NCBI RefSeq assembly: GCF_000227465.1
Contig: NC_016047.1
Coordinates: 1,317,001-1,381,000, forward strand
Reading direction: 5' to 3'
DNA length: 64,000 nt
Source of the DNA: Bacillus spizizenii TU-B-10
GTDB lineage: Bacteria > Bacillota > Bacilli > Bacillales > Bacillaceae
Under the pieces are notes generated by a model. The model made no database searches. It was not told the origin of the DNA and saw nothing but the letters and a program-made list of their open reading frames with translations. The first letter of the stretch is position 1; every line of letters begins with the position of its first letter. Positions 1-64,000 of this stretch are shown piece after piece. The translations under genes and the position numbers were made by a program.

Positions 1-504
1 GTCGGCGTGATTGCTTCCTTTACTTGGCAGCCGGAGGTTGACGGTTTTATCAAAGGGGCCAAATATGAAAATCCGAATATAGAAGTAAACACAAAATATA
101 CGGATCATTGGGATGATGATACGACAGCAGTAAAGCTTTATCAGAAAATGAAGAACGAAGGCGCGGATGTTGTGTATCCCGCCGGAGATGGGTATAATGT
201 TCCTGTCATTCAGCAAATCAAAAAAGACGGCCTTTATGCCATCGGATACGTCACAGATCAATCGGATCTGGGCGAGAATACCGTATTAACCAGCACGGTG
301 CAAAATGTGGACAAGGCTTATGAAATCATCGCTGAGCAATTCAACAAAGGCACCCTTGAAGGCGGCGATCATTACTACGACCTGAAAACGGGAGTTGTTG
401 AAATGGGAACATTCAGCCCGCTTGTCGATAAAGACTTTCAGCAAAGAATCGCCAAGCTGATCAAAACGTACAACAAAACAGGCGAACTGCCAAAAAACGA
501 GTAA
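1..504 (+). CDS. med: Med, C-terminal part (positive regulator of comK), cut by window edge
   Basis: The reading frame is open from base 1, so the N-terminal half, including the lipoprotein signal, lies outside the window; 167 codons remain. The visible part reads as the C-terminal lobe of a BMP/PnrA-type substrate-binding protein, with segments such as DVVYPAGDGYNVPVI and DLKTGVVEMGTFSPL. In B. subtilis Med is a surface lipoprotein that raises comK expression and so promotes competence. comZ follows after 14 bases with its own ribosome site, matching the known med-comZ operon. Name based on recognised sequence and neighbourhood. Confidence 0.93.
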   Translation, partial: VGVIASFTWQPEVDGFIKGAKYENPNIEVNTKYTDHWDDDTTAVKLYQKMKNEGADVVYPAGDGYNVPVIQQIKKDGLYAIGYVTDQSDLGENTVLTSTVQNVDKAYEIIAEQFNKGTLEGGDHYYDLKTGVVEMGTFSPLVDKDFQQRIAKLIKTYNKTGELPKNE

Positions 505-518
505 TGGAGTGACGTCAC

Positions 519-710
519 ATGCAGCACGAAAAATCACTTGAGTTCTTGCAAATTGCCATGAAATATCTGCCTGAAGCGAAAGAACAGCTTGAAAAATCAG
601 GCATTGAGCTGTCGATGGAGGCCATACAGCCGTTTATGAATCTATTTACAACGGTAATGGCGGAAGCTTATGAGCTTGGCAAGTCTGACGCGAAATCTGA
701 AACCGAATAA
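519..710 (+). CDS. comZ: ComZ, late competence regulator (63 aa)
   Basis: Small acidic, mostly helical protein beginning MQHEKSLEFL and ending SDAKSETE; 63 residues is the known ComZ length. In B. subtilis it negatively influences transcription of the comG DNA-uptake operon. A leucine-rich helical stretch (about residues 5-25) is visible. The start is set by a GGAGTGA ribosome site eight bases upstream. It lies 14 bases after med, is presumably co-transcribed with it, and is followed at once by a strong terminator. Confidence 0.93.
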   Translation: MQHEKSLEFLQIAMKYLPEAKEQLEKSGIELSMEAIQPFMNLFTTVMAEAYELGKSDAKSETE

Positions 711-714
711 AAAG

Positions 715-740
715 AAGCCACTTTTTCGAAAGTGGCTTTT
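715..740 (+). terminator. med-comZ terminator
   Basis: A perfect 10-bp stem (AAGCCACTTT / AAAGTGGCTT) closed by a TTCG tetraloop and followed by T residues, 4 bases after the comZ stop. It sits at the convergent junction with yjzB and may serve both strands. Confidence 0.85.
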
Positions 741-961
741 CACTTGATTTTCTTTTTAATAGCGGAAACCATAGGTGCGAGCTCCTTGAGAGCGGGCTTG
801 ATTTGATCGAGAGAGTTCATAATCGAACCGATTTGGTTCATAATATACATGTAATCAATCGTCTCTTCTTCGTTTGTCCGGGAAACCTCCTCCTCCACTT
901 CTTCCTTCTCTGGGTTTTGTTTTGCGTTATCGCCGAACATCATCTTTGAAAATATATCCAC
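740..961 (-). CDS. yjzB: YjzB, small acidic protein of unknown function
   Basis: 73-residue ORF convergent with comZ, starting at GTG behind a strong AAAGGAGGCG ribosome site on the minus strand. Residues 16-32 are very rich in Glu; the C-terminal half (about 38-73) is helical and ends in a Lys-rich tail. No catalytic motif or membrane segment is visible. Position between comZ and fabHA matches yjzB of strain 168, for which I know no function. Confidence 0.75.
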   Translation of the reverse strand: MDIFSKMMFGDNAKQNPEKEEVEEEVSRTNEEETIDYMYIMNQIGSIMNSLDQIKPALKELAPMVSAIKKKIK

Positions 962-1030
962 CTGTATACGCCTCCTTTTCCATATACCATACTGTATGAG
1001 TAAGATGAACTGATAGTTTAGACGAATATA

Positions 1031-1076
1031 TTGCCATGTGAAAAAAAATAGGATAGAATTAGTACCTGATACTAAT
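1031..1076 (+). promoter_or_regulatory. fabHA-fabF promoter with FapR operator
   Basis: A sigma-A promoter TTGCCA (1031-1036), 17-bp spacer, TAGAAT (1054-1059) overlaps the inverted repeat ATTAGTACCTGATACTAAT (1058-1076; perfect 7-bp arms, 5-bp spacer). The repeat is the FapR recognition sequence type; FapR represses fatty acid synthesis genes and is released by malonyl-CoA. The overlap with the -10 box and start point is the expected geometry for repression. Confidence 0.88.
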
Positions 1077-1132
1077 AATTGATCACAACCTGATTGATCT
1101 TCTAAATTTACTATATAAAGGAGTCTTCCCTT

Positions 1133-2071
1133 ATGAAAGCTGGAATACTTGGAGTGGGACGTTATATCCCTGAGAAGGTTTTAACAAATCATGATCTTGA
1201 AAAAATGGTTGAAACTTCTGATGAGTGGATTCGTACAAGAACAGGAATAGAAGAAAGAAGAATCGCCGCAGACGACGTCTTTTCATCACATATGGCTGTT
1301 GCAGCTGCAAAACAAGCGCTTGAACAAGCTGAAGTGGCTGCTGAGGACCTGGATATGATCCTGGTTGCAACTGTTACACCTGATCAGTCATTTCCTACGG
1401 TCTCTTGTATGATTCAAGAACAGCTCGGCGCGAAGAAAGCGTGTGCTATGGATATCAGCGCGGCTTGTGCTGGCTTTATGTACGGGGTGGTCACCGGTAA
1501 ACAATTTATTGAATCCGGAACGTACAAACATGTCCTTGTTGTCGGTGTAGAAAAGCTCTCAAGCATTACAGACTGGGAAGACCGCAACACAGCCGTTCTG
1601 TTTGGTGACGGAGCTGGCGCTGCGGTAGTCGGACCAGTCAGTGATGACAGAGGGATCCTTTCATTTGAACTTGGAGCAGACGGCACAGGCGGTCAGCACT
1701 TGTATCTCAATGAAAAACGACATACAATCATGAATGGACGAGAAGTTTTTAAATTTGCAGTCCGCCAAATGGGAGAATCATGTGTTAATGTCATCGAAAA
1801 AGCCGGACTTTCAAAAGAAGACGTCGACTTTTTGATTCCGCATCAGGCGAACATCCGCATCATGGAAGCTGCACGTGAGCGTTTGGAGCTTCCTGTCGAA
1901 AAGATGTCTAAAACCGTTCATAAATATGGAAATACTTCTGCCGCATCCATTCCGATTTCTCTCGTAGAAGAATTGGAAGCCGGTAAAATCAAAGATGGCG
2001 ATGTGGTCGTCATGGTAGGATTCGGCGGAGGATTAACTTGGGGCGCCATTGCAATACGCTGGGGCCGATAA
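1133..2071 (+). CDS. fabHA: FabHA, beta-ketoacyl-ACP synthase III
   Basis: Condenses a branched-chain or acetyl acyl-CoA with malonyl-ACP, the first step of type II fatty acid synthesis in the cytoplasm. The 312-residue length is standard for the family. The catalytic triad can be read: Cys112 in ISAACAGF, His237 in IPHQAN and Asn267 in YGNTSA. The C-terminal [10 protein letters not shown] loop is also present. It is first in an operon with fabF (24 bases downstream) and is controlled by the FapR operator upstream. B. subtilis has a second paralogue, FabHB, elsewhere; sequence and neighbours identify this one as FabHA. Confidence 0.97.
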
Positions 2072-2095
2072 AAAAAGGTGAGAGGTGCACACAAG

Positions 2096-3337
2096 ATGAG
2101 TAAAAAAAGAGTAGTTGTTACAGGGCTCGGAGCATTGTCTCCGCTTGGCAACGATGTCGATACAAGTTGGAATAACGCAATCAACGGTGTGTCCGGAATC
2201 GGTCCGATCACTCGTGTTGATGCTGAAGAATATCCGGCAAAAGTAGCCGCTGAATTGAAAGACTTCAATGTTGAAGATTATATGGATAAAAAAGAAGCTA
2301 GAAAAATGGACCGTTTTACACAATATGCGGTTGTGGCTGCAAAAATGGCGGTTGAAGACGCAGATCTTAAGATTACGGATGAGATCGCGCCAAGAGTCGG
2401 TGTTTGGGTAGGTTCCGGCATTGGGGGACTTGAAACACTAGAGTCTCAATTTGAAATCTTCTTAACAAAAGGACCGAGACGGGTTAGCCCGTTTTTCGTG
2501 CCAATGATGATTCCCGATATGGCGACAGGCCAGATTTCTATTGCATTAGGAGCAAAAGGGGTTAACTCTTGTACGGTTACAGCATGTGCTACAGGAACGA
2601 ACTCTATCGGTGACGCGTTTAAAGTCATTCAGCGCGGCGATGCAGACGTTATGGTCACAGGCGGAACTGAAGCGCCGCTGACAAGAATGTCATTCGCGGG
2701 CTTCAGTGCCAACAAAGCGCTGTCTACTAATCCAGATCCGAAAACAGCGAGCCGCCCGTTCGATAAAAACCGTGATGGCTTTGTCATGGGTGAAGGTGCA
2801 GGGATTATCGTTCTTGAAGAGCTTGAACATGCTCTGGCCCGCGGCGCAAAGATTTACGGAGAAATTGTCGGCTATGGCTCAACAGGAGACGCTTATCATA
2901 TCACAGCGCCGGCACAAGACGGTGAAGGCGGAGCGAGAGCGATGCAAGAAGCCATTAAAGATGCGGGCATCGCGCCTGAAGAAATTGATTATATCAATGC
3001 TCACGGGACAAGCACGTATTACAACGACAAATACGAAACAATGGCGATTAAAACCGTATTCGGCGAGCATGCGCATAAACTTGCGGTAAGCTCTACAAAA
3101 TCGATGACAGGCCACCTCTTAGGAGCAGCTGGCGGTATTGAAGCGATTTTCTCTGTGCTTGCCATTAAAGAAGGTATGATCCCGCCGACAATCAATATTC
3201 AAACACCTGATGAAGAATGCGATTTAGATTATGTGCCAGATGAAGCCCGCAGACAGGATCTCAATTATGTTCTCAGCAACTCATTGGGATTCGGCGGACA
3301 CAATGCAACATTAATCTTTAAGAAATACCAATCATGA
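2096..3337 (+). CDS. fabF: FabF, beta-ketoacyl-ACP synthase II
   Basis: Elongating condensing enzyme of type II fatty acid synthesis; target of cerulenin in the family. Starting from the ATG at 2096 gives 413 residues, the known length; the GTG at 2078 is in frame but overlaps the ribosome site (AAAGGTGAGAGG), so I rejected it. Catalytic residues are visible: Cys164 in TACATGTN, His303 in NAHGTST and His340 in [11 protein letters not shown]. Co-transcribed with fabHA and ends at a strong terminator. Confidence 0.97.
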
Positions 3338-3344
3338 TCACGCC

Positions 3345-3380
3345 AAACCGGCTGCCCCTAAAGGGTAGCCGGTTTTTTTT
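3345..3380 (+). terminator. fabHA-fabF terminator
   Basis: Stem AACCGGCT-CCC / GGG-AGCCGGTT with a short CTAAA loop followed by eight T, starting 8 bases after the fabF stop. Confidence 0.88.
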
Positions 3381-3412
3381 GTGCGCATAGAATAAAAAGG
3401 GGAGGCGATCAC

Positions 3413-4198
3413 ATGAGTGTGGAACAAACACATAGCTGGCTCGGGAAGGCTGCTTCAATAGATGATTTGGCCCATTACATTGTCCCGCTTTTTTCAGGTG
3501 TGGAGAAAAAGAACTGGAAAGGCATTCTGGGACACCTTCAGCATCATGGGATGTTTAAAAACATAAAAGAGGGCATTCAGACTGCTTCCAAGCTGAAAGA
3601 AAAAGGTTTTTACGAGCATATTCAAAAGGAAGAACAGTACCTCAAAAACAAATGGCATGGTCCTGATGTACCAATTGTCACGCTGCCGGTTGATGAACGA
3701 AACAAGAGAATTCGTTTAGAATTCGGATCAAAATCAGGACTCGCCTTTCAAGACAAAATGTTCCTCTTTCTCTCGTCAAATTTAGATTTTGCATCGGTAT
3801 CTGCTCTGATAACACATGAATATCACCACGTTTGCCGGTTAGATCATCTGACGAAAGAGGAAAAGGATGTCACATTACTTGATACAATCATCATGGAAGG
3901 GCTGGCAGAATATGCTGTTTATGAGAGGTTCGGCCGAAGTCAAACGGCTGAATGGACGTCTTGGTATACGCCGGAGCAGCTGCAAGCTTTATATGACAAA
4001 AAGATTGCGCCCCACCAGGATATCAAACGGGACAATCGATTATTCTCACAGCTGTTATTCGGCAAAGGATATCAGCCCAAAATGCTTGGATACGCAGTCG
4101 GATTCAATATTGTAAAAAAATATTTAACGGCCAACAAAGCAAACACGGCAGACGGGCTGTCCATCCCTGCCGAAACCTTTTTGAGTGCAACGCTTTAA
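3413..4198 (+). CDS. yjaZ: YjaZ, putative zinc-dependent protease (DUF2268 family)
   Basis: 261-residue soluble protein with a zinc-metalloprotease signature: HEYHH at residues 135-139 and the downstream MEGLAEY (about 161-167) that could supply the third ligand. DUF2268 proteins are predicted Zn-dependent proteases. No signal peptide or membrane helix is seen, so it should be cytoplasmic. GGGGAGG ribosome site ahead of the ATG. It stands alone between the fabF terminator and the app promoter; substrate unknown. Confidence 0.85.
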   Translation: MSVEQTHSWLGKAASIDDLAHYIVPLFSGVEKKNWKGILGHLQHHGMFKNIKEGIQTASKLKEKGFYEHIQKEEQYLKNKWHGPDVPIVTLPVDERNKRIRLEFGSKSGLAFQDKMFLFLSSNLDFASVSALITHEYHHVCRLDHLTKEEKDVTLLDTIIMEGLAEYAVYERFGRSQTAEWTSWYTPEQLQALYDKKIAPHQDIKRDNRLFSQLLFGKGYQPKMLGYAVGFNIVKKYLTANKANTADGLSIPAETFLSATL

Positions 4199-4223
4199 AA
4201 GAATAAAATAATGGAATTTCGTT

Positions 4224-4316
4224 AATAATATTACATTTATCCTAAAAAATTCTTGATTTTGCAAAATGATTGTAATAATATACAACTATAAAATTTTTCG
4301 ATAATTCAATATTATT
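4224..4316 (+). promoter_or_regulatory. app operon promoter with two ScoC-like sites
   Basis: A sigma-A-like promoter TTGATT (4253-4258), 17-bp spacer, TAATAT (4276-4281) is flanked by AATAATATT at 4224-4232 and its reverse complement at 4308-4316. Both match RATANTATY, the published ScoC (Hpr) consensus. ScoC is known to repress app and opp in B. subtilis. The motif is short and AT-rich, so chance matches are possible here. Confidence 0.6.
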
Positions 4317-4389
4317 TATTATTTCTGAATAAAGGGATTGCTTTCTCTTGAAAACGTTTGACAACAAGAGGGGGGAAAGGGGAGCTAGC

Positions 4390-5376
4390 ATGAGCACACT
4401 TTTAGAAGTGAATAATTTAAAGACTTATTTTTTCAGGAAAAAGGAGCCGATCCCTGCGGTTGACGGAGTCGATTTTCACATCAGCAAAGGCGAAACCGTC
4501 GCGCTTGTAGGTGAATCGGGCTCGGGAAAAAGCATTACTTCTTTATCAATTATGGGCCTTGTCCAAAGCTCAGGCGGAAAAATCATGGACGGCTCTATTA
4601 AACTCGAAGACAAAGACCTCACCTCGTTCACTGAAAACGACTATTGCAAAATCCGCGGAAACGAAGTATCCATGATCTTTCAGGAACCAATGACCTCCCT
4701 GAATCCGGTGTTAACAATCGGAGAACAAATTACCGAAGTGCTGATTTACCATAAAAACATGAAGAAAAAAGAAGCTCGCCAAAAAGCTATTGAACTCTTG
4801 CAGATGGTCGGTTTCTCCCGGGCCGAGCAAATGATGAAGGAGTACCCGCACCGGCTGTCCGGCGGAATGAGACAGAGGGTGATGATTGCCATCGCACTCA
4901 GCTGTAATCCTAAACTGCTCATTGCCGATGAACCGACGACAGCACTGGATGTGACAATACAAGCCCAAGTTTTGGAGCTCATGAAAGATCTCTGCCAGAA
5001 GTTCAACACGTCGATACTTCTCATCACACACGACTTAGGTGTCGTATCGGAAGCAGCCGACAGAGTGATTGTCATGTACTGCGGACAAGTCGTGGAAAAC
5101 GCCACCGTTGACGACTTATTTTTAGAGCCGCTTCATCCTTATACAGAAGGCCTGCTTACGTCGATTCCCGTCATAGATGGAGAGATTGATAAATTAAATG
5201 CGATTAAAGGAAGCGTGCCGACACCAGATAATCTGCCGCCGGGGTGCCGATTTGCCCCAAGGTGCCCGAAAGCCATGGATAAATGCTGGACAAATCAGCC
5301 TTCGCTTTTGACGCACAAAAGCGGAAGAACGGTGAGATGCTTTTTATATGAGGAAGAGGGTGCCGAACAATCATGA
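4390..5376 (+). CDS. appD: AppD, oligopeptide ABC transporter ATP-binding protein
   Basis: One of two ATPases driving the App peptide importer at the inner face of the membrane. Walker A GESGSGKS (about 42-49), the LSGGMRQR signature, Walker B KLLIADEP and the H-loop THDLG are present. The C-terminal region holds the CRFAPRCP cluster seen in oligopeptide/dipeptide ATPases that can bind an Fe-S centre. The ATG at 4390 follows a purine-rich ribosome site (GGGGGAAAGGGG) and gives 328 residues; an upstream in-frame start at 4348 lies before that site. Stop overlaps the appF start by four bases. Confidence 0.95.
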   Translation: MSTLLEVNNLKTYFFRKKEPIPAVDGVDFHISKGETVALVGESGSGKSITSLSIMGLVQSSGGKIMDGSIKLEDKDLTSFTENDYCKIRGNEVSMIFQEPMTSLNPVLTIGEQITEVLIYHKNMKKKEARQKAIELLQMVGFSRAEQMMKEYPHRLSGGMRQRVMIAIALSCNPKLLIADEPTTALDVTIQAQVLELMKDLCQKFNTSILLITHDLGVVSEAADRVIVMYCGQVVENATVDDLFLEPLHPYTEGLLTSIPVIDGEIDKLNAIKGSVPTPDNLPPGCRFAPRCPKAMDKCWTNQPSLLTHKSGRTVRCFLYEEEGAEQS

Positions 5377-6362
5377 CAGCAGCTAATCAAGAAACAATCT
5401 TAGAGCTTCGTGACGTAAAAAAATACTTCCCGATCCGCTCAGGCCTTTTTCAAAGAAAAGTAGGCGATGTTAAAGCGGTGGACGGTGTTTCATTTTCGTT
5501 AAAAAAAGGAGAAACACTCGGAATCGTTGGAGAGTCCGGCTGCGGGAAATCGACTGCCGGCAGGACGATGATCAGGCTGTACAAACCGACAGAAGGCCAA
5601 ATCCTTTTTAAAGGACAGGATATTTCCAACCTGTCAGAGGAGAAGCTGCGGAAAAGTGTTCGCAAAAATATTCAAATGGTGTTCCAAGATCCATTTGCCT
5701 CGTTGAATCCAAGAAAGACGCTGCGTTCCATCATAAAGGAGCCGTTTAATACGCACCACATGTATACGATGCATGAACGAAACGAGAAAGTCGAAGAACT
5801 GCTTGCGAGAGTAGGCCTTCACCCGTCGTTTGCCAACCGTTATCCCCATGAATTTTCCGGCGGACAGCGTCAGCGGATCGGCATCGCCAGAGCGCTCACT
5901 TTGAATCCAGAACTGATCATCGCAGATGAACCAGTTTCCGCACTTGATGTATCAATTCAGGCCCAAGTTATTAACTTAATGGAAGAATTGCAGGAAGAAT
6001 TTAATCTGACGTATCTATTTATCTCTCATGATCTTAGTGTCGTCCGCCATATCAGCGACAGAGTCGGAGTGATGTATCTTGGAAAAATGATGGAACTGAC
6101 CGGCAAGCATGAGCTTTACGACAATCCGCTCCATCCGTATACCCAAGCTCTTTTATCGTCCGTTCCGGTTACAAGAAGAAAAGGGTCTGTCAAACGTGAA
6201 CGCATCGTCCTGAAGGGAGAACTGCCGAGTCCGGCCAATCCGCCAAAAGGCTGCGTTTTCCACACAAGATGTCCTGTTGTAAAGCCAATATGCAAGGAAC
6301 AAATACCAGAATTCAAAGAAGCTGCTCCCAGCCATTTTGTGGCTTGTCACCTTTATAGCTAA
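5373..6362 (+). CDS. appF: AppF, oligopeptide ABC transporter ATP-binding protein
   Basis: Second ATPase of the App importer, partner of AppD. Walker A GESGCGKST, Q-loop MVFQDPFASLNP, signature FSGGQRQRIG, Walker B and H-loop SHDLSVVRH are all present in 329 residues. C-terminal cysteines (CVFHTRCPVVKPIC) resemble the cysteine cluster of the OppF group. Start ATG overlaps the appD stop (ATGA), indicating translational coupling. appA follows after 88 bases. Confidence 0.95.
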   Translation: MTAANQETILELRDVKKYFPIRSGLFQRKVGDVKAVDGVSFSLKKGETLGIVGESGCGKSTAGRTMIRLYKPTEGQILFKGQDISNLSEEKLRKSVRKNIQMVFQDPFASLNPRKTLRSIIKEPFNTHHMYTMHERNEKVEELLARVGLHPSFANRYPHEFSGGQRQRIGIARALTLNPELIIADEPVSALDVSIQAQVINLMEELQEEFNLTYLFISHDLSVVRHISDRVGVMYLGKMMELTGKHELYDNPLHPYTQALLSSVPVTRRKGSVKRERIVLKGELPSPANPPKGCVFHTRCPVVKPICKEQIPEFKEAAPSHFVACHLYS

Positions 6363-6450
6363 TTGTTGCCCGCACAGCTTTGAGAGGGGGTATGCACACT
6401 ACATAAACAACAGCTGAGAGGAACGAACATTTCAAAAGGGGGAATATCTA

Positions 6451-8079
6451 ATGAAAAGACGGAAAACCGCACTGATGATGCTAAGTGTATTGATGGTTCT
6501 GGCCATCTTTTTATCGGCCTGCTCGGGATCAAAATCGAGCAGCAGCAGCGAGAAAAAATCAAACGGAAAACCTCAGCAAGGCGGGGATTTGGTTGTTGGC
6601 TCAACTGGGGAGCCAACTTTGTTTAATCCACTCTATTCTACAGATGTCGCCAGTTCAGATATTGAAGGGATGATCTATAGTACATTATTAGAAACAGATG
6701 AAAAATTAAATGTGAAGCCTGCGTTAGCCGAGAAAGTGACAGAATCCAAGGATGGTCTGACTTATAATGTCAAGATTAGAAAAGGTGTAAAATTCCATGA
6801 CGGGAAAGAGCTTACAGCGGATGATGTTGTTTTCACATACAGCATACCTTTAAATAAGGACTATAATGGTGAACGCGGCTCTGGTTTTGAATCACTAAAG
6901 ACTGTTACAAAAAAAGGTGATTATGAAGTTGAATTTAAATTAAAGAAAAAGGATGCGTATTTTTACAATGTTGTTTTAGATAGTTACGGTATTCTGCCTA
7001 AACACATTTTAGGGAAAGTACCAGTTTCAGATTTAGGAGAAAATGAATTTAATAGAAAGAATCCGATTGGTTCGGGTCCATTCAAGTTTGCTGAATGGAA
7101 AAAAGGAGATTATGTAAAACTTGAAGCTAATGAAGATTATTACGGCGGAAGGCCATATTTAGATACAGTTACAGTAAAAACAATCCCGGATTCAAATGCA
7201 GCTGTTGCTCAGTTAAAGGCTGGAGATATTGATTTCTTTGTTGTTCCGGGTACTGATTTCGAGACAGTCAAGACATTTGATAATGTAAAAGTAAAATCAG
7301 ATCTTGGTTTGAACTACAGTTATATTGGTTGGAATGAAAAAAATGAATTATTTAAAGACAAAAAAGTCCGCCAAGCTCTTACGCATGCACTTGATCGAAA
7401 AGCAATGGTTGATCAAGTGTTAAACGGTGATGGTGAAGTTGCAAACGTTCCTGAAAGTCCGCTATCTTGGAATTACCCGAAAAGTGATGTACCTACATTT
7501 GATTACAATCCTAAAAAAGCTAAGAAGCTATTGAAAGAAGCGGGATGGAAAGATACAGACGGAGACGGTTACCTTGATAAGGATGGAAAGAAGTTTTCGT
7601 TTACCATTAAGACTAATCAAGGCAACAAAATTCGGGAAGATTTAGCGGTTGTTGTTCAGCAGCAGCTAAAAGAAGTAGGAATTGAAGCAAAACCGCAAAT
7701 TGTAGAATTTAGTGCGCTTATTGAACAAACAAGTGCACCGAAATGGGATTATGATGCTTTGCTGCTTGGTTGGAGCTTGGCTACATTTCCGGATCAATTT
7801 TCGATTTTCCACTCAAGTCAATCAGAGAACGGATTAAATAACATATGGTATAAGAATCCTAAAGTCGATAAACTTTTGGAAGAAGCTAAATCTATTACAG
7901 ACAGAAAAGAATATCAGAAAAAATACGAAGAAATTTATAAATTGATTGCAGAGGATCAGCCTTATTCATTCTTATTTTATTACAATTATCATAGGGCAAT
8001 CCCGGCAAACATGCATGGCTATGTATTCCATCCAAAAAATGACTTATATCAAATTGAAAAATGGTGGCTTGAACAATAA
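6451..8079 (+). CDS. appA: AppA, oligopeptide-binding lipoprotein (intact)
   Basis: Extracytoplasmic solute-binding protein (SBP family 5) that captures oligopeptides for the AppBCDF importer. A lipoprotein signal is visible: basic start MKRRK, hydrophobic core, lipobox LSAC with Cys at about residue 24, then a Ser-rich linker and a mature domain of about 500 residues. The frame is open over all 542 codons. In strain 168 appA carries a frameshift that inactivates the App system, so the intact copy matters. From about base 6640 the DNA becomes visibly more AT-rich than appD/appF. RBS AAAGGGGGAAT precedes the ATG. Confidence 0.95.
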   Translation: MKRRKTALMMLSVLMVLAIFLSACSGSKSSSSSEKKSNGKPQQGGDLVVGSTGEPTLFNPLYSTDVASSDIEGMIYSTLLETDEKLNVKPALAEKVTESKDGLTYNVKIRKGVKFHDGKELTADDVVFTYSIPLNKDYNGERGSGFESLKTVTKKGDYEVEFKLKKKDAYFYNVVLDSYGILPKHILGKVPVSDLGENEFNRKNPIGSGPFKFAEWKKGDYVKLEANEDYYGGRPYLDTVTVKTIPDSNAAVAQLKAGDIDFFVVPGTDFETVKTFDNVKVKSDLGLNYSYIGWNEKNELFKDKKVRQALTHALDRKAMVDQVLNGDGEVANVPESPLSWNYPKSDVPTFDYNPKKAKKLLKEAGWKDTDGDGYLDKDGKKFSFTIKTNQGNKIREDLAVVVQQQLKEVGIEAKPQIVEFSALIEQTSAPKWDYDALLLGWSLATFPDQFSIFHSSQSENGLNNIWYKNPKVDKLLEEAKSITDRKEYQKKYEEIYKLIAEDQPYSFLFYYNYHRAIPANMHGYVFHPKNDLYQIEKWWLEQ

Positions 8080-8090
8080 TAATTAAATCC

Positions 8091-8124
8091 CTAGAGAGGT
8101 GAGGATCCAGTATCCTTTCCTCTT
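8091..8124 (+). other. appA-appB intercistronic hairpin
   Basis: Imperfect inverted repeat AGAGGTGAGGAT / ATCCTTTCCTCT (10 of 12 pairs) between the appA stop and the appB ribosome site. It lacks a T run, so it more likely stabilises the upstream mRNA for a high-copy binding protein than ends transcription. Compare the hairpin after oppA. Confidence 0.55.
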
Positions 8125-8153
8125 TATCCTATTTTAGAAAAGGGGACAAGAAT

Positions 8154-9104
8154 ATGGTTACATATATTGTTCGTCGAACATTAATGTCTCTGCCAATTCT
8201 TTTGGGCATTACAATATTATCATTTGCGATAATGAAAGCAGCGCCAGGTGACCCGATGTCACTAATGATGGATCCGACCATTAGTCAAGCTGACAGAGCA
8301 AAATTTATTGAAAAGTATGGACTTAATGACCCGGAACCTGTTCAATACTTAAAATGGCTTGGAAATATGCTTCAAGGCGACTTTGGGACATCTATTGTTA
8401 AAAAGGGTACACCAGTTTCTGATCTAATCCTTTCACGTTTACCGAATACTTTGGTGCTTATGGTTTTTTCAACTCTTGTTGCTCTTCTGATTTCAATTCC
8501 TTTCGGTGTTCTTTCCGCGAAACGCCCTTATTCTAAACTTGACTATGGTATAACTGTCACATCATTTTTAGGGCTGGCAATACCAAATTTTTGGTTTGGA
8601 TTAATTCTTATTATGGTTCTTTCCGTAAATCTCGGCTGGTTTCCTACGGGGGGTGTCAGCACATTAAACGCTGACTTTAGCATTTTTGACAGGCTCCATC
8701 ATTTAATTTTGCCAGCATTTGTTTTAGCAACTGCTGATATGGCCGGTATTACTCGTTATACACGTTCAAGTATGCTCGATGTATTGAAGCAAGATTATAT
8801 AAGAACAGCTCGGGCAAAAGGGTTTAAAGAAAATAAAGTTATTTTCAAACATGGCTTGCGAAATGGCCTACTGCCTGTTATTACAATTTTCGGATTGATG
8901 ATTCCATCATTTATTGGTGGTGCTGTCGTGGTTGAACAGATTTTTACTTGGCCGGGATTAGGGAAGTTATTTATTGATTCAGCATTCTCTCGAGATTATC
9001 CGGTTATTATGGCGATGACTGTTATTTCTGCTGTTTTGGTTGTACTGGGTAACTTGATTGCGGATATTTTGTATGCTTTAGTTGATCCACGTATTGAATA
9101 TTAA
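8154..9104 (+). CDS. appB: AppB, oligopeptide ABC transporter permease
   Basis: Membrane permease of the BPD_transp_1 (DppB/OppB) family, 316 residues with about six hydrophobic segments, the first at 9-30. The conserved cytoplasmic EAA-type loop is seen at DYIRTARAKGFKENKV, where the ATPases dock, and the C-terminus ends in the family's YALVDPRIEY. Pairs with AppC to form the channel. AAAGGGGACAAG ribosome site precedes the ATG. AT-rich codon use like the rest of appABC. Confidence 0.95.
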   Translation: MVTYIVRRTLMSLPILLGITILSFAIMKAAPGDPMSLMMDPTISQADRAKFIEKYGLNDPEPVQYLKWLGNMLQGDFGTSIVKKGTPVSDLILSRLPNTLVLMVFSTLVALLISIPFGVLSAKRPYSKLDYGITVTSFLGLAIPNFWFGLILIMVLSVNLGWFPTGGVSTLNADFSIFDRLHHLILPAFVLATADMAGITRYTRSSMLDVLKQDYIRTARAKGFKENKVIFKHGLRNGLLPVITIFGLMIPSFIGGAVVVEQIFTWPGLGKLFIDSAFSRDYPVIMAMTVISAVLVVLGNLIADILYALVDPRIEY

Positions 9105-9119
9105 AAGGGGGAGACACAT

Positions 9120-10034
9120 ATGACACATCCAAACACTGTAGCTCCCTCTAATGAGGTAAAGCTAAAAGAAAATATAAGAAAAAAACCAGAAACAATGACT
9201 AGGATCTTTTTTGAGAAGTTCTTCAAAAATAAACTTGCTGTTGTTGGAGGTATCATTTTAACAGTTATTATTTTAATGGCGGTCTTTGCCCCTTTTATTG
9301 CGCCTTATTCGCCTGAGAGCCAATCTCTTCTAAATAAACTGAAGCCGCCAAGCCCTAAAAATCTAATGGGGACAGATAAGTTTGGGCGCGATATATTTAC
9401 AAGGGTTTTATACGGGGCTCGTGTGTCTTTATTGGTCGGTTTTGTTTCAGTAATTGGTGCCATTACTATAGGAACCGTTGTTGGCGCCTTAGCGGGGTAC
9501 TTTAAAGGGATAGTCGATGCTGTATTGATGAGGGCAGTCGATGTAGTCTTATCTATTCCGGATATTTTTCTTCTTATTACCTTGGTGACAATTTTTCAAC
9601 CGGGGATGGATAAATTAATTTTAATCTTTTCTCTGACGGGTTGGACTACAACAGCTAGGCTTGTCAGAAGTGAATTCCTATCTCTAAGATCAAGAGAATT
9701 TGTATTGGCTGCTAAAACAATAGGAACCAAAAATTATAAAATTATTTTTTCGCATATTTTACCGAATTGCATCGGGCCAATTATTGTCTCCGCTACTTTA
9801 AAAGTAGGCAGTGTCATTTTAGCTGAATCAACCTTAAGCTACTTGGGCTTCGGTATCCAGCCTCCGATTGCAAGCTGGGGAAACATGCTTCAGGATGCTC
9901 AAAACTTTACATTAATGATTCAAGCATGGTGGTACCCGTTATTTCCCGGGCTATTCATTTTAATTACCGTTTTATGCTTCAACTTTGTCGGTGATGGTCT
10001 GCGGGATGCATTGGATCCAAAAAATATTAAATAA
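9120..10034 (+). CDS. appC: AppC, oligopeptide ABC transporter permease
   Basis: Second permease subunit (DppC/OppC family), 304 residues. It has an N-terminal cytoplasmic tail of about 40 residues, then the first membrane helix, the family motif [20 protein letters not shown] (about 82-101), and the EAA loop around [15 protein letters not shown]. The end [14 protein letters not shown] is typical. It starts 15 bases after appB behind AAAGGGGGAG and is the last gene before the operon terminator. Confidence 0.95.
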
Positions 10035-10077
10035 AAATGAAAATAATATCTGGTATAAAATATAACAAAATCATAAG

Positions 10078-10125
10078 AAAAGCAGATCTCTTTTTGTCGG
10101 AAAATATACAAAGAGATCTGCTTTT
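10078..10125 (+). terminator. app operon terminator
   Basis: Long stem AAAGCAGATCTCTTT / AAAGAGATCTGCTTT with an AT-rich loop, ending in a T run; 44 bases after appC. Confidence 0.88.
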
Positions 10126-10239
10126 TGTGATTTTTACATAAACCCAGCGATTCCAGATTTCCTCAATCTCTTTGGAATAATTTCTCTGTCCCTTGCCTAT
10201 ACTGTGGACAACAGTTTTTATAAAAGTGAGGGGTTAGAG

Positions 10240-10992
10240 ATGTTATTTCTTCATGATGTGTGGGTCAATTGGTTTGAAGGGGAAGAAAATGGCTACAATG
10301 TATGCCACTTTCACGAATGGCGCAAGGAAGATACGGTTGAGCTTTTGGATCAGGTGCCGCTGTTAAGGGTGCCGTCGGTACTGTTTCATTACATAGAAAA
10401 CGATTTGTCTGAGCTTCCGAAAGGTTTGCTTGACGACGTACATCAGAAATCGTACATTCGGAAAAATCATGAGCGGACAAAGCTTGAGTATTGTTTTGTT
10501 GTAACAGACGGAATCGGCATTTTGGCTGTCGACACGATCGGCTACACGATCCCTGTCAGAAAAAGCCGTTTGATCCCAAGGCAGGAGCAGCTCGTTTATG
10601 AAATGGTAAAAGATGTAGAGCCTGAAACATATGAATTTGAGCCAAAGAAGCTGGAATCCTCTAAAGAATATCACATTTTATCATTAGCACCAGAGCACGT
10701 CAGAGGGCTGACAAGAAAAGAACGGCAAATCAAGCAGCTGATGTTTATGGCGCTGGACCAATTAAAAGGGCTGAAAAACCGCGCTGAAATCGGCTATTGG
10801 TACACAGAGTGGAACCCGCATATGTATGAACAAATCAAACGGATGAGCTTTGAAGAGATTTGGGACATGCTGTATAACGAAACAATTGAAGGCTGGTCGG
10901 ACAAGCATCTGGCATTTTGCGAAAACCTGATAAAAGGACAGCCTTTTTTCGAAAAGCTGTGGGAAATGGAAAATGAATCAAAGGTAAACTAA
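10240..10992 (+). CDS. yjbA: YjbA, UPF0736 family protein
   Basis: Cytoplasmic protein of 250 residues with no recognised catalytic motif, belonging to a conserved Bacillus family (UPF0736) without known function. Several Trp/Tyr-rich segments such as [14 protein letters not shown] are visible. I start at the ATG at 10240 because GAGGGG lies seven bases upstream; an in-frame ATG at 10204 has no ribosome site. Monocistronic between the app terminator and the shared terminator with trpS. Confidence 0.85.
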
Positions 10993-11022
10993 AAAAACCG
11001 CTCTTTGCAAAGAGCGGTTTTT
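10991..11022. terminator. Bidirectional terminator between yjbA and trpS
   Basis: Perfect palindrome AAAAAACCGCTCTTT / AAAGAGCGGTTTTTT, with A run before and T run after, so it can end transcription from both convergent genes. Confidence 0.9.
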
Positions 11023-11025
11023 TGA

Positions 11026-12300
<1,275 letters not shown>

Positions 12301-12306
12301 TGCTTC

Positions 12307-12335
12307 ATTATAAATCAATTATAACCAATTGTCAT
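12307..12335 (-). promoter_or_regulatory. trpS promoter
   Basis: Minus strand ATGACA (12335-12330), 17-bp spacer, perfect TATAAT (12312-12307), placing the start point near 12300 at the head of the T-box leader. Confidence 0.75.
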
Positions 12336-12571
12336 CATGAAAAAACATTCTTTTTTCCAGTAACATTGTAAAGATATAAATACCACTGGTGCTGTAAAAC
12401 CCCTAAATGATAACTGCTATCAGCGTGAAAACAGCTAGATATTATATGTAAAAAGCAATATGGATAGAAAACTTATCAAATAGTTTTTAATCAATTTATG
12501 CTTTAAATGGTAGAAGGATATTATGTTCGTGGAAGAAAAACTAACGAAGTTCAAATATTTTAAATTGATAA

Positions 12572-12607
12572 AATAATATTGCAATAAATTATTTGTTTCA
12601 TTATAAT
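12572..12607 (+). promoter_or_regulatory. opp operon promoter with ScoC-like site
   Basis: TTGCAA (12579-12584), 17-bp spacer, TATAAT (12602-12607) is a strong sigma-A promoter about 155 bases before oppA. AATAATATT (12572-12580), a match to the ScoC consensus RATANTATY, overlaps the -35 box by two bases. ScoC repression of opp is known in B. subtilis. The rest of the 12340-12761 gap is AT-rich and shows no gene; the leader from about 12614 to oppA holds no clear structure. Confidence 0.65.
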
Positions 12608-12761
12608 GAACTTGTTCACTCTATTGTTACAGCTTTTTTACAAAAATAATCAGAAAAGACGGAACAGAATAAAAGTTATGGAAACTCAGGTTCATTTGTC
12701 TGATATTTCTGAGGATTTAGCCGTAAGGAGCTGAAAAATTATTATTAGGGGGTTTGCGATA

Positions 12762-14399
12762 ATGAAAAAGCGTTGGTCGATTGTCACGTTGATGCTCATT
12801 TTCACTCTCGTGCTGAGCGCATGCGGCTTTGGCGGCAGCGGATCAAACGGTGAAGGGAAAAAGGACAGTAAAGGAAAGACGACACTTAACATTAATATTA
12901 AAACTGAGCCGTTCTCCTTACATCCAGGATTGGCAAATGATTCAGTTTCAGGCGGTGTCATCCGTCAGACTTTTGAAGGATTGACACGTATCAATGCAGA
13001 TGGTGAGCCTGAAGAAGGCATGGCTTCTAAAATTGAAACGAGCAAAGATGGAAAGACATATACATTTACAATTCGTGATGGTGTGAAATGGTCTAATGGT
13101 GACCCTGTAACAGCACAAGATTTTGAATATGCTTGGAAATGGGCACTTGATCCTAATAACGAATCACAATACGCTTACCAGCTTTACTACATAAAAGGTG
13201 CTGAAGCGGCGAATACCGGCAAAGGCAGCCTTGATGATGTGGCAGTAAAAGCTGTAAATGACAAAACGCTAAAGGTTGAATTAAATAACCCGACTCCATA
13301 TTTCACTGAATTAACAGCGTTCTATACGTATATGCCGATCAACAAGAAAATTGCAGAGAAAAATAAAAAATGGAACACAAATGCCGGAGATGATTATGTA
13401 TCGAACGGACCGTTCAAAATGACGGCATGGAAACACAGCGGTTCTATCACTCTTGAAAAAAATGATCAGTATTGGGATAAAGACAAAGTCAAACTGAAGA
13501 AAATCAGTATGGTTATGATCAACAATAACAATACTGAACTGAAAAAATTCCAAGCTGGCGAACTTGATTGGGCCGGTTTGCCGCTCGGACAGCTTCCGAC
13601 AGAATCTCTTCCTACCCTGAAAAAAGACGGTTCTTTACATGTTGAGCCGATGGCAGGTGTCTATTGGTACAAATTCAACACTGAAGCTAAGCCGTTAGAC
13701 AATGTAAATATCCGTAAAGCATTATCTTATGCGATTGATCGTCAATCGATTGTTAAAAACATTACGCAAGGTGAACAAATCCCGGCAATGGCTGCGGTGC
13801 CACCGACAATGAAGGGATTTGAGGATAACAAAGAAGGCTACTTCAAAGACAACGATGTCAAAACGGCAAAAGAATATCTTGAAAAAGGCCTGAAAGAAAT
13901 GGGCTTAAGCAAGGCATCTGACCTTCCGAAAATCAAATTGTCTTATAACACTGATGATGCACATGCGAAAATCGCTCAAGCCGTGCAAGAAATGTGGAAG
14001 AAAAATTTAGGCGTGAATGTTGAGCTTGATAACTCAGAATGGAATGTATATATTGATAAGCTTCACAGCCAAGATTATCAAATCGGCCGTATGGGTTGGC
14101 TTGGCGACTTTAACGATCCTATTAACTTCCTCGAGTTGTTCCGTGACAAAAACGGAGGTAATAACGATACTGGCTGGGAAAATCCAGAATTCAAAAAGCT
14201 TCTGAATCAGTCACAAACTGAAACTGATCCAACAAAACGTGCAGAGCTGCTGAAAAAAGCAGAAGGTATTTTCATTGATGAAATGCCTGTAGCGCCAGTT
14301 TATTTTTATACGATTCCTTGGGTGCAAGACGAAAATCTGAAAGGAACCATCATTACTGGAACCGGAGAAATTTATTTCAGAAACTCGTACTTTCAATAA
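12762..14399 (+). CDS. oppA: OppA, oligopeptide-binding lipoprotein
   Basis: Peptide-binding lipoprotein (SBP family 5, 545 residues) of the Opp importer, which in B. subtilis takes up Phr signalling peptides and nutrient peptides and is needed for competence and sporulation (also called Spo0KA). The signal MKKRWSIVTL leads through a hydrophobic core to lipobox LSAC with Cys at about residue 20, then a Gly/Ser linker. The mature part shows family segments such as KWSNGDPVTAQDFEYAWKWA. RBS AGGGGG. First gene of oppABCDF. Confidence 0.97.
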   Translation: MKKRWSIVTLMLIFTLVLSACGFGGSGSNGEGKKDSKGKTTLNINIKTEPFSLHPGLANDSVSGGVIRQTFEGLTRINADGEPEEGMASKIETSKDGKTYTFTIRDGVKWSNGDPVTAQDFEYAWKWALDPNNESQYAYQLYYIKGAEAANTGKGSLDDVAVKAVNDKTLKVELNNPTPYFTELTAFYTYMPINKKIAEKNKKWNTNAGDDYVSNGPFKMTAWKHSGSITLEKNDQYWDKDKVKLKKISMVMINNNNTELKKFQAGELDWAGLPLGQLPTESLPTLKKDGSLHVEPMAGVYWYKFNTEAKPLDNVNIRKALSYAIDRQSIVKNITQGEQIPAMAAVPPTMKGFEDNKEGYFKDNDVKTAKEYLEKGLKEMGLSKASDLPKIKLSYNTDDAHAKIAQAVQEMWKKNLGVNVELDNSEWNVYIDKLHSQDYQIGRMGWLGDFNDPINFLELFRDKNGGNNDTGWENPEFKKLLNQSQTETDPTKRAELLKKAEGIFIDEMPVAPVYFYTIPWVQDENLKGTIITGTGEIYFRNSYFQ

Positions 14400-14425
14400 G
14401 TCTTATTTGTGAAAACAAAAACCTC

Positions 14426-14458
14426 AAGGTATATGGGGACCTATTTCCCATATACCTT
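14426..14458 (+). other. oppA-oppB intercistronic hairpin
   Basis: Perfect 12-bp inverted repeat AAGGTATATGGG / CCCATATACCTT with a nine-base loop, lacking a long T run. It probably reduces read-through or protects the oppA mRNA 3' end, so that the binding protein outnumbers the membrane subunits. Confidence 0.75.
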
Positions 14459-14506
14459 TCTTACTGAAAGAGTATAAAAATGTAAAAATCATGGAGGTGT
14501 TCCCCC

Positions 14507-15442
14507 TTGCTAAAATATATCGGAAGACGCTTAGTCTATATGATTATCACATTATTTGTGATTGTAACTGTGACATTCTTCTTAATGCAGGCAGCACCGG
14601 GTGGGCCATTTTCAGGTGAGAAAAAGCTTCCGCCTGAAATCGAAGCAAACTTAAATGCGCATTACGGCTTGGACAAGCCGCTGTTTGTACAATACGTCAG
14701 TTATTTGAAATCAGTTGCAATGTGGGATTTCGGACCGTCATTTAAATATAAAGGTCAGAGTGTTAACGACCTAATCAGTTCAGGTTTCCCCGTTTCATTC
14801 ACTCTTGGAGCAGAAGCTATTCTCCTCGCTTTAGCGTTAGGTGTATTGTTTGGGGTCATAGCAGCCCTTTACCATAATAAGTGGCAGGATTATACCGTCG
14901 CGATTTTAACGATATTTGGCATTTCAGTTCCGAGCTTTATCATGGCGGCTGTTCTGCAATATGTGTTCTCCATGAAGCTTGATCTGTTTCCTGTCGCGGG
15001 TTGGGAGTCCTGGGCATACACCTTTTTGCCTTCAATCGCACTTGCTTCCATGCCGATGGCGTTTATTGCCAGACTTTCTCGTTCAAGCATGATCGAAGTG
15101 TTAAACAGTGATTATATTCGCACAGCGAAAGCAAAAGGGCTGTCCCGTCCAGCAGTTACAGTGCGGCACGCCATTCGAAACGCGCTTTTGCCAGTCGTTA
15201 CATACATGGGCCCGATGGCAGCGCAGGTCTTAACGGGAAGCTTTATTATTGAGTCCATCTTTGGTATCCCGGGGCTTGGTGCACACTTTGTAAACAGTAT
15301 TACAAACCGTGATTATACAGTCATTATGGGTGTAACGGTGTTCTTCAGTGTCATCTTGCTATTGTGTGTATTAATCGTAGACGTGTTATATGGCATTATT
15401 GATCCAAGAATCAAGCTTTCAAAAGCAAAGAAAGGAGCCTAG
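14507..15442 (+). CDS. oppB: OppB, oligopeptide ABC transporter permease
   Basis: Inner-membrane permease (DppB/OppB family), 311 residues with about six hydrophobic segments, first at about 9-30. The EAA loop is at [16 protein letters not shown]. The start is TTG at 14507, eight bases after a clear GGAGGTG; no better start exists. Works with OppC as the channel, driven by OppD and OppF. Confidence 0.96.
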
Positions 15443-15445
15443 GCC

Positions 15446-16363
15446 ATGCAAAACATTCCAAAAAACCTGTTTGAACCAGCCGCAGCGAATGCCGGCGATG
15501 CAGAAAAAATAAGTAAAAAGAGCCTTTCCCTCTGGAAAGATGCGATGCTTCGCTTCCGCAGCAATAAGCTTGCAATGGTCGGGCTTATCATTATTGTACT
15601 CATTATCCTTATGGCAATTTTTGCGCCAATGTTCTCAAGATACGATTATTCAACTACTAATCTCTTAAATGCGGATAAGCCGCCTTCAAAAGATCACTGG
15701 TTCGGAACAGATGATCTTGGACGGGATATTTTCGTCCGTACTTGGGTAGGTGCGCGAATCTCAATCTTTATCGGTGTTGCAGCCGCTGTTCTTGATTTGC
15801 TGATCGGTGTGATTTGGGGAAGCATTTCAGGCTTCCGCGGAGGCAGAACGGATGAAATTATGATGCGTATCGCTGATATCCTTTGGGCAGTTCCTTCATT
15901 ATTAATGGTCATCTTACTGATGGTTGTGCTTCCGAAAGGGCTATTTACGATTATTATTGCCATGACAATTACGGGCTGGATTAATATGGCCAGAATCGTG
16001 CGTGGACAAGTGCTGCAGCTGAAGAATCAGGAGTATGTGCTTGCTTCACAGACACTTGGTGCAAAAACATCCCGTCTGCTGTTTAAACATATCGTGCCAA
16101 ACGCAATGGGTTCCATTTTGGTCACGATGACATTGACAGTTCCGACTGCGATTTTCACAGAAGCCTTTTTAAGCTATTTGGGACTTGGTGTTCCGGCTCC
16201 GCTGGCAAGCTGGGGAACGATGGCTTCTGACGGATTGCCTGCATTGACCTATTATCCGTGGCGTCTATTCTTCCCTGCCGGTTTCATCTGCATTACGATG
16301 TTTGGCTTTAACGTTGTCGGCGACGGATTAAGAGACGCATTGGATCCTAAGTTACGTAAATAA
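15446..16363 (+). CDS. oppC: OppC, oligopeptide ABC transporter permease
   Basis: Second permease (305 residues). A cytoplasmic tail of about 45 residues precedes the first helix; then comes WFGTDDLGRDIFVRTWVGAR, the family hallmark, and the EAA loop YVLASQTLGAKTSRLL. The C-terminus [14 protein letters not shown] matches AppC closely, showing the two systems are paralogous. AAAGGAG ribosome site; three bases separate it from oppB. Confidence 0.96.
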   Translation: MQNIPKNLFEPAAANAGDAEKISKKSLSLWKDAMLRFRSNKLAMVGLIIIVLIILMAIFAPMFSRYDYSTTNLLNADKPPSKDHWFGTDDLGRDIFVRTWVGARISIFIGVAAAVLDLLIGVIWGSISGFRGGRTDEIMMRIADILWAVPSLLMVILLMVVLPKGLFTIIIAMTITGWINMARIVRGQVLQLKNQEYVLASQTLGAKTSRLLFKHIVPNAMGSILVTMTLTVPTAIFTEAFLSYLGLGVPAPLASWGTMASDGLPALTYYPWRLFFPAGFICITMFGFNVVGDGLRDALDPKLRK

Positions 16364-16376
16364 GGGAGTGATACGG

Positions 16377-17444
16377 GTGACACGCCTATTAGAAGTAAAA
16401 GATTTAGCGATTTCATTTAAAACATATGGCGGAGAAGTTCAGGCGATCCGCGGAGTGAATTTCCATCTGGATAAAGGAGAAACGCTGGCCATTGTCGGAG
16501 AATCAGGTTCCGGAAAAAGTGTGACCTCTCAAGCGATCATGAAGCTGATTCCAATGCCTCCGGGTTATTTCAAACGAGGTGAGATCTTGTTTGAAGGAAA
16601 GGATCTGGTGCCGCTGTCCGAAAAAGAGATGCAAAATGTCCGGGGAAAAGAGATCGGGATGATATTCCAGGATCCGATGACCTCTTTAAATCCGACGATG
16701 AAGGTCGGCAAACAAATTACGGAAGTGCTTTTTAAACACGAGAAAATTTCAAAGGAAGCGGCTAAAAAACGCGCGGTTGAACTGTTGGAATTAGTCGGTA
16801 TCCCGATGCCGGAAAAGCGGGTTAACCAATTTCCGCACGAATTTTCAGGCGGGATGAGGCAGCGGGTTGTCATCGCCATGGCGCTTGCGGCGAATCCGAA
16901 GCTTCTGATCGCCGATGAGCCGACCACTGCTCTTGATGTAACGATTCAAGCGCAAATTCTGGAATTGATGAAGGATTTACAAAAGAAAATTGACACGTCC
17001 ATCATCTTTATCACACACGATCTGGGTGTTGTGGCTAACGTTGCTGACCGGGTCGCTGTCATGTACGCGGGACAGATTGTAGAAACCGGTACGGTAGACG
17101 AGATTTTCTACGATCCGAGACATCCGTATACGTGGGGGCTTCTTGCATCCATGCCGACACTGGAAAGTTCAGGAGAAGAACAGCTGACTGCAATTCCAGG
17201 CACGCCGCCTGATTTGACAAACCCGCCAAAAGGAGATGCTTTTGCGCTGCGGAGCTCTTACGCGATGAAAATCGATTTTGAACAGGAGCCGCCAATGTTT
17301 AAGGTGTCTGATACTCATTATGTAAAATCGTGGCTGCTTCATCCGGACGCGCCAAAGGTAGAGCCGCCTGAAGCGGTAAAAGCGAAAATGCGTAAACTGG
17401 CAAATACCTATGAAAAACCTGTCTTAGTGAGAGAAGGTGAATGA
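16377..17444 (+). CDS. oppD: OppD, oligopeptide ABC transporter ATP-binding protein
   Basis: ATPase of the Opp importer with Walker A GESGSGKS, Q-loop MIFQDPMTSLNP, signature FSGGMRQRV, Walker B LLIADEP and H-loop THDLGVV. I choose the GTG at 16377 (355 residues) because GGGAGTG ends six bases upstream. The GTG at 16368 would extend it by three residues to 358, the length I recall for strain 168, but it sits inside that ribosome site. Unlike AppD it lacks the C-terminal cysteine cluster. Confidence 0.93.
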   Translation: MTRLLEVKDLAISFKTYGGEVQAIRGVNFHLDKGETLAIVGESGSGKSVTSQAIMKLIPMPPGYFKRGEILFEGKDLVPLSEKEMQNVRGKEIGMIFQDPMTSLNPTMKVGKQITEVLFKHEKISKEAAKKRAVELLELVGIPMPEKRVNQFPHEFSGGMRQRVVIAMALAANPKLLIADEPTTALDVTIQAQILELMKDLQKKIDTSIIFITHDLGVVANVADRVAVMYAGQIVETGTVDEIFYDPRHPYTWGLLASMPTLESSGEEQLTAIPGTPPDLTNPPKGDAFALRSSYAMKIDFEQEPPMFKVSDTHYVKSWLLHPDAPKVEPPEAVKAKMRKLANTYEKPVLVREGE

Positions 17445-17445
17445 A

Positions 17446-18363
17446 TTGAGTGAGAAACTATTAGAAATCAAACATTTAAAACAGCACTTTGTCACGCCAA
17501 AAGGAACGGTTAAGGCTGTAGACGATTTATCATTTGATATCTATAAAGGTGAAACATTAGGGCTGGTTGGTGAATCTGGCTGCGGTAAATCGACAACAGG
17601 CCGAAGCATTATTCGGCTATATGAAGCGACCGATGGTGAGGTGCTGTTCAACGGCGAAAATGTGCACGGGAAAAAATCGCGGAAAAAGCTGCTGGAATTC
17701 AACCGCAAAATGCAGATGATTTTCCAAGATCCATATGCATCCCTGAATCCGAGAATGACAGTTGCTGATATTATTGCTGAAGGCCTCGATATTCATAAGC
17801 TGGCGAAAACGAAAAAAGAGCGGATGCAGCGGGTCCACGAGCTCTTGGAAACAGTCGGTTTAAACAAGGAACACGCGAACCGCTATCCGCATGAATTTTC
17901 CGGCGGCCAGCGCCAAAGAATCGGGATTGCCAGAGCTCTCGCTGTAGATCCGGAATTCATTATCGCAGATGAGCCAATTTCCGCTTTGGATGTATCCATT
18001 CAAGCACAGGTCGTGAATTTAATGAAAGAACTGCAAAAAGAAAAAGGGCTCACATACCTGTTTATTGCCCACGATTTATCGATGGTCAAATACATCAGCG
18101 ACCGCATTGGAGTCATGTATTTCGGGAAGCTGGTTGAGCTTGCGCCGGCAGATGAGCTTTATGAAAATCCGCTTCACCCGTATACAAAATCATTGCTTTC
18201 AGCGATTCCGCTTCCTGATCCGGACTATGAGAGAAATCGCGTCCGCCAGAAATACGATCCGTCCGTCCATCAATTAAAAGATGGGGAAACGATGGAATTC
18301 CGTGAAGTCAAACCGGGACATTTTGTGATGTGCACGGAGGCAGAATTTAAAGCTTATTCATGA
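17446..18363 (+). CDS. oppF: OppF, oligopeptide ABC transporter ATP-binding protein
   Basis: Second ATPase of Opp, 305 residues, with Walker A GESGCGKST, signature FSGGQRQRIG, Walker B IIADEP and H-loop AHDLSMVKY. The start is TTG at 17446 behind GAGAAGGTG, one base after the oppD stop; the GTG at 17437 is within that ribosome site. Last gene of the operon, ending at a strong terminator. Confidence 0.94.
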   Translation: MSEKLLEIKHLKQHFVTPKGTVKAVDDLSFDIYKGETLGLVGESGCGKSTTGRSIIRLYEATDGEVLFNGENVHGKKSRKKLLEFNRKMQMIFQDPYASLNPRMTVADIIAEGLDIHKLAKTKKERMQRVHELLETVGLNKEHANRYPHEFSGGQRQRIGIARALAVDPEFIIADEPISALDVSIQAQVVNLMKELQKEKGLTYLFIAHDLSMVKYISDRIGVMYFGKLVELAPADELYENPLHPYTKSLLSAIPLPDPDYERNRVRQKYDPSVHQLKDGETMEFREVKPGHFVMCTEAEFKAYS

Positions 18364-18367
18364 ATCA

Positions 18368-18405
18368 AAAATCCTTCAAGAGATTACTCTTGAAGGATTT
18401 TTTTT
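18368..18405 (+). terminator. opp operon terminator
   Basis: Stem AAATCCTTCAAGAG / CTCTTGAAGGATTT with a five-base loop and a run of eight T directly after oppF. Confidence 0.9.
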
Positions 18406-18463
18406 AATCATAGAAAGTGAGAGTGATAACATTTACAATTAGAGGAAAAAGCGGAGGCGAAAT

Positions 18464-19681
18464 ACGATTCAATTTCTGCATAACAAAAATGTTTTTGCGC
18501 TATTACTGTCTCAATCTCTTTAATCTTTAGCAGGAGTCCTTGTCACAATCGTATTAATGGTCAGGGTCTATCAAATGACCGACTCCGTCTTTTTGGCGGG
18601 TCTTGTTTTATCGTTCATGTCGTTTGCGAGTATAGCGGCAAGCTTTTGCATCTCCCCAGTGCTTCGCAATCTCGGTTTTAAAAAGGTGCTTGCGGGTGCA
18701 AATCTGCTGAGAGCGGTCTTTACAATACTGATGGCTTTTAGCATCAGTCATCACGAACAGGTTTTCTTTTGGATAACGCTGCTATTTGTCTTCTGTTTTT
18801 CCTTCGCGGGCGCCTTTTTTCAGCCGGCAAGATTCGCGCTGCTGCCGATTATTGTTCCAAAAGAGCAATATGTAAAAGCGAACGGTGTGATCTCCCTCTC
18901 GAATCAATTGTTTTTAACAGCAGGCTGGGGCCTTGGCGGCCTTCTGACGTATGCCGTACCTTTTGAACTCGTTGTCGGTGCAGCCATTTGCTTGTTTGTT
19001 CTTTCGGGAGCTTCCCTCAATGTGCTTCATATAAATGAAAAAACGACTGATGGAACAGCTGAAAAAGCATCTGTCAAAAGTATATGGAAGGATTTAATGA
19101 TGATCCCTATTGTAAGAGACATTACTCTAATGGACATGTTAGAAGCTTTGGCGGGTTCTGTTTGGTCGTCTGCTATTCTTCTTGCATTTACTGCGGCTGT
19201 TTTGCATGAAACAGAAGTGTGGTGGGGGATGTTTAACGCTTCTTATTTTATAGGTGCCATTGTCGGCAGTGTGATTGCCATTCGTTTTTCTGCTTTTTTT
19301 GAGCGGAACATGGGCTACGTTATTATTTTCTGCTCGCTTGTGATGGCGGCGCTGACCCTTCTGTTCTCATTTTCTCCAATCCCGTTTTTATGCGCTCTGG
19401 CTTGTGCTGCAATGGGACCTTTTTATCAGGTGCGTGATATTTGCCAGGAAACCATGCTGCAAGAGGTCATTCCCAAGCAGAAGCGTATCGGGATCATGGC
19501 TGCCAAAAATGCGATTTTGACTCCTTGGTCAGGCGTCACCTACTCCATTATGGGGCTCGTGGCTGATGCTGCTGGTGCGAAAACAGCTTTTATCGCGGCA
19601 GCTGCATTATATATCATGGCGTTTTTTATTGCACTGGCGCAGACCCGCCTGCTTCATTACAAGCAGGAAAGCCAAGCTTAA
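18464..19681 (+). pseudogene. yjbB: yjbB, MFS transporter with lost start and N-terminal stop
   Basis: The long open frame begins at 18557 (374 codons; multiple hydrophobic helices, MFS-like, ends LLHYKQESQA). The same frame continues upstream as IQFLHNKNVFALLLSQSL, then TAA at 18521-18523, then SLAGVLVTIVLM. The first membrane helix is thus split by a stop. At the expected start, 7 bases after GCGGAGG, stands ACG (18464) instead of ATG. The ATG at 18557 has no ribosome site (nearest GGAG about 20 bases away). I infer an inactive or poorly expressed gene; in strain 168 YjbB is an uncharacterised MFS-type exporter. Confidence 0.75.
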
Positions 19682-19747
19682 TGAAAGCTTTTTACATACA
19701 CTTCAAAATGAACGGAGCATCTGACTCTGTTTTTTGCTGAAAAAAAA

Positions 19748-19816
19748 TGAAACCATGGCGGAAGTTTGTACGTCTTTATAGATGTAACGCTGTTTAAACA
19801 ATATGAAATGGGGTAT
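19748..19816 (+). promoter_or_regulatory. yjbC-spx stress promoters (sigma-W-type and sigma-B-type)
   Basis: TGAAAC (19748-19753), 17-bp spacer, CGTC (19771-19774) resembles ECF sigma-W/M/X promoters. GTTTAA (19792-19797), 13-bp spacer, GGGTAT (19811-19816) is an excellent match to the sigma-B consensus. The yjbC-spx operon of B. subtilis is known to be driven by several stress sigma factors, which fits. Confidence 0.75.
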
Positions 19817-19858
19817 ATCTAAAAGTATGAAGACAATGAACTCATAAGGAGCAAATCA

Positions 19859-20437
19859 ATGAACTGGTATGAAAAGCTTAGCGAGTACTTTCCAATTGAA
19901 GAAATGAAATCAAAAGCGCATATGGAAGCTCTTCTGAAAGAGCGGAGCGATATTTATCATAAAGATGAAGGCAAACATCATATCTTAATGTTTGCGGAAT
20001 TCGATTCTTTTATCTTCGTTGATTATCTGTATGTGTCTAAGGATGCAAGAGGGCAGGGGCTTGGCGGCAAATTGATCGCGAAGCTGAAAAAGAAAAATAA
20101 GCCGATATTGCTCGAGGTGGAGCCTGTGGATGAAGATGATACTGATACAGAAAAACGCCTGAGGTTTTATCAAAGAGAGCATTTCAAACATGCTCAGTCA
20201 ATTGGGTACCGGCGCCGGTCATTGGCTACGAATGAAGTAAATAAGATGGAGATTCTGTACTGGTCACCGAAAACAGAATCAGAAGAAGAAATTCTTGAAG
20301 CCATGAAACAGACATATGAAAACATTCATACTTATAAAGATGAGAAATGGTACGGGGAATCGTACGAAAAAACAGATGAGGTCTTGAAACTCATTGATGA
20401 AGAAAAACAAAAAAATATTTTCGATCAGTTAAGCTAA
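19859..20437 (+). CDS. yjbC: YjbC, GNAT-type N-acetyltransferase
   Basis: 192 residues with a GNAT core: the DARGQGLGGKLIAKL segment (about 61-75) is the acetyl-CoA pyrophosphate-binding motif, followed by ILLEVEPVDE. An acidic C-terminal tail of about 70 residues is an extra. Substrate unknown. It is the first gene of the stress-induced yjbC-spx operon; the AAGGAG ribosome site fixes the ATG. 180 bases to spx, which contain a further spx promoter. Confidence 0.88.
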   Translation: MNWYEKLSEYFPIEEMKSKAHMEALLKERSDIYHKDEGKHHILMFAEFDSFIFVDYLYVSKDARGQGLGGKLIAKLKKKNKPILLEVEPVDEDDTDTEKRLRFYQREHFKHAQSIGYRRRSLATNEVNKMEILYWSPKTESEEEILEAMKQTYENIHTYKDEKWYGESYEKTDEVLKLIDEEKQKNIFDQLS

Positions 20438-20506
20438 TTGAGAATTAGAACATATCATTAAAATTAAAAATTTGCCGGATTGACACATTTTTTTCTTAGG
20501 ATACTG

Positions 20507-20541
20507 TTCACACTTACTTTTTTATAGTATAATACCTATAA
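20507..20541 (+). promoter_or_regulatory. spx proximal promoter with dyad operator
   Basis: A TATAAT -10 box (20528-20533) lies inside the inverted repeat TTATAG-N8-CTATAA (20522-20541). B. subtilis has an spx promoter in this intergenic space (P3) that is repressed by PerR and YodB and released by peroxide or diamide. The dyad overlapping the -10 box is a reasonable candidate for one of these; which one is not decided by the sequence alone. The -35 is weak (TGTTCA, 20505-20510). Confidence 0.6.
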
Positions 20542-20617
20542 AGATTCCTTTTTTAGAGTAATTTCAATTTAAGAATAAAATAGATGTTCATCCTACTAAT
20601 TAGAGGAGTGAAGATGA

Positions 20618-21013
20618 ATGGTTACACTATACACATCACCAAGCTGTACTTCATGCAGAAAGGCGAGAGCGTGGCTTGAGGAGCACGATATTCCATTTGA
20701 AGAAAGAAACATTTTCTCTGAGCCTTTATCAATTGATGAAATAAAACAAATTCTTCGAATGACTGAGGACGGAACAGATGAAATCATCTCAACCCGTTCA
20801 AAAGTATTCCAAAAACTGAATGTGAACGTTGAATCTATGCCGCTGCAAGATTTGTACCGCTTGATCAACGAGCACCCAGGTTTGCTTCGCCGTCCGATCA
20901 TCATCGACGAAAAACGTTTGCAGGTCGGATACAACGAAGACGAAATCAGACGTTTCCTGCCAAGAAAAGTCCGCTCTTTCCAATTAAGAGAAGCACAGCG
21001 TTTGGCAAACTAA
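20618..21013 (+). CDS. spx: Spx, thiol-stress transcriptional regulator
   Basis: ArsC-family regulator (131 residues) that binds the RNA polymerase alpha C-terminal domain, activates thiol-homeostasis genes and blocks activator-dependent transcription. The redox switch CTSC is at residues 10-13. The C-terminus ends LREAQRLAN, the region recognised for ClpXP degradation, which is assisted by YjbH encoded 6 kb downstream. MecA encoded 1.2 kb downstream is the analogous adaptor for ComK. RBS GAGGAG. Confidence 0.98.
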
Positions 21014-21021
21014 TAGATCGT

Positions 21022-21063
21022 ATCATCAAAAGAAGGCTGAGTGATCAGCCTTCTTTTGATGAT
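21022..21063 (+). terminator. spx terminator
   Basis: Long stem ATCATCAAAAGAAGGCTGA / TCAGCCTTCTTTTGATGAT around GTGA; very stable. Its core (29 bases) is repeated exactly at 21241-21269. Confidence 0.88.
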
Positions 21064-21269
21064 AGTTGACAAAATCCTAAAACGGTTTTTTGTTTTAGGA
21101 TTTTGTTACCTTTTCAGTTCAGAGTGATTGAAAACCTTTGAAGTCTAGGAAGGCCGAGCATTGGAGCACAACGAATATGTTTATTCGTGAGCACCGACGC
21201 GCAGGTCTGACAACGAATGCGAAGGTTTGTCGACACGCTGAAAGAAGGCTGAGTGATCAGCCTTCTTTT
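21029..21269. repeat. 29-bp exact direct repeat of a terminator flanking a 183-bp segment
   Basis: Bases 21029-21057 and 21241-21269 are identical (each the hairpin GAAGGCTGA/TCAGCCTTC with flanking A and T). Between them lie 183 bases without a gene. They contain a perfect 14-bp inverted repeat (21070-21105), then a segment with stem ends AAACCTTTG (about 21136) and CGAAGGTTT (about 21220) and an inner hairpin ACGAATA / TATTCGT. The layout suggests a duplication or insertion of a small structured element between spx and yjbE. The second copy also serves as the yjbE terminator. Confidence 0.7.
21070..21105. repeat. Perfect 14-bp inverted repeat
   Basis: CAAAATCCTAAAAC / GTTTTAGGATTTTG around an eight-base loop, inside the element between the two terminator copies. 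No strong T run follows on the plus strand, and its role is unknown. Confidence 0.7.
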
Positions 21270-21924
21270 ATTTTTCCACCTGCTGATAATAAATACTCGC
21301 AAGGATGACAAACGCGACCGTTAAAATGGGGAGGAGCGTTTCGACTGCGCCGTGCTGCGCCATAAAAAAAGACAGCTTTTTGTCCCTGACAATCATTTCT
21401 CCTCCTGTATAAGCAAGCAGACCGCTTCCCGCGTAAATCAGAACCGGTATTTTCTCAAGTACGATGTGGATGAGTTTGCTGCCCCAAATAATAACCGGCA
21501 CCGATACACACAAACCAATGACCACGAGAGAAAACTCACCGTGTGACGCTCCCGCAACTGCTATGACGTTGTCCAGCGACATAAAGAGATCTGCAAGCAC
21601 AATCGTTCGTATCGCTCTCCACAGCGAGGTGCTGCTTTTGATGTGCTGCGTGTCTTTTTTTTCAATCAGCAGCTGATATCCTAAATACAGCAGGAAAATT
21701 CCGCCGGCGCACTGCAAGAACGGAATGTTCAAAAGGTATACCGCTGCGCTTGTTAATCCGATTCTCATGGCAACGGCGATAAATGTTCCGAGAATAATGG
21801 CTTGCTGTCTTTGCTTGTCCGGCAAATTTCTGCTGGCCATGGCAATGACGACCGCATTATCTCCGCCGAGGATCAGGTCGATCCCAACAATAACAAGCAG
21901 AGAAATCAGATAGTCATGCTCCAT
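21268..21924 (-). CDS. yjbE: YjbE, TerC-family membrane protein
   Basis: Integral membrane protein (218 residues, about seven hydrophobic segments) of the TerC family. The conserved acidic motif ILGGDNAVVIA (about 18-28) and the second repeat MSLDNVIAVAG (about 112-122) are visible; these aspartates are thought to handle metal ions. Some Bacillus TerC proteins act in Mn2+ export or metalation of exoenzymes. I start at the ATG at 21924 with a GAGGTG ribosome site; a GTG three codons upstream overlaps that site. Monocistronic, convergent with spx. Confidence 0.9.
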   Translation of the reverse strand: MEHDYLISLLVIVGIDLILGGDNAVVIAMASRNLPDKQRQQAIILGTFIAVAMRIGLTSAAVYLLNIPFLQCAGGIFLLYLGYQLLIEKKDTQHIKSSTSLWRAIRTIVLADLFMSLDNVIAVAGASHGEFSLVVIGLCVSVPVIIWGSKLIHIVLEKIPVLIYAGSGLLAYTGGEMIVRDKKLSFFMAQHGAVETLLPILTVAFVILASIYYQQVEK

Positions 21925-22199
21925 GATCGGCACCTCGCTTTCGTTCCATCGCTTGTACTACTACTATATGAGACAGGTCATATTTTATGATATGAGCCGC
22001 AGATCTGCCGTTTTTTAGGTGAAGGTGCATTTTTATTTCTTTTGTGACTGTTTTATCATAAAATAGAAATACAAAGGAATTCACACTGGCCTTGCATCAA
22101 GGTTAAGATGTGGACGGAATGGGTAAAGTGTAGTAAAGTACTATTAATCGGGAGCTTAGATGTCCCTTCAACATCTTATATAGAAGGGAAGGTTGGCAA

Positions 22200-22856
22200 A
22201 TGGAAATTGAAAGAATTAACGAGCATACAGTAAAATTTTATATGTCTTACGGAGATATTGAAGATCGCGGTTTTGACAGAGAAGAAATTTGGTATAACCG
22301 TGAACGCAGTGAAGAACTTTTCTGGGAAGTCATGGATGAAGTTCATGAGGAAGAGGAATTTGCTGTGGAAGGCCCTCTTTGGATTCAAGTTCAGGCACTG
22401 GACAAAGGATTAGAAATCATCGTCACAAAAGCCCAGCTTTCCAAAGACGGACAAAAGCTCGAACTGCCGATTCCTGAGGATAAAAAGCAAGAACCAGCAT
22501 CTGAGGATCTTGACGCCTTGCTGGATGATTTCCAGAAAGAAGAGCAAGCCGTCAATCAGGAAGAGAAGGAGCAAAAGCTTCAATTTGTCTTGCGGTTTGG
22601 CGATTTTGAGGATGTTATTTCTCTATCTAAATTGAACGTTAACGGAAGCAAAACGACTTTATATTCGTTTGAGAACCGATATTATTTATATGTAGATTTT
22701 GGCAATATGACTGACGAAGAGGTTGAAAATCAGCTAAGCATCCTGTTGGAGTACGCAAATGAATCCTCAATCAGCATACACCGTCTTGAAGAGTACGGCA
22801 AGCTGATTATTTCAGAGCATGCTCTGGAAACGATAAAAAAACACTTTGCATCATAG
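22200..22856 (+). CDS. mecA: MecA, ClpC adaptor and negative regulator of competence
   Basis: Adaptor (218 residues) that brings ComK and ComS to the ClpCP protease, keeping competence off until ComS is made. The N-terminal substrate-binding domain begins MEIERINEHTVKFYMSYGDI. An acidic Glu/Gln-rich linker runs at about 90-122. The C-terminal ClpC-binding domain (about 123-218) includes the FGDFEDVI and YLYVDFGNM segments. RBS GAAGGGAAGG. The 275-base upstream gap shows no gene; a terminator follows immediately. Confidence 0.97.
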   Translation: MEIERINEHTVKFYMSYGDIEDRGFDREEIWYNRERSEELFWEVMDEVHEEEEFAVEGPLWIQVQALDKGLEIIVTKAQLSKDGQKLELPIPEDKKQEPASEDLDALLDDFQKEEQAVNQEEKEQKLQFVLRFGDFEDVISLSKLNVNGSKTTLYSFENRYYLYVDFGNMTDEEVENQLSILLEYANESSISIHRLEEYGKLIISEHALETIKKHFAS

Positions 22857-22857
22857 C

Positions 22858-22890
22858 AAACCGATTTCTTTCCGGAAATCGGTTTTTTTT
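22858..22890 (+). terminator. mecA terminator
   Basis: Stem AAACCGATTTC / GAAATCGGTTT with a short loop and a T run, directly after the mecA stop. Confidence 0.88.
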
Positions 22891-23015
22891 ATGCAATGAA
22901 ATGCTATGTTTGAGACGTGAAAAATCAAAAACATACATACAAGAGAAAATACGGCGAACAGGAGTTGATCATCTTTTCCAGAAAGTATACCTCATCTGGA
23001 AAGGAGAGATGACAA

Positions 23016-24167
23016 TTGTTTAGTGCTGTGACTGAAGACGGCGAAATGTTTCACCTTCTAGGCGCTCGGCAAAGCCAGAAATTAAAGCGGAGACGATTCT
23101 TCTGCCCGGTGTGCGGGGGTGAGCTTGCTGTGAAGCTCGGACTCCAAAAAGCACCGCATTTCGCCCATAAACAGAACAAATCCTGTTCGATAGACATAGA
23201 ACCGGAAAGCGCCTACCACTTAGAAGGAAAAAGGCAGCTGTATATATGGCTGAAAACGCAACAGGCTTCCCCGATATTAGAACCGTATATCAAGAACATC
23301 AATCAAAGACCGGACATCATGACAAAGATCAAGGGACGCATGCTTGCTGTTGAGTATCAATGTGCCACTCTTGCACCAGATGTCTTTCAAAAGCGAACAG
23401 AGGGCTTCAAACAAGCAGGAATCATCCCGCAGTGGATTGTGGGACACAGCCGCTTAAAATGCTCTGCTCCATCCTTTTATCAGCTTTCTGCTTTCCATTG
23501 GCAGTTTATCAATGCAAGTCCATACAGGGAACTGATATGTTATTGCCCGGAAACACGTTCTTTCCGCCGGCTCAGCCACATCATTCCGTTTTACACAAAC
23601 CATTCTTATTCCTCCGTTCAAACGATCCCTATCCATCGGGCTGCTGCAAACGATCTTTTTTTTACTGAACCGACGCCCGCATTTCAATATTCCGGCTGGA
23701 CGAAAGCGATTCACCGTTTTCGCCATAAACCCCATCGGTTTACCTCCAAGGAAACAAATCGCCTCAGGCTGCTGTTTTATGAAAAGCGGCAGACGCCCCT
23801 TTCTTTTCTTCCGACGGAAGTGTTTGTCCCTGTTATAAAAGGGGCTGTTTTTCATAGTCCGGTTTTTGTGTGGCAGGGGTTTTTATATCTGTTTATTACG
23901 GATCTGGGATATAAACGCGCGCCAATTCGCTTTTCAGCCGTTTTACAGCAGTGCAAACTGCACATTCATAAAAAGAACATTTCACTCAGATACAAATGCA
24001 GTGAAGATTGTCTTTCTGAAGCGGTGAAACAGTACATTGATTTTTTGTGCAAGAAGGGATTTTTAAGGGAGACTCAGAAAGAAGTATATGTGCTGAATCA
24101 GCCTGTAGAGGGCGTACGCTCATTACAGGATCTCATAGAAAGTGACCGCAGCTGTTTTATAGAATGA
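23016..24167 (+). CDS. coiA: CoiA, competence protein with N-terminal zinc-finger-like module
   Basis: ComK-dependent competence protein needed for efficient transformation after DNA uptake (383 residues). The N-terminus has FFCPVCGGELAVK...PHFAHK...C (residues about 28-58), a CxxC-H-C metal-binding pattern. A central region (about 65-150), with ADVLAVEYQC-like Glu/Gln residues at MLAVEYQCATL, is the restriction-endonuclease-like nuclease domain of the CoiA family. It starts at TTG (23016) behind AAGGAGAG. The first module resembles the N-terminus of YjcD (46852-49131), see findings. Followed by pepF after 46 bases. Confidence 0.9.
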   Translation: MFSAVTEDGEMFHLLGARQSQKLKRRRFFCPVCGGELAVKLGLQKAPHFAHKQNKSCSIDIEPESAYHLEGKRQLYIWLKTQQASPILEPYIKNINQRPDIMTKIKGRMLAVEYQCATLAPDVFQKRTEGFKQAGIIPQWIVGHSRLKCSAPSFYQLSAFHWQFINASPYRELICYCPETRSFRRLSHIIPFYTNHSYSSVQTIPIHRAAANDLFFTEPTPAFQYSGWTKAIHRFRHKPHRFTSKETNRLRLLFYEKRQTPLSFLPTEVFVPVIKGAVFHSPVFVWQGFLYLFITDLGYKRAPIRFSAVLQQCKLHIHKKNISLRYKCSEDCLSEAVKQYIDFLCKKGFLRETQKEVYVLNQPVEGVRSLQDLIESDRSCFIE

Positions 24168-24213
24168 GTTTGTCTCATTTGGCTCACTCTAATACAAAGG
24201 TGGTGGGCTGGCT

Positions 24214-26226
24214 GTGAAAGGCACAAAAGAAAAGGTTTTTCGTGTTTTTACTGCTTTTTTGGCATTCGTTCTCTTCATTACTGCATATGATTTGACAAAA
24301 GGCAGTGAAAAACCGGAAGATATTCACAACACAAGTTTATTGAGAAACAGCGGTTTTTTCAATTGGCTTGAATCAAAGAAAACGAGGGGGATCACCATGG
24401 CTGAGGAAAAAAAAGCAAACCAACTGCCTGACAGAAGTGAGGTAAAGGCAGAAGACACATGGAGACTTGAGGATATTTTTCCTAATGATGAGGCCTGGAA
24501 TAAAGAATTTCAAGCTGTAAAAGAATTAATTCCGAATTTATCTAAGTATAAAGGAAAGCTGGCAGATTCAGCCGATCATTTATACGAAGCTCTTACGTTC
24601 CAAGATAAAGTGATGGAGCGGCTGGGCAGGCTGTACACATATGCGCATATGCGCTCTGACCAAGATACCGGGAACTCTTTTTATCAGGGGCTGAATGATA
24701 AGGCGGGAAACCTATATACACAGGCCGCAAGCGCGACAGCTTATTTGGTTCCGGAAATTTTATCCATAGAAGAAGACAAACTGCAGCAGTTTATTCTTGA
24801 AAAAGAAGAACTGAAACTGTACTCTCATGCGATTGAGGAGATTACAAAGGAACGCCCGCACGTGCTGAGCGAGAAGGAAGAGGCGCTGCTTGCTGAAGCT
24901 TCTGATGTGCTGGGTTCATCTTCCAATACATTCAGCGTATTAAATAACGCCGAGATTACATTCCCGTCCATTAAAGATGAAGAGGGGAATGAAAAACAGA
25001 TCACTCACGGGAATTTTATTAATTTCTTAGAAAGTGAAAACCGTGAAGTCCGCAAAAATGCCTTTGACGCAGTATATAAAACATACGGTCAATATAAAAA
25101 CACAATGGCCACGACGCTAAGCGGCACTGTGAAAAAGGACAACTTCTACGCGAGAGTGAAAAAATACAAATCAGCGCGTGAAGCGGCGCTTTCTAACAAC
25201 AGTATTCCTGAGGAGGTATACGACAACCTCGTCAAAACGATTAATAAGCATTTGCCGCTCCTGCACCGCTATATCGCGCTGAGAAAGAAAGTGCTTGAGC
25301 TTGACGAAGTGCACATCTATGATCTGTATACACCGCTTGTGAAGGATGCGGGGATGAAGGTCACGTACGAGGAAGCCAAAGATTACATGCTGAAAGGTCT
25401 GGCACCTTTAGGGGAAGAATACGCATCCATCTTAAAAGAAGGGCTGGAAAACCGTTGGGTCGACGTTTATGAAAATAAAGGCAAACGAAATGGCGCTTAT
25501 TCATCAGGAGCTTACGGCACGAATCCGTATATCTTGATGAACTGGCATGATAACGTCAATAATCTCTTTACGCTCGTGCACGAGTTTGGACATTCCGTAC
25601 ACAGCTACTATACGAGAAAGCACCAGCCATATCCATACGGCAATTACAGTATCTTTGTCGCGGAAGTTGCGTCCACGACAAACGAAGCGCTTCTTGGCGA
25701 ATACCTGCTGAACAACTTAGATGATGAAAAACAGCGCTTATATATTCTCAACCATATGCTTGAGGGCTTCAGAGGAACGGTCTTTAGACAAACGATGTTT
25801 GCTGAATTTGAACATCTGATCCATACAAAGGCGCAAGAAGGGGAGCCGCTTACACCTGAGCTTCTGACAAATGTCTATTACGATCTGAATAAAAAGTATT
25901 TCGGAGACGGCATGGTGATTGATAAGGAAATCGGCCTTGAATGGTCACGGATTCCGCATTTCTATTACAATTACTATGTGTATCAGTATGCGACAGGGTA
26001 CAGTGCTGCCCAAGCGTTAAGCAGCCAGATTTTAAAAGAAGGAAAGCCGGCGGTTGACCGTTATATTGACTTCCTGAAAGCGGGAAGCTCACAATACCCG
26101 ATTGATGTCCTGAAAAAAGCGGGCGTTGATATGACGTCTCCAGAGCCGATCGAAGCTGCGTGCAAAATGTTTGAAGAAAAACTTGATGAAATGGAAGAGC
26201 TGCTGATGAAAGTCAAGCAGTCTTAA
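24214..26226 (+). CDS. pepF: Oligoendopeptidase F (M3B), with alternative N-terminus
   Basis: Zinc endopeptidase that cleaves short peptides; overproduction in B. subtilis reduces sporulation by degrading signalling peptides. The catalytic motif HEFGH is at residues 456-460 (GTG start numbering) and the M3 core fills the C-terminal half. The GTG at 24214 gives 670 residues and adds a hydrophobic stretch (about 9-25) that would anchor the protein. The ATG at 24397, behind a stronger AGGGGGAT site, gives 609 residues, the usual soluble PepF length. Both starts seem usable. Confidence 0.93.
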   Translation: MKGTKEKVFRVFTAFLAFVLFITAYDLTKGSEKPEDIHNTSLLRNSGFFNWLESKKTRGITMAEEKKANQLPDRSEVKAEDTWRLEDIFPNDEAWNKEFQAVKELIPNLSKYKGKLADSADHLYEALTFQDKVMERLGRLYTYAHMRSDQDTGNSFYQGLNDKAGNLYTQAASATAYLVPEILSIEEDKLQQFILEKEELKLYSHAIEEITKERPHVLSEKEEALLAEASDVLGSSSNTFSVLNNAEITFPSIKDEEGNEKQITHGNFINFLESENREVRKNAFDAVYKTYGQYKNTMATTLSGTVKKDNFYARVKKYKSAREAALSNNSIPEEVYDNLVKTINKHLPLLHRYIALRKKVLELDEVHIYDLYTPLVKDAGMKVTYEEAKDYMLKGLAPLGEEYASILKEGLENRWVDVYENKGKRNGAYSSGAYGTNPYILMNWHDNVNNLFTLVHEFGHSVHSYYTRKHQPYPYGNYSIFVAEVASTTNEALLGEYLLNNLDDEKQRLYILNHMLEGFRGTVFRQTMFAEFEHLIHTKAQEGEPLTPELLTNVYYDLNKKYFGDGMVIDKEIGLEWSRIPHFYYNYYVYQYATGYSAAQALSSQILKEGKPAVDRYIDFLKAGSSQYPIDVLKKAGVDMTSPEPIEAACKMFEEKLDEMEELLMKVKQS

Positions 26227-26231
26227 AAAAG

Positions 26232-26265
26232 AAAGCCTGTGCAAAAATGACGCACAGGCTTTTTT
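26232..26265 (+). terminator. pepF terminator
   Basis: Stem AAGCCTGTGC / GCACAGGCTT with an AAAAATGAC loop and six T; its end overlaps the stop codon of yizD on the opposite strand. Confidence 0.85.
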
Positions 26266-26431
26266 AAAACCCTTTAAAGGTTTTCCGATGGTTCAGGCGA
26301 TAGAGGGTAAACAAAATAGACAGAAACAGCAGAGGAGAGGTAATATAAAGCGGCAGCATATGCATCATGCCTAATATATTCAAACAGAAAAAAACGGCAA
26401 TGCACACAATTAAGATCACAGTATACATCAT
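26264..26431 (-). CDS. yizD: YizD-like small membrane protein (55 aa)
   Basis: Short minus-strand ORF beginning MMYTVILIVCIAVFF and ending NHRKTFKGF, behind a strong GAGGGGG ribosome site. Two hydrophobic segments (about 4-22 and 28-44) with a basic C-terminus predict a two-helix membrane peptide. The position next to roxS and pepF corresponds to yizD of strain 168; the name is by position. Function unknown. Confidence 0.7.
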   Translation of the reverse strand: MMYTVILIVCIAVFFCLNILGMMHMLPLYITSPLLFLSILFTLYRLNHRKTFKGF

Positions 26432-26523
26432 GGCGGTCCCCCTCGTCCTTTTTCCTTATTAGGATATGAGTGAATGTACTTCGTTATGTTTTGTGACAAA
26501 AATATGAACATTAAGCATAGAGG

Positions 26524-26574
26524 TTGTCAACAGTCGACATCTTTTGTTATCATAAGGATGTGAAATTGATCACA
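26524..26574 (+). promoter_or_regulatory. roxS promoter with Rex-type operator at the start point
   Basis: TTGTCA (26524-26529) and TTATCA/TATCAT (about 26547-26553) form a sigma-A-like promoter. The inverted repeat TGTGAAATTGATCACA (26559-26574) lies at the start point and fits the Rex site type (TGTGA-N6-TCACA). Rex, an NADH/NAD+ sensor, is reported to repress roxS in B. subtilis, and ResD to activate it; the ResD site I could not locate with confidence. Confidence 0.75.
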
Positions 26575-26674
26575 AACAAACATTACCCCTTTGTTTGACC
26601 GTGAAAAATTTCTCCCATCCCCTTTGTTGTCGTTAAGACATATGAAACCGCGCTTATCCCGGCGCGGTTTCTTT
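26560..26674 (+). ncRNA. roxS: RoxS (RsaE) regulatory RNA
   Basis: About 115 nt, recognised by the repeated C-rich seed loops ACCCCTTTGTTTGA and CATCCCCTTTGTTG, which pair with ribosome sites, and by GTGAAAAATTTCTCC between them. The terminator GAAACCGCGC / GCGCGGTTTC plus T residues ends at about 26674. The same sequence blocks occur in the Staphylococcus RsaE RNA. RoxS adjusts central metabolism and redox balance under nitric oxide or low NAD+ by base-pairing with mRNAs. Ends are inferred from promoter and terminator positions. Confidence 0.92.
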
Positions 26675-26744
26675 AGTGCTATGGACAGAACGTATGTTTG
26701 ATGCCGGTGCAAAAAAACAGCCTCAAGCATATACACGCCTGCGG

Positions 26745-27644
26745 CTATTTTTCACATGATTGATATTCATCAGAATAAGTGCTGAGAGACTTCCAAAACA
26801 TTCCGTGTTTGGCTTCCACTTTGGCAACCTTTTTAGCAAACGCCAATTTTTTCATTTCTTTTTCTACCTCTTCAAGGCTCAGGTCATAAACTAGAGCAAT
26901 TTCCTTGGAGGCAACGAAGCGGAAATATTCAATAAAACATTCCAGAGGCGGTGTTTCCGACGGCTTCGGCTCGTCGCCAAGCATCTCAAATAAGATTTCT
27001 TCATATACATCATATGAATAGCTGCCGGGTACTTTAAGTCCTTCGTCCTCATGCTGTGTATTGAAAAACGTCAGCGTCGGATTGACGGAAACATCCATCT
27101 CAGCGGCAATTCTCATATCACATTGAAGCGCCTTGACCGCGCTTTGAGAATGCAGGTCATTTTTGAACTCTTCAAGATCGAGACTCGTTTTTTCTGCGAT
27201 TTCCAAAAGCACGTTTTCATCCGTAATATTTTTCTTTGAAACAAACAGACTCTCCTGCATATTTCTGAGAAATTGCATGCCGACTTTTCTTCCTTGCAGT
27301 TCGGCTGCTTTAAAAGCGAGAGCAGCCATATAAGGCGATGAAAGCGGCTGATCCTGCTCGAACCAGACATTGCCGTCACACGACATGCCGGAGCGGCTCG
27401 CGATCTTTTCCCATGCTTCTGCGAGAAGATGCTTTTTCCGTTTCTTATTTAACGCGGTAAGGCTTGCGGAAGCTATAATGCGTAATGTGAAAAAGCGTCC
27501 GTATCTAATTTTCAGCTTTTTAATGACGGGCTCTAAGGACCAGCATTCAGGACATAAAGGGTCTACAAACATGTAAATTTCAAGCGGTTTTTTTGGATGA
27601 CCGTGGCAATGGGCGAAGTATTGCTCATGCTGATAGTTTGTCAA
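26745..27644 (-). CDS. yjbH: YjbH (SpxH), adaptor for ClpXP degradation of Spx
   Basis: Adaptor (299 residues) that binds Spx and speeds its degradation by ClpXP; inactivated by aggregation during stress. A DsbA/thioredoxin-like fold is suggested by CPECW (Cys31, Cys34) after FVDPL. The His-rich start HCHGH (12-16) is typical of Bacillus YjbH and binds zinc. The C-terminal half (about 200-299) is helical. Its start overlaps the stop of yjbI by four bases, so the two are co-transcribed. Confidence 0.95.
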   Translation of the reverse strand: MTNYQHEQYFAHCHGHPKKPLEIYMFVDPLCPECWSLEPVIKKLKIRYGRFFTLRIIASASLTALNKKRKKHLLAEAWEKIASRSGMSCDGNVWFEQDQPLSSPYMAALAFKAAELQGRKVGMQFLRNMQESLFVSKKNITDENVLLEIAEKTSLDLEEFKNDLHSQSAVKALQCDMRIAAEMDVSVNPTLTFFNTQHEDEGLKVPGSYSYDVYEEILFEMLGDEPKPSETPPLECFIEYFRFVASKEIALVYDLSLEEVEKEMKKLAFAKKVAKVEAKHGMFWKSLSTYSDEYQSCEK

Positions 27645-28039
27645 GATGATCGATCCTCCGCTTCCGTTTGATTCACCATATGCCTTGCTGTCAATTCCAG
27701 CCGGCCAAACAAAAACTCACGAATATCGCCCTCCAGCCCTACATGGTCCATTGCGTCCTTCATACAGCTGAGCCACGCATCAGCTCTCTCGTTTGTAATT
27801 GGAAAGGGAAGATGCCTTGCTCTGAGCATGGGGTGGCCGTGTTCCTCAGTATAAAGCGGAGGCCCGCCTAAATACTGAGTCAAAAATTGCTTCTGTTTCC
27901 TGGCGGTTTCTGTTAAATCGCTCGGAAAAATTGGCTTCAGCAAAGGATGAGACGCGACACGCTCATAAAAAGTATCAACAAGTTGCGATAGAAGTTCCTC
28001 TCCAATCGCTTCATAAGGTGCGTTAAACGATTGTCCCAT
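27641..28039 (-). CDS. yjbI: YjbI, truncated (group II) hemoglobin
   Basis: 132-residue truncated globin. The proximal haem-binding His is His76 in LRARHLPF; FLTQYLGGPPLYTEEHGH before it is the hallmark of group II (trHbO) globins. In B. subtilis it is linked to oxidant protection, and its gene is paired with yjbH in one operon, as here (four-base overlap). The upstream gap 28040-28263 shows no gene. Confidence 0.93.
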   Translation of the reverse strand: MGQSFNAPYEAIGEELLSQLVDTFYERVASHPLLKPIFPSDLTETARKQKQFLTQYLGGPPLYTEEHGHPMLRARHLPFPITNERADAWLSCMKDAMDHVGLEGDIREFLFGRLELTARHMVNQTEAEDRSS

Positions 28040-28263
28040 GTTGACTACTCCTTTAAATATGGCTAATAGGAATCATAAATCCTATTGCAAAAAGTAATTT
28101 TCTGTATTTCAACATTTCATCTAAATTTATTTTAGCAACAAGGCATCATTTCTACAAACAAACTGCCTTTTATGCGTTTGATGACTAGTTTCGGCTGTAA
28201 GCCAGGTTTGTATTTCATATCATATCACATAAAAATCAGGAATGCGTAAGATTTCACTTCGCA

Positions 28264-28294
28264 AAAAAACCAGAGGGCAGAAGCCGCTCTGGTT
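28264..28294 (-). terminator. cwlQ terminator
   Basis: Minus-strand stem AACCAGAG / CTCTGGTT with an 11-base loop followed by seven T; overlaps the stop codon of the gene it ends. Confidence 0.8.
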
Positions 28295-29030
28295 ACGCGT
28301 AATAAGCTGAAGTTATTTTTTTTACATAGTTTTGCGTTTCTTGAAAAGGAGGAATACCTCCGTATCGGTCAACATTTCCCGGTCCGGCGTTGTAGGCTGC
28401 TAATGCCATAGACACATTGTCGTCGTATTTATTCAGCATTTGTTTTAAATATTTCGTTCCGCCCTCCACATTTTGCTGCGGATCCAGCGGATTAGAAACG
28501 CCAAGTGAGCTTGCTGTTGACGGCATGAGCTGCATTAGGCCCATCGCACCTGCTCCGCTGACCGCTTTTGCATTAAAGCCTGATTCCTGCTTGATGACGG
28601 CACGGATTAGTTTTTCATCGACGCCATATTTATCAGCTGCTTTTTTTATAGCGCTATCAATGGAGAAGTCTCCCGAACTGATCTGTTTTGCTTCATGTTT
28701 GTTTGAAGGTGAATCTGCAGCATCTGTTTCGGTGCTTTCTGCCGCTTTTGTGATATAACCTGAATTGCTATTTGTATATGAATTAAGCCCATAAGCTGAA
28801 AGCAGTGACGGCGCTGTTGAAGAAGCGCTGTTCAGCAGACTGAGCGGGCTTGACGTTGCAGAAGATGCTGTTGGTTGCGGAGTCGCCAGACCGTTTGTAT
28901 ATTGGCTAAGCAAAGAGCTGAAGCTTGAGAGCGGGCTTTCCGCATCATTTTGAGTGCCTGTGCTGCGTGCATTAGATATGGACTGTAATGCTTGAAGCTG
29001 AAGTAAAGCTGCCCAATTCGTTACATTCAC
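28293..29030 (-). CDS. cwlQ: CwlQ (YjbJ), soluble lytic transglycosylase
   Basis: Cell-wall enzyme of the SLT family. The C-terminal domain (about 122-245) has the catalytic Glu149 in [13 protein letters not shown], the [10 protein letters not shown] block (161-170) and [12 protein letters not shown]. The first 120 residues are low-complexity Ser/Thr/Ala/Asn-rich without a clear signal peptide, so the export route is unclear. The 245-residue length is greater than the 181 I recall for strain 168; the catalytic part matches and the difference is at the N-terminus. CwlQ of 168 has both muramidase and transglycosylase activity. Confidence 0.88.
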
Positions 29031-29044
29031 GATGTCATTCCACC

Positions 29045-29617
29045 TTATATAGACTTTCGTTTTTCTTCATAAAAACGCAGAATTTTATTTTTGGTTTCGC
29101 GCTGAGGAATGCTGAATTGCTGAAGCAGCTTCTCAAAGGCTTGTTTGCCCTCATGCCAGTCTGCCGCCTCAAATTCGATTTCATAGTCCTCTTTATTTAA
29201 ATATCGGCTATGGTCTAAAACTATTAAGCCTTTTTCTGTTTCTTTTTCCGCGCGGTTTGTTGCTAAAGATCCAAAGTATTGAATGGCATCTGTATCGATC
29301 TGAAGCTTGTGCAGCTGGTCCTTCACAGGACCTTCGGGAACTGAAAAGCCAGTAAGGTCTGATACCTCTGAAAGCCGCTGGTGCGTTTCCAGAAGCCCTA
29401 CATCTGCCGGTTCTTTTAACGTCAGGACATACTCTCCGTTTTTTCTGCGGATTCGCAGCGCAGCGTGTTTTTGTTTCAGCGCAAAGCTGCCTGTGTCAAA
29501 ATAATGATTCTTTTGATCTGTAAAATCTTTTTCTGTCAGCTTGAGTGCGGCTGTTATCGTTTCAAATTCTTGTTTGGTCAGCATGTTTTTAAATTCTATT
29601 TCAATTTCTTGGCTCAT
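29045..29617 (-). CDS. yjbK: YjbK, CYTH-domain protein (triphosphate tunnel metalloenzyme)
   Basis: 190 residues with the CYTH N-terminal signature EIEIEFKN (4-11), repeated charged beta strands such as [19 protein letters not shown], and EDYEIEFEA near residue 145. CYTH proteins hydrolyse triphosphates or bind organic phosphates within a beta tunnel. Here the neighbours are nucleotide enzymes (yjbM, nadF) on the opposite strand. The physiological substrate is not known. Confidence 0.88.
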
Positions 29618-29740
29618 GATGCTCTTCCTTTCCGCCCTGTAAATCTTATTTTTACTATTATCTCTTTAGATGTTAGGTTTATCAATATCCAGCTTGATAT
29701 GATAAAATGAATCTGTACTTTGTTTAAAAAGGAGAGCATT

Positions 29741-30106
29741 ATGCAAAACAGAATCGAAATCTTGAACGCAACATTATCGGATGATCAGCTTCGCCTTGCC
29801 TGTGAGACGGAAGGAAACGAAGCAGAACGCAAGCCGTCAGGTCAAATGCTTGTTGATTCTGACCACTTTGCTTTTGTATACATACTTGAATTAGCTGATT
29901 CTTTTGAATATGTCATTATAAAGGAACATGTATGGCCGGAACTGAAGCAGGCCCATGCACAAAGAATCCCGGTTGTTTTAGAGGCCGGAGGCAAAACCAT
30001 TGAACTGGCAGGCCTGCATGAGGAACTGGAGTATCTTTTAGAAAATATTAAAGATAATGCAAACTACGGAGAAATGGAAGAAAAAGTGAAACGCGTGTTT
30101 TTATAG
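29741..30106 (+). CDS. yjbL: YjbL, small conserved protein
   Basis: 121-residue acidic soluble protein with no motif I recognise; alternating strands and a C-terminal helix (about 95-121). The ATG at 29741 (MQNRIEIL) follows AAAAGGAGAG; an in-frame ATG seven codons upstream precedes that site and is rejected. It begins the yjbL-yjbM-nadF-yjbO gene run, divergent from yjbK. Confidence 0.82.
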   Translation: MQNRIEILNATLSDDQLRLACETEGNEAERKPSGQMLVDSDHFAFVYILELADSFEYVIIKEHVWPELKQAHAQRIPVVLEAGGKTIELAGLHEELEYLLENIKDNANYGEMEEKVKRVFL

Positions 30107-30134
30107 AAACTGGTTCGGAATTGGGGGATGTATG

Positions 30135-30770
30135 ATGGATGACAAACAATGGGAGCGTTTTTTAGTGCCTTACCGCCAGGCTGTCGAAGAGTTGAAAGTG
30201 AAACTCAAGGGGATCCGCACATTATATGAATACGAGGATGACCATTCTCCGATCGAATTTGTGACCGGGCGCGTCAAACCTGTGGCGAGCATACTTGAAA
30301 AAGCGAGACGGAAAAGCATACCGTTACATGAAATTGAAACCATTCAGGATATCGCAGGCCTTAGAATCATGTGCCAATTTGTCGATGACATCCAAATCGT
30401 AAAAGACATGCTGTTTGCCAGAAAAGATTTCACCGTTGTGGATCAGAGGGATTATATTGCGGAACATAAAGAGAGCGGGTACCGGTCATATCATCTTGTT
30501 GTACTATATCCTTTACAGACGGTGTCCGGAGAAAAGCATGTTCTTGTGGAAATACAGATCCGTACGCTGGCGATGAATTTTTGGGCGACCATTGAGCATT
30601 CATTGAATTATAAATACAGCGGAAACATTCCTGAAAAAGTAAAATTAAGGCTTCAGCGTGCTTCTGAAGCGGCTTCCCGGCTTGATGAAGAGATGTCGGA
30701 GATCAGGGGTGAAGTACAGGAAGCTCAAGCTGCCTTTTCAAGAAAGAAAAAAGGAAGCGAGCAACAATAG
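30135..30770 (+). CDS. yjbM: YjbM (SasB/RelQ), small alarmone synthetase
   Basis: Synthesises (p)ppGpp from GTP/GDP and ATP; a single-domain synthetase without a hydrolase domain (211 residues). The synthetase core includes IQDIAGLRIMCQFVDDI, ESGYRSYHLVV and the EIQIRTLAMNFWATIEH segment. A Gln/Lys-rich C-terminal helix supports tetramer formation in this family. Two ATG codons are adjacent (30132 and 30135); the second gives the known 211 residues. nadF follows after 18 bases. Confidence 0.95.
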   Translation: MDDKQWERFLVPYRQAVEELKVKLKGIRTLYEYEDDHSPIEFVTGRVKPVASILEKARRKSIPLHEIETIQDIAGLRIMCQFVDDIQIVKDMLFARKDFTVVDQRDYIAEHKESGYRSYHLVVLYPLQTVSGEKHVLVEIQIRTLAMNFWATIEHSLNYKYSGNIPEKVKLRLQRASEAASRLDEEMSEIRGEVQEAQAAFSRKKKGSEQQ

Positions 30771-30788
30771 GTAAAGGGGAAGAAAAGC

Positions 30789-31589
30789 ATGAAATTTGCC
30801 GTATCATCAAAAGGTGATCAAGTTTCTGATACGCTGAAAAGCAAAATACAGGCGTATTTGTTGGATTTTGATATGGAACTGGATGAAAATGAACCGGAAA
30901 TCGTCATTTCAGTTGGGGGCGATGGAACGCTTTTGTACGCTTTTCACAGATACAGCGACCGCTTGGACAAAACAGCATTTGTCGGCGTTCACACGGGTCA
31001 TCTGGGGTTTTATGCCGACTGGGTTCCTCATGAAATTGAAAAACTTGTTCTCGCGATTGCGAAAACGCCGTATCATACCGTCGAATATCCGCTTCTCGAA
31101 GTGATTGTGACCTATCACGAAAACGAGCGGGAAGAAAGATATTTAGCATTGAATGAATGCACGATTAAAAGCATAGAAGGAAGCCTTGTGGCTGATGTGG
31201 AAATCAAGGGACAGCTCTTTGAAACCTTCCGGGGCGACGGCCTCTGCCTGTCAACGCCATCCGGCAGCACCGCCTACAATAAGGCGCTGGGCGGAGCGAT
31301 TATCCATCCGTCTATTAGAGCGATCCAGCTTGCGGAAATGGCTTCTATTAATAACCGCGTATTCCGGACGGTCGGATCGCCGCTGCTTCTCCCTTCCCAT
31401 CATGATTGCATGATTAAGCCGAGAAACGAAGTTGACTTTCAAGTGACGATTGACCATTTAACCCTTCTTCATAAGGATGTAAAGTCGATCCGCTGCCAAG
31501 TTGCATCCGAAAATGTGAGGTTTGCGAGATTCCGTCCGTTTCCATTTTGGAAAAGAGTCCAGGATTCGTTTATCGGAAAAGGTGAATAG
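30789..31589 (+). CDS. nadF: NAD kinase
   Basis: Phosphorylates NAD+ to NADP+ (266 residues). The nucleotide-binding GGDGTLL is at residues 43-49, the NE pair at [10 protein letters not shown] (about 122) and the Gly-rich substrate loop [14 protein letters not shown] at about 156-169. Called YjbN or PpnKA in older annotation. It sits between an alarmone synthetase and a pseudouridine synthase, with 14 bases to yjbO, so transcription is shared. Confidence 0.95.
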
Positions 31590-31603
31590 AAAGAGGACGT
31601 ATC

Positions 31604-32503
31604 GTGGATTATTTTTTTATCAGAAAGAACATTACTTCCGCTGAAAATGGGATAACTCTAAAAGAATATGCCGCTGAACTGGGAATTTCGAAACGTCTGC
31701 TGACCGATATCAAGTTTGGCGGTGGAGACCTGCTTATCAACGGTGAGCATGTGACGGTCAAATACGTTTTGAGAGAGGGAGATCTTCTTGTCGTCAAGTT
31801 TCCTGAGGAACAGGTAAGCGAGATGCTATTGGCAGAGCCTGTTCCGCTCGATATCCTGTATGAGGATGAACATGTACTTGTGATAAACAAGCAGCCGTAT
31901 GTGTCATCTATCCCTTCGAGAGAGCACCCATCCGGCAGCATTGCCAATGGAATTATCCATCATTATCAAAAAAACGGAGTGCGGGCGACGGTTCACCTTG
32001 TAACCCGGCTTGACCGGGATACATCTGGTGTCATGCTTGTTGCCAAGCATCGCTTTGCCCACTCCATTTTATCGTCAGCGCAAAAAAACGGGCTTGTGAA
32101 ACGCCGGTATGCGGCAGTGGTCCACGGGCGGTTGACACAGGCGGAGGGAACAGTCGATGCACCGATTGGCAGACATCCTGACAGTATTATTGAACGGAAG
32201 GTGACACCGGACGGCCAGAAGGCTGTTACTCATTTTTATGTCACATGCGCAAATGACGACTTGACCTCGGTGACATTGCAGCTTGAGACTGGACGTACCC
32301 ACCAAATTCGTGTTCATATGAGCTATCTCGGGCACCCGCTGTGCGGCGATACACTGTACGGCGGAACGAGGCGGGAAATTGGCCGTCAGGCCCTGCACAG
32401 CGAGCAGCTTTCATTTATCCATCCGCTGACACAGGAGAACATGACATTTCATGCTTCACTGCCTCAAGATATGAAAGAACTGATAAAAGGAGAGAATCAA
32501 TGA
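31604..32503 (+). CDS. yjbO: YjbO, RluD-family pseudouridine synthase
   Basis: Converts uridine to pseudouridine in RNA, probably large-subunit rRNA. The catalytic Asp137 lies in VTRLDRDTSG, and LETGRTHQIRVHM plus HPLCGDTLYGG are the family's conserved blocks. The first 70 residues form an S4-like RNA-binding domain (LLTDIKFGGGDLLINGE). It starts at GTG (31604) behind AAAGAGGA. Its stop lies within the terminator shared with prpE. Confidence 0.9.
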   Translation: MDYFFIRKNITSAENGITLKEYAAELGISKRLLTDIKFGGGDLLINGEHVTVKYVLREGDLLVVKFPEEQVSEMLLAEPVPLDILYEDEHVLVINKQPYVSSIPSREHPSGSIANGIIHHYQKNGVRATVHLVTRLDRDTSGVMLVAKHRFAHSILSSAQKNGLVKRRYAAVVHGRLTQAEGTVDAPIGRHPDSIIERKVTPDGQKAVTHFYVTCANDDLTSVTLQLETGRTHQIRVHMSYLGHPLCGDTLYGGTRREIGRQALHSEQLSFIHPLTQENMTFHASLPQDMKELIKGENQ

Positions 32504-32517
32504 TTCTCTCCTTTTTT
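32489..32517. terminator. yjbO/prpE terminator
   Basis: Perfect inverted repeat GGAGAGAATCA / TGATTCTCTCC followed by six T; overlaps the yjbO stop codon and lies just past the prpE stop on the other strand. Confidence 0.82.
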
Positions 32518-33250
32518 ATATGGGGCGAAATCTTGATTCGTCATAAGGCAGGGAACTTGGAACAGAGACGGTTTCTATTTCTGGAAAGCGAAAGCCTGTC
32601 AGTTTATTTCCGAACACGCAGCCTGTATCAATGTTGATGGTGCGATTGACCTTCCGAGGCTCTTTCACAGGTGTATGGCCGTATACGACCCAAGCCTTGC
32701 CGTTATAGGCTGCCGCCCAATCACGTCTGACGGGTCTGCCGTCCGGATACGTTTCACCCGTCACATCACCGTAAAGCACAAAGTCTTTCACTCTGCGGGT
32801 ATATTTGCCGATATCGTCAGCCTTTATGCCAGCATGGGCGACAACTAATTCTCCGTTATGTAAGATGTCGTAAAGCGGCGCTGTTTCGTACAGCTTCATA
32901 AACTGTTCACTTACTGCTGTTCTTTCTTCTTTAGAAAGTTCTTCAAGCTCTGCCGCTGTTGTTTCGAGACCATGCATCACTTTCACCGGATTTCCTTTTA
33001 AGTAGCGGAACAGCTTATTGCAATGATTTCCCGGGACATAACGTACAGCGCCTTTTTCGTAAGCGCCCGCTACAAAGCGGATGACCTCTATCGATTTGGG
33101 TCCTCTGTCGGTTAAATCTCCGGCAAAAACAAGCATCCTGCCTTCCTCGTGGACAGGTACTCCATTTTTGATCGTATAGCCAAGCTTTTGGATTAATGCA
33201 GTCATTTCGTCATAGCAGCCATGAATATCGCTGATTATGTCGTAAGCCAT
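32516..33250 (-). CDS. prpE: PrpE, serine/threonine-type phosphatase and diadenosine tetraphosphatase
   Basis: Metallophosphoesterase of the PPP family, 244 residues. The metal-binding blocks are ISDIHG (6-11), FAGDLTDRG (about 41-49), VPGNHCNK (about 73-80) and the later histidines in VVAHAGIK and VYGHTPV. In B. subtilis PrpE cleaves Ap4A and affects spore germination. Monocistronic, convergent with yjbO. Confidence 0.93.
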
Positions 33251-33431
33251 TCGGCATCCTCCTTACCAATGATTTTATTTATTATGATGCAAAGTGTTGT
33301 GAGTCATCACAAGCTTTTATGTGCAAATTATAGAAGAATCATTTTCTAAACAGGATTTAGACCATATTACTTTATTTTTTATCATCACCCTTGTTAAAAT
33401 CGCGTTATGTTTTTTTAAAAATTGAGGTTTT

Positions 33432-33448
33432 GTTCTTTGATTAAGAAC
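33432..33448. promoter_or_regulatory. Inverted repeat upstream of yjbQ
   Basis: GTTCTT-TGATT-AAGAAC, a perfect 6-bp dyad with a 5-bp spacer, 36 bases before the yjbQ start. It might be a regulator site for the antiporter gene; no known family consensus is claimed. Confidence 0.35.
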
Positions 33449-33483
33449 TAGAATAACCCTGATCTAAAAAGGAGGTTCTGATT

Positions 33484-35328
33484 ATGGCGCATACATCTGT
33501 CGCATCTTTAGTTGTTGTACTTATCGTTGCATTTTTGACACCCATCCTTTTGCATCGGTTTAAACTCAGCATTCCGGTTGTTGTTGCTGAAATCATTATG
33601 GGATTGATCATAGGAAAAAGCGGCCTTAATTTAGTTGTGGAGGGTGACACATGGCTCCAGACGCTTTCTATGCTCGGATTTATCTTTTTAATGTTTTTAA
33701 GCGGGCTTGAAATTGATTTTTCATCGTTTGAGAAAGGAAAGAAAAAGCAGCTTATGCCGAACGGCAAAGAAGCGCCTAATACGTTTGCTGCGGCATCTAT
33801 TATCTTTGGCGGTATTTTTATTTTATCATTGCTGCTGTCCTATGGGTTCGTCTTGGCAGGATTTATCGAAAATGCTTTTTTAATGACGCTTATTATTTCA
33901 ACGATTTCATTGGGCGTTGTCGTTCCAACATTAAAAGAAGAACGGATCATGAATTCAAATATCGGGCAGATTATTTTGCTCGTTGCTGTTATTGCTGATT
34001 TGGCTACGATGATTCTTCTTGCTGTTTTTTCTTCTTTATACGGAGAGGACAGCGGAAACATGTGGCTCCTGATGATCCTGTTTGCAGCCGGAGTGGTGCT
34101 TTACTTTTTCGGCCGGGTCTTCAAACATCGCTCTTTTGTTCAATCCATGTCAAAAGGGACGATCCAGATCGGAACGCGCGCGATTTTTACGTTAATTATC
34201 GTACTTGTTGCCCTGTCTGAATCACTTGGGGCAGAAAATATTCTCGGCGCTTTCTTAGCAGGGGTTCTCGTTTCCCTTCTTTCACCAAACAAAGAACTTG
34301 TTCAGCAGCTGGATTCATTCGGCTACGGGTTCTTAATTCCGATTTTCTTTGTGATGGTCGGTGTGAAGCTGGATATATGGACCCTTTTCCAAGATCCGAA
34401 AATATTAATCATGATTCCGCTTCTGCTTCTGGCGCTGTTAGTCAGCAAAATCATTCCTGTCCTGTACTTGAAGAAGTGGTATGATAACCGAACCGTTTTG
34501 GCATCTGGTTTCCTGCTGACATCAACGCTTTCGCTCGTGATAGCCGCTGCGACAATCGGCCAGCAGCTTCACGTGATTAGCGCAAATATGTCAGGAGCAC
34601 TGACGTTAGTAGCCGTCATTGCCAGTATTTTTTCGCCGGTCTTCTTTAAAAAATTGTACAAACGGGAGGAGCAGCCGGAGGAGAAAAAGACGATTACGTT
34701 TATCGGTGCAAACCAAATGACATTGCCTGTTACTCTTGAGCTGCCAGAGGAAGAGTATGATGTGCGTGTTGTACACGTATACCAAGAGAATGCGGAGGAA
34801 AAGCTGTCAGAATCAGTATTTACTGTCGAAACGATTTCTGACTATGAACACGAGACGCTTGAATCACTCGGCATTTTTGATACGGATATCCTCGTTGTTG
34901 CGACAGGGAATGAAGACATGAATGCGGACATTGCATTACTTGCAAAAGAAAAAGGCACAGAAAGAATCATTGCCAGCGTAGGATCACCGGAGAATGAAGC
35001 AGCTCTGAAGGAGCAGGGAATCAGCATCTTTTCTATTCTGCTGTCAACAAAAACACTGCTTCGCGCTCTGATAGAAGCGCCTGGAGTCATGAGGCTTCTC
35101 ACGAACCAGGAGTCTTCGCTGTATCAAATTAATATGGAAAACAGCACTTACGACGGTGTGATTTTGCGGGAATTCCCTTTAACAGGCGACGTCATCTTTG
35201 TCAGGATTTTCAGAGGTGTGGATAGCATCGTTCCACATGGGGACACAAGGCTGAAACTGGGAGACCGCTTAATTGTTACCGGATCTCGCGGGTACGTAAC
35301 GGAGCTTAAGAAAACATTAGAAGGATAA
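33484..35328 (+). CDS. yjbQ: YjbQ, CPA2 monovalent cation:proton antiporter with RCK domain
   Basis: Membrane antiporter of the KefB/GerN type, 614 residues. The first 390 residues hold about 12 hydrophobic segments, including FLMFLSGLEIDF and LGAFLAGVLVSL. The cytoplasmic part has a TrkA-N/RCK-like region (about 400-525) and a TrkA-C domain (about 530-614, with LREFPLTGDVIFVRIFR). Such proteins exchange K+ or Na+ for H+ under control of nucleotides. GGAGG ribosome site. It directly precedes the thiamine operon promoter. Confidence 0.9.
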   Translation: MAHTSVASLVVVLIVAFLTPILLHRFKLSIPVVVAEIIMGLIIGKSGLNLVVEGDTWLQTLSMLGFIFLMFLSGLEIDFSSFEKGKKKQLMPNGKEAPNTFAAASIIFGGIFILSLLLSYGFVLAGFIENAFLMTLIISTISLGVVVPTLKEERIMNSNIGQIILLVAVIADLATMILLAVFSSLYGEDSGNMWLLMILFAAGVVLYFFGRVFKHRSFVQSMSKGTIQIGTRAIFTLIIVLVALSESLGAENILGAFLAGVLVSLLSPNKELVQQLDSFGYGFLIPIFFVMVGVKLDIWTLFQDPKILIMIPLLLLALLVSKIIPVLYLKKWYDNRTVLASGFLLTSTLSLVIAAATIGQQLHVISANMSGALTLVAVIASIFSPVFFKKLYKREEQPEEKKTITFIGANQMTLPVTLELPEEEYDVRVVHVYQENAEEKLSESVFTVETISDYEHETLESLGIFDTDILVVATGNEDMNADIALLAKEKGTERIIASVGSPENEAALKEQGISIFSILLSTKTLLRALIEAPGVMRLLTNQESSLYQINMENSTYDGVILREFPLTGDVIFVRIFRGVDSIVPHGDTRLKLGDRLIVTGSRGYVTELKKTLEG

Positions 35329-35331
35329 ACC

Positions 35332-35359
35332 TTGACCAAATAGGGATTCGTGTTAATAT
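35332..35359 (+). promoter_or_regulatory. tenA-thi operon promoter
   Basis: TTGACC (35332-35337), 16-bp spacer, TAATAT (35354-35359), just after the yjbQ stop and about 35 bases before the TPP aptamer. Confidence 0.65.
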
Positions 35360-35394
35360 AGAGGTGCAGAACAATTCAATATGTATTCGTATAA

Positions 35395-35556
35395 CCACTA
35401 GGGGTGTCCTTCATAAGGGCTGAGATAAAAGTGTGACTTTTAGACCCTCATAACTTGAACAGGTTCAGACCTGCGTAGGGAAGTGGAGCGGTATTTGTGT
35501 TATTTTACTATGCCAATTCCAAACCACTTTTCCTTGCGGGAAAGTGGTTTTTTTAT
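35395..35556 (+). promoter_or_regulatory. TPP riboswitch with terminator
   Basis: Thi-box aptamer at 35395-35486: P1 arms CCACTAGGGG / GGGAAGTGG, the conserved GGGCTGAGAT and GACCCTCATAACTTGAACAG blocks, then GACCTGCGTAGGGAAG. The expression platform ends in the terminator stem AAACCACTTTCC-type / GGGAAAGTGGTTT plus T run (35521-35556). TPP binding should end transcription before tenA. Confidence 0.97.
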
Positions 35557-35579
35557 TTATCAGACAGGGGGAATGACGT

Positions 35580-37974
<2,395 letters not shown>

Positions 37975-37975
<1 letters not shown>

Positions 37976-38175
37976 TGCTACAGCTGAACGGTAAAGACGT
38001 GAAGTGGGAAAAAGACACAGGTACAATTCAAGACCTGCTGGCGTCTTATCAGCTTGAAAATAAAATTGTTATCGTTGAAAGAAATAAAGAAATTATCGGC
38101 AAAGAACATTATCACGAGGTTGAACTTTGTGATCGCGATGTTATTGAAATTGTCCATTTTGTAGGAGGCGGATGA
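37975..38175 (+). CDS. thiS: ThiS, sulfur carrier protein
   Basis: 66-residue ubiquitin-like protein ending in FVGGG; the C-terminal Gly-Gly is adenylated by ThiF and converted to a thiocarboxylate that donates sulfur to thiazole. Two ATG codons (37972, 37975) are adjacent; the second gives the usual 66 residues. RBS AAGGAGG inside thiO. Stop overlaps the thiG region. Confidence 0.95.
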
Positions 38176-38177
38176 GC

Positions 38178-38942
38178 ATGTTAACAATTGGCGGGAAATC
38201 ATTTCAATCAAGATTGTTGCTGGGCACGGGGAAATACCCATCGTTTGAAATTCAAAAGGAAGCGGTGGCCGTTTCCGAGTCTGATATTTTAACATTTGCT
38301 GTGCGGAGAATGAACATCTTTGAAGCGTCTCAGCCTAATTTTCTGGAACAGCTTGATTTATCCAAATATACGCTTCTGCCGAATACAGCGGGCGCCAGCA
38401 CCGCTGAAGAAGCGGTCCGGATTGCAAGATTGGCAAAAGCGTCAGGGCTTTGTGACATGATTAAAGTCGAAGTCATCGGATGCAGCCGTTCTTTGCTGCC
38501 TGATCCTGTTGAGACATTAAAAGCGTCCGAACAGCTTCTTGAAGAAGGCTTTATTGTGCTCCCGTACACGTCGGATGACGTTGTACTGGCAAGAAAACTG
38601 GAAGAGCTTGGCGTGCATGCCATCATGCCGGGGGCATCTCCGATCGGATCGGGGCAAGGAATCTTAAATCCTTTGAATCTGTCATTTATTATTGAACAGG
38701 CGAAAGTGCCGGTCATCGTGGACGCCGGCATTGGATCGCCTAAAGACGCGGCATACGCAATGGAGCTTGGAGCGGACGGCGTACTTCTCAATACGGCTGT
38801 ATCAGGCGCAAATGATCCTGTGAAAATGGCGCGTGCCATGAAGTTCGCAGTGGAAGCAGGGCGCCTTTCTTATGAGGCGGGCCGCATTCCGCTTAAGCAA
38901 TACGGAACGGCAAGCAGTCCGGGAGAAGGTCTTCCTGTATGA
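38178..38942 (+). CDS. thiG: ThiG, thiazole synthase
   Basis: Builds the thiazole phosphate from deoxyxylulose phosphate, glycine imine and ThiS thiocarboxylate. TIM barrel; the Schiff-base lysine is in [10 protein letters not shown] start at the ATG at 38178 (254 residues): AGGAGG lies nine bases upstream and the lysine becomes Lys96, the number used in the literature. The ATG at 38172 (256 residues) is only three bases from that site. Phosphate loop VDAGIG and [10 protein letters not shown] also present. Confidence 0.94.
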
Positions 38943-39949
38943 CGGACAGGTACTCCAGACAGGAGCTGTTTGCTCCGATCGGCCCAGCCGGCCAGAAGAA
39001 ATTGAAAGAAGCGCGCGCCGTGATCATCGGCGCCGGCGCGCTTGGAACAGCGAGTGCTGAAATGCTGGTCAGAGCAGGAGTCGGCTCTGTGAAAATTGCC
39101 GACAGAGATTACGTTGAATGGAGCAACCTCCAGCGCCAGCAGCTGTATACAGAAGATGATGTCAAAAAAGAAATGCCGAAAGCGGCCGCTGCTGAGCATC
39201 GTCTCCGTTCGATTAACAGCGATGTCGATGTGACTGGCCTTGTCATGGATGTGACAGCGGAAAATATCTTCGAGCTGATTAAGGGCGCTTCGATCATTGT
39301 GGATGCGGCTGATAATTTTGAAACCCGCCTGATCGTAAATGATGCTGCGGTCAAAGAAGGGATTCCTTTTCTCTACGGTGCCTGTGTAGGGAGCTACGGC
39401 CTCACCTTTACCGTAGTGCCGGGATCAACCCCCTGCCTGCATTGCTTGCTCGATACACTTCCGATTGGCGGAGCGACATGTGACACAGCCGGCATCATCA
39501 GTCCGGCTGTTTTGCAGGTAGCGGTCTTTCAGGTGACAGACGCGCTGAAGCTGCTGACGGGAGAGGAGTGCGAGCCAGTGCTGCGCTCCTTTGACTTGTG
39601 GAAAAACGAACGGTCAGAGGTGAGAGCGGCGGGTCTCAAACATGACGCATGCCCAAGCTGCGGCACAAAGGATTTTCCGTTTTTGTCATATGAGAACCAA
39701 ACAAAAGCGGCTGTATTGTGCGGCAGGAACACGGTGCAAATCAGATCATCCTTTACAAAAGAAGCGAATCTTGAAGGGCTTGCCGGTCAGCTGAAGCAAG
39801 CAGGGCTTGAAGTAGCCGCGAACCCGTATTTAATTTCCTGCCGTTCGGATGATATGAAAATGGTGCTGTTCCGGGACGGCAGAGCATTGATCCATGGAAC
39901 AAATGATATTGCCCGGGCAAAATCTATTTATCATAAATGGATTGGGTAA
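38939..39949 (+). CDS. thiF: ThiF, ThiS adenylyltransferase
   Basis: E1-like enzyme that adenylates the ThiS C-terminus (336 residues). The nucleotide-binding GAGALG is at about 32-37, followed by [16 protein letters not shown], the family hallmark. Zn ligands are the CxxC pairs at CLHC and CPSC. A C-terminal extension of about 90 residues beyond the adenylation domain is present. The start overlaps the thiG stop by four bases. Confidence 0.94.
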
Positions 39950-39966
39950 TAAAAGGAGTGTAATGT

Positions 39967-40782
39967 ATGAGTATATATAAAGCATTGACAATCGCCGGCT
40001 CTGATTCAGGCGGCGGCGCAGGGATACAGGCCGATATTAAAACCTTTCAGGAGCTTGAAGTTTTCGGAATGTCTGCGATTACGGCGGTAACCGCCCAAAA
40101 TACGCTTGGCGTCCATGGGGTGTATCCGCTGACTGTAGAGGCACTGAGACAGCAAATTGACGCTGTTGCCGAGGATTTGAAACCGGACGCCGTAAAAACG
40201 GGAATGCTCTGGAATGCCGAAATGATTGAAGAAGTGGCGAGAAAAATTGACGAGTACGGGTTTAACCGTGTGATTGTTGATCCGGTTATGATCGCAAAGG
40301 GCGGTGCATCCTTGCTGCACGATGAATCAGTTGCTACCTTAAAAGAGCTGCTCATTCCGAGGAGCTACGCGATTACGCCGAATGTTCCGGAAGCAGAAAC
40401 GCTGACAGGAATGACAATCCGCTCGCTGGATGACCGAAAAAAAGCAGCGGAGCAGCTCGTAAAGATGGGGGCGCAGCATGTGATTATCAAAGGCGGGCAC
40501 CAGCCTGAGGACAATCACATTACTGACCTTCTTTTTGATGGAAACATGTTTATGCAAATCAGCCATCCTTATATCGATACGGAGCATACGCATGGCACGG
40601 GCTGTACCTTTGCTGCGGCTTTAACGGCTCAAACAGCTAAAGGAGACAGCATCCATCAGGCATTCGAGGTTGCGGCCAACTTTGTCCGCGAAGCGGTGGA
40701 AAATACGCTCGGCATCGGATCGGGCCACGGGCCGACAAACCATTTCGCCTTTAAACGAAACAGCTTAAAAACAAGCCAATGA
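39967..40782 (+). CDS. thiD: ThiD, HMP/HMP-phosphate kinase
   Basis: Phosphorylates hydroxymethylpyrimidine and its monophosphate (271 residues). Ribokinase-type fold: the substrate end AGSDSGGGAGIQADIKTF (about 10-27), the DPVMIAKGG block, and the ATP-site anion hole HGTGCTFAAALTA (about 212-224). Known in strain 168 as YjbV; last gene of the TPP-controlled operon, with a terminator just after its stop. Confidence 0.95.
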   Translation: MSIYKALTIAGSDSGGGAGIQADIKTFQELEVFGMSAITAVTAQNTLGVHGVYPLTVEALRQQIDAVAEDLKPDAVKTGMLWNAEMIEEVARKIDEYGFNRVIVDPVMIAKGGASLLHDESVATLKELLIPRSYAITPNVPEAETLTGMTIRSLDDRKKAAEQLVKMGAQHVIIKGGHQPEDNHITDLLFDGNMFMQISHPYIDTEHTHGTGCTFAAALTAQTAKGDSIHQAFEVAANFVREAVENTLGIGSGHGPTNHFAFKRNSLKTSQ

Positions 40783-40809
40783 GATCACCAGCGGATGGTG
40801 ATCTCTTTC
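40781..40809 (+). terminator. Thiamine operon terminator
   Basis: Stem GAGATCACC / GGTGATCTC with a seven-base loop and a short T-rich end, overlapping the thiD stop. Confidence 0.75.
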
Positions 40810-40830
40810 ACGTTTGTCTATCGTATGCGC

Positions 40831-40882
40831 TTTTCATCTGGACAAGGTTATGATATGATAGGAATTAAGATCAGGTACTAAT
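40831..40882 (+). promoter_or_regulatory. fabI promoter with FapR-type site
   Basis: TTTTCA (40831-40836), 17-bp spacer, TATGAT (40854-40859) is the likely promoter. TCAGGTACTAAT (40871-40882), just past the expected start point, is the exact reverse complement of 12 bases of the fabHA operator. Only this half is conserved; the other arm diverges. FapR regulation of fabI is known in B. subtilis. Confidence 0.75.
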
Positions 40883-40918
40883 ACTATGTCTTTATAAAAT
40901 ATAGGAGGCTTTATACAT

Positions 40919-41695
40919 ATGAATTTTTCACTTGAAGGCCGCAACATTGTTGTGATGGGGGTAGCCAACAAACGCAGTATCGCGTGGGGAATTGCGCGCT
41001 CTTTACACGAAGCGGGTGCACGTTTGATTTTCACATACGCAGGAGAACGCCTTGAGAAATCTGTTCACGAGCTTGCCGGAACGCTAGAACGCAATGATTC
41101 CATTATCCTTCCTTGCGACGTAACAAACGACGCGGAAATCGAAACTTGCTTCGCAAGCATTAAGGAGCAGGTCGGTGTGATCCACGGTATCGCGCATTGT
41201 ATCGCGTTTGCCAATAAAGAAGAGCTCGTCGGCGAATACTTAAACACAACTCGTGACGGTTTCCTTTTGGCCCATAACATCAGTTCATATTCTCTGACAG
41301 CTGTTGTGAAAGCTGCACGTCCGATGATGACTGAAGGCGGAAGCATTGTCACTTTGACTTACCTTGGCGGAGAGCTTGTGATGCCGAACTACAACGTCAT
41401 GGGTGTAGCGAAAGCTTCTCTTGATGCAAGTGTGAAATACTTAGCTGCTGACTTAGGAAAAGAAAATATCCGCGTTAACAGCATTTCTGCCGGCCCGATC
41501 AGAACATTATCTGCTAAAGGCATCAGCGATTTCAACTCCATCTTAAAAGACATTGAAGAGCGTGCGCCGCTTCGCCGCACGACAACACCTGAAGAAGTGG
41601 GCGATACAGCTGCGTTCTTATTCAGCGATATGTCCCGAGGCATTACAGGTGAAAATCTTCACGTTGATTCAGGTTTCCATATCACTGCCCGCTAA
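40919..41695 (+). CDS. fabI: FabI, enoyl-ACP reductase (NADH)
   Basis: Reduces trans-2-enoyl-ACP in the last step of each elongation round; target of triclosan. SDR fold, 258 residues. The cofactor loop GVANKRSIAWGIA is at about 14-26 and the catalytic pair is Tyr158 and Lys165 (Y-x6-K). RBS TAGGAGG. Monocistronic, controlled with fabHA-fabF through FapR. B. subtilis also has FabL elsewhere. Confidence 0.97.
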   Translation: MNFSLEGRNIVVMGVANKRSIAWGIARSLHEAGARLIFTYAGERLEKSVHELAGTLERNDSIILPCDVTNDAEIETCFASIKEQVGVIHGIAHCIAFANKEELVGEYLNTTRDGFLLAHNISSYSLTAVVKAARPMMTEGGSIVTLTYLGGELVMPNYNVMGVAKASLDASVKYLAADLGKENIRVNSISAGPIRTLSAKGISDFNSILKDIEERAPLRRTTTPEEVGDTAAFLFSDMSRGITGENLHVDSGFHITAR

Positions 41696-41709
41696 GCAGG
41701 ATCTATGTC

Positions 41710-41738
41710 AAGCAATCCCGAACAGGGATTGCTTTTTT
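41710..41738 (+). terminator. fabI terminator
   Basis: Stem AAGCAATCCC / GGGATTGCTT with a GAACA loop and T run. Confidence 0.88.
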
Positions 41739-41795
41739 ATTTCTTCTGATTTTCAGCTTTCTGTCATATAGATAGAATATGACACAATCGGAGGG

Positions 41796-42479
41796 ATGAA
41801 GATGTCTAATAAGAAAAGAAACGCGGATAAAAAACCGCTCATGTATATTGTTCAGCCGGATTATGCAGAAACAGCAAGATCATCCATGCAGGAGATTGTC
41901 ATCAAAAAAAAGGCCAATAAACCCGCTCCGCCAAAAGCAGAGGAAAAGCCGGCCTACCAGGAGAAACAGCAGGAGGAAGCCGTGGCAAAGGAGGTCCAGC
42001 AAGCAGACCAAAAGCCTGCAGCTGAGCCAGTGAGTCAGCAAACACAAGAGGTGAGAGAGCCAGAGAACACAAAGAACCAGCAGGAGCAGGAAGCAGAGCC
42101 GCAGGCCATTGAAGAAACCGTCGAACACGAGCCTCCGAAAGCAGAAAAAAAGGAAGAGCCTGCGCTTGAGGCCCGGAAGCCTGAAAAAGAACCGGAAGCT
42201 GTCCACAGTGCTGATAAAGCGGAGGAAAAAGCACCGCCGGCACGAAAAGTGAAAAAGCCGATGAGCAAGATGACGATTCATGAAAAAATTGATTTTTTAA
42301 CAAAGCTGCCTCATAACATGCCGAGAGCGCTTTGTTTGATTGAAGCCAATGGAAGAACGTACAGGGGCGTCATTGTCGGAAGAAGAAATGATTCCGTCCT
42401 GCTCCGGACGACTGGAAACGGTGCGCCGACTGAACTGTCGATTGATGAAATCACCTCTTTGCATCCGCTCGGTTTTTAA
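41796..42479 (+). CDS. cotO: CotO, spore coat morphogenetic protein
   Basis: 227-residue spore coat protein (also yjbX), needed for outer coat/crust assembly in B. subtilis. Residues about 40-165 are highly charged and rich in Glu, Lys, Pro, Ala and Gln, probably an extended coiled or disordered region. The C-terminal 65 residues (MTIHEKIDFLTKLPHNMPRA onward) look folded. GGAGG lies two bases before ATG 41796 and eight before ATG 41802, so translation may in fact begin at the second. Convergent with the crust genes cotZYXWV. Confidence 0.9.
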   Translation: MKMSNKKRNADKKPLMYIVQPDYAETARSSMQEIVIKKKANKPAPPKAEEKPAYQEKQQEEAVAKEVQQADQKPAAEPVSQQTQEVREPENTKNQQEQEAEPQAIEETVEHEPPKAEKKEEPALEARKPEKEPEAVHSADKAEEKAPPARKVKKPMSKMTIHEKIDFLTKLPHNMPRALCLIEANGRTYRGVIVGRRNDSVLLRTTGNGAPTELSIDEITSLHPLGF

Positions 42480-42485
42480 TGAAAT

Positions 42486-42525
42486 GAAAAAAGCTGCCCG
42501 GCAGATCTTCCCGGACAGCTTTTTT
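42486..42525 (+). terminator. cotO terminator
   Basis: Stem AAAAAGCTG-CCCGG / CCGG-CAGCTTTTT with a T run, seven bases after cotO. Confidence 0.82.
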
Positions 42526-42533
42526 ACATAGAG

Positions 42534-42559
42534 AAAAGCCTGCAGGCCTGCAAGCTTTT
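42534..42559 (-). terminator. cotYZ terminator
   Basis: Inverted repeat AAAAGC-TGCAGG / CCTGCA-GCTTTT just past the cotZ stop; on the minus strand it ends in T residues. Confidence 0.6.
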
Positions 42560-42570
42560 CCAGCTTATGA

Positions 42571-43020
42571 TTAATGGTGATGATGCGTGCGATTGATTAA
42601 TCGTGGATTTAAGCAGTTGATTGCGCAAAAGCAGTCTAAGTCCACTTCAATGCAGTAGTTCGTTTTTTCAAGTCGGAACACTTCACAAACCGTATCTGTA
42701 TCGGTGAAGTCCAAAATGTGTTTGTGTTCGTCAAATGCGATTAATAATGACAGTGTTGCGCAGCTGTCATGAACTTTTTCTACTCTGAAAAATACTGTAT
42801 TAAAGCAAGGGCCGTTATCGAGTTCGCCGACATTTCCGAAGGCCACTAAGGGCTTTGATTTTGATGTAAATATTGCAAAAGGCACCGTATCGCCTAGCGA
42901 ATGGGTTGGTGACAAAAGCTTTGAATGGCAGCTTGTCGGGCAATCCTCTTCAACAGCGTGTTGCAGTTCTTCAATATTTTCTACAGCTTCACGCACGCAG
43001 CATGATGTTTTCTGGCTCAT
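42571..43020 (-). CDS. cotZ: CotZ, spore crust structural protein
   Basis: Cysteine-rich crust protein (149 residues) that organises the outermost spore layer. Cysteines recur throughout (CCVREA, CPTSC, CFNTVFFRV, CATLS, CEVFRLEK, CIEVDLDCFCAINC) and the tail is HHHH. It is a clear paralogue of CotY just upstream: both share the blocks FFRVEK, DSCATLSxL and CIEVDLxCFCAI. RBS AGGAGGGAT. Made late in the mother cell under sigma-K with GerE. Confidence 0.95.
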   Translation of the reverse strand: MSQKTSCCVREAVENIEELQHAVEEDCPTSCHSKLLSPTHSLGDTVPFAIFTSKSKPLVAFGNVGELDNGPCFNTVFFRVEKVHDSCATLSLLIAFDEHKHILDFTDTDTVCEVFRLEKTNYCIEVDLDCFCAINCLNPRLINRTHHHH

Positions 43021-43147
43021 ATTATCCCTCCTGCCTTATAAATTTGAGACTGGCGAAATGATGGAGAGTCAGCTGCCTCACGCTGGAAGCAGCTGAATAA
43101 TTTGCACCTGTAATAGAGTTTGGAAGGGGATTCCTCTTTACAAGTGT

Positions 43148-43636
43148 TTATCCATTGTGATGATGCTTTTTATCTCTGTTAGGGGATGTTCTGTCAACTA
43201 ACTCTGGCGACAGGCACTGAATGGCACAGAAGCATCCAAGATCCACTTCAATGCAGAAATCTGTTTTTTCAAGCCCGAAGAAATCCGGGTCGCAAGGGTG
43301 GCAAACACTTAAGGTATCGCCTTTGACATCGACCGGGCGTAAAATAGACAGTGTTGCACAGCAATCGCATAATTTTTCGACGCGGAAGAAAATGGATTCA
43401 AAGCATTGCATATCATCCACAAATCCCCCCACGTTTCCGAATGTGGAGAACAATCCGCCTTTTTTATCAAAAACGAGAAACGGAATTGTGTCTTTTCCAG
43501 CAATCGTAGGGTTTAAAAGGTTGGTATAGCAGCCAGTCGGACACTGTTCTTCAACTGCCTCCTGCTCTGCTAAAATCTTTTCCACTGCATCGCATACACA
43601 GTTCTCATGCCGGCCATGGGTTTTTCCGCAGCTCAT
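43148..43636 (-). CDS. cotY: CotY, spore crust structural protein
   Basis: Cysteine-rich crust protein, 162 residues from the ATG at 43636 ([13 protein letters not shown]), which follows AAGGAGC; upstream in-frame starts extend only into leader sequence. It forms ordered hexameric lattices in B. subtilis. Shares about half its sequence with CotZ, suggesting tandem duplication. Conserved blocks include [21 protein letters not shown] and [14 protein letters not shown]-type segments. Confidence 0.95.
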
Positions 43637-43753
43637 TGATTTCAGCTCCTTCTTTATAGGGTATTTGACTTTAGTCCTTAACAACATATGTACCCGTGCC
43701 CCACTTGGTGTGGGTGAACGTCTATATATTCATCATATGCTTGGAAAATAAGA

Positions 43754-43782
43754 AAAAGCAGAGCGTTTTTAGCTCTGCTTTT
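43754..43782 (-). terminator. cotX terminator
   Basis: Perfect stem AAAAGCAGAGC / GCTCTGCTTTT with a seven-base loop; on the minus strand it follows the cotX stop. Confidence 0.85.
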
Positions 43783-43787
43783 AAGTC

Positions 43788-44306
43788 CTAGAGGACAAGA
43801 GTAATAACTAGGATAGCTACGAGGGTATTTGTTGCTGTAGAGATAAGTGTTGCGATATCGGCATCTACTGTTGAGACGTTTACGCCGCGGGAGCATTCGA
43901 TGAGAACTTTTTGGCGGTTTACTTGTTTGTTAGCTGTAAGCTGCAATAAATCTTGTGCGACTAATTCGGCAATTACTCCGTCTGCAATGGATGTCAGAGT
44001 AGCTGTAACTACAGCGGCATTAAGCGCTGTTACAACTGATGTTACTGCTTGAACGTCTGTAGATGTAACGTTAATGTCACAAGAATCTCTGATAATAATC
44101 GTCTCATCGGAGACTTGTTTGTTGAGATTTGCCTGAGCTAGATCTTGGTCGATGAAGGCGTTGTCGTTGCCAAAAAACCCATTGCCATTACAGCAAACAT
44201 CGCAATGACATTTTCTTTCGTGTTTTTCTTTCTCTTTCTCTTTGTCATCTAACGGATGGTCACAGTCAGGATCAAGTGCAACCCAAGAATATGGTCTGCT
44301 TTCCAT
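43788..44306 (-). CDS. cotX: CotX, spore crust protein
   Basis: 172-residue insoluble crust protein. The N-terminus is charged (DDKEKEKEKHERKCHCDVCC). The C-terminal 100 residues consist of two repeats of a hydrophobic, Val/Ala/Thr-rich module (about 70-115 and 125-170), each starting with a DxxxxVS/VN strand such as CDINVTSTDVQAVTSVV and CSRGVNVSTVDADIATLI. The same module occurs once in CotV. RBS AAGGAGG. Confidence 0.93.
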   Translation of the reverse strand: MESRPYSWVALDPDCDHPLDDKEKEKEKHERKCHCDVCCNGNGFFGNDNAFIDQDLAQANLNKQVSDETIIIRDSCDINVTSTDVQAVTSVVTALNAAVVTATLTSIADGVIAELVAQDLLQLTANKQVNRQKVLIECSRGVNVSTVDADIATLISTATNTLVAILVITLVL

Positions 44307-44400
44307 ATCTATTCCTCCTTTTCTTTTACTGTTATTAAATGAGCGAGCCTCTTACTTTGACTGAGTCATATATCTTGATGAAGCGCCCTATTTTTTATGA

Positions 44401-44721
44401 TTAATTTGAATTGTTATTATTTTGCCGTCTTTGTCTGAGCTGTTCAATTAGCTGTTCTCTGCGGCTTAGCGGTTTTGCGTTCTTTTGCTCTTGCACCGAT
44501 TCTTCTTTCTTCTTCTTTTGGTTTTCAATTAATGCTTCTGATTTAGCCTGCAAATCCTTTACCAGATTCAAGAGCATTTCTTTTTCTTCGTCTGATACTT
44601 CTTTCATTTTGTCTTTCGTAACACCATGTTTAAGAAATATATTTTGGACCAGCATTTTCGTCATCGGATCAACTTCCGGAAGCTTAGCAAGCTCTTCTTT
44701 GATTTTATCGTTGTCTGACAT
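44401..44721 (-). CDS. cotW: CotW, spore crust protein
   Basis: 106-residue hydrophilic crust protein, rich in Lys, Glu and Gln, ending in an Asn-rich [10 protein letters not shown] tail. The middle (about 30-85) is likely a long helix. Required with CotV and CotX for a normal crust. It lies 41 bases downstream of cotV in the same operon. Confidence 0.92.
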
Positions 44722-44762
44722 TTGTTTTCACCTCGACTTTTAAGTTTGTGAAAAAGAAAGGG

Positions 44763-45176
<414 letters not shown>

Positions 45177-45310
45177 CTATATAATGCAAATGGGGTGCAG
45201 AGCGGAATAATAAAAATAACCAATTTTCCACCGGACAAGATACAATTCATGAAGAATAGGGTTTTGGCATATATGTGAAAGGGATCATGATTGGGAAAAG
45301 GAGTGAACAA

Positions 45311-45667
45311 GTGGTTATTAATGGGCTGACAATTGTTCTTCTTTCGCTTGCGGTCTTTCGGCTCGCTCGGCTGCTGGTGTTTGACACGATTATGGCGCCG
45401 CTTCGCAGCCTGTTTCATGAAGAGAAGGAGGAAAAGGATGCAGACGGGAACATTGAAACGTATATCGTCATTAAGGGAACGGGGGTAAGGGCGTTTATTG
45501 GTGAATTGCTGAGCTGCTATTGGTGCACAGGCGTGTGGTGCGCCGGCTTTTTGATTTTATGCCAGGCATTAATCCCGCAAATTGCCCAGTGGCTGATTTT
45601 ACTTCTGGCGATCGCCGGTCTTGCCGGTATTATTGAAACACTTGTATCAAAATGGCTGCAGGAATGA
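45311..45667 (+). CDS. yjcA: YjcA, DUF1360 sporulation membrane protein
   Basis: 118-residue membrane protein with about three hydrophobic segments (about 4-22, 66-85 and 88-108) and a charged loop EEKEEKDADGN between the first two. The CYWCTGVWCAG block is the DUF1360 hallmark. It starts at GTG 45311 behind AAAGGAGTG; an ATG at 45275 lies before that site. Divergent from cotV; sporulation-linked by family and context. Biochemical role unknown. Confidence 0.85.
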   Translation: MVINGLTIVLLSLAVFRLARLLVFDTIMAPLRSLFHEEKEEKDADGNIETYIVIKGTGVRAFIGELLSCYWCTGVWCAGFLILCQALIPQIAQWLILLLAIAGLAGIIETLVSKWLQE

Positions 45668-45743
45668 GGCGTTCCCACCAGCAACTTTTCACTAGCATCC
45701 GCATAAAGTAGCATATATGACATAAGGAAAGGAAGGGACCATA

Positions 45744-45860
45744 ATGAATCAAATCAATAAACCTTCCCAAAAAACTCCATATACGGATTCATCGTCTCAA
45801 TCAAAAAAGATCAAAAAGAAAGGCTGCGGGTGCGGAAAGAAAAAGAAAAAACCTCAATAA
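45744..45860 (+). CDS. Small Lys/Cys-rich protein (38 aa), unnamed
   Basis: ORF MNQINKPSQKTPYTD...GCGCGKKKKKPQ, 38 residues behind GGAAGGGACC. The C-terminal third is strongly basic with the short Cys motif GCGCG, reminiscent of small spore coat-associated peptides. A terminator follows ten bases later. Its place between yjcA and the other sporulation genes suggests late sporulation expression. I do not recall a gene name with confidence. Confidence 0.65.
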   Translation: MNQINKPSQKTPYTDSSSQSKKIKKKGCGCGKKKKKPQ

Positions 45861-45870
45861 CCTGGCAAAG

Positions 45871-45893
45871 AAACCGGAGATTTCCGGTTTTTT
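45871..45893 (+). terminator. Terminator after the 38-aa gene
   Basis: Stem AAACCGGA / TCCGGTTT with a short loop and a T run. Confidence 0.8.
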
Positions 45894-45945
45894 GTTTTTA
45901 ACGGAGCGGTCTCACTCAGCATATATCATGAGTGGGGGGATGCCA

Positions 45946-46152
45946 GTGAATGAGTTTGAAAAATGGATTGACGGGAGATATGAAACTCACGAACAAAAGC
46001 AAAAAGAGCATGAAGACACTATGAGCAGTATCAGAAAAGACTTGGATGCATTTGATGAAGCCGGTTTGGCGTTTGAAGAGGAGATTGAAGAACTGGCTGA
46101 AAAAACTGAAGCCTTGCTCAAAAAACACAAGGCTCAGTACGAACAATCATAA
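45946..46152 (+). CDS. Small acidic coiled-coil protein (68 aa), unknown
   Basis: Starting at GTG 45946, six bases after GGGGGG, gives 68 residues; ATG 45940 is in frame but touches the ribosome site. The sequence is almost wholly charged helix (NEFEKWIDGRYETHEQKQKEHED, EEEIEELAEKTEALLKKHK) with heptad spacing, so a coiled coil is likely. No domain recognised. Lies between sporulation genes. Confidence 0.65.
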   Translation: MNEFEKWIDGRYETHEQKQKEHEDTMSSIRKDLDAFDEAGLAFEEEIEELAEKTEALLKKHKAQYEQS

Positions 46153-46233
46153 ATCCGCAAACGCCCTATGCGAATATCCAAGCCGATTAAGGCTGCACAC
46201 ATAGTGTATAGAGAGTAAAGGAGGTGCTTATCT

Positions 46234-46392
46234 ATGGGCTTTGGATACGGATTCGGAGGAGGCTACGGCGGCTGCGGCTATGGCGGCGGTTATGCTGGCG
46301 GTTACGGCGGCGGCTATGGTTCAACATTTGTTCTTTTAGTCGTATTGTTCATTCTCCTTATCATCGTGGGTGCATCTTTTTATAACTTCTAA
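46234..46392 (+). CDS. yjcZ: YjcZ-type tiny membrane protein (52 aa)
   Basis: [20 protein letters not shown] begins a 30-residue Gly/Tyr-rich region; one hydrophobic helix follows (about 32-47, [15 protein letters not shown]) and then SFYNF. The tail matches the YjcZ/YhcZ family of tiny Bacillus sporulation proteins with an [15 protein letters not shown] helix. RBS AAAGGAGGTG. Found in spores or spore membranes in related cases; exact role unknown. Confidence 0.8.
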
Positions 46393-46402
46393 GGTTTATT
46401 GA

Positions 46403-46434
46403 GGGAAGTACGGGTGATGTCCCGTACTTCCTTG
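46403..46434 (+). terminator. Terminator after yjcZ
   Basis: Perfect stem GGAAGTACGGG / CCCGTACTTCC around a TGATGT loop; the T run is weak (TTG). Confidence 0.65.
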
Positions 46435-46524
46435 CCTTGTGTTCATTTTTTATTTTTGGAAAAAGCACATTGAACAATGGGTATTCATACAATACTGTAT
46501 CACTCCGCCAAAAGGAGGCGTATT

Positions 46525-46779
46525 ATGGATAATCAATTTTTTAAGAACATCGAAAAGAAAACAGGTGTCAATATGCAGGATGTCATGAATCTTGCCGGTT
46601 CCCTTCAAAACGCCAATTTTAAAGACGAAAACACAGTCCGCAGTGTCATTAAGCGCGTAGCGCAGCTGGCAAACAGACGCGTGCCGAAAGAATTAGAAGA
46701 TAAGATTGTTCAGTCCATTACAAGCGGAAAAGAAAAGCTTGATTTTGGTACGATTTCTAAAATGTTGGATAATAAATAA
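46525..46779 (+). CDS. spoVIF: SpoVIF, sporulation-specific protein (GerE-pathway)
   Basis: 84 residues from the ATG at 46525 behind AAAAGGAGGCG; an upstream in-frame ATG (46477) precedes that site. Helical, soluble, with DNFKDENTVRSVIKRVAQL-like amphipathic helices. In B. subtilis (yjcC) it is required for full GerE activity and thus for assembly of late coat proteins, including the CotXYZ proteins encoded nearby. Terminator follows. Confidence 0.9.
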   Translation: MDNQFFKNIEKKTGVNMQDVMNLAGSLQNANFKDENTVRSVIKRVAQLANRRVPKELEDKIVQSITSGKEKLDFGTISKMLDNK

Positions 46780-46783
46780 GCAG

Positions 46784-46818
46784 AGGGCCTGGCTGACTCA
46801 TTTCAGCGGGCCTTTTTT
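46784..46818 (+). terminator. spoVIF terminator
   Basis: Stem GGCC-GCTGA / TCAGC-GGCC followed by six T, five bases after spoVIF. Confidence 0.75.
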
Positions 46819-46821
46819 ATA

Positions 46822-46847
46822 GAAAAAACCCGGCAGATCACTGCCGG
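46822..46847 (-). terminator. yjcD terminator
   Basis: Minus-strand stem CCGGCAG / CTGCCGG with a four-base loop followed by six T, just past the yjcD stop. Confidence 0.82.
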
Positions 46848-46851
46848 ACTG

Positions 46852-49131
46852 TTAGTTATGCAAGGGATGTCTTGCTTGCTGTAAAAGAGGATATAAAAAT
46901 CTTGAACGGTGGGCCGTTTTGCCGCGCCTGTTTGCGGGACAAGACAAATATAAATGCTGTTTGGCCCGGGTCATGGCGACATATAAAAGGCGTCTTTCTT
47001 CCTCAAGAGGAGCTTCATCTCCTTTTCTCGCTGTTTCTAATGAGAAATCGTGCGGAATCGAGCCATCTACCGTGCCTAACACGTAGACGGTTTTGAATTC
47101 AAGCCCTTTTGACCGGTGAATGGTCATCAGCTGAACGCCATTTTCATCCGTTCTGTTTTTCTCAGCGGCTCTCATATGGTCTACGTGGGCGAGAAAATCA
47201 GGAATCGTTTTGAACTTCTTGGCGACGACCTTGATGTCACGCAGGTCATCGGATCCTTTTTCCAGCTTGTTGCTCTCATTGCCCCGTTTTTTTAAATACT
47301 CGGAGAAGCCCATTTTTCCTTCTGCAAAGGTGATCGCTTCCACCGGCTTCATTGTGCGGAGGCTTGCGAAAAACGGTACGATCTTCTTGATTTTGTCCAG
47401 CTGGAATGGCTTTAGATCAGGCAGTTTGGCCAGCGCTTTAATCATGGAGCAGTCCTCGGTAATCGAGAGCGCCTTCAGCGTGTTCAAAGCGGACTGTTTT
47501 AAGAACAAGGCTGGCAGCAAGTGCTTAATCGCCTCAGTGTCATCCTCATTTTGGCTGGCGTACAAGTATGCGAGAATCTGGCGGACGATCCGTCTGCTGT
47601 AAAACGATTGGACGCCGCGGTCTGCTGTATACGGAATTGACGATTGATGAAGCCTCTCATATATAGCACGGCCTCCGCTGTTTGTGCGGTAGAGAACTGC
47701 AAAGTCTTCAGGGCTTGCCCCGTTTTGAATTTTTTCTTTGATATCGGAAACGACCATTGTTGCTTCTTCCTCTTCGTCATAAGGATAAAACAGCACAGGG
47801 ACCTGGACGTCATCACGCGCCGCTTCAAGCATTTTGGCATACCTGTTTTTATTCTTTTTCACGACGATATCAGCACTGGAGACGATCGGGTGCGTAGACC
47901 TGTAGTTCGCGGTTAAATAGATCGTCTTCGCTCCAGGGTAATCCTTTTGAAAATCAAGAATAAAAGACGGATTGCTTCCGCGGAATGCGTAGATAGACTG
48001 GTCATCGTCACCGACGCAGCACAGGTTTTGCTCCGGGCTTGCCAGCATTTGCATGATTTTATATTGAACCGGGTTAATGTCCTGAAACTCATCAATTAAG
48101 ATATAAGTAAACCGAGATTGATATTGTTCCAGAAGATCCGGCCGATCGATAAACAATTCATAGCAGGCTGAAGCCATGTCATCAAAATCAAATTGGTTGT
48201 GCTCTTTTTTCTGGCGTTCATAATGTTCATATAATCGATAGACTTGTTTTTCCCACTCATCTTGTAAAGGGATGCGTTCATTCGGCACATAAGTGTTTTT
48301 CCAGAAACCGATCTGCTGCAGGGCCTGATCAACAGGGAACTCTTTCTCATCTATACCTTCTTCATAGAGTGCTTTTTTGATATATTGTTCCCGCTGCCAC
48401 TCCATTTTCAGCAGATGCTCGCCGTTCCATTTAGCAGAATCATAGTGATACAAAATCTTATAAAACAAGCTGTGGAATGTTCCGGTGACAAGTCTTCTCA
48501 CTTTTGCAGGCTGTAAACCGTACTGCTTCGCCATACGCTCTTTCATTTCGGCGACGGCTTTTGTCGTAAAGGTGACAAGCAGCATGTTTTCCGGCGGTAT
48601 GTCTAAGTGTTCAATCATGTGGGCGGCGCGAGCCGTTAGCACCCGTGTTTTCCCGCTTCCCGCACCTGCAAGCACTAGCAGTGGGCCTTCCGTTTCCGTG
48701 ACAGCTTTCAGCTGATCCGTGTTCAAGCCGACAGACGGAAATAGATTCGTATCAGGTTCTATTGTTTTTTGAACAAATGGTGTTCCGGGTTTAATGCTTC
48801 TCGGCCGCTTCCATTCAGTTACAGCTGGAGACGATTCAGCAGCGATCGCTTTTCCCTTGGGCAAACGAAAGACACCGGATTCCTGATCGTCTTCATTTTT
48901 CTCCTCTTTAGCGGGTTTCGTTTCGCAGGCCTCCTCACAATCCGGAAAATGGCCTGGCTGGCGGTGGATAAACTCCGGCGGATCGGCGATATTGAGCCTT
49001 AACAAAACGGGTTTTCCGCAATGAGAACAAAATAAATGTCCTTTTATTCCTTCTTCAAAGAGGAATTGGTAATGTTCTCTCGAATATGTATGTAAATGTA
49101 TAGTTCGATCATTCAGTCGGGCGCATTTCAA
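46852..49131 (-). CDS. yjcD: YjcD, UvrD/PcrA-like helicase with N-terminal Cys/His module
   Basis: Superfamily 1A DNA helicase, 759 residues. Motif I AGAGSGKTRVL (about 156-166), motif II DEFQDINPVQY, GDDDQSIYAFRG (motif III) and VTLMTIHRSKGLEF-type motif V, plus VAMTRAKQHLYL, are all present. The first about 70 residues are not part of the helicase: CSHCGKP...PPEFIHRQPGHFPDC forms a CxxC-H-C pattern like the start of CoiA (see findings). An acidic linker joins the two. Sporulation-linked neighbours may be coincidence. Function in vivo unknown. Confidence 0.92.
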   Translation of the reverse strand: MKCARLNDRTIHLHTYSREHYQFLFEEGIKGHLFCSHCGKPVLLRLNIADPPEFIHRQPGHFPDCEEACETKPAKEEKNEDDQESGVFRLPKGKAIAAESSPAVTEWKRPRSIKPGTPFVQKTIEPDTNLFPSVGLNTDQLKAVTETEGPLLVLAGAGSGKTRVLTARAAHMIEHLDIPPENMLLVTFTTKAVAEMKERMAKQYGLQPAKVRRLVTGTFHSLFYKILYHYDSAKWNGEHLLKMEWQREQYIKKALYEEGIDEKEFPVDQALQQIGFWKNTYVPNERIPLQDEWEKQVYRLYEHYERQKKEHNQFDFDDMASACYELFIDRPDLLEQYQSRFTYILIDEFQDINPVQYKIMQMLASPEQNLCCVGDDDQSIYAFRGSNPSFILDFQKDYPGAKTIYLTANYRSTHPIVSSADIVVKKNKNRYAKMLEAARDDVQVPVLFYPYDEEEEATMVVSDIKEKIQNGASPEDFAVLYRTNSGGRAIYERLHQSSIPYTADRGVQSFYSRRIVRQILAYLYASQNEDDTEAIKHLLPALFLKQSALNTLKALSITEDCSMIKALAKLPDLKPFQLDKIKKIVPFFASLRTMKPVEAITFAEGKMGFSEYLKKRGNESNKLEKGSDDLRDIKVVAKKFKTIPDFLAHVDHMRAAEKNRTDENGVQLMTIHRSKGLEFKTVYVLGTVDGSIPHDFSLETARKGDEAPLEEERRLLYVAMTRAKQHLYLSCPANRRGKTAHRSRFLYPLLQQARHPLHN

Positions 49132-49250
49132 ACAGGGATCCTCCCAATCAAAAAAAGGTGTTCATTACAGACAAAGACTATCATATCAAAAGAAACGTGT
49201 TTCAAAAAGTAAGTTTAAGGGAAAAGAGACAGCAGAAGGGTGGGTATTGT

Positions 49251-49505
49251 ATGATATATGCAGGTCAAATTCAGAACCAGCAATACGCTCAATATGCAAA
49301 TAGAACGATTGGACATAAGCAGGATTACGCCGGAACCGAAAAAATCAACTATGTCTCGTTTCAGCGGGTATACAAGGAACTTGAAAAGCAGCAGGAGAAT
49401 CAAACGGCCGCTGAAAGAAAAGTAAACAAGACAAAACGTAAGCGCTCTCTTTATAAGAGTTTGCGAGAAAAAGGAATGGGCACTTATATTAATCGATATG
49501 TATAA
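49251..49505 (+). CDS. Small basic protein (84 aa), unknown
   Basis: ORF from the ATG at 49251 behind GAAGGGTGGG; 84 residues, MIYAGQIQNQQYAQYANRTI at the start, then a Lys/Glu-rich helix (about 38-72, e.g. RVYKELEKQQENQ, RKVNKTKRKRS). No domain recognised. An upstream in-frame ATG at 49158 lacks a ribosome site. Divergent from yjcD; its own terminator follows, supporting a real gene. Confidence 0.7.
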   Translation: MIYAGQIQNQQYAQYANRTIGHKQDYAGTEKINYVSFQRVYKELEKQQENQTAAERKVNKTKRKRSLYKSLREKGMGTYINRYV

Positions 49506-49536
49506 AAAACCGTTCACATCAAGAGAACGGTTTTTT
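49504..49536. terminator. Terminator at 49.5 kb
   Basis: Stem AAAAAACCGTTC / GAACGGTTTTTT, T runs on both strands; placed at the end of the 84-aa gene and facing yjcF, so probably bidirectional. Confidence 0.82.
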
Positions 49537-49578
49537 ATGTGCGGGAAAAATCCGGATCTCAATAGACCCGGATGCTGT

Positions 49579-50001
49579 TTAGTCTTTAATCATTTGTAAG
49601 TGGGGAATGCCGGCATCGAGAAATTCTTTTTCAGAAAGCACGCGATACCCATGTTTCTTGTAAAACGGCACAGCCTGCGTTTGCGCGTTTAAAATGAAAC
49701 CGGAAGCGCCGCCGTCTGCCGCCGCTTTTTCGAGTGCCTTCATAATGATGCCGCCGACACCGGAGGAGCGGTGGCTTTTCAATACGCAAATCCGCTCTAA
49801 CTTGCCGTAGCCGTCCTTCATTCGCCATCTTCCGGCGCCGACAGGCTTTCCGCCGTCATACACGACGATATGCTCCGACTCATTTTCAAGTTCGTCAATT
49901 TCTTCTTCAGCAGGTACGTTTTGTTCTTTGACAAAGACTTCTTTTCTTACATAAAATGCATCTTTCATTTGTTCTTCATTTTTTGCGATAACTGCTTCCA
50001 A
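49579..50001 (-). CDS. yjcF: YjcF, GNAT-family acetyltransferase
   Basis: 140-residue single-domain GNAT protein. The acetyl-CoA loop is CVLKSHRSSGVGGIIMKALEKA (about 71-92; R-x-x-G-x-G/A type), preceded by GAGRWRMKDGYGKLERI and followed by NAQTQAVPFYKKHGYRV. It is most like the ElaA/YjcF group of unknown substrate. Four bases separate it from yjcG, so yjcH-yjcG-yjcF probably form one operon. Confidence 0.9.
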   Translation of the reverse strand: MEAVIAKNEEQMKDAFYVRKEVFVKEQNVPAEEEIDELENESEHIVVYDGGKPVGAGRWRMKDGYGKLERICVLKSHRSSGVGGIIMKALEKAAADGGASGFILNAQTQAVPFYKKHGYRVLSEKEFLDAGIPHLQMIKD

Positions 50002-50005
50002 ACGA

Positions 50006-50521
50006 TTATTCTCCTCCGCCTAGCAAGAAGGTTTCATATACTGTCCACGATCCGTTTTCTAGCTGGTAAAGCAAGTGGAAACGATCAACGATTTCTTCAT
50101 GCGACACTTCCTGCATTTTTAATTGTCCCAGCACATCTGAATGCTCATCGTCGGAAAGATTTTGGCCGACCGTCACATGCGGAACGAAATTATATTCCTG
50201 TTCACCAGCCAACACACCGGTGTATAACTTTTCATTGAGTGTTTTTAATTCTTCCGTCGGCTCTGCTTTGATGTAAATGACATTATTGACAGGCGCAAAT
50301 GAGCTGTATTTTGTCATTTTGAGAACGATCGGATGGGACTCCTTTGCGATGTTTCTCAGATGTGATACAAGCTGATCCGCTTTCTCCTCTTTACATTCAA
50401 ACGATGCTCTCAGCGTCAAATGGGGCGGGATCAGGGAATAGCTCGGATCATAGCGCTTTCTGTAAGAGTTCGCAAGGTCTTGGAGTTTTTTTGATGGAAA
50501 TAAAACGATTCCGTATTTCAT
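50006..50521 (-). CDS. yjcG: YjcG, 2H (LigT/CPDase-like) phosphoesterase
   Basis: 171 residues with the two H-x-T motifs of the 2H superfamily: HLTLRASF (about 34-41) and HVTVGQNL (about 115-122). Such enzymes act on 2',3'-cyclic or 2'-5' phosphates, often in RNA. Its natural substrate is unknown. It lies between yjcH and yjcF on the same strand; ribosome site GGAGGGA. Confidence 0.9.
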
Positions 50522-50557
50522 ATTATGTCCCTCCTGGAAATAAAGTATGATAGAATA

Positions 50558-51280
50558 TCAAAGCATTTTTTTCAGCGCCGGCGTGATGAGCGGCTGCCAG
50601 TATGTCCATTTGTGATCTCCGTCAAATGATTCAAAATAATAATCGGAAAGCTTCTCCTCCAGCAGCTGTTTCAGCTCCTGATTCGGTTCTGTAAAGTCCA
50701 GAATGTTTCCGTCTGTCGTGTGGACGTCAGTTTCTTTTGTTCCGATTTGGTGATAAATAGAGAGGTGTTTGATATCGTCTGACTGTTTCACAGCTCCCAA
50801 TACATGTTTGTCAACATAGGGAGACTGCATGATGATGTTTCCGAACATATTCGGATAATCAAGCGCTGTCATAAGAGAAACGGTCGCTCCGAGAGAATCA
50901 CCGATCAGCGTCCGACCGTAGCCGACTTGATAGGTTGGATACTCGTCATCCGCAAACGGAACGAGCTCATGGGCGATGAACCGTTTATACGCCGAAAATT
51001 TTGAGCCTTCCGGATGATAGGTTTTTCTGCGCTCTTTTACATCCTTATAAGGAACACCGATAATAATGCTCCGGTCTATTTCTCGCTTGGACAGCAATTC
51101 TTCGACCTGTCTGCCGATTCTCCCCAGCCTGAAATAATCGTGGCCGTCCTGCGCGATAATGACATGGTATTTATAAAGCGGGGAGTAGTTGGACGGCAGA
51201 TAAACGAGCAATGTCATTTCCTCGTTAAGCTCTTTTGAAAAGAATTTCTTTTCTTGCACTGTGCCGTTTTTCGGTGCCAT
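50558..51280 (-). CDS. yjcH: YjcH, esterase of the Fes/IroE-like (putative esterase) family
   Basis: 240-residue alpha/beta hydrolase of the esterase D/enterochelin-esterase-like family. The nucleophile elbow GDSLGATVSL (about 129-138) gives the Ser, and GDHKWTYWQP near the C-terminus holds the catalytic His. No signal peptide, so cytoplasmic. Substrate not established; siderophore esterases are the nearest named relatives. Divergent from metI. Confidence 0.88.
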   Translation of the reverse strand: MAPKNGTVQEKKFFSKELNEEMTLLVYLPSNYSPLYKYHVIIAQDGHDYFRLGRIGRQVEELLSKREIDRSIIIGVPYKDVKERRKTYHPEGSKFSAYKRFIAHELVPFADDEYPTYQVGYGRTLIGDSLGATVSLMTALDYPNMFGNIIMQSPYVDKHVLGAVKQSDDIKHLSIYHQIGTKETDVHTTDGNILDFTEPNQELKQLLEEKLSDYYFESFDGDHKWTYWQPLITPALKKML

Positions 51281-51390
51281 AATACATTCCTCCAGGACAT
51301 CACTAGACTTTCTTGCTGTTTTCCATTATTGTACCATGAATTATTAGAAATTTCTCTCTTTAAACTGTTCGGAACTCGAAGAAAAAAGTG

Positions 51391-51419
51391 TTGAAATAAA
51401 CTGCAAATTGCGCTAATAT
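51391..51419 (+). promoter_or_regulatory. metI-metC promoter
   Basis: TTGAAA (51391-51396), 17-bp spacer, TAATAT (51414-51419), about 24 bases before the SAM riboswitch. Confidence 0.75.
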
Positions 51420-51449
51420 AAAACAATCAGAAAATTGAAATCGATATTT

Positions 51450-51614
51450 CTTATCGTGAGAGGTGGAGGGACTGGCCCTTAGAAACCTCAGCAACCGGCT
51501 TGTTTTGCATTATGTGCAAAACGCCAAGGTGCTAAATCCAGCAAGCGTTTTTTATGCTTGGAAGATAAGAAGAAGCGTTAAACCCCTTCTTCTTATGAGG
51601 AAGGGGTTTTTTAT
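51450..51614 (+). promoter_or_regulatory. SAM-I riboswitch (S-box) with terminator
   Basis: P1 arms CTTATC (51450-51455) and GATAAG (51564-51569) enclose the S-box core: GAGAGGTGGAGGGACTGGCC, CTTAGAAACCTCAGCAACC, the GCAAAACGCCAAGGTGCTAAA-type block and GCTTGGAAGATAAG. The terminator AACCCCTT / AAGGGGTT with a T run (51581-51614) follows. SAM binding should switch off metI-metC. Confidence 0.97.
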
Positions 51615-51639
51615 TTTGAAAAGGGAAGGTGTCAGCTAT

Positions 51640-52761
51640 ATGTCACAGCACGTTGAAACGAAATTAGCCCAAATTGGAAACCGAAGCGACGAAGTAACGG
51701 GAACAGTGAGTCCTCCTATTTATTTATCAACAGCATACCGCCACAGAGGAATCGGAGAATCTACCGGATTTGATTATGTCCGCACAAAAAATCCGACACG
51801 CCAGCTTGTTGAGGACGCGATCGCCAGCTTAGAAAACGGAGCGAGAGGGCTTGCCTTCAGTTCGGGAATGGCTGCCATCCAAACGATTATGGCGCTGTTT
51901 AAAAGCGGAGATGAACTGATCGTTTCATCGGACCTATATGGCGGCACATACCGTCTGTTTGAAAATGAATGGAAAAAATACGGATTGACCTTTCATTACG
52001 ATGATTTCAGCGATGAGGACTGTTTACGCTCTAAGATTACGTCGAATACAAAAGCGGTGTTTGTGGAAACACCGACAAATCCGCTCATGCAGGAGGCGGA
52101 CATTGAAAAGATCGCCCGGATCACAAAAGAGTACGGTCTTCTGCTGATCGTTGATAATACATTTTATACACCGGTCTTGCAAAGGCCGCTTGAGCTGGGA
52201 GCCGACATTGTGATTCACAGTGCAACCAAGTATTTAGGCGGGCATAACGACCTGCTTGCGGGACTTGTCGTTGTAAAGGATGGGCAGCTTGGTGAGGAAA
52301 TGTTTCAACACCAAAATGCGATCGGCGCCGTCCTGCCTCCGTTTGATTCGTGGCTTCTGATGAGAGGAATGAAGACGCTGAGCCTCAGAATGCGCCAGCA
52401 TCAGGCAAACGCGCAGGAGCTTGCGGCGTTTTTAGAAGAGCAGGAAGAAATTTCTGATGTACTATATCCCGGAAAAGGCGGCATGCTGTCCTTCCGTCTG
52501 CAGAAAGAAGAGTGGGTTAACCCATTTTTAAAAGCGCTGAAGACCATTTGTTTTGCAGAAAGCCTCGGCGGGGTGGAGAGCTTTATTACATACCCTGCCA
52601 CACAGACACACATGGATATTCCTGAAGAAATCCGCATCTCAAACGGAGTCTGCAATCGTCTGCTGCGTTTTTCAGTCGGAATTGAACATGCAGAAGATTT
52701 AAAAGAAGACTTAAAACAGGCGTTATGTCAGGTCAAAGAGGGAGCTGTTTCATTTGAGTAA
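51640..52761 (+). CDS. metI: MetI, cystathionine gamma-synthase / O-acetylhomoserine thiolyase
   Basis: PLP enzyme (373 residues) joining cysteine with acetylhomoserine to make cystathionine. The Schiff-base Lys is in IHSATKYLGGHND; FVETPTNPLMQ and LAFSSGMAAIQTI are Cys/Met metabolism family blocks. The true start is the ATG at 51640 behind GGGAAGGTG; an open frame extends back into the riboswitch but has no ribosome site. Overlaps metC by eight bases. Confidence 0.96.
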   Translation: MSQHVETKLAQIGNRSDEVTGTVSPPIYLSTAYRHRGIGESTGFDYVRTKNPTRQLVEDAIASLENGARGLAFSSGMAAIQTIMALFKSGDELIVSSDLYGGTYRLFENEWKKYGLTFHYDDFSDEDCLRSKITSNTKAVFVETPTNPLMQEADIEKIARITKEYGLLLIVDNTFYTPVLQRPLELGADIVIHSATKYLGGHNDLLAGLVVVKDGQLGEEMFQHQNAIGAVLPPFDSWLLMRGMKTLSLRMRQHQANAQELAAFLEEQEEISDVLYPGKGGMLSFRLQKEEWVNPFLKALKTICFAESLGGVESFITYPATQTHMDIPEEIRISNGVCNRLLRFSVGIEHAEDLKEDLKQALCQVKEGAVSFE

Positions 52762-53926
52762 TCACAATTGGACGCTGGAAACCCAGCTCGTGCACAATCC
52801 ATTTAAAACAGATGGCACAACAGGAGCGGTTAGTGTACCGATTCAGCACGCATCAACTTTTCACCAATCTTCATTTGAAGAGTTTGGCGCGTATGATTAC
52901 AGCCGCTCAGGAACGCCGACAAGAACAGCGCTCGAAGAAACAATTGCCGCACTGGAAGGCGGAACGAGAGGATTTGCTTTCAGTTCAGGCATGGCTGCGA
53001 TCTCAACAGCATTTTTATTGCTGTCACAGGGTGATCACGTTCTTGTGACAGAAGATGTATATGGCGGAACCTTCCGCATGGTAACAGAGGTGCTGACCCG
53101 GTTTGGCATTGAGCACACGTTTGTTGATATGACGGATAGTAACGAAGTGGCGCGGAATATCAAGCCGAATACAAAGGTCATTTATATGGAGACACCGTCA
53201 AATCCGACACTTGGGATTACTGATATTAAAGCGGTTGTTCAGCTTGCAAAAGAAAACGGCTGTTTGACCTTTCTGGACAATACATTCATGACACCTGCAC
53301 TGCAGCGTCCGCTTGATCTCGGTGTGGATATTGTGCTTCACAGTGCAACAAAGTTCTTGAGCGGACACAGTGATGTGCTCTCAGGCCTGGCTGCTGTAAA
53401 GGATGAAGAGCTTGGGAAGCAGCTGTATAAGCTGCAAAACTCGTTCGGCGCCGTCCTTGGCGTGCAAGATTGCTGGCTTGTGCTGCGCGGATTAAAAACA
53501 TTGCAGGTCCGTTTAGAAAAAGCAAGTCAAACAGCTGAGCGGCTTGCGGAATTTTTCCAGAAGCATCCGGCGGTGAAGCGCGTGTATTATCCGGGGCTGG
53601 CTGATCATCCGGGCGCTGAAATCCATAAAAGCCAGTCAACGGGAGCGGGCGCCGTGCTATCTTTTGAGCTTGAAAGCAAAGAGGCCGTTAAGAAATTAGT
53701 AGAGAATGTATCACTTCCGGTCTTTGCTGTAAGCCTCGGCGCCGTGGAATCGATTTTGTCTTATCCGGCAACGATGTCTCACGCGGCAATGCCTAAGGAA
53801 GAGCGTGAAAAACGCGGCATCACAGACGGCCTGCTCCGTCTTAGCGTGGGAGTCGAACATGCAGACGATTTAGAACGTGATTTCGCACAAGCGCTGAAAG
53901 AAATTGCGCCAGTGGCGATTCGTTAA
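52754..53926 (+). CDS. metC: MetC, cystathionine beta-lyase
   Basis: PLP enzyme (390 residues, yjcJ of 168) cleaving cystathionine to homocysteine, the next step after MetI. Schiff-base Lys in LHSATKFLSGHSDVLSG; YMETPSNPTLGITDI and GFAFSSGMAAIST are family motifs. It starts at TTG 52754 inside the end of metI (GAGGGAG ribosome site), so the two are translationally coupled. Together they form the transsulfuration branch toward methionine. Confidence 0.96.
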   Translation: MSNHNWTLETQLVHNPFKTDGTTGAVSVPIQHASTFHQSSFEEFGAYDYSRSGTPTRTALEETIAALEGGTRGFAFSSGMAAISTAFLLLSQGDHVLVTEDVYGGTFRMVTEVLTRFGIEHTFVDMTDSNEVARNIKPNTKVIYMETPSNPTLGITDIKAVVQLAKENGCLTFLDNTFMTPALQRPLDLGVDIVLHSATKFLSGHSDVLSGLAAVKDEELGKQLYKLQNSFGAVLGVQDCWLVLRGLKTLQVRLEKASQTAERLAEFFQKHPAVKRVYYPGLADHPGAEIHKSQSTGAGAVLSFELESKEAVKKLVENVSLPVFAVSLGAVESILSYPATMSHAAMPKEEREKRGITDGLLRLSVGVEHADDLERDFAQALKEIAPVAIR

Positions 53927-53927
53927 A

Positions 53928-53957
53928 AAGAAGCCGGGGATGGCCCCGGCTTCTTTT
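53928..53957. terminator. metIC/yjcK terminator
   Basis: Stem AAGAAGCCGGGG / CCCCGGCTTCTT with a four-base loop and a T run after metC; it abuts the yjcK stop on the opposite strand. Confidence 0.88.
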
Positions 53958-53958
53958 G

Positions 53959-54501
53959 TTATTCATCATCAGGATTCAGAATCGCGAGGACTTGATGATC
54001 CTCCCAAACGCCGTTGATTTTCACATTTTTCCGGGCGATGCCCTCTTTATGAAATCCCGCTTTTTCCAATACACGCATGGACCCGAGATTGCGGGGCATC
54101 ACACCGGCTTCAATACGGTGCAGTTTCAATTCGTGAAACGCAAAATCAACAATCAATTTGACGGTCTCTGTCATAAGGCCCTTTCCATTATGGGCTTTGT
54201 CTAAAAAATACCCGATGAACGCAGTTTGCAGCGCCCCGCGGATGATTTGAAAGAGCGAAACCGTCCCGATTAATGTATTGTCTGACGCAGCGAAAATGCC
54301 GAAATGATACTCTTCATCTTCCTCCAGTCTTTGCTGATACTCTGCTATTCTTTTTCTTTGCCCCTCAACCGTATAGTAATCGTCTGCGCGTATCATGGAG
54401 AACTGTTCAAAGAAGTCCTGATTTTCGCTTTGCAGTCGCAGATTTTCTTCCGCATCCTTTACTTCTAAAGGTCTTACATAGATGTTTTTTCCTTTTAACA
54501 T
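53959..54501 (-). CDS. yjcK: YjcK, RimJ/RimL-type acetyltransferase
   Basis: 180-residue GNAT protein of the ribosomal-protein-alanine acetyltransferase type (Acetyltransf_3). LKGKNIYVRPLEVKDAEENL is the family start; IGYFLDKAHNGKGLMTETVKLIVDFAF-like acetyl-CoA region (about 92-115) and RNLGSMRVLEKAGFHKEG follow. Substrate may be a protein N-terminus or small amine; not known. RBS GGAGAG. Confidence 0.88.
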   Translation of the reverse strand: MLKGKNIYVRPLEVKDAEENLRLQSENQDFFEQFSMIRADDYYTVEGQRKRIAEYQQRLEEDEEYHFGIFAASDNTLIGTVSLFQIIRGALQTAFIGYFLDKAHNGKGLMTETVKLIVDFAFHELKLHRIEAGVMPRNLGSMRVLEKAGFHKEGIARKNVKINGVWEDHQVLAILNPDDE

Positions 54502-54571
54502 ATCAGTGATCTCTCCGTTCTCATGTCAGCATTCCTCTTACATTATTCTGAGGAAACTGTAAAAATCCTTT

Positions 54572-55761
54572 TTATAAGAAAGAAGAAAACCAGTTTCCCA
54601 TAAAGGTGCCGACATAGTTCCCAATTAAGTAGCCGAGCGTACCAACAAGCATGATCGGGGCGACAAGTTCCCGCCATCCCTTGGCAATTGCCATCGCAGC
54701 TGCGGTCGTAGGCCCCCCGACAGCAGCGTTGACAGCGAGCAGAATTTCTTCAAGCCGCACGCGGAACAATTTTCCGACGGCTAAGGAAACAGTTAAATTG
54801 CTAATCGCAATGATAAACACAAATAATAGAATAAAAGGCGCATTGGTAACGATTAAGCGCAGATCTGCAGGAATGCCGATCACCACAAAAAACAAATATA
54901 TCAAAAAGGTTCCAAGCTCTTGAGATCCATTAAGCCTTTCAAAAAACGAGGGAATAGAAAAATGATAAGAACAGTTAAAGACGTGAGCATCAGATACTGA
55001 TCGCCAAGCGTTCCGGTCAAAAGGGGATGAGAAAAAAGGCTTTTAAAAAAGCCGGAAATCTTCACACTAACTGCAACAAGCGCAAAAGCAGCACCGGCAT
55101 TAAAAGCGATATCCTTTAAGGAAATGTCCTTCCGTTTCCAATAGCTTTCTGCACTGTTTCCGCTCTTTCCATCGGCTTTTACTTTTTCTTCAAACGGCAT
55201 AGCATAATGCCGCTGAAACCATTTAACTGCAGGAATGCTGATTAATATAAAAAACAAAAGCGCCATCATAACATTATCAGCCACAACGGTAGCTGACACA
55301 TATTCCCCCGGTGTCTCAAATTTTGCCGCCATCGCCGCAAAATTGATCCCGCCGCCGATATAAGAGGCGCTGATCATCCCGCCGATTTTATCTAAATAAG
55401 GAATATGCTGTTTGAGTAGAAAAAAAGCAAGGATGCTGCCGAGCACAGTTCCAGCGGAGCTAATCAGAAATATAAACAGCAAACGCCTGCTTTCCTTAAA
55501 AATCTGCCGCACATTGATCTGAAACAGCAAAAGGGGAATCGCCAGGGGCACCACATAAGCCCACACAGTATCATACACAGGCGACTCAACAGGAAGCACT
55601 CCTATATTTGTAAACACCATAGCACCTAAAAGCGCAATGATAGCACCCGACACAGCGGACGCCCACTTAAAGCGCTGCTCCAGCCCGATGCTCACTGCCG
55701 CCCACACCGCAATAAATCCCCACAATACCCAAACATCATCAGAAGAAATCAAAGAATGCAA
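54572..55761 (-). pseudogene. yjcL: yjcL, DUF819 membrane protein split by a -1 frameshift
   Basis: Two overlapping minus-strand frames make up one protein of about 396 residues. Codons 1-286 (55761-54901) cover about eight hydrophobic segments and end abruptly at LMDLKSLEPF. The second frame (54904-54572, 110 residues) carries on with LIYLFFVVIGIPADL to the normal end. Reading one extra A in the AA at 54930-54931 (minus strand TTAATGG to TTAAATGG) restores LNGSQELGTFLIYLFF. DUF819 proteins are predicted carboxylate or amino acid transporters. I infer an inactivated gene, unless this is a sequencing error. Confidence 0.85.
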
Positions 55762-55856
55762 AACCCCATCACTCCTATTGTTAGAAAATTAAGACATATT
55801 ATAATAGCCGGGGAACGGAACAGCAAGTCCGAAAAAAAGTTTTTCTAAAAAAGCAG

Positions 55857-55885
55857 TTGACGAATAGAAGGGAAGGTTATATAAT
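55857..55885 (+). promoter_or_regulatory. tRNA-Val promoter
   Basis: TTGACG (55857-55862), 17-bp spacer, TATAAT (55880-55885), 50 bases before the tRNA. Confidence 0.8.
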
Positions 55886-55934
55886 AGAACTTGTCAGAAA
55901 GACAACAACATACCCAGCAACACATACATATCAT

Positions 55935-56007
55935 GATTCCGTAGCTCAGCTGGGAGAGCGCTACCTTGACAGGGTAGAGGTCGCTGGTTCGAGCCCAGTC
56001 GGAATCA
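55935..56007 (+). tRNA. tRNA-Val (GAC)
   Basis: 73-nt cloverleaf: acceptor GATTCCG / CGGAATC with discriminator A, D-arm GCTC...GAGC, anticodon stem CTACC / GGTAG with loop TTGACAG (anticodon GAC, valine), T-arm GCTGG-TTCGAGC-CCAGT-type. CCA is not encoded. It has its own promoter and terminator. Its 3' half is repeated at 58164-58212, marking it as an insertion target. Confidence 0.95.
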
Positions 56008-56009
56008 TA
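55961..56009. repeat. Left direct repeat (tRNA-Val 3' half, att-like)
   Basis: Matches 58164-58212 at 46 of 49 positions by eye; the last 45 bases match at 43. This is the typical attachment site made by tRNA-targeting integrases. Confidence 0.8.
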
Positions 56010-56013
56010 GCTT

Positions 56014-56040
56014 AAACCCTTGCACAGCAAGGGTTTTTTA
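56014..56040 (+). terminator. tRNA-Val terminator
   Basis: Perfect stem AAACCCTTGC / GCAAGGGTTT with an ACA loop and six T, right after the tRNA. Confidence 0.88.
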
Positions 56041-56129
56041 CTTTTTATAGGGGCTGTCGGTTTTATTAATGCAGTATATGATTTAAATGAAAACCTAGGA
56101 ATAATATTGAGTTGAGAAGATAAAATAAA

Positions 56130-56159
56130 AACCCCATTTCTAAAGTCCAAAATGGGGTT
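56130..56159 (-). terminator. rap-phr terminator
   Basis: Stem AACCCCATTT / AAATGGGGTT with a ten-base loop; on the minus strand a T-rich end follows, 15 bases past the phr stop. Confidence 0.8.
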
Positions 56160-56173
56160 ATTTCAATATCATA

Positions 56174-56296
56174 TTAAGTTGCTGCTCTATCTGCGACCTT
56201 ATAAGTGGACTGCTCAGAAAGAGCGTATGAAGCGCTGGATACTCCAACAATGCCAAGCAAGAGCGCTAAACAAATTGCAATTTTACATTTTTTCAT
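56174..56296 (-). CDS. Phr signalling peptide precursor (40 aa)
   Basis: Reads MKKCKIAICLALLLGIVGVS to a Sec signal, cleavage near SSASYA, then a short exported tail ending YKVADRAAT. Phr precursors of B. subtilis are about 40 residues and release a C-terminal penta- or hexapeptide with Arg near position 2, so DRAAT (or ADRAAT) is the predicted signal. The start lies inside the end of rap (14-base overlap), the usual rap-phr arrangement. After export and cleavage the peptide would be re-imported by Opp or App. Too short for many gene finders. Not one of the peptides I recall from strain 168. Confidence 0.85.
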   Translation of the reverse strand: MKKCKIAICLALLLGIVGVSSASYALSEQSTYKVADRAAT

Positions 56297-57446
56297 TTAA
56301 ATGTTTCCCCCTTTGAATTTGTTTACGTGCTTCAATTGCCATTTGATAAAAATCGACCGCATCATGTCTGTCTTCTTTGTTGGTCAAAAAATCAGCAACA
56401 GCAACAGCGTATTCTTCCATATCACCATAAAGGTTTTTCTCTTTGAAGAACTTGAACACTTCTCTAAGTGTTTGTAAGTCAAATGATAAATAAAGACCTT
56501 TAACCAGTTTTAATTTCTCGGTTACTTCCTGGTTGTTGTGTCGAGCAGCAACCTTCTGACCTTCCTGGTATAATTCTAATGCAGCCTTTACATCATTCTT
56601 CTTTGCTTTGACATATGCAAGATTAAAAATCGCTTTGGACTCATAAATGTGCTTTCGATCCTTATGAATTTCATAGGCGATTTGAAAATGTTTCTCAGCA
56701 TTGTCAAGTTCTTCAAGGTTATTATAACATAACCCCACATTAAAATGAGCTGAACCAATTAAATGTTGCTCCCCTATTTCTAGGGCATCTTTTAAAGCTT
56801 TTTCAGCTGTTTCTAAAGCATCCTCATAACACATTTTGTCTAGCCAATTCCCAAATATAACAAATTGACATTGGACCATTTCTTTGCCATATGTAAGGTT
56901 ACCCTGAGCATCTTTTTGCTCCTTAAATATAGAGTATGCTCGCTGAGCATAATTCATTGAAAAATGAGTCTCTTTCATATAGTAATAGACTTCAGACACT
57001 TTGAAATAGAACTCTGCCTTATCTGTATTTGCGTTTTCATCTAATAAATCAAGATATTTTTCTGCTTCGCGATAATATGTTAAAGCAATAACTAAATCTC
57101 TCGTTCTAAAATGATACATGCCGGTAAAAAAATTATAATAGAACTCTATTGTATTCGTGAGGGATTCAGGGGCCATATTTTCCCTTGTCTTTTTGAGATC
57201 AGAATAAACACCATCTATATTTTTAACAGAGTCAGGTTCGAGATACGACAGCATTATTTCGTGCCGTAGCTTTAATAGCTGGAGATAGACTGCTACTTTT
57301 TCATTTTTCTCCATCATATCGAATTCTTTTTCAACTTTTTGTTTCATTTCTTTTGCTTTCTCAACTCGACCCTGCTTTATGACAACATACCAATGATTAA
57401 TGTCTGTAGTTACATAATGATATGGTATTAAATCCGAAACAGACAA
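56283..57446 (-). CDS. Rap-family TPR regulator (phosphatase or anti-activator)
   Basis: 387 residues with the Rap layout: an N-terminal three-helix bundle (about 1-75, with IPYHYVTTDINHWYVVIKQG) joined to six or so TPR repeats (e.g. AHFNVGLCYNNLEELDNAEKHF and KAIFNLAYVKAKKNDVKAALE). Rap proteins dephosphorylate Spo0F or block DNA binding by response regulators such as ComA, and are inhibited by their Phr peptide. It starts at TTG 57446 behind AAAGGAGG; a TATAAT lies at 57480-57485 (minus). Which target it controls cannot be read reliably. Located in the tRNA-flanked insert. Confidence 0.9.
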   Translation of the reverse strand: MSVSDLIPYHYVTTDINHWYVVIKQGRVEKAKEMKQKVEKEFDMMEKNEKVAVYLQLLKLRHEIMLSYLEPDSVKNIDGVYSDLKKTRENMAPESLTNTIEFYYNFFTGMYHFRTRDLVIALTYYREAEKYLDLLDENANTDKAEFYFKVSEVYYYMKETHFSMNYAQRAYSIFKEQKDAQGNLTYGKEMVQCQFVIFGNWLDKMCYEDALETAEKALKDALEIGEQHLIGSAHFNVGLCYNNLEELDNAEKHFQIAYEIHKDRKHIYESKAIFNLAYVKAKKNDVKAALELYQEGQKVAARHNNQEVTEKLKLVKGLYLSFDLQTLREVFKFFKEKNLYGDMEEYAVAVADFLTNKEDRHDAVDFYQMAIEARKQIQRGKHLNEKM

Positions 57447-57727
57447 TCAAATACCTCCTTTTATTTACATATATTTAATATTATACCACCAAGGGCACAC
57501 TCTAATAGAACCATTTTTCGAAAAAACTTTCTATTCAGACTGAAATAAAGGTCAGAATAAGCATAAATAAGGACATCTGATACGGACCCTTTAGCTTGCT
57601 TTAGAATTATAGAAAGTTGGTCTAAAAGGCTCCCAATGTCGTTTAATGATTTATAAATGATATCTACATTTTTCAAGAAAATGTTATAATGAAAAGCCAT
57701 AAAATGATATGAAGAGGGGCAATTTCG
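57447..57727. other. Intergenic region between rap and the ABM-domain gene
   Basis: 281 AT-rich bases. Minus-strand TATAAT at 57480-57485 for rap; plus-strand TATAAT at about 57685-57690 for the next gene. A minus-strand frame (90 codons, 57461-57733) runs through it, but has no ribosome site and overlaps both promoters, so I do not call it a gene. Confidence 0.5.
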
Positions 57728-58009
57728 ATGCATTACATAACGGCATGCTTAAAAATCATCAGTGATAAAGACCTTAATGAAATAATGAAGGAATTCAAAA
57801 AACTTGAGGAAGAAACGAACAAAGAAGAAGGGTGTATCAAATTCCATGCTTATCCGCTTGATCCATCAGAACGTAAAATAATGCTTTGGGAGATTTGGGA
57901 AAACGAAGAAGCTGTGAAAACCCATTTCACGAAAAAACACACAAAAGACGTTCAACAACAAGAATTAACGGAAGTAGAATGGTTAATGAAAAGCAATGTG
58001 AATGATTAA
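57728..58009 (+). CDS. Small ABM-domain protein (YgiN/quinol monooxygenase-like)
   Basis: 93 residues matching the antibiotic biosynthesis monooxygenase pattern: a first strand YITACLKI, helix KEFKKLEEETNKEEGCIKFHAY, then ERKIMLWEIWENEEAVKTHF and KKHTKDVQ. This dimeric alpha-beta barrel family includes quinol and aromatic monooxygenases and haem-degrading enzymes; none can be assigned here. RBS GAGGGG ten bases before the ATG. Only cargo gene besides rap-phr in the insert. Confidence 0.78.
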   Translation: MHYITACLKIISDKDLNEIMKEFKKLEEETNKEEGCIKFHAYPLDPSERKIMLWEIWENEEAVKTHFTKKHTKDVQQQELTEVEWLMKSNVND

Positions 58010-58163
58010 AAGGCTTTTTAAAAAGAGAGATAAAGTTGGCAGTTTGTTGTCCAACTCTATCAACAATCATCCTTTTCATTCAGAAGTCATCAGATGTACA
58101 ATTCAATAGCCTTGAAGTTATAGGGCTGGTCAGAATCGAATATACTTGTTCAAAAGGCATCAA

Positions 58164-58212
58164 CTAACTTGACAGGGGAGAGGTCGCTAGTTCGAGCCCA
58201 GTCGGAATCATA
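58164..58212 (+). repeat. Right direct repeat: tRNA-Val 3' half remnant (att-like)
   Basis: Carries the anticodon stem end, T-arm and acceptor 3' strand of tRNA-Val with three differences in 49 bases, including G for T in the stem and A for G in the T-arm. It lacks the 5' half, so it cannot be a functional tRNA. With 55961-56009 it bounds the insert. Confidence 0.8.
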
Positions 58213-58214
58213 CA

Positions 58215-58254
58215 CGGCGGTTAGAAGCGTTATCACGTTTCTAGCCGTTTTTTT
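58215..58254 (+). terminator. Terminator after the tRNA remnant
   Basis: Imperfect stem CGGC..TTAGAA.CG / CG.TTCTA.GCCG followed by seven T. Its place relative to the tRNA remnant mirrors the terminator behind the intact tRNA, so it may be the original tRNA terminator displaced by the insert. Confidence 0.65.
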
Positions 58255-58391
58255 GCGTTGACTTAGTCGTATTAAGGCGGAGAATAGCGGTGGACCATTA
58301 CGTGTCTGAGCGTTTCTTATTCTATTAAATGGGAATGGGAAGCGGGTAACGTACTTGATCATAGAACACTCTAATAACATAAAAAACCTTT
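58255..58391. other. Intergenic region before manR
   Basis: Part of the gene-free stretch 58010-58525. It shows the tRNA remnant and hairpin, then about 130 bases without recognisable features, then the manR control region. Confidence 0.4.
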
Positions 58392-58462
58392 TTTCCGGAA
58401 CCTTCGGTAAAAAACGAAACTTTTGAATCTATGATTTTACGTTATAATGTAAACGGTTACAT
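58392..58462 (+). promoter_or_regulatory. manR control region: ManR-box-like site, promoter, cre
   Basis: 58392-58414 (TTTCCGGAAC...GGTAAAAAA) matches 20 of 23 bases with a site before manP at 60524-60546, so it is a likely ManR target. A TATAAT -10 box lies at 58443-58448. ATGTAAACGGTTACAT (58447-58462) fits the CcpA cre consensus exactly and overlaps the -10 box and start point, predicting glucose repression of manR. Confidence 0.82.
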
Positions 58463-58525
58463 TTATAATATACTTATACTATCTATTTGTTCAAGTGGAT
58501 ATTGACAGGAAGGATAGAAAAACAG

Positions 58526-60472
58526 ATGAAAAACATGAATACAAGGCAAAAAGAGATTTTGTATCTGTTGTTATCTGAACCTGATGACTATTTAGTTGTG
58601 CAAGATTTCGCAGACAGGGTACAGTGTTCTGAAAAAACGATCAGGAATGATTTGAAAGCGATCGAGGATTATCTGAATGAACATTCTCATGCTCAGCTCA
58701 TTCGGAAACCAGGGTTAGGCGTCTTTTTACATATAGATGAACAGGAAAGGACCTGGTTAAGCCAACAATTACATACAGAACATTTTTATTCTAGGCAGCG
58801 AACCGATGAGGAAAGAATGCTGCACATTGCTTATGACTTATTAATGAATCTAAAGCCTGTTTCTGCAAAAGAAATTGCCGCTCAGCATTTTGTTAATCGA
58901 TCTTCCATTAAAAAGGATTTATGTGCGGTAGAGGAGTGGCTGAAGCGATTTGACCTCACGCTGGTTTCGAGGCAGCGGCTTGGTTTGAAGGTTGATGGGA
59001 ACGAAAAAAATAAAAGAAAAGCATTGGCAAGAATATCTGATTTGATTGATAACACGGAGTTTACTAGCCAATTTATTAAAAGTAAGTTCTTAAGTCACGA
59101 AGTAGATTTTGTAGCGAAAGAAATCAAATCATTACAAAAAGAGCATTCGCTTTATTTCACAGATGAGACGTTTGAGAGTTTGCTGTTGCATACATTGTTC
59201 ATGATCCGCCGAATCAAAATGAAGCAGCCGATCTCGATATCTCCAAGAGAACTGGCAGCAGTAAAAAAGAAGAAAGAATATCAATGGACATTTGCTTGTT
59301 TACAACGGCTTGAACCGGTTTTTGCAATCCGCTTTCCTGAAGAAGAGGCCGTGTATTTGACATTACATATATTGGGCGGGAAAGTTCGTTATCCATTACA
59401 GAAAGAAGAAAACCTTGAAAATGCAGTGCTTCCAAAGGTTGTAATGCATTTAATCAACCGTGTTTCAGAGCTGAAAATGCTGGATTTTCATAAAGATCAG
59501 GATTTGATCAACGGATTGAATATTCATCTCAATACAGTGTTACAGCGGCTGAGCTACGATCTTTCTGTATCAAATCCTATGCTTAATGACATCAAAAAGA
59601 TGTACCCTTATTTGTTTCATCTGATCATTGACGTTCTGGAAGACATCAATCAAACGTTTGATCTTCATATCCCTGAGGAAGAGGCAGCATATTTAACGCT
59701 GCATTTTCAGGCAGCAATCGAACGGCTGCATCACAGCAGTGATACACATAAAAAGGCGATCATCGTTTGTCACATGGGTATTGGGATGTCACAATTGCTG
59801 CGGACAAAAATTGAACGGAAATGTCATCAAATCGCTGTAATGGCCTGTATCGCAAAAGCCGATTTAAAGGACTTCATAAAACAGCATGAGGATATCGATC
59901 TTGTCATTTCAACCATAGCTCTGGAAAATATAACGATCCCATATATTGTTGTATCTCCGCTTTTGGAGCCTTCAGATGAGAAGGAATTACTTGCATTTGT
60001 GCATCAGCTTGATAAACCACAGCGCCAAAAACAAAAAACCTTTCAGATGCTGAACAATACGACTCCTTTTTTGGTTTTTTTACAGCAAGAGGCAGAGCAC
60101 CGCTATAAGGTAATTGAACAGCTGGCGACAGCTTTGTTTGAGAAAGGCTATGTTGAAAAGGAATACGCGGTTCATGCGGTTATGAGGGAAAAAATGGCGG
60201 CGACAAACATTGGGGCAGGCATAGCCATTCCTCATGCGAACGCTAAATATATCAAACAATCAGCAATCGCAATTGCCACATTAAAAGAGCCGCTTGATTG
60301 GGGAAATGAGAAAGTATCGCTTGTTTTTATGCTGGCTGTCAAACACGAGGATCAAAATATGACAAAGCAGCTGTTTCGTGAGCTTTCATACCTGAGTGAG
60401 CAGCCGGCCTTCGTGCAGAAGCTGACGAAAGAAACAAACGTCATGACATTTTTATCTTATTTGGATTATTAA
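58526..60472 (+). CDS. manR: ManR, PRD-containing activator of the mannose operon
   Basis: 648 residues from the ATG at 58526. Two N-terminal HTH domains (about 1-170), PRD1 and PRD2 (about 180-400, with HIL and LHF histidine motifs), an EIIB-like domain with Cys415 (CHMGIGMSQLL) and an EIIA-like domain with His570 (IPHANAK). Cys415 and His570 carry the published numbering, which supports the start. It senses mannose through phosphorylation by ManP and HPr. An in-frame start at 58487 lies before the GGAAGGAT ribosome site. Regulates itself and manP. Confidence 0.95.
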   Translation: MKNMNTRQKEILYLLLSEPDDYLVVQDFADRVQCSEKTIRNDLKAIEDYLNEHSHAQLIRKPGLGVFLHIDEQERTWLSQQLHTEHFYSRQRTDEERMLHIAYDLLMNLKPVSAKEIAAQHFVNRSSIKKDLCAVEEWLKRFDLTLVSRQRLGLKVDGNEKNKRKALARISDLIDNTEFTSQFIKSKFLSHEVDFVAKEIKSLQKEHSLYFTDETFESLLLHTLFMIRRIKMKQPISISPRELAAVKKKKEYQWTFACLQRLEPVFAIRFPEEEAVYLTLHILGGKVRYPLQKEENLENAVLPKVVMHLINRVSELKMLDFHKDQDLINGLNIHLNTVLQRLSYDLSVSNPMLNDIKKMYPYLFHLIIDVLEDINQTFDLHIPEEEAAYLTLHFQAAIERLHHSSDTHKKAIIVCHMGIGMSQLLRTKIERKCHQIAVMACIAKADLKDFIKQHEDIDLVISTIALENITIPYIVVSPLLEPSDEKELLAFVHQLDKPQRQKQKTFQMLNNTTPFLVFLQQEAEHRYKVIEQLATALFEKGYVEKEYAVHAVMREKMAATNIGAGIAIPHANAKYIKQSAIAIATLKEPLDWGNEKVSLVFMLAVKHEDQNMTKQLFRELSYLSEQPAFVQKLTKETNVMTFLSYLDY

Positions 60473-60523
60473 AAGCAGGGAGGCATTCCTTGCTTTTTTT
60501 GTTTATAGGGAAAAATGCCGTTA

Positions 60524-60546
60524 TTTCCGGAACTTATGGTAAAAAA
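60524..60546 (+). promoter_or_regulatory. ManR-box-like site upstream of manP
   Basis: Second copy of the TTTCCGGAAC...GGTAAAAAA site, 98 bases before the manP start. A TATACA -10 candidate lies near 60574 without a good -35, as expected for an activator-dependent promoter. Confidence 0.78.
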
Positions 60547-60621
60547 AGCGATTTTAACGGCATGATTTCGGTATACAGTTGAGACAAGATCTTGTTATTC
60601 ACACTTTAAAGGAGGTTTCGT

Positions 60622-62574
60622 ATGAAACTGTTAGCGATTACATCTTGTCCGAACGGAATTGCCCATACGTATATGGCAGCGGAAAATCTGCAAAAAGCAG
60701 CTGACAGATTAGGCGTTAGCATCAAGGTTGAGACCCAGGGCGGAGTCGGGGTAGAAAATGAGCTAACCGCAGAGGAAATTCAGGAAGCGGACGCGATCAT
60801 TATTGCGGCAGACCGCTCGGTAAACAAAGATCGATTTATAGGCAAAAAACTGCTGTCTGTCGGGGTTCAGGACGGCATTCGTAAACCGGAAGAATTGATT
60901 CAAAAAGCACTTAGCGGGGATATACCGGTCTATCGTTCCGCTTCAAAATCGGAATCCGGTAATCATCAGGAGAAGAAACAAAATCCGATTTACCGTCATT
61001 TAATGAACGGCGTTTCATTTATGGTTCCTTTTATTGTTGTCGGCGGATTATTGATAGCGGTTGCATTAACGCTTGGGGGCGAGAAAACACCTAAAGGCTT
61101 AGTTATTCCGGATGATTCCTTCTGGAAAACGATTGAACAGATCGGCAGTGCTTCATTTTCATTTATGATTCCGATTTTAGCCGGCTATATCGCATATAGC
61201 ATCGCTGATAAGCCGGGGCTTGTGCCAGGGATGATCGGCGGATATATTGCAGCGACTGGAAGTTTTTATGACAGCGCAAGCGGCGCCGGTTTCCTCGGTG
61301 GAATCATTGCCGGATTTTTGGCTGGCTATGCTGCACTTGGGATAAAAAAATTAAAAGTGCCAAAAGCAATCCAACCGATCATGCCAATTATTATCATTCC
61401 GGTGTTTGCATCACTGATTGTAGGTTTAGCGTTTGTGTTTTTGATCGGCGCACCTGTAGCTCAAATTTTCACATCTTTAACGGTTTGGCTGGCGGGGATG
61501 AAAGGATCGAGCTCGATCCTTCTGGCACTGATTTTAGGCGCGATGATCTCATTTGATATGGGCGGTCCCGTAAACAAGGTGGCATTTCTGTTTGGATCGG
61601 CCATGATTGGAGAAGGAAATTATGAAATTATGGGGCCAATTGCCGTCTCCATTTGTATTCCGCCGATTGGCCTTGGAATTGCAACGTTTTTTGGAAAAAG
61701 AAAATTCGAGGCGTCACAAAGAGAAATGGGGAAAGCGGCATTTACGATGGGGCTCTTTGGCATCACTGAAGGAGCCATTCCATTTGCGGCACAGGATCCT
61801 CTTCGAGTCATTCCCAGTATTATGGCAGGTTCTATGACGGGTTCTGTGATAGCGATGATTGGCAATGTGGGAGACAGAGTAGCGCACGGCGGGCCTATCG
61901 TTGCAGTGCTTGGTGCAGTTGATCATGTCTTGATGTTTTTTATTGCTGTATTGGCGGGATCTCTGGTCACTGCTCTGTTCGTCAATGTACTAAAAAAGGA
62001 TATTACGGCGGCGTCCCCTGTGCTCAGCGAAGCGGCACCCCCAAGTGAAGCTGCTGCAGCAAAAGAAATACCGCAGCAGATTCAAGCCGAAAGCCAAAAA
62101 GCTGAGATGACGGAAATCAAAAAACTGACAGACATCATCAGCCCCGAGCTGATTGAACCACATTTATCAGGGGAAACCAGGGATGACATTATTGATGAAA
62201 TGATTCAAACATTGTCCCGCAAAGGTATGCTGCTGTCCGAGAGCGGGTTTAAACAAGCCATTTTGAATCGTGAACAACAGGGAACAACGGCGATTGGCAT
62301 GAATATCGCAATTCCGCACGGGAAATCTGAGGCGGTCAGGAAGCCGAGTGTTGCCTTTGGAATCAAACGATCAGGTGTTGACTGGAACAGCCTGGATGGA
62401 TCAGATGCAAAATTAATCTTTATGATTGCTGTACCGAAAGAGAGCGGAGGGAACCAGCATCTGAAAATATTGCAGATGTTATCCCGAAAACTAATGGATG
62501 ATAGCTATAGGAAGCAGCTGCTCTCCGTGCAAACAAAAGAAGAAGTATACAAGCTACTGGATGAAATCGTGTAA
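60622..62574 (+). CDS. manP: ManP, mannose-specific PTS enzyme IIBCA
   Basis: Imports and phosphorylates mannose. 650 residues with order IIB-IIC-IIA: IIB (1-100) with active-site Cys9 in TSCPNGIAHT; IIC membrane part (about 125-460) with about nine hydrophobic segments; an Ala/Glu-rich linker; and IIA (about 500-650) with His566 in IPHGKSEA. Fructose/mannitol PTS family. RBS AAAGGAGG. Followed by manA after 15 bases; induced by ManR. Confidence 0.96.
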   Translation: MKLLAITSCPNGIAHTYMAAENLQKAADRLGVSIKVETQGGVGVENELTAEEIQEADAIIIAADRSVNKDRFIGKKLLSVGVQDGIRKPEELIQKALSGDIPVYRSASKSESGNHQEKKQNPIYRHLMNGVSFMVPFIVVGGLLIAVALTLGGEKTPKGLVIPDDSFWKTIEQIGSASFSFMIPILAGYIAYSIADKPGLVPGMIGGYIAATGSFYDSASGAGFLGGIIAGFLAGYAALGIKKLKVPKAIQPIMPIIIIPVFASLIVGLAFVFLIGAPVAQIFTSLTVWLAGMKGSSSILLALILGAMISFDMGGPVNKVAFLFGSAMIGEGNYEIMGPIAVSICIPPIGLGIATFFGKRKFEASQREMGKAAFTMGLFGITEGAIPFAAQDPLRVIPSIMAGSMTGSVIAMIGNVGDRVAHGGPIVAVLGAVDHVLMFFIAVLAGSLVTALFVNVLKKDITAASPVLSEAAPPSEAAAAKEIPQQIQAESQKAEMTEIKKLTDIISPELIEPHLSGETRDDIIDEMIQTLSRKGMLLSESGFKQAILNREQQGTTAIGMNIAIPHGKSEAVRKPSVAFGIKRSGVDWNSLDGSDAKLIFMIAVPKESGGNQHLKILQMLSRKLMDDSYRKQLLSVQTKEEVYKLLDEIV

Positions 62575-62589
62575 TGCGGGGGGATTTTC

Positions 62590-63537
62590 ATGACGGCTGA
62601 ACCGTTATTTTTCAAGCCTGTTTTCAAAGAGAGGATTTGGGGCGGCACCGCTTTATCTGCTTTCGGCTATAACATTCCGTCAGAACGAACGGGGGAGTGC
62701 TGGGCTTTTGCTGCTCATCAAAATGGACAAAGCGTTGTTCAAAACGGAATGTATAAAGGGTTTACGCTCTGCGAATTATGGGAGCAACACAGATATTTAT
62801 TCGGACATCTTGAAGGGGACCGTTTCCCTCTTCTTACAAAAATGTTAGATGCAGACCAAGATTTATCCGTTCAGGTGCATCCGAATGATGAGTTCGCCAA
62901 AATACATGAAAACGGGGAACTCGGAAAAACCGAATGCTGGTACATCATTGATTGCGAAAAAGATGCTGAGATCATTTACGGACACAACGCAAAAACAAAG
63001 GAAGAACTGATCTCGATGATTGAACTTGGAGAATGGGACGAACTTTTGCGCCGGGTAAAGGTAAAGCCGGGGGATTTCTTCTATGTGCCAAGCGGTACCG
63101 TTCATGCGATTGGAAAAGGCATTCTCGTTTTAGAGACGCAGCAGAATTCAGATACAACCTACAGATTATATGATTATGAACGAAAAGATGCAGAAGGCAA
63201 GCTGCGCGAGCTTCATCTGGAGAAGAGCATAGAAGTGATAGAGGTTCCATCTATCCTAGATCGGCAAACAGTTCATCATGAACAAATAGAGGAGTTATTT
63301 ACAACAACATTGATTGAATGCGCTTACTTTTCGGTAAAAAAGTGGAATTTATCAGGATCAGCAAGCCTACAACAACAAAAACCATTCCTTCTTATCAGTG
63401 TTATTGAAGGGGAAGGCCGAATGATATCCAGTGGGTATCTCAATACCTTCAAAAAAGGAGATCATATGTTGCTGCCCTACGGTTTTGGAGAATTTAAACT
63501 GGAGGGACAGGCAGAGTGCATTGTCTCTCATCTATAA
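62590..63537 (+). CDS. manA: ManA, mannose-6-phosphate isomerase
   Basis: Converts mannose 6-phosphate to fructose 6-phosphate (315 residues, cupin type I PMI). Zn ligands lie in LSVQVHPNDEFA (Gln/His) and GKTECWYII (Glu), with a further His in VPSGTVHAIGKG. RBS GGGGGG. It completes the operon: ManP makes mannose 6-phosphate, ManA feeds it to glycolysis. In 168 yjdF follows; here none is seen. Confidence 0.95.
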   Translation: MTAEPLFFKPVFKERIWGGTALSAFGYNIPSERTGECWAFAAHQNGQSVVQNGMYKGFTLCELWEQHRYLFGHLEGDRFPLLTKMLDADQDLSVQVHPNDEFAKIHENGELGKTECWYIIDCEKDAEIIYGHNAKTKEELISMIELGEWDELLRRVKVKPGDFFYVPSGTVHAIGKGILVLETQQNSDTTYRLYDYERKDAEGKLRELHLEKSIEVIEVPSILDRQTVHHEQIEELFTTTLIECAYFSVKKWNLSGSASLQQQKPFLLISVIEGEGRMISSGYLNTFKKGDHMLLPYGFGEFKLEGQAECIVSHL

Positions 63538-63576
63538 TTGTTTAATGTAGCAGACTAAAGTGTTGCTGAATGTGGA

Positions 63577-63605
63577 AAAACCCTTCTTAAATTGGAGGGT
63601 TTTTA
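63577..63605 (+). terminator. manPA terminator
   Basis: Stem AAAACCCT / AGGGTTTT with an AT-rich loop and T run, 40 bases after manA. Confidence 0.78.
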
Positions 63606-63656
63606 TGTCCTTTATTTTAGTCCCACCCGCATTCACGATTTAAAGTCTGACGTTCT

Positions 63657-63824
63657 TTAAGTTCGTGGTTTTACATTATTTTGTTTAACGTTGTTAATTA
63701 AACCTTGAATCGGCTGTAACACATTTTTTCTGCTGTTATTTTTTCTTAAAACAATTGCAGCTATACTAGCTCCTCAACCTAAAAGAGACACCCACATCAT
63801 CCCTCTGTTTCGGCGGTTATTCAC
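63657..63824 (-). pseudogene. Decayed gene for a small one-helix membrane protein
   Basis: The minus-strand frame from GTG 63824 reads NNRRNRGMMWVSLLG, TGA (63776-63774), GASIAAIVLRKNNSRKNV and on to VKQNNVKPRT then TAA. Apart from the one TGA it looks like a real small protein: basic start, a hydrophobic helix across the stop, and a polar tail. No ribosome site precedes the GTG. A T-to-G change from TTA (Leu) would explain the TGA. It resembles small Bacillus YrzQ-like proteins, but I cannot name it. Confidence 0.45.
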
Positions 63825-63920
63825 CGGAAATGATTCATTTTAGAGCAACTTTCTATCATGATTTTTGTTTCGATACTTAGTTTTCGCAAAAAGAGAAATT
63901 GATATGCTGGAATGATAAAG

Positions 63921-64000
63921 ATGGAATTCAAGAAAGAATATATAAGAATGCAACGAATTAAAGTAAACATGCTGGACAAACTTATAGGGATTAAAAAGAA
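63921..64000 (+). other. Open frame at the window end
   Basis: ATG at 63921 starts a Lys-rich frame (MEFKKEYIRMQRIKVNMLDK) still open at base 64000. The GGAATGAT before it is a poor ribosome site, so this may be the start of a gene or chance. The rest of 63825-63920 shows nothing clear. Confidence 0.2.

Follow-up and report, generated by a model that had tools for sequence, protein, structure and literature searches.

A layered scar at a tRNA-Val gene of Bacillus spizizenii that very probably joins two decayed elements with a captured pBS32-like rapP-phrP fragment

The DNA that follows a tRNA-Val gene in B. spizizenii TU-B-10 is very probably a layered scar, in which the remains of two stacked, decayed elements are accompanied by a captured rapP-phrP fragment of a pBS32-like replicon. 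We analysed the locus within a stretch of 64,000 nucleotides, called the window here, and our reading of it is built on homologies, on two stubs of plasmid genes, on a junction common to relatives and on the absence of both integrase types. Among 370 complete B. subtilis genomes, intact rapP-phrP has been reported in 38 strains, in 23 of them on pBS32 and in the rest on the chromosome (PMC12935306); we met no site named there for the chromosomal copies, and the word tRNA does not occur in the main text of that paper. B. subtilis prophages within tRNA-Val are mentioned elsewhere (PMC8951512), and in the passages of the literature that our search returned we did not meet rapP at this hotspot, the plasmid-gene stubs or the two integrase systems. 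One chromosomal rapP-phrP copy is now placed at a defined attachment hotspot common to phages and LXG toxin elements, and its likely pBS32-like origin is legible from two truncated genes. The locus is a concrete case in which a mobile quorum-sensing module has taken up residence in the chromosome, and it is worth typing in studies of why RapP varies between strains.

The locus (Table 1) contains one complete tRNA-Val (GAC; 63.2 bits in Rfam), the 3' half of which is found again 2203 bp downstream. An earlier note on this DNA had described a 49-base direct repeat with 46 matches, and our repeat search recovered exactly this (46/49, 94% identity); copy 2 differs from copy 1 in three columns, lacks the tRNA 5' half and is not called as a tRNA. 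The note had also placed about 2.2 kb with rap, phr and an ABM gene between the copies, and ORF and domain searches found these three genes, coding for a Rap protein of 387 aa (RapH_N and TPR), a Phr product of 40 aa that matched no family in the domain search, and an ABM protein of 93 aa. A direct repeat of the tRNA 3' end together with an intact proximal tRNA is the arrangement of a tRNA island, and copy 2 is not a chance likeness, because its sequence runs on into DNA homologous to phage attP. Upstream lies a DUF819 gene, which we take to be yjcL, and the downstream neighbour, with PRD and EIIA domains, is presumably manR. Each copy is followed by a terminator of its own, as had been claimed: the hairpin and T run after copy 1 (56010-56047) fold with -13.7 kcal/mol (z -4.4) and those after copy 2 (58213-58262) with -20.8 kcal/mol (z -5.6), and 0 of 200 shuffles folded as well in either case.

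Table 1. Features of the tRNA-Val locus, in positions of the window
Feature	Position	Strand	Basis
Intact tRNA-Val (GAC), attachment gene	55934..56008	+	tRNA call and Rfam
Core copy 1 (tRNA 3' half)	55961..56009	+	47 nt identical in phage KLEB27-1
Usual tRNA-Val terminator of the genus	56010..56045	+	28/44 genomes; hairpin; also on system-2 elements
Stub, last ~23 codons of a 279-aa pBS32-type plasmid gene	56054..56123	+	59/70 identical
Hairpin downstream of phr, common to pBS32	56130..56160	-	comparison and folding
phrP, 40 aa, product identical to that of pBS32	56174..56296	-	
rapP, 387 aa, Asn236	56283..57446	-	
Stub, last ~25 codons of a 106-aa pBS32-type plasmid gene	57591..57664	-	68/74 identical
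ABM block (gene 57728-58009)	57668..58031	+	common to 4/5 relatives at the locus
Type-B-like arm, putative end of second tRNA-Val element family	58029..58163	+	92.7% to L034
Core copy 2 (partial tRNA)	58164..58212	+	repeat search
Putative integrase-proximal arm of KLEB27-1-like phage, with terminator and GACTTAG repeat; integrase lost	58213..58344	+	
manR, right chromosomal neighbour	58526..60472	+	domains, comparison

The Rap protein matches PF18801 (RapH_N; E 2.7e-16) and TPR, and has 98.7% amino acid identity to pBS32 RapP, and the PhrP product is identical to that of pBS32 in 40 of 40 residues. As in the RapP-PhrP pair of pBS32/pLS32-type B. subtilis plasmids, a 387-aa Rap overlaps phr, and short flanks are shared as well; unlike the plasmid pairs, the window copy is chromosomal, beside tRNA-Val, and its flanking plasmid genes are stubs. 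Position 236 is Asn in the window and in the five other pBS32-type copies compared, and Thr in pBS32 of NCIB 3610, where Thr236 is reported to make RapP insensitive to PhrP (PMC6123732, PMC12935306). With Asn236 the window RapP is probably PhrP-responsive, and the pair would act as a signal-responsive brake on Spo0F and ComA, both of which RapP, by homology to published RapP, would restrain until PhrP accumulates. Values of dN/dS were 0.02-0.08 over 21 pairs of seven rap genes (four chromosomal and three plasmid, a set from which the L037 gene, with two codons fewer, and three more plasmid copies were omitted) and 0.02-0.06 in pairs with the window gene, in which we see the mark of purifying selection on what appears to be a conserved module. 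At E up to 1e-170, rap is present in five of 44 genomes of the genus (G000, G033, G036, G038 and G039), and G005 holds a broken remnant of rap together with phr.

The surroundings of rap-phr suggest where it came from. Window positions 56054-57664 are 92.8-93.7% identical to pBS32-type plasmids among the matches listed, and the rap-phr DNA has 95.6-96.4% identity to the six pBS32-type plasmid copies compared. Both ends of the plasmid match fall within plasmid genes, close to their ends (Table 1); the stub of the 279-aa gene on the left scores 46 and that of the 106-aa gene on the right scores 60, against a maximum of 20 in 100 shuffles for each. When eight chromosomal stretches were compared, four of them (the window, L037, L035 and L188 of G005) scored above the shuffles for the left stub and L034, L166, L036 and L033 did not; for the right stub five did (the window, L037, L034, L035 and L166), with L188, L036 and L033 as the exceptions. 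All 36 matching plasmid records have both genes at full length. Among the genomes of the genus, 44 in all, a stub is the only form of the 106-aa gene (G000, G033, G036), and the 279-aa gene has only a 48% homologue in G011; neither gene has a match in the phage collection. Furthermore, the junction between terminator and stub is identical in kind in the window, in L037, in the second copy of L035 and in G005. Stubs of genes that plasmids have at full length thus stand on both sides, and the chromosomal block is therefore a fragment of a pBS32-like replicon. The rap-phr of L035 is 98.6% identical to that of pBS32 and 95.8% to that of the window, and copies from plasmids and chromosomes do not separate in the rap-phr tree, the weak root of which was not used for direction; this makes later exchange likely, and the capture may not have been a single event.

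On the other side of the insert, the hairpin at 58215 had been taken in the earlier note for an old host terminator displaced by the insertion. We reject this, since the same arm precedes the integrase in phage vB_BauS_KLEB27-1 (OM654379) and in related tRNA-Val prophages, and we read the hairpin after copy 2 as a phage attachment arm. The window shares with these phages the core, the right arm, the terminator and the GACTTAG repeat, but it lacks the integrase and the left arm; in KLEB27-1 itself a 47-bp core, the hairpin and GACTTA repeats come immediately before the integrase. When copy 2 and its right flank were used as a query against the genus genomes, four genomes, G015 (82% over 181 query bases), G009, G034 and G013, had the flank immediately behind a complete tRNA, with a weak match in G030 and a match beside core 2 in G036. 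The next gene behind the flank in G015, G009 and G034 codes for an integrase with 52-86% identity to the KLEB27-1 enzyme, and in G013 the first 32 codons of such an integrase match and no more, in parallel to the window, the arm of which aligns to within about 10 bases of the G015 integrase start and then diverges. The arm thus lies between core and integrase in G009, G015, G034, KLEB27-1 and the virus contig G048, with an integrase fragment in G013. The arrangement predicted for an empty site, tRNA-Val with the 58215 type of hairpin directly behind it, does occur in G009, G013, G015 and G034, but there it marks a prophage's integrase end, or the scar of one, and no empty site. The larger elements with an integrase at the same tRNA that the note expected are there, and the distance between their cores is 17 kb in G015, about 66 kb in G009 and 18 kb in G005. 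In G009, of which two ends were read, the far core has a phage-type left arm before it and the usual terminator after it; in G015 it has the same kind of left arm before it, and the usual terminator and then an integrase-2 remnant after it.

Between tRNA and manR no phage structural or replication gene was recognised in the window, and neither integrase 1 nor integrase 2 has a match in window positions 50001-62000 (searches at E 1e-8 and 1e-4), in agreement with the absence of an integrase noted earlier. We also considered rap-phr as a passenger of KLEB27-1-type phages and rejected this, since a Rap search at E up to 0.001 in the 29 records behind core matches found one in only two of them, 35% and 26% identical. 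The ABM gene is in none of these 29 phage records, a search that was run without a positive control and shows little.

The terminator after copy 1 is of another kind. With the tRNA and the following 36 bp as query, the match in 28 of the 44 genus genomes begins with the tRNA and reaches the terminator end or nearly so, and 14 have the full tRNA only; G038 has partial copies only, G041 has none, and ten genomes have more than one match. This terminator may be host DNA or an old arm of the second element family, system 2, the elements of which carry it too (L164, L171).

The evidence for system 2 begins with the arms to the left of partial cores, which are of two sorts: type A, with the GACTTA repeats of the phage, and type B, which mostly has an LXG gene on that core side, and YolD where this was scanned (L147, L035). 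Window positions 58029-58163 resemble type B, being 92.7% identical to L034, and the match outside L034 is modest, with 73.7% over 132 bp to L061 (E 2e-18); ten more sequences, from eight distinct loci, have 72-79% identity over about 58-83 bp. Integrase 2 (399 aa) stands after core and usual terminator and points to the tRNA in L164 (G038) and L171 (G016), and fragments of it lie at the same place in L147 (G015), L165 (G038) and L167 (G003); G005 has a relative of 391 aa behind a different terminator, and in L061 (G052) integrases of both types lie close to a core. The 48-kb virus contig G048 has integrase 2 at 16-1212 and LXG at about 40.2-42.0 kb, followed by a type-B arm, a core at 44,356-44,404, the phage arm and integrase 1, an order over 45 kb that was read at 16-1212 and at about 40-45.6 kb, two parts some 39 kb from each other. 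From this order of parts, type B would therefore be the far end of a system-2 element with a system-1 element behind it, and the same order appears to be kept as scars in the window. The reverse stacking, with system 1 next to the tRNA, occurs in G015. Compared with LXG-carrying system-2 elements (L035, G015, G048), the window has the tRNA-Val core and the type-B arm in common, but it contains no integrase-2 remnant and no LXG gene or remnant of one.

We compared the yjcL-manR interval across the genus, sampled as 44 genomes, one per species. ManR was found at E up to 1e-100 in 22 of them, and upstream DNA was compared for 20 of the 21 others that have it, G037 (a 7.2-kb contig) being left out. 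Five of the 20 have the order yjcL, tRNA-Val, variable DNA and manR, making six loci with the window; the other 15 gave no yjcL or tRNA match at E 1e-3 in about 16 kb upstream. On the left, all six have in common the tRNA and about 35 bp of its terminator; on the right, they share a block that begins near 58361, roughly 165 bp ahead of manR, and runs on into that gene. The DNA between differs among them, and the locus is variable, as the note had supposed. The order phr-rap-ABM-core 2-phage arm of the window is found in L034 (G036) after an LXG gene and others; L035 (G033) has an LXG gene and others, then a second core, of another kind, with the terminator again, and phr-rap; L037 (G039) has phr-rap-ABM, with no second core found; L033 (G011) has other DNA and ABM; and L036 (G035) has an amidase-domain gene and others, ABM, a short-chain dehydrogenase gene and a Big_2 gene. 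The L036 interval thus shares the flanks and the ABM gene with the window but lacks rap-phr and holds about 5 kb of other DNA. With rap-phr in 4/6 loci, ABM in 5/6 and core 2 with the phage arm in 2/6, relatives do not share identical gene content and both half-copies, as they would after the old duplication that the note had set against an insertion. None of the six is an empty site. The ABM gene is 95.7% identical in G007, 1.1 kb behind its tRNA-Val (the ManR of G007 is 73% identical), and 84-94% identical on six Bacillus and Priestia plasmid records, and it seems to be mobile in its own right. Across the genus Bacillus the tRNA-Val site is thus a hotspot of accretion.

We propose the following history. 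A KLEB27-1-like prophage (system 1), with its integrase facing away from the tRNA, would formerly have lain to the right of core 2 and decayed until only its integrase-proximal arm with its terminator was left. A system-2 element, with an integrase by core and usual terminator facing the tRNA, LXG near the far end and a type-B arm, would have lain between the tRNA half-copies, to the left of core 2, and decayed to the type-B end before that core. The rapP-phrP piece, derived from a pBS32-like plasmid-prophage and broken off within both neighbour genes, would have joined this island, landing directly behind the tRNA terminator and adjoining the ABM gene. The capture could have come about by illegitimate or homologous recombination, perhaps via natural competence; we infer this route, the loss of the integrases by deletion and the order of events, and no intermediate of the window lineage was found. 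The insert is a composite in which rap-phr with its plasmid stubs is followed by the ABM block and by what is left of the end of a further element, so that the earlier picture of an insertion at tRNA-Val is kept and that of a single unit is given up.

A different view is that the 2.2 kb (core, terminator, phr-rap and ABM) is a present-day mobile cassette that a phage integrase moves in trans between the two cores. The direct core repeats, the lack of an integrase of its own and the existence of both stacking orders (in G015 system 1 adjoins the tRNA, in G048 system 2 comes before system 1) would fit, as would a core-terminator-rap junction that the window and L037 have directly behind a full tRNA, and L035 and G005 behind a partial core. 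We consider it unlikely, since core 2 has three mismatches and is more degraded in L034, no GACTTA-type arm lies to its left, the block is composite, and the best relatives of the two tRNA-Val integrases in the window's genome are only 30% and 35% identical, which argues against mobilisation in trans. The insert, whose genes are rap, phr and ABM, would not be self-mobile either, there being no match to either integrase of this site in the locus. Of the two possibilities left by the earlier note, a remnant or an element mobilised in trans, the degraded core 2 and the distant integrases thus speak for an insertion remnant without integrase. Present mobility is unsupported, and we regard the locus as a fossil island with living cargo.

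It is possible, though we do not favour it, that rap-phr spread here solely by homologous recombination in competent cells via conserved flanks, the tRNA repeats being incidental. The pBS32-like rap-phr of L035 within a chromosomal junction is what exchange predicts, and outer flanks (tRNA with terminator on one side, with ABM or manR proposed for the other) are conserved in six of six loci; this account, however, explains neither how the plasmid fragment first arrived nor why core 2 is bordered by a phage arm and a type-B end. It can be compatible with the layered scar for the later history. That the chromosomal copy was the source, and the plasmid acquired rap-phr from it, is highly improbable. 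The poor rooting of the rap-phr tree, and a diversity of the chromosomal copies no lower than that of the plasmid copies compared, would allow it, but of two genes that all 36 plasmid records have at full length the chromosome retains 3' stubs and no more. Of these records 34 carry rap, and CP045822 and OX419571 have both flanking genes without a rap match; in OX419571 (L194) rap-phr has been deleted, and rap must be old on this plasmid because the last phr codons survive at the deletion junction.

A layered scar at this site invites a wider and rather doubtful generalisation, in which tRNA-Val in Bacillus would be a stackable array of social cargo (Rap-Phr, LXG, ABM), much of it now integrase-less, bounded by tRNA half-copies and gained, lost and reshuffled through the integrases of two competing families of phages or elements, with pBS32 supplying and exchanging the quorum-sensing module. 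As separate observations, phage matches other than KLEB27-1, to Mycobacterium, Listeria and other phages, lie in the tRNA part of the query among the 20 of 179 matches listed, and close relatives of the Rap protein are present in viral_contigs (L202 and L203).

Two pBS32-type plasmids, NZ_OX419571 and NZ_CP045822, gave no match to rap, and in the former the rap-phr pair is deleted while the final codons of phr are still present. In a third plasmid of this type, NZ_CP147493, rap-phr is 98.6% identical to that of pBS32, whereas the gene adjoining phr is just 59.5% identical to its pBS32 counterpart, and this difference, seen in the sequences compared, would be a sign of local replacement beside rap-phr. 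The 93-aa ABM-domain protein, annotated as a putative quinol monooxygenase, has plasmid matches of 84-94% identity; one of these plasmids is from B. velezensis, the other five are from Priestia.

Integrase genes or remnants adjoin other tRNA genes of the genome containing the window (Table). The two 4,146 bp stretches L218 and L219, spaced about 60 kb apart, are 100% identical. They may have arisen by duplication of a large segment, be a pair of twin elements or be a product of the assembly. The remnant at tRNA-Ala is a further decayed tRNA-associated element of this genome.

Table. Coordinates of yjcL and of the integrase loci
Feature	Location	Description
yjcL (DUF819)	window 54572-55770	left neighbour of tRNA-Val; broken into two reading frames
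L218	G000:C1:164645-168790	tyrosine integrase adjoining a tRNA-Asn/tRNA-Thr pair
L219	G000:C1:225122-229267	tyrosine integrase adjoining a tRNA-Asn/tRNA-Thr pair
L220	G000:C1:3135105-3135440	integrase remnant interrupted by a stop, adjoining tRNA-Ala (GGC)

Several tRNA-Val copies, with a similar terminator at each, were observed in each of three other genomes (L157 in G008, L155 in G025 and L154 in G001). In contrast to its broken state in the window, yjcL is a single open frame of 405 codons in all five relatives compared (L033-L037).
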